Source: a virus | DNA length: 20,325 nucleotides | Virus record (IMG/VR): IMGVR_UViG_3300032238_000568 | Location: 1-20,325 of that record | Reading direction: 5' to 3' (one strand) | Shown: positions 1 to 20,325 of the stretch, piece by piece | How positions within the stretch are numbered: position 1 is the stretch's first letter | Layout: each line of letters opens with the position of its first letter | Program-made: the position numbers and the translations under genes | The notes under the pieces: model-generated | The model's input: the letters and a program-made list of their open reading frames with translations, nothing else | Told to the model about the DNA's origin: nothing | Databases searched by the model: none

Positions 1-57
1 AAAGGAAAACGTTCATTAGGGCTAATTGAAGAACAATTAGGAAAACTATTAGATTGA
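1..57 (+). CDS. C-terminal end of an unidentified gene (partial)
   Basis: The first reading frame is open from the window edge for 18 codons and ends with TGA at 55-57. The visible residues are K G K R S L G L I E E Q L G K L L D, a short charged helix-like tail. It is followed 13 bases later by the next plus-strand start, so it is probably the preceding gene of the head operon. In T4-like genomes the portal gene lies upstream of the protease and capsid genes, so the portal is one possibility, but these 18 residues do not identify it. Confidence 0.5.
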   Translation, partial: KGKRSLGLIEEQLGKLLD

Positions 58-59
58 TA

Positions 60-66
60 TATTTAT
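60..66 (+). promoter_or_regulatory. Candidate late promoter box (TATTTAT)
   Basis: TATTTAT lies 4 bases before the ATG at 71, in the context TATATTTATTGAT. It matches the directional box found upstream of several virion genes in this window. The spacing is too short for a normal leader if this were a -10 element, so the transcript would be almost leaderless or the real start would be the later ATG at about 110. Confidence 0.3.
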
Positions 67-70
67 TGAT

Positions 71-775
71 ATGAAATTTGGACAATTACTTAGCAAAATA
101 GAAGGATTAATGATTAATTCTTATGTGAATGAAACTACAAAATTGGAGTTAAGAAACTTCAAAAAATTGGTGTTGGAAAATAAAAACGCCAGTACAATGT
201 TTTATATTTATACTGAATTATCCAAGAAAAATGGTTATGATAAAACTTTAGCTGAGGCTTACATCAACGAATCTTTAAGACAAGTAGAAAAACTTCTACC
301 AAAATTAAATACACAAAAAATTGAATATTGGGTTAAAGATGTTGTAAGTGAAAATAACTACAAAGATATTGACAATTTAATTTACAACTCTTCTGATAAA
401 ATTATGGAGAATGTTGAAAGTAGAAAAACTCTTATAAAAAATTTAAGTGAGACTACTGAAGTTAAAACTGCAATACAATTACCAATGGAAACTTTGATGA
501 ATATTGCCAATAGAGAAATTAGTTCTTATATTGAAAATTTAGATGAAGATTCTAAAAGGGATTTATCTAAAGTATTAATGACTGAAGATGTGGAATTGTC
601 AAAAGAGTTTGAAGATTTAAAAGTAAAAACAATTCACTCTTTAAGTAATATCAATGAATCTATGGATGATATTACAATAAAAAAATTACAGGAAACTATT
701 AACCAAATCAAAGGTGAAGAGTTTTCTAAAATCAATTATGTAAAATTATACAATTTGTATAATAATATTAATTAA
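71..775 (+). CDS. Unknown 234-aa helical protein at the start of the head module
   Basis: I do not recognise this family. The protein is charged, predicted mostly helical, and has no Cys, membrane segment or signal peptide. The N-terminus (MKFGQLLSKIEGLMINSY) is an amphipathic helix, somewhat like the short targeting helices of T4 internal head proteins, but no clear L/I-x-E protease site follows it. In T4 the small prohead core genes 67 and 68 sit between portal and protease, so a prohead core or internal protein is a reasonable guess from position only. The ATG is preceded by TATTTAT only 4 bases upstream and there is no Shine-Dalgarno sequence. A later in-frame ATG at about position 110 is an alternative start. 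The stop codon shares the tetranucleotide TTAA with the stop of the convergent bS21 gene. Confidence 0.7.
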   Translation: MKFGQLLSKIEGLMINSYVNETTKLELRNFKKLVLENKNASTMFYIYTELSKKNGYDKTLAEAYINESLRQVEKLLPKLNTQKIEYWVKDVVSENNYKDIDNLIYNSSDKIMENVESRKTLIKNLSETTEVKTAIQLPMETLMNIANREISSYIENLDEDSKRDLSKVLMTEDVELSKEFEDLKVKTIHSLSNINESMDDITIKKLQETINQIKGEEFSKINYVKLYNLYNNIN

Positions 776-960
776 TCTTTAGGTTTTTGAGATTCAACGT
801 ATTGAGCCTTTAATTTTTGTGCTCTACGTGTAACAGATGGTTTTTCATACTGAAGTCTTTCTCTTAACTTTTCATTTTGCTTGGTTTTAATTACCTTTCC
901 TTTTAATTGTTTTAAGGCTTTTTCTAAAGGAGTTTTTGCGTCTATTTTTACTTTTAACAT
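772..960 (-). CDS. rpsU: Ribosomal protein bS21 homologue, phage-encoded
   Basis: This 62-aa basic protein matches small-subunit ribosomal protein bS21 across its length. Visible family features are a short beta-like start (LKVKIDAKTP), a helix with A15 L16 K17, the R33-x-R35 pair, the YEKPS segment (38-42) and the R45 R46 A47 block. The Bacteroidota-type K51-A52-x-Y54 ending is present. In Bacteroidota ribosomes bS21 Tyr54 contacts the 3' end of 16S rRNA and helps hide the anti-Shine-Dalgarno sequence; the phage copy has Tyr at position 54. I place the start at 960, not at the in-frame ATG at 1008, because the extra 16 hydrophobic residues have no counterpart in bS21. It is encoded against the head operon and overlaps the stop of the previous gene by 4 bases. 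Phage-encoded bS21 is known from metagenomic phages; a role in steering translation is inference. Confidence 0.88.
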   Translation of the reverse strand: MLKVKIDAKTPLEKALKQLKGKVIKTKQNEKLRERLQYEKPSVTRRAQKLKAQYVESQKPKD

Positions 961-976
961 ATTATAGTAAATAATA

Positions 977-1009
977 CAAAGTTGGTAAAAATTTGACAAT
1001 AGAAACAAA
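977..1009 (-). promoter_or_regulatory. Possible host-type promoter for bS21
   Basis: On the minus strand TTTG (1006-1009) is followed after 21 bases by CAACTTTG (977-984). The Bacteroidota consensus is a -33 TTG/TTTG and a -7 TAnnTTTG with 17-23 bases between; the -7 box here has one mismatch in its first base. The box ends 16 bases before the ATG at 960, which fits a short leader. A TATTTAC, one mismatch from the late box, also lies 6 bases from the start, so the assignment is uncertain. Confidence 0.28.
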
Positions 1010-1037
1010 TTAGATTATTTTTTTACTAACAATAAAC

Positions 1038-1044
1038 AATTTAT
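1038..1044 (+). promoter_or_regulatory. Near-match to the late box before gene 1059
   Basis: AATTTAT (followed by AC) lies 14 bases before the ATG at 1059. It differs from the TATTTAT box in its first base, and the spacing is close to the 15-16 bases seen before the genes at 1528, 6189 and 10130. A TTGACA at 993-998 is present upstream but has no convincing -10 partner. Confidence 0.22.
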
Positions 1045-1058
1045 ACACATGAATATTA

Positions 1059-1505
1059 ATGAAAAAAGGAAAAACATCACGAATTGTAGGATTCAACAAT
1101 TCAAAAGTGAGTTATGGAACAGTTGATTCCAAAAATTTTAAATCAGTCTATCTTAATCTACAGAGTTGGGTTTCACCAAAACAAAGTTATGACAATTGGG
1201 AAAGAATAGTATCAAATTTTGGTAGACAGATAAAACATACAATATTTGAAATATTAGACCCAACATTTTTTAAAGACAATTATATCGTTGATTTGGATTT
1301 AAGAACCAGCGGAATTGTTTATGGTAAGAAAAGTTTTATGAATTTGGAAATTACCCTATTTTTATCACAAGAAGTTGATTTCAAAGATACAATTCTTAAA
1401 GATAAATTGAAAAGAATTGCCAAAGAAATTTATATTGAAAACTTTAAAAAGAACGAGTATTTTGATTTTACACTATCTAAAAAGAGCAAAGAAGAAGCAT
1501 CTTAG
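1059..1505 (+). CDS. Unknown 148-aa protein of the head module
   Basis: I do not recognise this family. The protein has a basic N-terminus (MKKGKTSRIVGF), a central mixed segment with W38 and W47 (LNLQSWVSPKQSYDNWERIV), alternating hydrophobic stretches that look like beta strands (NYIVDLDLRTSGIVYGKKSFMNLEITLFL), and a lysine- and glutamate-rich helical tail. There is no signal peptide or membrane helix. It sits between bS21 and the prohead protease, 22 bases before the protease start, so it is probably a late head-region gene. The ATG at 1059 has no Shine-Dalgarno; an ATG at 1049 is in another frame and closes early. Confidence 0.72.
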   Translation: MKKGKTSRIVGFNNSKVSYGTVDSKNFKSVYLNLQSWVSPKQSYDNWERIVSNFGRQIKHTIFEILDPTFFKDNYIVDLDLRTSGIVYGKKSFMNLEITLFLSQEVDFKDTILKDKLKRIAKEIYIENFKKNEYFDFTLSKKSKEEAS

Positions 1506-1512
1506 TATTTAT
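1506..1512 (+). promoter_or_regulatory. Candidate late promoter box before the prohead protease
   Basis: The sequence AGTATTTATTAC places TATTTAT 15 bases before the ATG at 1528. The same box at nearly the same spacing precedes the genes at 6189 (plus) and 10130 (minus). A -10-like element at this distance gives a leader of only a few bases, which fits the lack of ribosome binding sites in the window. Confidence 0.42.
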
Positions 1513-1527
1513 TACTAAAACATACGT

Positions 1528-2259
1528 ATGAAAATATTAGGACCTACCGAAACAGGTAAAGGAATATTGATTGAAATGGATGCCGGATATGTGTCACCAT
1601 CTCATGAATTTAATAAAAAGATGCTTGAGGAAAATCACAAGAATTTCTTGGATTATTCAAAACCTTTTGAATTCTATGCTGTACTTCAAAAATACAATAC
1701 ACCAAACCGTAATGGGAGAGTGTACCCTGAAAGAATTTTAAAACGTGAATCTGAAAATTATAAAAAGATGATTGAAAAAGGAACATCTCTTTCAGAATTA
1801 AATCACCCTGAATCATCATTAATTGACCTTGACCGTGTGTCTCACATCATTAATGATATATGGTGGGACGGACATATCCTTATGGGTAAGTTGCGTCTTC
1901 TAACATCACCAGGATTCCATGAGAGAGGTATTGTATCTACAAAGGGTGACCAAGCAGCAAACTTGTTAAGACAAGGTGTTACTTTGGGTATATCTTCACG
2001 TGGTGTTGGTTCTTTAAAAAAGACTGGTGAACAGAATGAAGTACAAGATGATTTTGAATTAATTTGTTTTGATTTGGTATCTTCACCATCTACACCAGGA
2101 GCGTATTTGTTTACAAACCCTGATGATAGAAGCAAGTTTGAAGAAAATTTGGAAGAAGAAAAAGTTTCAAGAATGTCACCAATAGAACAACAAAGTGGAA
2201 CAAAAATGAATCGCTCTATTGACTTATTGAAAAAATTAAACCATTATTTGGACAGATAA
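1528..2259 (+). CDS. 21: Prohead core maturation protease, T4 gp21-like
   Basis: This 243-aa protein is a serine protease of the herpesvirus-assemblin/T4 gp21 fold that processes the capsid and core proteins inside the prohead. Family motifs are clear: NRNGRVYP (60-67), the histidine motif LNHPE (91-95, H93), RVSH (103-106), G-to-TSP turn (127-128), and the nucleophile motif LGISSRGVG (153-161, S156/S157). The acidic motif FDLVSSPS (181-188, D182) follows. These correspond to the His-Ser catalytic pair and the conserved PS segment of the family. The length is close to T4 gp21 (about 212 aa) with a longer C-terminal tail rich in Glu. It lies before the DUF4494-like gene, core protein and capsid protein, the standard T4 order. 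No residue of the active site appears to be missing. Predicted targets are L/I-x-E sites in the capsid and core proteins. Confidence 0.92.
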   Translation: MKILGPTETGKGILIEMDAGYVSPSHEFNKKMLEENHKNFLDYSKPFEFYAVLQKYNTPNRNGRVYPERILKRESENYKKMIEKGTSLSELNHPESSLIDLDRVSHIINDIWWDGHILMGKLRLLTSPGFHERGIVSTKGDQAANLLRQGVTLGISSRGVGSLKKTGEQNEVQDDFELICFDLVSSPSTPGAYLFTNPDDRSKFEENLEEEKVSRMSPIEQQSGTKMNRSIDLLKKLNHYLDR

Positions 2260-2269
2260 TTTAAAAAAC

Positions 2270-2482
2270 ATGGACGAAAAATATTTTGTAGCAAAAGTAC
2301 AGTACGATTTACCTGACGAAAACACAGGTAAATTAAAGAAAATCCGAGAGGAAAAATTGGTTAAAGGTTACTCTGTAACTGATGTTGAAGCCAAGGTAAC
2401 ATCCCGATATACTGGGTTCCAACATGATTGGAGAATCACAGCGGTCTCCGAAAGTAAAATAGACGAAGTTATTGAAGATTAA
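2270..2482 (+). CDS. Small DUF4494-like protein
   Basis: This 70-aa protein reads FVAKVQYDLPDENTGKLKK, then EEKLVKGYSVTDVEAKV, then a short strand ending in ITAVSESKIDEVI. The pattern of a first strand (xxxAKVxYd), a charged turn with G-K-x-K-K, a second strand xExxLVxxxSvTdvEAxv and a final ITxVxxS resembles DUF4494 proteins, small proteins found in Bacteroidota and their phages. Function is unknown. It starts 10 bases after the protease stop, is preceded by A-rich sequence and no Shine-Dalgarno, and is the last gene before a strong terminator, so it is probably co-transcribed with the protease. The family name is from memory of the pattern. Confidence 0.72.
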   Translation: MDEKYFVAKVQYDLPDENTGKLKKIREEKLVKGYSVTDVEAKVTSRYTGFQHDWRITAVSESKIDEVIED

Positions 2483-2484
2483 TA

Positions 2485-2516
2485 AAAACCCCTCCTAACC
2501 GAGGGGTTTTTTATTT
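2485..2516 (+). terminator. Rho-independent terminator after the protease operon
   Basis: A 6-bp GC stem, CCCCTC (2489-2494) with GAGGGG (2501-2506), closes a 6-base loop (CTAACC). It is extended by A-T pairs from the preceding A run and followed by TTTTTT. It lies directly after the stop codon at 2482. Confidence 0.88.
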
Positions 2517-2564
2517 ATTTAGGGTTTTTACTAAGCCCAAATAGAATTTTTTGACATATGGATA

Positions 2565-2572
2565 TATTTATA
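2565..2572 (+). promoter_or_regulatory. Candidate late promoter box before the core/capsid operon
   Basis: The sequence GATATATTTATATG holds TATTTATA, 22-23 bases before the ATG at 2595. It lies between a terminator and the first gene of the core-capsid unit, exactly where a promoter is needed. A TTGACA at 2551-2556 is too close to this box, and too far from TATAAT at 2586-2591, to form a normal sigma-70 pair. Confidence 0.45.
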
Positions 2573-2594
2573 TGTTAAATTATTCTATAATAAT

Positions 2595-4214
2595 ATGACA
2601 GAAAAAAAGTCGTTAGTTGAGGAAGCACTACTACAAATGAAAAATTTGGAACAAGTAGTCGCCGAAAATGCAAAAGGAATACTTGCTTCTACAATGAAGG
2701 AAGAAATCTCAGAATTAGTAAAAGAGTCTTTGAAAAACGAGACTGAAAAAGAATCAAAAGAAGTTGAAATGGATGAACAATCGGAAGATGATTTAAACAT
2801 GGATATTGATATGGATTCTGAAGATGAAAACATAGATGATGTTGAAATGGACATTGATATGGATTCTGACGATGATGAATCGGAAGATGATGAATCGGAA
2901 GATGAATTTGACATGGACTTTGATATGGATTCTGAAGATACACTACCAATTGACCTTACAAATGCGTCTGATGATGAAATCTTAAAGGTTTTTAAATCTA
3001 TGAGCGATGAAGATGGTATCATTGTTAAACAAGATGGTAACAACATTACTTTAAATGATGAGGATGAAGATGTAGAATACATTATTCAAACCGAAAGTTA
3101 CATGGACGAAGAAATGTACGAAGAACAAATGGACGAAGAACAAATGGACGAAGAACAAATGGACGAAGAACAAATGGACGAAGCTGAATTATCTAACGAT
3201 GAATTAAATTCTATAATCGCTGACATTTTTGGTAAAGAACAAATGGACGAAGAACAAATGGACGAATCTTGGGAAGAACAAATGGACGAAGAACAAATGG
3301 ACGAAGTGGTGTATGAAATAGAAATGGAAGAAGATGATGATAACGTGTCTGAAAGTAAAATGACAATTAAACCAGTTATGGGTAAATTAACTAAATCCTC
3401 TTTAACTAACAAAGCTAAAAAAATGGAAACTAAAGAAGGGTCAATGATGAGTAAACCTGTAGTAGGTAAAGGTGTTAAAACTGGAAGTGCTAAATTTGAA
3501 TATAAAGAAGGTAGAAAAATGGAAACCAAAGAAGCAGCTATTGAACCAAAAGGTAAAGCTAAAGGAGTTGGTATGAATTTGAAACCTAAGAAGTTTGAAT
3601 ACACTGAAGCTGAAATGGAAGAAAACTATGGTTCTAAAAAACACGAATACAAACGTAAGGATGTTGATGGTGTTGAAAAGAAAGCTGGCGAAAAAGGTGG
3701 TCATTACAAAGATTACGAAAAAGAGGAAACTAAAGAAGCTGCTAGAACATTAGGTAATGGAACTAGAAATTACGCTGAAAGAAAAGGTTTACCTAAAATG
3801 AAAGTAATTCCAAATCAAGCTCTTGCTGAAGAAGTTGAAAGATTGAGAGAGAAAAATGAAGAATACAGAAAAGCACTTAATATTTTCAGAGAAAAATTAA
3901 ATGAAGTTGCTGTGTTTAATTCAAACTTGGCTTATGCAACAAGATTGTTCACTGAACATACAACAACAAAACAAGAGAAGATTAATATCTTAAGAAGATT
4001 TGATGATGTTGAATCATTAAAAGAATCAAAATCATTGTATTCATCAATTAAAAATGAATTAAATACAACGACTCAAAACGTAGTTACAGAATCTATGGAA
4101 AAAATTGGTAAATCACCAGCATCAGGTTCTTCACAAAACTTAATTGAGTCAAAAACTTATGAAAATCCACAATTCTTAAGAATGAAGGATATCATGCAAA
4201 AAATACAAAAATAA
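2595..4214 (+). CDS. 22: Acidic prohead core/scaffold protein, T4 gp22-like
   Basis: This 539-aa protein lies between protease and capsid gene, the position of the T4 gp22 scaffold core. Residues 1-55 are helical. Residues about 55-175 are very rich in Asp and Glu, with repeated MDxDMDSED segments. Residues 176-195 and 214-237 hold the pentapeptide E-E-Q-M-D repeated. Residues about 255-400 form a lysine-rich region with recurring KPxxGK and KKMETKE motifs. Residues about 404-490 form a long helical domain (EEVERLREKNEEYRKAL, then KLNEVAVFNSNLAYATRLF) of the kind found at the C-terminus of gp22-type core proteins. It is about twice the length of T4 gp22 (269 aa); the low-complexity acidic part accounts for the difference. 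Scaffold proteins of this type are degraded by the prohead protease; LVE near residue 8 is a possible L-x-E site. The assignment rests on position, acidity and the C-terminal helix. Confidence 0.82.
   Translation: MTEKKSLVEEALLQMKNLEQVVAENAKGILASTMKEEISELVKESLKNETEKESKEVEMDEQSEDDLNMDIDMDSEDENIDDVEMDIDMDSDDDESEDDESEDEFDMDFDMDSEDTLPIDLTNASDDEILKVFKSMSDEDGIIVKQDGNNITLNDEDEDVEYIIQTESYMDEEMYEEQMDEEQMDEEQMDEEQMDEAELSNDELNSIIADIFGKEQMDEEQMDESWEEQMDEEQMDEVVYEIEMEEDDDNVSESKMTIKPVMGKLTKSSLTNKAKKMETKEGSMMSKPVVGKGVKTGSAKFEYKEGRKMETKEAAIEPKGKAKGVGMNLKPKKFEYTEAEMEENYGSKKHEYKRKDVDGVEKKAGEKGGHYKDYEKEETKEAARTLGNGTRNYAERKGLPKMKVIPNQALAEEVERLREKNEEYRKALNIFREKLNEVAVFNSNLAYATRLFTEHTTTKQEKINILRRFDDVESLKESKSLYSSIKNELNTTTQNVVTESMEKIGKSPASGSSQNLIESKTYENPQFLRMKDIMQKIQK
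3121..3303 (+). repeat. 15-bp repeats encoding E-E-Q-M-D
   Basis: The unit AAGAACAAATGGACG occurs eight times without a mismatch: four in tandem at 3121-3180, two at 3235-3264 and two at 3274-3303. The phase is constant in the reading frame and encodes E-E-Q-M-D. Synonymous sites are identical in every copy, so the array has expanded recently or been kept uniform by slippage or recombination. Copy number probably differs between related phages. Confidence 0.95.
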
Positions 4215-4250
4215 AAATAAATAAAATTTAAAAACAAAAAAAATACTAAA

Positions 4251-6107
4251 ATGGGTGCATTATTAGAAAGCGGTCTTGTTGGTAACATTGGTTTAAAACA
4301 CCTTAAGGTTATCAAAGAAGACACAATCAACAAATGGGATAAACTTGGCTTTTTGGAAGGTTTAAAAGGTCACATGAAAGAAAACGTAGCTCAGTTATAC
4401 GAAAACCAAGCTTCTTTCTTAATCAATGAGGCTTCTTCAACTTCTGATAGCGGTTCTTTTGAAACAGTTGTTTTCCCAATCGTGAGAAGAGTATTCTCTA
4501 AATTATTAGCTAACGACATCGTGTCTGTACAAGCAATGAACTTACCAATCGGTAAATTGTTCTACTTTGTACCTAAAATTCAAGGTTATTCTGGTGGTAC
4601 ATCAACAGATGGTTTATTTGGAAATAGTGGTACACACTACGCTCCAATAGGTTCTCCAGGAAACTACCAAGGTAATCCTGACGCTGGTTATACTTCAGGT
4701 ACAGGTGACTTCAACCCTATTTACAATAAGGATTTATATGACTTATTCTACGAAGGTAACGAAGCTGGATTAAATCCTCCTGGTTTGTTTGACTATTCAA
4801 AAGGTCAGTGGACTGCAGTAACTGCTGGTACCGTAACTTATGCTTGGTCTAACGCTGGTTATTTATTACCACAAGCTTATCCATTAGATAACTACAGAAA
4901 AGTAATTATTGTTATGAGTGGTTTCTCTAACGCTGGTGCTGGTCAGTTAATTGGTCCTAATGGTAACACTATGGATACTGAAGAATTCTTATCAGGTTTA
5001 AACATTTTGGGTGTTTCTAGTAACGTATATACTTCAGCTAACACAACTAACCCTTACTTATTTAGAGTTGTTACTCAAAGATATGGTAAAGGTATTGTAC
5101 AATACGGAAGTAATGTAACAGTTAACTACCCTAATGGTCCTGCAGGTTACAATGCTAACTCAGGTGGTTCATATTACAACGTATGTGACCAAAACGGTTT
5201 CATTTTCTTAGAAGTTGATTTACAAACACCAGTTTGTATTACTTGTGGTGATTCGTCTATGGATGGTTACACAGGTTCTACATTCTCATCAGCAACAGGT
5301 AATAACAACGCATTCTTGGCTGTTTATAGATTGTATAAAGAGTTGGAATTTGAAGACCAAATTGGTGAAGTTTCTTTTGACCTTGAGTCAGTAACAGTTT
5401 CTGTTACAGAAAGAAAATTGAGAGCACAATGGTCTCCTGAATTAGCTCAAGACGTTGCGGCATTCCACAACATTGACGCTGAGGCTGAATTAACAGCATT
5501 GTTATCTGAGCAAGTTGCAGCAGAAATTGATAGAGAAATCTTGAGAGATTTGAGAAAAGGTGCAGCTTGGAACTTGAGATGGGATTACAACGGTTGGAAG
5601 AGACTATCTTCTAGCGGAACAACTCCTTACACTCAAAAAGATTGGAACCAAACTTTGATTACTGCAATTAACCAATTGTCAGCTCAAATTCACAAATCAA
5701 CTTTAAGAGGTGGTGCTAACTGGATAGTTGTATCTTCTGAAGTATCTGCAATCTTTGATGACTTGGAATACTTCCACGTTTCAAACGCAGCTCCTGAGCA
5801 AGACCAATACAACATGGGTATTGAAAGAATAGGTACTTTGTCTGGTAGATATCAAGTATATCGTGACCCTTACTTCCCAGCTAACCAAGTGTTAATCGGA
5901 CACAAAGGAACTAGCTTGTTGGATACTGGTTACATTTACGCTCCATACGTACCTTTACAGTTGACTCCAACTATGTATAACCCATTCAACTTTACACCTA
6001 TTAAGGGTATCATGACAAGATACGCTAAGAAAATGGTTAACAACCGTTTCTATGGTAGAGTTACAGTTGACGGAGTTAGAACATTCAACTTACAAGAATT
6101 GAGATAA
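4251..6107 (+). CDS. 23: Major capsid protein, T4 gp23-like
   Basis: This 618-aa protein is the HK97-fold shell protein of a T4-like head. The N-terminus (1-60) is the removable delta domain; FLINE followed by A61 gives a consensus I-x-E site for the prohead protease after E60. Residues 61-110 match the family start (SFETVVFPIVRR, then VQAMNLPIGKLFYF). The diagnostic core lies at 381-430: VTVSVTERKLRAQWSPELAQ, DVAAFHNIDAEAELT and AAEIDREIL, equal to the KsRaLkAeYt-ELAQDL-xAEtEL-EINRE series of gp23. Residues about 112-355 are a Gly, Ser, Thr and Asn-rich insertion of beta character, larger than in T4 gp23 (521 aa). The leader is almost pure A/T with no ribosome binding site. Codon choice is more regular than in its neighbours, as expected for a highly expressed gene. 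It follows the core gene by 36 bases and is followed by a strong terminator. Confidence 0.96.
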   Translation: MGALLESGLVGNIGLKHLKVIKEDTINKWDKLGFLEGLKGHMKENVAQLYENQASFLINEASSTSDSGSFETVVFPIVRRVFSKLLANDIVSVQAMNLPIGKLFYFVPKIQGYSGGTSTDGLFGNSGTHYAPIGSPGNYQGNPDAGYTSGTGDFNPIYNKDLYDLFYEGNEAGLNPPGLFDYSKGQWTAVTAGTVTYAWSNAGYLLPQAYPLDNYRKVIIVMSGFSNAGAGQLIGPNGNTMDTEEFLSGLNILGVSSNVYTSANTTNPYLFRVVTQRYGKGIVQYGSNVTVNYPNGPAGYNANSGGSYYNVCDQNGFIFLEVDLQTPVCITCGDSSMDGYTGSTFSSATGNNNAFLAVYRLYKELEFEDQIGEVSFDLESVTVSVTERKLRAQWSPELAQDVAAFHNIDAEAELTALLSEQVAAEIDREILRDLRKGAAWNLRWDYNGWKRLSSSGTTPYTQKDWNQTLITAINQLSAQIHKSTLRGGANWIVVSSEVSAIFDDLEYFHVSNAAPEQDQYNMGIERIGTLSGRYQVYRDPYFPANQVLIGHKGTSLLDTGYIYAPYVPLQLTPTMYNPFNFTPIKGIMTRYAKKMVNNRFYGRVTVDGVRTFNLQELR

Positions 6108-6124
6108 TTTATCTCAAACGTCAT

Positions 6125-6153
6125 AAAAAAAGGGAACTTCGGTTCCCTTTTTT
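6125..6153 (+). terminator. Rho-independent terminator after the major capsid gene
   Basis: A near-perfect hairpin, AAAAAAGGGAAC paired with GTTCCCTTTTTT across a TTCG tetraloop (6138-6141), begins 17 bases after the capsid stop codon. The UUCG loop closed by a C-G pair is a very stable class. The A and T tracts on both sides could allow termination in both directions. Confidence 0.93.
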
Positions 6154-6165
6154 GTTTTATAAAAG

Positions 6166-6173
6166 TATTTATA
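6166..6173 (+). promoter_or_regulatory. Candidate late promoter box before the Thr/Pro-rich gene
   Basis: AGTATTTATATAAAG contains TATTTATA, with TATTTAT ending 16 bases before the ATG at 6189. It lies between the capsid terminator and the next start, so a new promoter is expected here. Box and spacing match those before 1528 and 10130. Confidence 0.45.
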
Positions 6174-6188
6174 TAAAGTAAAAATAAC

Positions 6189-6899
6189 ATGGCTTGTAAA
6201 AAATCAATTATAAAAAATAATTCTAATACATCTATTGGTGTAATTAATTATACTAGATGTTCAGATTATTTAAATATGAATAATCACGAAATATTAGAAA
6301 ATGAAACTATTAATGTATGGTATGTTGATGGTACTTATTCAACAGCATCTAAAAACATTCAAATTATTTCAACAATTGATTGGCCACCACCAATAACTCC
6401 TACTCCAAGTATTACACCATCAGTAACTCCAAGTTACGGAGCAACTCCAACTCCAAGTGTTACACCTACAATAACATCTACAGTTACTCCAACAAAAACT
6501 CAAACACCAACACCTACACGACCTGTATTTACAATAACATCATTAGCTAGTGGTACTACATCATCAGATGCTTGTTCAAGTCCAACTCTTCAAACATATT
6601 ATAGTAATACTTCAATTGGTTCTTGGACAACAGGAACAACAATTTATTTAAATAGTAATTTTACAACACCAATTTTTGCGACATATCTTTCTGATTCTGG
6701 TGGATTTCCAGGTAATACAATATTTCAAACAAATAGTTCGGGTAATATTATTTTAATTGATTCATGTCCAGCACCAACACCTAGTGCCACAAGAACACCA
6801 ACACCTACACCGACTCCTACAGTAACACCAACTATAACACCTACCAATACGGTTACACCAACAGTTACTAAAACACCAACTCCTACACCAACATCTTAA
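6189..6899 (+). CDS. Thr/Pro-rich probable virion surface protein
   Basis: This 236-aa protein has four parts: an N-terminal domain (about 1-60, with C3 and C24), a Thr/Pro/Ser-rich linker (66-111), a second domain (113-193) bounded by C129 and C193, and a second Thr/Pro tail (194-236) made of T-P-T-P and V-T-P-T units. The second domain has the pattern S-D-A-C, TYYSN, W-T-T-G-T-T-I-Y, then GNTIF and S-G-N-I, which looks like a small beta-sandwich with a possible disulphide. There is no signal peptide or membrane helix. Extended Thr/Pro-rich linkers are typical of surface appendages and are often glycosylated; glycosyltransferases lie downstream on the other strand. Placed just after the capsid gene, it could be a head decoration or fibre. 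The function is inferred from composition and context only. Confidence 0.72.
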   Translation: MACKKSIIKNNSNTSIGVINYTRCSDYLNMNNHEILENETINVWYVDGTYSTASKNIQIISTIDWPPPITPTPSITPSVTPSYGATPTPSVTPTITSTVTPTKTQTPTPTRPVFTITSLASGTTSSDACSSPTLQTYYSNTSIGSWTTGTTIYLNSNFTTPIFATYLSDSGGFPGNTIFQTNSSGNIILIDSCPAPTPSATRTPTPTPTPTVTPTITPTNTVTPTVTKTPTPTPTS

Positions 6900-6916
6900 G
6901 AATTTAAAATTCTTAA
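6896..6916. terminator. Inverted repeat at convergent stop codons
   Basis: TTAAGAATTT (6896-6905) and AAATTCTTAA (6907-6916) form a perfect 10-bp inverted repeat around a single A. It begins in the TTAA that provides the stop codons of both convergent genes. It is AT-only apart from one G-C pair and has a minimal loop, so it would be a weak bidirectional terminator at best. Confidence 0.35.
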
Positions 6917-7135
6917 AGACTTTGAAACTGCCTCAGTTTCTTCCATTGTAAATGCACCTCTAACGTGACAGGCAATTAATGCTTGTTTTAAACAATACAT
7001 TGCTTGTTCTTCATTCATACCATCAATAAATGAATTTAATTGTTCATTTGAGATGTAATGTATTGTATCAAAAAGAGAACCAATAATTTCTTGTGTTTTT
7101 TTTGATATTTCTTCAGTATTTTTAGTATTTTCCAT
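6896..7135 (-). CDS. Unknown 79-aa protein
   Basis: I do not recognise this small acidic protein. It is predicted all-helical: a charged N-terminal helix, then SLFDTIHYISNEQLNSFID, and a final helix with EEQAMYCLKQALIACHVRG. Two cysteines (C48 and C56) lie in that helix, without a metal-binding pattern. The gene runs against its neighbours, shares its stop region with the Thr/Pro-rich gene and starts 49 bases from the divergent gene at 7185. No late-type box precedes it on its own strand, so it may be expressed at another time from the surrounding virion genes. Confidence 0.62.
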   Translation of the reverse strand: MENTKNTEEISKKTQEIIGSLFDTIHYISNEQLNSFIDGMNEEQAMYCLKQALIACHVRGAFTMEETEAVSKSLRILNS

Positions 7136-7144
7136 ATGGTTTTA

Positions 7145-7151
7145 TATTTAT
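7145..7151 (+). promoter_or_regulatory. Candidate late promoter box in the divergent gap
   Basis: TTATATTTATGTTAAG holds TATTTAT 33 bases before the ATG at 7185, in the 49-base gap between divergent genes. The spacing is the longest of the set. Confidence 0.3.
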
Positions 7152-7184
7152 GTTAAGTATCGTAATTTTTTTCACAAAAACAAC

Positions 7185-7742
7185 ATGGAACAACAATTAA
7201 ATGAAGATTTGGCAGTATGGTTTGGCAAAAAAAAGAAGCCAAAAGGAAGTAGTCAGCCTAAAGGGCCATGGGTTAATATTTGTAGTAAAGATAAAAATGG
7301 AAAACATCCACCTTGTGGTCGTTCAGACACTGATAAAGGTGCCTATCCAAAATGTAGGGCTGCCGGTGTTGCAGGTAAAATGAGTGATTCCGCAAAACAA
7401 AACGCTTGTAAACAAAAAAGAGAAGCCGAAAAAAAAGATACACAATCAGGTAAAGGTCAAAAACCAATAATGACCTCTTATAAACCCAAAAAGAAAAATA
7501 CTAATGAAGGTATGAGACAATTTATTAAGTCCATCCTCAACGAACAGGTCAGAAAAAACAAAATGATAGACCTTGGAGAAATGGTTGAATCGCAATATGC
7601 CAAAGATTTAACAGAAGCACGTAAAATTGCACAACAACATTTAAATGAAAATCCAAGATATTATTGTGTTTTACACAGAATTGGTTTAATTGAAGAAGGA
7701 CAAACTGAAAAAATCGCTAAGGAAGTTTGTCCGTCAAACTAA
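7185..7742 (+). CDS. Cys-rich basic two-domain protein, possible internal virion protein
   Basis: The 185-aa protein has two parts. Residues about 27-82 form a basic cysteine domain: GPWVNIC (C33), KHPPCGRSD (C44), AYPKCRAAG (C57), then K-M-S and C75 in a lysine-rich helix. This compact C-x10-C-x12-C pattern could bind zinc or nucleic acid, but I do not assign a fold. Residues about 109-185 contain GMRQFIKSILNEQ (109-121) and then ARKIAQQHLNENPRYY (135-150), which resembles the A-x-x-IA-x-x-HL-xE-x-P-xYY signature of the DUF5661-type helical family. The I-L-N-E sequence at 117-120 fits the L-x-E site of the prohead protease. A related segment begins the protein encoded at 8179-8655. It converges with the 8141 gene and overlaps it by 9 bases. 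Packaging into the head is a hypothesis. Confidence 0.7.
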   Translation: MEQQLNEDLAVWFGKKKKPKGSSQPKGPWVNICSKDKNGKHPPCGRSDTDKGAYPKCRAAGVAGKMSDSAKQNACKQKREAEKKDTQSGKGQKPIMTSYKPKKKNTNEGMRQFIKSILNEQVRKNKMIDLGEMVESQYAKDLTEARKIAQQHLNENPRYYCVLHRIGLIEEGQTEKIAKEVCPSN

Positions 7743-8141
7743 TGTTTGCAATATATTTTTAAGAGAATGTTTAATATTGGAAGTAATCTCTTCTTCCATT
7801 TTTAATCTCTGACTTTCCAAAACTTCATTAAAGTGATTAGTTATTTCAATTTTTGACTTGTCTTGAATTACAACAGTATATGAATATTTGTGGTTAATAA
7901 CATTAACTGTGTTACCCTCAATTGTAATAAAAATTGAATTTGCAGGATTGTGTATGTATTTTTTATTTGAAAGTGGTGTCATTAATAATTGAGTATCTGG
8001 TTTATCAATCAATTTTTTACAAATTAATAAACAATCCAATTCATATTTTGACCTGTGACCACGTTCGTAGTCCATTTTTCTTGCAGAATCAATGTACATT
8101 CGTTGAATCCATCTTTTGAATATGTGTTTGTATTCTTTCAT
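7734..8141 (-). CDS. Unknown 135-aa protein
   Basis: I do not recognise this family. The N-terminal 50 residues are basic and helical (KEYKHIFKRWIQRMYID, then ARKMDYERGHRSKYELDCLL), the middle is strand-like (SIFITIEGNTVNVINHKYSYTVVI), and the C-terminal 40 residues form a charged helix. There are no obvious catalytic motifs. It is separated from the upstream virion operon by 37 bases that include a good match to a host-type promoter, so it may be expressed early or independently. Its 3' end overlaps the convergent gene by 9 bases. The start is an ATG without a Shine-Dalgarno. Confidence 0.68.
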   Translation of the reverse strand: MKEYKHIFKRWIQRMYIDSARKMDYERGHRSKYELDCLLICKKLIDKPDTQLLMTPLSNKKYIHNPANSIFITIEGNTVNVINHKYSYTVVIQDKSKIEITNHFNEVLESQRLKMEEEITSNIKHSLKNILQTLV

Positions 8142-8154
8142 TTTATTATGGATT

Positions 8155-8185
8155 CAAAGATAATACTTTTTTTTTGAATTAACAA
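8155..8185 (-). promoter_or_regulatory. Candidate Bacteroidota-type promoter for gene 7734-8141
   Basis: On the minus strand a TTG (8183-8185) is followed after 20 bases by TATCTTTG (8155-8162). This is an exact match to the Bacteroidota -7 consensus TAnnTTTG with the normal 17-23 base spacing to a -33 TTG. The box ends 13 bases before the ATG at 8141. It supports a Bacteroidota host and early expression of this gene. Confidence 0.45.
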
Positions 8186-8655
8186 TAGGAACCTGAACAA
8201 TGTTTTTTTCCGTCTAAACCAGGCATCCTACCTTTACATACTTGAACTGCATAACCATTTGCATATGCTGAAGGGTAAACATCATATTTTGCTTTAGCCG
8301 CCGCTTTACCACGAACACATAATTTTGTTCCCGTTTTTTTTCTACTTTCCATCATTGGAGGTTCAATATCCATCATTTCTTCTTCTTCATCGCCCCCATT
8401 AATTTCATTCATTAAGAAATCAAAAACTTGGTCAATATTATTTTTTGCTTCAGATATATGGTCTTGAGCCCAATCATGACCATTGTCAAGAATACTCTCA
8501 ATTTGTGATTTATCTAAATCTAACAATATTTCACATTGTCTTTTCATTTGTTCTAAGTTAGAGAAGAACATATATCTTTCATTTTCTTGTTCTTGTAATA
8601 CTCTCATTACAAGTTTTTGAATCATAGATTCGTTAAGTTTAACTATTTTTTTCAT
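8179..8655 (-). CDS. Small protein with targeting-like N-terminus and Cys-rich basic C-terminal domain
   Basis: The 158-aa protein has three parts. Residues 1-24 form an amphipathic helix (LNESMIQKLVMRVLQE at 7-22) ending in L-Q-E, a good prohead protease site. Residues about 30-85 are helical with the segment NGHDWAQDHISEAKNNIDQV (58-77), followed by an acidic linker (DEEEEMMD). Residues 111-158 form a basic domain with C113, the motif YPSAYANGYAVQVCKG (127-142, C140), C153 and C158. I have seen YPSAYAN-type small domains in marine phage proteins of unknown function. The gene overlaps the structural gene upstream by 4 bases (ATGA), so it is translated from the virion transcript. A role as a small internal or accessory virion protein is inferred. 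Confidence 0.75.
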   Translation of the reverse strand: MKKIVKLNESMIQKLVMRVLQEQENERYMFFSNLEQMKRQCEILLDLDKSQIESILDNGHDWAQDHISEAKNNIDQVFDFLMNEINGGDEEEEMMDIEPPMMESRKKTGTKLCVRGKAAAKAKYDVYPSAYANGYAVQVCKGRMPGLDGKKHCSGSYC

Positions 8656-10130
8656 TTTTTGTTTACGATTTGGAACATTAATTCTTTTTGATAAGTATCT
8701 CTTTCTCCACTAGTATTCACTCTAATATCAACATAATATTGATTTGGTATTTTATCTCTTGTGTCAAACATAAAATAGTACTCGTTAGGTGTTCTATTGA
8801 TTGGTGTCCAATCTTGAACTTGTACTTCAGTATTACCCTCTCTGACATAGATTCTATAAAACGCTTCAATACTGTTTAATACAATTTGACTTGTGTAGGC
8901 TTGTTTGATTGTTACCATTACTTTTCTAACATCGGTATTCAAAATTTTCTCATTTTGTTTAATACCACTGAAATCAAATCCATAAAGAATTGGGTCTTTT
9001 GATTGAGTACCTATTTGATAAACTGATGATTGACCTTGTAAAACAAATTCATTTTCTACATTATTTAATGTTTGACCATCTTTAATTAAGTTTGTCCAAA
9101 CATCAGAGAACTGACAAGGAGTTGTCCAACCTGTAATAGGTGGTACTGTAACCTCATATACCCCCTGTGTACGGAGGCAAGTAGTCAAACCTGTATAACC
9201 TGACATAATATCACCGTTAGGGTCGTACAAGTCAACTATGGGGTTTTCATCCAAATTCATAAAGTTACCATTTGAATATACATAAAGATATAAATGGTTT
9301 ACTCTATTTGATGCGAATGTGTTTCTATCATCTTTAATGATATCATCATAAGTTGTTTGAAGGAATGGTTGATAGAAAGTTTGTGTATGTCTTGTAAAGA
9401 AACCAACAGAATATGTTTCAGTTAATCCTGTAATGTTTTCAATTTCAGGAACATAAGCAATTCCCCAACCTGTAACACCTGTTATTGAACCATTTAAAAT
9501 ACCATTGATTTCACTTGACATGTCAAATGTGATATCCTCATTACCAAACTCAAAATGTTGTCTATCAACAATTGTAAGTCCTGAATAATTTAAACTTGGT
9601 GTTTGTGATGAATTTGTGTTACTATAAATTCCTGGTACAGACCAATCTGTAATTGTTGTTCTTTCAATCCAGTTTGATGGTCTACTACTAAAAGGTATGT
9701 TGTTTGACCATTCGGCAACTACGGGTTGGTATACATAATCAAAACCAACACCTTCATCCCAAGATTGTGGACTACTTGTGGCTCCTGAATAAAGTGGAAT
9801 TCTAAATAATACTAAATCAAATGATGTTGCTCTTCTTGACCCTTGTGATGTTGTATCATTTAACAAATCAATATCAAATGATGATGAATTTGTCATAATT
9901 AAGTTATGGGTCATTGCTGTGGTACATCCTGTTGAGATTTCACCTGTTGCAATACTTTCTCTTAATAGGTCTAAATCTAAATCAAAGATGAATCTTGTAT
10001 AACCTTTTGGTGCGTATGTTGCAAGGTCTGAACCAAAATATAATTCCATTACGGGGTTTCTACCCGTGTTGGTTAAACTATTTAATTGAATAGTGTTATT
10101 TTTGCTGAAATATGACCTTAAAATTGACAT
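8652..10130 (-). CDS. Beta-rich virion structural protein (baseplate or tail appendage)
   Basis: This 492-aa protein is rich in Thr, Ser, Asn, Tyr and Gly and poor in Lys and Cys, typical of phage tail and fibre proteins. The N-terminal part (about 27-110) reads NPVMELYFG, then GYTRFIFDLDLDLLRESI and FDLVLFRIP, resembling the extended beta-sandwich (DNRLRE-like) domains of surface proteins, where a conserved R-x-x-F-D-L follows a first strand. The rest is long alternating strands with a final domain (about 400-492) ending in YYVDIRVNTS. No enzymatic motif is visible. It lies immediately downstream of the OB-fold baseplate protein and has its own late-type box, so it is a late virion gene. It could be a baseplate wedge component or a short tail fibre. 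Confidence 0.72.
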   Translation of the reverse strand: MSILRSYFSKNNTIQLNSLTNTGRNPVMELYFGSDLATYAPKGYTRFIFDLDLDLLRESIATGEISTGCTTAMTHNLIMTNSSSFDIDLLNDTTSQGSRRATSFDLVLFRIPLYSGATSSPQSWDEGVGFDYVYQPVVAEWSNNIPFSSRPSNWIERTTITDWSVPGIYSNTNSSQTPSLNYSGLTIVDRQHFEFGNEDITFDMSSEINGILNGSITGVTGWGIAYVPEIENITGLTETYSVGFFTRHTQTFYQPFLQTTYDDIIKDDRNTFASNRVNHLYLYVYSNGNFMNLDENPIVDLYDPNGDIMSGYTGLTTCLRTQGVYEVTVPPITGWTTPCQFSDVWTNLIKDGQTLNNVENEFVLQGQSSVYQIGTQSKDPILYGFDFSGIKQNEKILNTDVRKVMVTIKQAYTSQIVLNSIEAFYRIYVREGNTEVQVQDWTPINRTPNEYYFMFDTRDKIPNQYYVDIRVNTSGERDTYQKELMFQIVNKK

Positions 10131-10146
10131 TTGATATTATTTCTAT

Positions 10147-10153
10147 ATAAATA
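10147..10153 (-). promoter_or_regulatory. Candidate late promoter box (minus strand)
   Basis: On the minus strand TGATATTTATATAG holds TATTTAT 16 bases before the ATG at 10130, in a 23-base gap between genes. The spacing equals that before the gene at 6189. Confidence 0.42.
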
Positions 10154-11644
10154 TCAATTAATGCGAATATTTGGATTAAGAACTTTATTTGCTGCGTTTT
10201 GTAATTGAAATAATATTTCTGTTGAACTTGTTCCATCGGTTGCAACAGGTACTGGTGGAGTTCCCGGTAATGCGTGAACGTGAGCAACCAAGTATCTAAC
10301 TATTAAATTTAAAAGTTCTATTAACTCCTCACCCCTTACGGTTGAAGATGTGTTTGGTAAAATTTTTTCTTGGATGTCTGGTTGTGAAAATCCATAAATG
10401 CTGTTCTGTAAAAAATCCACATTTTTATTGGATTTGTTTGAAAGTAAAAATAAAGTATCAGCACCTGCGGCATAAAAAGTACCATAATTAACTTCAGTAT
10501 CTTTTGGGGTTACTGTCTCAATGTCAACTTTAATCGGTTTTCCAATTTCTCCCTTAGAACGAACCAAAGCAAATTTATAACTCTGACTACCTAAACCAGA
10601 ATTAAGTGTAATGGCGTTGACAAATCTAGTTACATTTGCAAAAATAATTGGTTGAGTTAATGTAGAGATTGAATTTATATAACCTCGGGCTACGGCATCT
10701 GGTCTGTAAACAAATGGAAATTGATTTTCAACTTTTGGACCATTTGGTATTTGACCATTATTAACTCCAATAATAAAATTATTTATTTTTGAGACCGCAT
10801 CATTGAATGATAGTCCTATGAAATTTTCATAATATTCTAAAAACTTAACATCATCTAAATTTGAATCGTAATTTATATTATCGGTAAATGTTTTATTTGT
10901 AGGTTTTAAAGAAAATAAACGTATTGAACCTGTGAAAGCATTTTGTTGATTTTCTAAATTTTCAATATCCCACTCTATTAATTTTTTTACCTCTTGATTT
11001 ACGGTATTTAATTTAAGAAATGATTGTGGCTTCTTACTAACAACTTGTGTATCAAAACTTGAAAGTTGTACATAGGCTCTTGTGTTATTCGCAATTGGTT
11101 GTTTACTAGTATCTAATCTTTTTGTCTTACCAGCTCTTAATAAAACTGTGTCAGGTTTAACAATAACATCCGCGGCACCTCTACCTAATAAAGCGTTATC
11201 ACCAGGTTCAGGAAAAATACCTTTTGATTTTTCACTTTTATGTGTACCGTTTTTATTCTTTAAGGCTAATAATCCTTTTACTCTGTTACCTAAAGATGTG
11301 TATTTGTTTGCCGCTTGTAAGTTCTCATAAGGTAAACTCATTGGACTTGAAAATGCTGCTTGAACATAGTAAACATCTTGATATGGATACAACGGATTTT
11401 GATAGATTAAATTAACACGTTCACCTACTTCAGGAACTTGACTAAAAAACATTGGTAAAAGTGGAAGTTGTACAAACGGGTCTTTTGGTCCCCACATGTC
11501 AGTCGCTGGATTATATTGATACCCTTCTAAAACCGCTCTATCATTTTGGTCCAAAGGATACGCACGAATTCTACCCAACATCATTGGGTCCTGATTATCC
11601 TCAACTTTGGCAGGAAATATTAATTTACGAAATGACTTGTCCAT
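10154..11644 (-). CDS. Baseplate protein with gp5-like OB-fold domain
   Basis: In this 496-aa protein residues about 1-95 form an OB-fold of the phage hub/spike type: FPAKVEDNQDPMMLGRIRAY with the DP-x-x-LGRIR signature (19-27), W51 GPKDPF, then VPEVGERVNLIYQNP with the P-x-x-GE-x-V signature and a YYV strand. Known T4 gp5 and related hub proteins begin with this domain. The remainder (about 100-440) is unlike the lysozyme and beta-helix of T4 gp5; no lysozyme catalytic motif is visible. The C-terminus has GEELIELLNLIVRYLVAHVH followed by a Pro-rich segment (LPGTPPVP), as seen in other baseplate proteins. It overlaps the start region of the preceding small gene by 20 bases, so the two are co-translated. 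A central hub or spike-linked role is likely; the exact position in the baseplate is inferred. Confidence 0.78.
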   Translation of the reverse strand: MDKSFRKLIFPAKVEDNQDPMMLGRIRAYPLDQNDRAVLEGYQYNPATDMWGPKDPFVQLPLLPMFFSQVPEVGERVNLIYQNPLYPYQDVYYVQAAFSSPMSLPYENLQAANKYTSLGNRVKGLLALKNKNGTHKSEKSKGIFPEPGDNALLGRGAADVIVKPDTVLLRAGKTKRLDTSKQPIANNTRAYVQLSSFDTQVVSKKPQSFLKLNTVNQEVKKLIEWDIENLENQQNAFTGSIRLFSLKPTNKTFTDNINYDSNLDDVKFLEYYENFIGLSFNDAVSKINNFIIGVNNGQIPNGPKVENQFPFVYRPDAVARGYINSISTLTQPIIFANVTRFVNAITLNSGLGSQSYKFALVRSKGEIGKPIKVDIETVTPKDTEVNYGTFYAAGADTLFLLSNKSNKNVDFLQNSIYGFSQPDIQEKILPNTSSTVRGEELIELLNLIVRYLVAHVHALPGTPPVPVATDGTSSTEILFQLQNAANKVLNPNIRIN

Positions 11645-11855
11645 TTGTTCTTGCGGTGTGCTCTTTTAAAACTTTATCATATAAAGTCTCTATATTATCT
11701 AAATGAACTGTTAGTTCAATAATTAAATTTTTTGTTTCTTCAAAATCTTCAGACAAAAAGTCCATAACTTTAGTTAAATCAGAATTACCCCTATTTTTCA
11801 TGTCAGAAACAATTTCATTCATTTCTTCAAATGATAATTTATTTGATTGTATCAT
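11625..11855 (-). CDS. Small coiled-coil protein between baseplate genes
   Basis: This 76-aa protein is acidic and helical throughout, with heptad-like spacing in LTKVMDFLSEDFEETKNLI and LTVHLDNIETLYDKVL. I do not recognise a family. It overlaps the upstream 653-aa gene by 4 bases and the downstream OB-fold gene by 20 bases, so it is part of one translated series. A small chaperone or connector for one of its neighbours is plausible from position only. Confidence 0.65.
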   Translation of the reverse strand: MIQSNKLSFEEMNEIVSDMKNRGNSDLTKVMDFLSEDFEETKNLIIELTVHLDNIETLYDKVLKEHTARTNGQVIS

Positions 11856-13813
11856 AATAAAATTCCTGACATTGGCATTGGTATGGTTATTCCTATTGGA
11901 AGTACAATTTGTTGTGGTGTTAAAGCACTCATTTTACTATTTTGAGTTCTTTCAGATTCAACACCTTCAATTTGTGATTTGATTGATTGTAAATATAAAT
12001 TTGGGCTACCGTCAGGTAATGGTCCTGTTGGTATTCCTAATTTTTGCATTTGTGCAATTACCTCTAACATTGCTCTAGTATTGTTAAATCCAGTTCTTAA
12101 AGCCGCTAACGGTAATAAAAATGGTGGTATTTGAATATTAGTTCCTCTTAGGGCAAATTCAATAATATTTAAAATATCATTAATTACACTCTTACATCTT
12201 CGGTAGTCATCAATAAATTGTGCCACTAAAATAGCGGCTTCTATTAATTGTGATATAATTGCATATTGTTTAGTTAATTGATTTTTCTTTAAATCCGCAG
12301 TTATTTTTTGAAGTAGTTTTCTAATATCACGAATTATAATATTTCTAAGAATTTTTACAAATTCAGCCCCAATCTGAGACATAATTTCAATGTTCATCTT
12401 ACTGAATATTTTCATGTAAGATTTTAAATCATAAACTTGGTCTACAGCTGAACCAGCTCCATTAATAACAATTTGTTCTAATGCTTTAAACATTGTCATA
12501 AATGGTAATAATACTTTTGGTGAAATAATTGCAGAATACAAAGCATTTGGTAGAGCTTTAACAATACCGCCATCAATAGTTAAACCAATTTGGTCAATTT
12601 GAGGCCATTGTTTATTCTTTTTAACAGAATTAACGGCTTTGTTAAATACTGCGGTATTGGCGGCGGAATCAGTATCACTAATGTGTAACAATTCATTTAA
12701 AGTATCAAATAAATCATCAGTATTAACAGGTAATTTTACATTTGTACAATCAGGATATTCAACAACACCTCTTTGGATATTAGATAATTCAGATTCAATC
12801 TGTCTAATATCAATATCTGTTAATTCAAAAAAACCATCATTAACACCATCTAATGGTGCAACTTTCGCGTTTCCACTAACGTCAATTTCAGCTCTATCAT
12901 CAAAACATAAACCCATAATTCTTGTAAGAATTTTTTGGAAATATTGTTGGTCTTCAATTTCACCAGCACCCATTTTAACATTTATTGAAATGGCTCCAAA
13001 TAATATTTGAAATACTTGTAAAAAAACATTTTTTAAATCAACAATTTTAATTGTTGTGAAATAATCGGTCATAAACTGACTAACCAAATTTTGATTATTA
13101 TCTCTATTGATTAATTGTACTTGAAAAAAATCTCCTTTATTACCAAAACCATCTTGTTTCACATATGTTATATTAAAAAGACCTTGTTTTGATGACCCTA
13201 AATAATTTTTTCCATTATCATCATCATATGAAACACCTTCATTTTGAATACGATTATACAACTCCCTATTCATTGAAAATGGATTTTGTTGAACTTGAAC
13301 ATCTTTAGTCTCATAACTTAATTTACCTAATGGTGTGTCAGGAGAAACTTTTAATAATCCAAATAAATCAACACTTGAAACAGGTACATAAATACCTTTA
13401 CTGGCTATTGATGAATCATAGGTTTGTTCTTGTGAACAACCCAATTGTTTCATCATTTCTTTAGTTATAATTTCGGGAATTAAAGCGATAATGGTATTTA
13501 ATGCTTCAGTAAATTGGTTTTTAATTAAACCAACACTTGAACTAGCTGTTTTACCAGATATTCTATTATCAGGTAAAAGTTTGTTGATATCAACAAGTTT
13601 TTCTAATTGACTACTAACTTGTCTTTGATATCTTTTTTTTTGTTCTGCTAATTGGTCTATTGGACTATTAACACTATCCTCAGCCTTTTCTAATGATGAT
13701 TGTTGTTGTGAAATAATTTGTTTTGTTGCATCAGTAACTTGATTATAAGTTTCTAATGATTTAACTCGTTCTTCAACACGGTCATATTGTTTATTTAAAT
13801 CAACTACTGGCAT
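11852..13813 (-). CDS. Large probable baseplate or tail structural protein
   Basis: I do not recognise a named family for this 653-aa protein. Residues 1-75 are a charged coiled coil (YDRVEERVKSLETYNQV and QLAEQKKRYQRQVSSQLEKL). Residues about 90-420 are mixed. Residues about 430-600 are helical with long hydrophobic stretches (LYSAIISPKVLLPFMTMF, AIISQLIEAAILVAQFI) but charged breaks that argue against true membrane helices. The end is Pro- and Met-rich (VLPIGITIPMPMSGILL). It heads the series leading to the OB-fold baseplate gene, with a 4-base overlap to the small gene after it and a 6-base gap to the gene before it. It is too short for a typical myovirus tape measure, so a baseplate wedge or hub component is preferred. 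Confidence 0.68.
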   Translation of the reverse strand: MPVVDLNKQYDRVEERVKSLETYNQVTDATKQIISQQQSSLEKAEDSVNSPIDQLAEQKKRYQRQVSSQLEKLVDINKLLPDNRISGKTASSSVGLIKNQFTEALNTIIALIPEIITKEMMKQLGCSQEQTYDSSIASKGIYVPVSSVDLFGLLKVSPDTPLGKLSYETKDVQVQQNPFSMNRELYNRIQNEGVSYDDDNGKNYLGSSKQGLFNITYVKQDGFGNKGDFFQVQLINRDNNQNLVSQFMTDYFTTIKIVDLKNVFLQVFQILFGAISINVKMGAGEIEDQQYFQKILTRIMGLCFDDRAEIDVSGNAKVAPLDGVNDGFFELTDIDIRQIESELSNIQRGVVEYPDCTNVKLPVNTDDLFDTLNELLHISDTDSAANTAVFNKAVNSVKKNKQWPQIDQIGLTIDGGIVKALPNALYSAIISPKVLLPFMTMFKALEQIVINGAGSAVDQVYDLKSYMKIFSKMNIEIMSQIGAEFVKILRNIIIRDIRKLLQKITADLKKNQLTKQYAIISQLIEAAILVAQFIDDYRRCKSVINDILNIIEFALRGTNIQIPPFLLPLAALRTGFNNTRAMLEVIAQMQKLGIPTGPLPDGSPNLYLQSIKSQIEGVESERTQNSKMSALTPQQIVLPIGITIPMPMSGILL

Positions 13814-13819
13814 ACCAAA

Positions 13820-14188
13820 TTATTTTAATTTGTATGGTTTATCATTAATATTTTCAATATCTTTTGATATTAATGATTGTAACATTTCATCATCAATATC
13901 GCCTAAAGATAGGTCATCTTCAACCTTATTTGATTTTTCCCATATGGTTGATTGTAGTTTTGCCAAAGTTAATTTCTTTTCAACCACATCATTAATTATT
14001 TTTTGTTGTTTTTCTAAAACAGGACCAATTACAGTCATATCCTCAGGGTCTTTTAGCATTGCTAACATTTTATTTTGAACCCTAATTGCCGTAGACCTTT
14101 GTTCTACAAGCTCATTATAAATTTCTTGTAATAATGAAAGAACGGAATCTTTATTTAACGCTATTTCCTTTTTTTTTGGTCTTGACAT
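13820..14188 (-). CDS. Unknown 122-aa coiled-coil protein leading the baseplate operon
   Basis: The protein begins with a basic tract (SRPKKKEIALNK) and continues as two long helices (VLSLLQEIYNELVEQRSTAI, then EKQQKIINDVVEKKLTLAKL), ending in an acidic tail (VEDDLSLGDIDDEMLQSLI). I do not recognise a family. It is the first gene after the sigma factor and starts the run of baseplate genes, with a 6-base gap to the 653-aa gene. A basic start plus coiled coil could suit a scaffold, a tail chaperone or a small terminase-like protein; nothing in the sequence decides. A TATTTAT box lies 4 bases before the ATG. Confidence 0.66.
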   Translation of the reverse strand: MSRPKKKEIALNKDSVLSLLQEIYNELVEQRSTAIRVQNKMLAMLKDPEDMTVIGPVLEKQQKIINDVVEKKLTLAKLQSTIWEKSNKVEDDLSLGDIDDEMLQSLISKDIENINDKPYKLK

Positions 14189-14192
14189 ACAG

Positions 14193-14199
14193 ATAAATA
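14193..14199 (-). promoter_or_regulatory. Candidate late promoter box before the baseplate operon
   Basis: On the minus strand AATATTTATCTGT holds TATTTAT 4 bases before the ATG at 14188, in the 27-base gap after the sigma gene. As with the gene at 71, the short spacing implies a leaderless transcript if the box is a -10 element. Confidence 0.3.
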
Positions 14200-14215
14200 T
14201 TATTTTTAATGTTTT

Positions 14216-14953
14216 TTATTCTATCATGTGATTTAGAACTACATAATATAACTTTTTAAAACGTTTCATTGCCGTTCTAATTTCTTTTGTAGAAAGATTT
14301 GTCATTTCACGAATTGATAATAAAATAATATTTTTATTAAATTTATTATTATCCGTTCCTAAAAAAATAGTCTTATAATTTTCAAATAATTCAAGTAATG
14401 CAATACCAAGTTTTCTTTCATTATCAGTTAAAGATTCGTTATCAACATAGTCTTTAAGTTCATTTAAAAATTGTTGGATTACGTCATCGGCTTCAGTTTT
14501 TTCTAATTCCATATAATAAACCATATCAGGTCTTTGTTCTAAACTGAATGAAATATCTTCGTATGAAATTTTTCTATTTGTATCTTTTTGGTCTTTTATA
14601 ATTTGACCCATTAAATAATTTTTACAAATAGTACCAAAATAAGAATATGCCTTCTTTTCTTTTGAAGGTTTAAATTTATCAACCTTAGTCATTAAAAAAG
14701 AATGCGTATCAGTATGAATATCCGTAAAATTCATATCTTTACGATATAATTTATATCTACGGATGATTGATGAAATCATCTTATCTAAAGGTCCTCTTAA
14801 AAACTCATTGTAAATTGCATTTTTTTCTTCAAAAGTTTCTGCGGTAAGATATCTCCTTACCGCAGCTTCTTCAGCAACATCAAAATAATTTACAGTAGTA
14901 GCTTTTCTACCTCTTTTCTTAACTGAATCTGAGGTTGTTTCGGCAGATAACAT
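14216..14953 (-). CDS. 55: gp55-like late sigma factor
   Basis: The 245-aa protein resembles T4-type late RNA polymerase sigma factors, which replace the host sigma so that the polymerase reads late promoters. Residues about 30-70 hold a helical segment (NAIYNEFLRGPLDKMISSII). Residues 94-120 (FKPSKEKKAYSYFGTICKNY, LMGQIIK) correspond to sigma region 2, where the F-x-P-x-K, A-Y-x-Y-F and helix signature is typical. Residues about 212-236 (LSIREMTNLSTKEIRTAMKR) look like a helix-turn-helix similar to sigma region 4. T4 gp55 (185 aa) lacks that region and relies on gp33. The N-terminus has a basic KKRGRK tract. It is the last gene of the glycosyltransferase/PhoH operon, starting in a TAATG overlap, and has no late box of its own, as expected for a middle gene that switches on the late ones. 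Confidence 0.78.
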   Translation of the reverse strand: MLSAETTSDSVKKRGRKATTVNYFDVAEEAAVRRYLTAETFEEKNAIYNEFLRGPLDKMISSIIRRYKLYRKDMNFTDIHTDTHSFLMTKVDKFKPSKEKKAYSYFGTICKNYLMGQIIKDQKDTNRKISYEDISFSLEQRPDMVYYMELEKTEADDVIQQFLNELKDYVDNESLTDNERKLGIALLELFENYKTIFLGTDNNKFNKNIILLSIREMTNLSTKEIRTAMKRFKKLYYVVLNHMIE

Positions 14954-15759
14954 TAAGCATTTTGAACTTCATACTTTATATTTCTGTCGTCTTTAAAGAA
15001 GTATTCTTTTTTTGCGGTAGAAATCCAAAATTTTACTTCGTTTTCAGTCATTACGTCATCACCATTTTTGTAGTTCCAAAATATTGAACCTTCTCTCATA
15101 CTTGTGTGTTTGTAACCAAGTTTTGGTATTGTCATAATTCTTAATGAATTATATGTCATACGAAGTAGGAATTCATAAACAAATGTTAATTTAACTGATG
15201 ATTTAAAACATCCAAATTCATCAATTTTTGATTTTCTAATTGCCATACCAGCAGTTTGAAAATTTTGATAATCTAACAAAGTTTCATTGTTCAAATATCC
15301 CATTTCTTGGGTAAAATTTGCTGCAAATGTTGCTTCATTTGTAAAACCTGCAAAAGTATCTTTACTATCAACGTCAACGACAATTGGTAAAAACGCATCT
15401 ACATCAGGATAAATTTCACTATACTTTAAAATATTTTGAAACCAAATGTTAGCGTACTCGTCATCAAATTCAAAAAAAGAAATCCATTCACTTGAAGAAT
15501 TTTCAACACCAAGTGATATTTGACTTTGATAGTTAGGTGTACCTGTATGTTCTACAAGTTTAACATTTAATGTTCCAAAATCAAAAGATTGTAATTTATG
15601 GACTAATGATTCTTCATTTGTATGAACAATAATTAATTCATTACAAGGAACATTTTGTATTTGTAATGATTTAATTGCCTTTTCAAAATATTCATCAAAA
15701 TCTCTAACAATTGATGATTTAATTGGTAATATTACGGATAAATCTAATTTCTTTTCCAT
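14953..15759 (-). CDS. Glycosyltransferase family 2-like protein
   Basis: The 268-aa protein starts with the GT-A signature LDLSVILPIK (5-14) and continues with the nucleotide-sugar half: an AIKSLQIQ helix and LIIVHTNEE strand. The metal site motif appears as SFFEFDDEY (94-102), where D99-D100 replace the usual D-x-D. The rest (about 130-230) has the aromatic-rich acceptor half found in phage GT2-like proteins, ending in a basic tail. It would transfer a sugar from a nucleotide donor; donor and acceptor are not deducible. It overlaps the sigma gene by 1 base (TAATG) and follows a second glycosyltransferase by 2 bases, so the two are probably used together. Possible acceptors are virion proteins such as the Thr/Pro-rich protein, phage DNA or host surface polysaccharide. 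Confidence 0.8.
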   Translation of the reverse strand: MEKKLDLSVILPIKSSIVRDFDEYFEKAIKSLQIQNVPCNELIIVHTNEESLVHKLQSFDFGTLNVKLVEHTGTPNYQSQISLGVENSSSEWISFFEFDDEYANIWFQNILKYSEIYPDVDAFLPIVVDVDSKDTFAGFTNEATFAANFTQEMGYLNNETLLDYQNFQTAGMAIRKSKIDEFGCFKSSVKLTFVYEFLLRMTYNSLRIMTIPKLGYKHTSMREGSIFWNYKNGDDVMTENEVKFWISTAKKEYFFKDDRNIKYEVQNA

Positions 15760-15761
15760 GA

Positions 15762-16814
15762 TTATACAGTTTCGGTTTGAATTTGTGCTTCAAAAGCTTC
15801 TTTACGTTTAGTGATAAATGATGTGAAGATTCCCATAACATCAGTATCAAATTTTTCTTTATTTGTGTATTTTTCTGCGGTTTTTTCACCTTCAGTATAT
15901 AAGTCAACAAGGATGTTATCTTCTAACCAAGTTTGTGCAACATCAGCTATTACATCAACAAGTTGTAGAGGGTTTTCTACCCATACACCATTTTTTTCTG
16001 TAATCCAATCAGATACCATATAAGGTGTTTTTCCAACAACAGGAATACCTGTTTTCATACATTCTAATGGAAAGGTACCAAATGAAGATGTTGGGTCAAT
16101 CCAAACACCCAAGAAACATTCTTGTAAAGCATTTGCAAAATCATCTTGTGATAATCCACGTAAATCTTTAAATGTGAAGAATCTATATTGTGGGTATTTG
16201 ATGTAAAATTGTTTAATAACATTTAATCCTTCTCGTTGTTCTCTTGCAAGAACACCAATCATTGGTTTTGGAGGGTAAGCTTGTTTTTTAAACGACTTTG
16301 AAATTACAGGTTCAACAATATCAATTGAAATGTTTTTCATTACTTTATTGATATATTCTTTTTGAGCCTCAGATGTTGTAATACATTTGTAAAACCCATA
16401 TTGTTGCCAAGTTGCACCAGGATTTAAAGTTTCCAAAATGTGGTCATATGCCTGACATAAAACAATTTTTCCACATGGTAAGTTTTTTACTTGTTCCATA
16501 ATAAACCCAAAAATTTCTGATATAACCAAAACATCTTCAGGGGCAACAGCTAAATTTGTTCCTTCTAAAGTTTGGTGTTGGATTTCATCATATGGTCCTG
16601 ATAACCAAGAAGTTACCGGTGTGTATTCTTTTTTCTCATAAAGCATTACAACATTGTGACCATTATTTTTAAGTGTTAATGCCATTTCATAAATGTATCT
16701 AATAGATGCTTTGGCGTTCCCTCTTGTATCTTGAACAAAGAAGTAAATTTTGTTTAATTTTTCGTCAATATTCTTTATTGACCCTTTGACTTTTTCAATC
16801 ATTTCGTTTTCCAT
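15762..16814 (-). CDS. GT4-type glycosyltransferase
   Basis: The 350-aa protein has two Rossmann halves as in GT-B enzymes. The N-terminal half has KIYFFVQDTRGNAKASIRYI (22-41) and a helix NGHNVVMLYEKKEY. The C-terminal half holds the donor-binding motif TSSFGTFPLECMKTGIPVVG (242-261) followed by NGVWVENP, the usual pattern of GT4 enzymes in which an E-x7-E-type segment binds the nucleotide sugar; here E251 is the first acidic residue. No membrane segment is visible. It lies between the GT2-like gene (2-base gap) and an unknown 91-aa gene (8-base gap) and is co-transcribed with them. The sugar is unknown. Confidence 0.82.
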   Translation of the reverse strand: MENEMIEKVKGSIKNIDEKLNKIYFFVQDTRGNAKASIRYIYEMALTLKNNGHNVVMLYEKKEYTPVTSWLSGPYDEIQHQTLEGTNLAVAPEDVLVISEIFGFIMEQVKNLPCGKIVLCQAYDHILETLNPGATWQQYGFYKCITTSEAQKEYINKVMKNISIDIVEPVISKSFKKQAYPPKPMIGVLAREQREGLNVIKQFYIKYPQYRFFTFKDLRGLSQDDFANALQECFLGVWIDPTSSFGTFPLECMKTGIPVVGKTPYMVSDWITEKNGVWVENPLQLVDVIADVAQTWLEDNILVDLYTEGEKTAEKYTNKEKFDTDVMGIFTSFITKRKEAFEAQIQTETV

Positions 16815-16822
16815 ATCCGTAC

Positions 16823-17098
16823 TTAAAATTTTTCAATTAATTTATTCATTAACATTGTGTTCCACGCCAATTTAAAAGGTATTGTAAGTTGTGACGATAC
16901 TTTATTTGCGAGTTTTTCATCAATGTCTTCATTTTCACTTAAAATCACATCAATAAGTGTTTTAACCATTTCGTATTTTACAATAGAAATATGTTGTTCG
17001 GGTTCTGTTGATGCCGATATTGGGGGAGTTTGAATATTAACATATTTGTCAATATTATCTAAATTTATGTAGTAGTTTTCACCAAATAATGTAATCAT
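16823..17098 (-). CDS. Unknown 91-aa protein
   Basis: I do not recognise this family. The N-terminal segment FGENYYINLDNIDKYVNI is strand-like with aromatic residues; a Pro/Ser linker follows (PPISASTEPEQ), and then an all-helical C-terminus (VKYEMVKTLIDVILS, NKVSSQLTIPFKLAWNTMLM). It overlaps the HAD-like gene by 4 bases (ATGA) and precedes the GT4 gene by 8 bases, so it belongs to the same operon. No motif points to an enzyme. Confidence 0.68.
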   Translation of the reverse strand: MITLFGENYYINLDNIDKYVNIQTPPISASTEPEQHISIVKYEMVKTLIDVILSENEDIDEKLANKVSSQLTIPFKLAWNTMLMNKLIEKF

Positions 17099-17688
17099 TT
17101 TTCTATTAAAATTTCAATTTTTTTATCTAATCCTTTTAAATCTGAAATGGTAATATCAGACTCTATTTTTAAATTATAAGAAGTTTCGTACTTAATTAAA
17201 GTTTTATTATCTTTTTGTAATAATAAATCAGGATTTGCTGTAATTAAAACATCAAATTCATTCCAAACCTCATTTTTTGTTAATTGATTATAAAATACAA
17301 TCTTTTCAATTTCACATCCAAATTTTGAAACAAAAAACAATGTTGCCGGTTTTGTTTTACTAACTTGTTTTGAAATTAATAAAAATTTTACATTATCTTT
17401 GTATTTTACAATTAAATCGTTTAAATCATAAAATGTTGACATTTCGGTTGATGGTGAATGTCCAAATATTTCCATAGCAAACTCTTCATACATAAATGAC
17501 AAATATTCTTCATCAGTTTTAAATTTAAAATGGTTTGAATATTCTGGAGTATCATACGGTGTAATGATTTCATATTTAAAATCATCATCAACAAGTTCTA
17601 ACTCATCAATAAAATACTTTTGATAGATTTGTTCTATTTTTGTAAATGTATCTCGTAATACACCATCAATATCTATTGCAATTCTCAT
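17095..17688 (-). CDS. HAD-superfamily hydrolase-like protein
   Basis: The 197-aa protein starts with HAD motif I, IAIDIDGVLRDT (3-14), where D6 would be the nucleophile and D8 the acid/base. Motif II is probably LLISKQ (103-108, S106), and K113 is a candidate motif III lysine. Motif IV would be FDVLITANPDLL (145-156): D146 is present but the usual second Asp (DD) is replaced by Thr-Ala, so metal binding may be altered. The size and cap-sized insertion (about 15-85) resemble phage 5'-nucleotidases and deoxyribonucleotidases. A nucleotide phosphatase or phage-specific HAD function is likely; the substrate is not deducible. It overlaps PhoH and the 91-aa gene by 4 bases each. Confidence 0.75.
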   Translation of the reverse strand: MRIAIDIDGVLRDTFTKIEQIYQKYFIDELELVDDDFKYEIITPYDTPEYSNHFKFKTDEEYLSFMYEEFAMEIFGHSPSTEMSTFYDLNDLIVKYKDNVKFLLISKQVSKTKPATLFFVSKFGCEIEKIVFYNQLTKNEVWNEFDVLITANPDLLLQKDNKTLIKYETSYNLKIESDITISDLKGLDKKIEILIEK

Positions 17689-18437
17689 TCTTCGTATTTA
17701 CTTAGAATTTGTGAAATTAATGGGTTTCTAACAATATCTTTATCATTAAATTCAAAAACACCAATATCATTAACATTTTTAAACTTTTCAATTACGTCCC
17801 ATAACCCAGATTGTGTTTTGTCTTTATATCTATCAGTTTGTTCTAAATCTCCTGAAATGAAAAATTTACTTTTAAAACCAATTCTAGTTAATAAGAGTTT
17901 CATTTGTTTTGGTGTACTATTTTGAGCTTCTTCAAAAATTAAAATTGAATTGTCAATGTTCATACCTCTCATATATGCCAAAGCAAAAACCTCAATAGCT
18001 TCAATATTTTTCAAATATTCTCTTTTATCTTTACCTATAATTTTATTTAATAGATAGTAAGATGGAAAAATATACGGGTCTAATTTTTCTTCAACATTAC
18101 CTGGCAATGCTCCAAGTTTTTCCTCAGCTTCAACTGCAGGTCTAACAATAATAATTTTTTCATACGGTGTTGTTGGGTCTGCAAGTAAATCTACCGCCGC
18201 TTTCATTGCAATATAACTTTTACCAACACCAGCAGGTCCTGAACATATTATTATTTGATTTTTTTGTAATAAATCATAATACAATCTTTGATTTTCAGTT
18301 AAAAATTTTTCTTTTGTTGGTTTTGAAATTACAGAAGCAATAATTTCTTTTTTTGATTTAGGTGTGGTTCTAGTTTCTCCACTAAAAACTGTTGTTTTAG
18401 TGGTAACACTTGGTTTTTTTCTTGGTTTTTTTTCCAT
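17685..18437 (-). CDS. phoH: PhoH-like P-loop ATPase
   Basis: The 250-aa protein is a clear PhoH-family ATPase, very common in marine and freshwater phages. A basic 45-residue N-terminal extension (KPRKKPSVTTKTTVF) is followed by N-Q-R, Walker A GPAGVGKS (67-74), the motif VRPAVEAEEKLGALPG (98-113), Walker B ILIFEEAQN (165-173), SGDLEQTD (195-202) and an arginine at 237 in RNPL. Walker B reads FEEAQN where most homologues read DEAQN, so the Mg-coordinating Asp is Glu at 169; the catalytic Glu at 170 is kept. PhoH proteins are RNA-binding ATPases or helicase-like, sometimes linked to phosphate stress; the role in phage infection is unsettled. It starts a 4-base-overlap series with the HAD gene and lies 37 bases after the dehydrogenase-like gene. 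Confidence 0.92.
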   Translation of the reverse strand: MEKKPRKKPSVTTKTTVFSGETRTTPKSKKEIIASVISKPTKEKFLTENQRLYYDLLQKNQIIICSGPAGVGKSYIAMKAAVDLLADPTTPYEKIIIVRPAVEAEEKLGALPGNVEEKLDPYIFPSYYLLNKIIGKDKREYLKNIEAIEVFALAYMRGMNIDNSILIFEEAQNSTPKQMKLLLTRIGFKSKFFISGDLEQTDRYKDKTQSGLWDVIEKFKNVNDIGVFEFNDKDIVRNPLISQILSKYEE

Positions 18438-18474
18438 TACTTATAATTTATGAAATATAATAATAAAAGAAACA

Positions 18475-19533
18475 TTAAAAATTAATGTACACTCCTTTGG
18501 GCGATGTGCCTTCTTTAAAGAACTTTACTTTTTCACCAAAGTCAAACACTAATTCTTTAACAACTTTTACATTTTTAATAAACTCATCACTTTCAATAAT
18601 AAAAACAGTATAACCTTCTTTTAATAACCCATACACTAATTCAAGTTTAGAAGATTCTTTAATACTAATTGAATTATCTTTATACCCAATACCAGATATT
18701 ACAAATGGTTGTGATTTATCAGGATTGGTTTTTATAAAATGACTTTTTATGAACTCATTATGATTAATGTTAAAATCGTCATTAACAAATGGTAATACAA
18801 AATCTAATTTATTACCATTGGCAACTTGACCAAAAACTCTATTTTCTGTTGGAATCCAAGGTCCACCAACACCAAATCCAAAATTAAAATTTTCTTTAGA
18901 AATTGATTTATCGTATCCTAAACTTTTAAGAAGTAATTTTGTTTCATCTGATGTACCAAAATTTAACATTAATTCACCTAAAAAATTGGCAAAATTTATT
19001 TTATAATAGATGTAAGAACTATACGCCAATCTATATATTTCAGCGGATTTACTTGTCATAGATACTACATTTATTTTTTTGTCTTGGGGTGGTTGAAATA
19101 TGTCTGAGATAGTGTTAACTATGTGTGAATCAATTGTACCAATTACTATAGTTTCTAATGATAATGTATTATCTGAATCAATAATTAAAGGTAGATAACA
19201 AACACTTAAATTCATAGGGTTTAATATTTCAGATATTTGTTTTGTATCACCAGGATTTAAAGTAGAACAAATTGCAAAAATTTTATTATATAATGGTACT
19301 TCATCTTCAAATGAAACACCAAAATCCTCAACTACATTCATCACATTTTTTATATCCAAAAAATTTGATGGTAAAATATTTGTATCTACACAACAAAAAA
19401 TAACATCAGAGTTTTTAATAACCTCAATATTATCACCGTCAATATCTGAAACATAAATTTCATGTTCCTGTTCAGATAAAAAATTTAATAAATTTAGACC
19501 TAAATTACCTATACCAATAATTCCAACTTTCAT
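18475..19533 (-). CDS. Degenerate UDP-glucose/GDP-mannose dehydrogenase homologue
   Basis: The 352-aa protein has the layout of UDP-sugar 6-dehydrogenases. An NAD-binding Rossmann start GIIGIGNLGLN (4-14) is followed by DIDGDNIEVI (30-39) and STLNPGDT (90-97). The central helix AEIYRLAYSSYIYYKINFAN (164-183) equals the AE-x-x-KLAxN-x-x-x-A-x-x-I-x-F-x-N segment, and a C-terminal second Rossmann-like half with GIGYKDNS (281-288) follows. Key residues are lost: the catalytic Cys loop, normally GGSCFPKD, reads GGPWIPTE (223-230), with Trp at 226 in place of Cys and Glu at 230 in place of Asp. The active-site Lys is Arg168 and the Asn is Ser172. Such a protein cannot perform the usual two-step oxidation through a thiohemiacetal; it may bind a nucleotide sugar, do a different reaction, or be regulatory. 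The frame is intact, so it is not a decaying gene. It overlaps the epimerase gene by 1 base (TAATG). Confidence 0.82.
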   Translation of the reverse strand: MKVGIIGIGNLGLNLLNFLSEQEHEIYVSDIDGDNIEVIKNSDVIFCCVDTNILPSNFLDIKNVMNVVEDFGVSFEDEVPLYNKIFAICSTLNPGDTKQISEILNPMNLSVCYLPLIIDSDNTLSLETIVIGTIDSHIVNTISDIFQPPQDKKINVVSMTSKSAEIYRLAYSSYIYYKINFANFLGELMLNFGTSDETKLLLKSLGYDKSISKENFNFGFGVGGPWIPTENRVFGQVANGNKLDFVLPFVNDDFNINHNEFIKSHFIKTNPDKSQPFVISGIGYKDNSISIKESSKLELVYGLLKEGYTVFIIESDEFIKNVKVVKELVFDFGEKVKFFKEGTSPKGVYINF

Positions 19534-20325
19534 TAACCAAATATTTTTTTAACATACTCATTCGTTGAAACCCAGTTTGATAGTCTATTCAAACCTTCAT
19601 TAATTGATATTTTTGGTTCCCAACCAATATGGTTTTTAATTTTGGAAATATCACTAACGTATATCATTTGGTCTCCTGGTCTCCAATTAGAATATTCAAA
19701 ATTTAAATGGTCGTTAAATTTTAACTCCAAGAAATTAATTAATTCTAATAATGATAATGTATTATTTGGTCCACCCCCAACATTATAAACTTCCCCACTA
19801 CATGTATCAATATTTTTAATAACAAGTTCATACAAGTCAATTAAATCTTTAATGTAGAGAATATCTCTTACTTGTTTACCGTTACCATATATATAGAATT
19901 TTTTCTTTAAATGTGATGCGATTGTAAACCAAGCAACCCAACCTTGGTCTTCAATACCAAATTGATTTTCACCATAGATACAAGATTGTCTCAACACAAC
20001 CGTTTTAAGTCCGTAAATTCTATTATAATCTCTAACATATTGGTCCGCAGAACCTTTTGAACAACCATACGGTGAGTGAAAATCCATTGTCATTTTTTCA
20101 GAAACACCAACAAGATTATCGTATTTGTATCTTAATTCATCTTCAGATAATTCTGTTTCATACTCACCATACACTTTATTTGTTGATGAGAATAACAAAA
20201 TTGTATCTTTTGAATGCAATCTTAAACTTTCCAAAATGTTAAAGGTTCCAACAGAATTAATTTCAAAATCTTCTCTTGGGTTTGTAACTGAAAATGTTAC
20301 GGCAACTTGACCAGCCAAATGTAAA
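19533..20325 (-). CDS. CDP-paratose 2-epimerase-like SDR enzyme (partial)
   Basis: The open frame runs off the right edge, so about 75 N-terminal residues including the G-x-x-G-x-x-G NAD site are outside the window. The visible part reads H-L-A-G-Q-V-A-V-T at the edge, then NPREDFEINSVGTFNILE and SSTNKVYG. The catalytic Y-x-x-x-K motif is SPYGCSKGSADQYV, followed by RQSCIYGENQFGIEDQGWVA and a C-terminal NWRPGDQ motif. These blocks match extended short-chain dehydrogenases of the CDP-paratose/tyvelose 2-epimerase type very well; related UDP-glucose epimerases and dehydratases are less close. The first in-window candidate start is a TTG, which is an internal leucine rather than a true start. 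With the dehydrogenase-like gene it forms a sugar-nucleotide pair feeding the two glycosyltransferases downstream. Confidence 0.85.
   Translation of the reverse strand, partial: LHLAGQVAVTFSVTNPREDFEINSVGTFNILESLRLHSKDTILLFSSTNKVYGEYETELSEDELRYKYDNLVGVSEKMTMDFHSPYGCSKGSADQYVRDYNRIYGLKTVVLRQSCIYGENQFGIEDQGWVAWFTIASHLKKKFYIYGNGKQVRDILYIKDLIDLYELVIKNIDTCSGEVYNVGGGPNNTLSLLELINFLELKFNDHLNFEYSNWRPGDQMIYVSDISKIKNHIGWEPKISINEGLNRLSNWVSTNEYVKKIFG

Follow-up and report, generated by a model that had tools for sequence, protein, structure and literature searches.

bS21 is the ribosomal protein that phages carry most often, and which mRNAs a phage-encoded bS21 selects is an open question. The window analyzed here, a 20,325-nucleotide stretch of phage DNA (IMG/VR record IMGVR_UViG_3300032238_000568), carries such a gene and yields leads that address this question. 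A preliminary description, made from the letters alone, proposed that the protein keeps a tyrosine with which Bacteroidota bS21 helps to hide the anti-Shine-Dalgarno (anti-SD), and that it can replace host bS21 and bias translation towards leaderless or A-rich phage mRNAs. The reading that we favor, with moderate confidence, is that a clade of T4-like jumbo phages has retained a bS21 of Bacteroidota origin, and that this protein is most likely made late and occupies the place of bS21 on the host 30S subunit. Descent within Bacteroidia, an aromatic residue 54, the segment KVIKTKQ, absence of a Shine-Dalgarno (SD) sequence, placement next to the protease gene and the late transcription reported in an earlier study are all in keeping with this reading.

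The bS21 gene, its relatives and its neighbors

The open reading frame at 772-960 (minus strand; ATG at 958-960, stop at 772-774) translates into a 62-aa protein, MLKVKIDAKTPLEKALKQLKGKVIKTKQNEKLRERLQYEKPSVTRRAQKLKAQYVESQKPKD. This protein passed the cut-off of the Pfam family Ribosomal_S21 (PF01165; 37.8 bits, cut-off 27), and its top PDB chain was the Flavobacterium johnsoniae bS21 (7jil_z, E 4e-6), with which it aligned without gaps and with Tyr54 opposite Tyr54. The tyrosine (codon 799..801, minus strand) sits within RRAQKLKAQY, corresponding to R45-R46-A47-Q48-x-x-K51-A52-x-Y54, and the bS21 homologue with this pattern noted in the preliminary description was confirmed by translation, Pfam score and alignment to 7jil_z. 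The list of open reading frames also has a longer reading from a TTG at 1008, but the ATG at 960 fits the N-terminus of relatives. The AlphaFold2 single-chain model (mean pLDDT 85) contained two helices, residues 12-37 and residues 41-58, the latter including Tyr54, and a Foldseek search with this model returned ribosome chains only, none of them significant, as expected for a model consisting of two helices. Proteins 95-100% identical to that of the window were observed in dozens of IMG/VR contigs, and the gene is therefore no assembly accident.

More than 500 bS21 relatives were found in IMG/VR, and scans with different queries gave 160 clade loci, 21 loci of a distant group and 80 loci of proteobacterial type (L330-L409). 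A class-wide search around a Bacteroidetes MAG detected bS21 in 187 of 198 genomes, and about 130 rpsU loci from this search served as the host comparison set. In a tree of 81 rows and 65 columns the proteobacterial types separated at 100/100, while the Bacteroidota-type phage proteins, minus the outlier L309, formed one branch (100/96) nested in Bacteroidia. The closest sampled host, the F. johnsoniae-like G195, joined the phage branch weakly (91/26), and the inner forks are poorly resolved because the alignment has 65 columns. This nesting backs the Bacteroidota affiliation and the host proposed at the outset, and a placement outside Bacteroidota bS21, which the preliminary description had named as the outcome that would speak against it, is excluded by the tree. 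The only close cellular relative in the genome scan (L082) was considered as a misbinned phage, an idea we dropped as its neighbors look ordinary bacterial. The closest large relative of the window, G199 (295 kb; loci L214-L228), encodes a bS21 98% identical to that of the window.

The surrounding DNA holds a T4-type head module with a gp21 protease and a gp23 capsid protein, and a PhoH gene on the other strand. The bS21 gene lies between two conserved hypothetical genes, both on the plus strand: a convergent 234-aa gene (71..775), whose stop overlaps the bS21 stop and which had a homologue in 156 of the 160 clade loci, and a divergent 148-aa gene (1059..1505), with homologues in 156 of 160 clade loci and 20 of 21 distant-group loci. 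One of these two neighbors is probably the bS21_CN of Chen et al. Further along the plus strand are the gp21-type prohead protease (1528..2259; PF03420, 84 bits), beside which bS21 was located in 148 of the 160 clade loci, an acidic repetitive 539-aa protein (2595..4214; no family match), a probable scaffold judging by nothing but its position between the protease and capsid genes, and the gp23-type major capsid protein (4251..6107; PF07068, 247 bits). On the minus strand at 14953-20324, genes for a GT2, a GT1-like protein, a UDP-glucose dehydrogenase-like protein and a GDP-mannose dehydratase/epimerase-like protein adjoin the PhoH gene; these sugar-nucleotide and glycosyltransferase genes fit the polysaccharide genes reported for bS21 jumbo phages.

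The 47 Bacteroidetes phage genomes of Chen et al. 2022 (PMC9723584), up to 331 kb in size, carry a reverse-strand bS21 that lies between two hypothetical genes near protease, portal and capsid genes and is transcribed late, alongside structural genes. The authors proposed that the phage protein is substituted into host ribosomes late in infection, and cite the entry of a Pelagibacter phage bS21 into E. coli ribosomes. Since the window has this layout and the point about residue 54 is reported in that paper, the central claim was already in print in 2022.

Residue 54 and the segment before it

According to McNutt et al. 2023 (PMC9976891), Tyr54 of F. johnsoniae bS21 stacks on A1534 of the 16S rRNA, and the anti-SD opens and strong-SD mRNAs are favored when bS21 carries Y54A or is lost; Y54A had little effect on growth. 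Chen et al., who mapped phage bS21 on 7JIL, found residue 54 to be aromatic in all of their proteins, divergence at residues 21, 23, 25 and 28, and the N-terminal part located where mRNA would bind (PMC9723584). Among our 52 distinct clade proteins, residue 54 was Tyr in 45 and His in seven, and Tyr was observed in all eight distinct proteins of the distant group, making the residue aromatic in 60 of 60 distinct Bacteroidota-type phage proteins and in none of 37 of proteobacterial type. Distinct proteins of Bacteroidia hosts had Tyr in 113 of 124 cases (91%) and His in three. Residues 22-28 (codons 877..897, minus strand) read KVIKTKQ in the column counts of all 52 clade proteins, where the host consensus is KFEKTGV, and a near-KVIKTKQ segment was present in seven of the eight distant proteins. 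The phages thus retain the residue that holds the 3' tail and have a rewritten segment ahead of it, in agreement with the map of Chen et al.

Because Tyr54 and its helix are kept, the phage protein should still be able to hold the 16S 3' tail off the mRNA. The shielding role given to Tyr54 in the preliminary description is supported insofar as the residue that stacks on A1534 is retained; the replacement of host bS21 is a step that we infer. With Tyr54 also present in 91% of hosts, its conservation in the phages may be plain inheritance. Mere inheritance of Tyr54 would likewise suit a protein acting off the ribosome, as an RNA-binding regulator or packaged in the virion, a packaging raised as a possibility by Chen and colleagues (PMC9723584) and matched by the location of the gene in the head module. 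We regard such a role as highly improbable, however, as both bS21 helices and the aromatic residue are conserved over 60 divergent proteins.

Another account is supply only, in which the phage raises the amount of bS21 with a protein equivalent in function, for example when the host protein is lost or limiting late, and mRNA choice is unchanged. It would explain the host-like character of Tyr54 and of most of helix 2, and synthesis from a gene without an SD would be free of host feedback. It sits less well with residues 22-28, which were rewritten and then frozen as KVIKTKQ across clade proteins otherwise 57-76% identical; this freezing over divergent proteins suggests a distinct function for the segment, and we hold supply alone to be possible but on the unlikely side. 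In the favored reading of a late-made bS21 on the host 30S, the phage protein would fill bS21-poor host ribosomes and, with its Tyr54, would keep the anti-SD shut, and the rewritten segment (21-28) may alter the mRNA path in favor of phage mRNAs that lack an SD, some of which are apparently leaderless.

Shine-Dalgarno sequences, promoter boxes and leaderless-type starts

The rpsU gene of F. johnsoniae is autoregulated through its extended SD (PMC9976891). We measured SD strength as the duplex energy between the last 30 nt upstream and the 16S tail, with the threshold used by McNutt et al. for an extended SD (below -13 kcal/mol). No SD was found in the 73 phage bS21 upstream regions (64 clade and nine distant; best -6.4, none below -9 kcal/mol), and the value for the window, +0.8 kcal/mol, lies outside the range of an extended SD such as that of the autoregulated rpsU. 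An extended SD was observed for 18 of 128 host rpsU genes, and SD-like upstream regions were common for proteobacterial-type phage bS21 (median -7.9 kcal/mol). Most sampled Bacteroidia rpsU genes are also without a strong SD, so that its absence is no phage peculiarity. Lacking an extended SD, the phage gene should escape the rpsU autoregulation loop of many Flavobacteriales, an escape relevant only to hosts with a strong-SD rpsU since most sampled hosts are without one. Were phage bS21 to occupy ribosomes lacking bS21 and close their anti-SD, expression of an SD-driven host rpsU would be expected to drop. One exception was the 735-kb uncultured phage LR756501, in which a Tyr54 bS21 follows a strong SD (AAAGGAGGATAAATG), like host rpsU (L476 near 42927, record position 542927). 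SD-led expression was rejected for the phage genes of G199, where only eight of 338 genes were SD-like.

A putative late-type promoter box, TATTTACT (966..973, minus strand), precedes the ATG of bS21, with its end 5 nt away. It departs from the phage consensus at one letter, and the distance from box to transcription start is assumed for the phage box. Among 52 clade bS21 upstream regions, strict TATTTA was located at 4-5 nt in 20, with a TATTTN variant there in many others. A host-type -7 box was not preferred as the main bS21 promoter, being found in a minority of relatives (13-16 nt upstream) and imperfect in the window, and T4's own TATAAATA, in sense orientation, was not position-locked. 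A second element, GTCAAATTTTT (987..997, minus strand), is conserved ahead of nearly every clade bS21 gene; this GTCAAAnTTTT element lies at a variable distance from the AT box, at times between box and ATG (L002-L081, L229-L308), and may be an operator, a portion of a divergent promoter or an RNA element. GTCAAA was rejected as a general phage promoter element, occurring upstream of just one other gene in the 295-kb relative. The window also encodes a probable T4 gp55-like late sigma factor of 245 aa (14216..14953, minus strand; E 0.0011 to PHROG 234, annotated as 'late sigma transcription factor'), which could read the late-type box. Orthologues of this candidate, 72-94% identical, were observed in other bS21 phages; it was present in seven of nine contigs of the clade and in one contig of the distant bS21 phages, and in none of the bS21-less contigs searched.

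The transcription start of F. johnsoniae genes lies 4-5 nt past the -7 box, and leaders exceed 10 nt in 87% of transcripts (Baez et al. 2019, PMC6847099); Zheng et al. 2011 (PMC3160421) took a TA-like signal about 10-12 bp upstream to mark leaderless genes. Starts were classed as leaderless-type when a box lay 3-5 nt before the start codon (Baez 2019; Zheng 2011). Within the window this spacing was observed for bS21 (5 nt), its 234-aa neighbor (TATTTATT, 3 nt ahead of the ATG) and a 122-aa gene (13820-14188, minus strand; TATTTATC at 14192..14199, 3 nt before the ATG). The protease and probable scaffold genes are not leaderless-type, and the capsid-module genes have boxes 14-22 nt upstream, giving apparent short leaders. 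In G199, 76 of 338 genes had TATTTATW upstream, where shuffles predicted 11.7, and in 36 of these the octamer ended 3-5 nt ahead of the ATG; independently, the host-type -7 box TAnnTTTG was positioned exactly 4 nt before the ATG in 20. Position-locked boxes (phage TATTTAWW, host-type TAHHTTTG) 3-5 nt before starts were thus seen in G199 (L214-L228), and likewise in other bS21 phage contigs (L410-L418 and L433-L472).

Across nine bS21 contigs the late-type box was found at 3-5 nt for 134 of 1259 starts, versus 13 of 922 in five bS21-less phage sets, and the host box at 4-5 nt for 47 of 1259 versus one of 922 (Fisher p 3e-20 and 2e-10, respectively, values that are merely indicative because genes and phages are not independent). 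For genes of at least 120 aa, the share of leaderless-type starts was 10.7-24.6% across seven contigs with bS21, 1.9-2.4% across four without it and 0.5% in one host genome. Mis-called starts as a source of this signal are countered by internal in-frame ATGs, which had a box in 0-0.9% of cases in all sets, and chance by the shuffles in G199 (47 seen, 2.1 expected). The distant bS21 phages and LR756501 gave no clear pattern, on little sequence. Judged by spacing, these boxes seem to predict many leaderless mRNAs in bS21 phages.

Phage bS21 might then specifically favor the leaderless mRNAs of the phage. The excess of leaderless-type starts in bS21 contigs would fit, as would host-type -7 boxes at exactly the 4 nt known as a transcription start distance in F. 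johnsoniae. However, the bS21 phages are one clade and the association counts once, box positions in the window suggest short leaders for its capsid-module genes, and neither the distant bS21 phages nor LR756501 clearly share the pattern. No bS21 was found in ten large immuto-like contigs, two control genomes included, and no bS21-less relative closer than the Immutovirus-type phages was found, so that the association has no proper phylogenetic control. Our literature search found no paper tying phage bS21 to leaderless mRNA, and we consider a specific preference doubtful. A broader version, in which the phage runs a partly leaderless program for which bS21 (Tyr54, KVIKTKQ) re-tunes the ribosomes while silencing an SD-dependent host rpsU, we likewise judge unlikely; the silencing would come about as phage bS21 occupies those bS21-free ribosomes on which rpsU would be translated. 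The favored reading, of a late-made bS21 in the host 30S, has its weakest step in the presumed link from bS21 to leaderless mRNA. Of the original proposal, leaderless phage mRNAs gain indirect genomic support from box spacing, and the bS21-driven translational bias stays conjectural.

Comparison with known systems

Two observations go beyond published work and give direct tests, namely the SD-less phage bS21 gene and the leaderless-type starts. Neither is reported in the available parts of Chen et al. 2022 (PMC9723584), and the portions of McNutt et al. 2023 at hand (PMC9976891) contain no statement on the SD absence of phage bS21. In the tractable host F. johnsoniae, phage bS21 is predicted to repress the SD-driven rpsU while being itself outside that control. 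The leaderless-type promoter boxes may also offer a handle on expression classes in uncultivated bS21 phages.

Proteobacterial-type bS21 is also phage-borne but has no aromatic residue 54, forms a separate branch (100/100) and commonly follows SD-like upstream sequences. Immutovirus (Flavobacterium phage immuto) and its relatives share the T4-like head module, a related protease and capsid protein and a Flavobacterium host; they differ in having few leaderless-type starts and no bS21 in the ten related contigs. The bS21 jumbo phages of Chen et al. (clades a-e) match the window in the strand of bS21, in the two hypothetical genes that flank it, in the nearby genes for protease and capsid protein and in having an aromatic residue 54, and also in a GC content of about 32%, many tRNAs and the ~295 kb genome of the closest large relative. 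No difference in kind was found from these phages, with TerL lying outside the window. The F. johnsoniae bS21 (7jil) is of the same fold family, aligns without gaps and shares Tyr54, but has KFDKTGT where the phage protein has KVIKTKQ, and the phage gene is without the extended SD.
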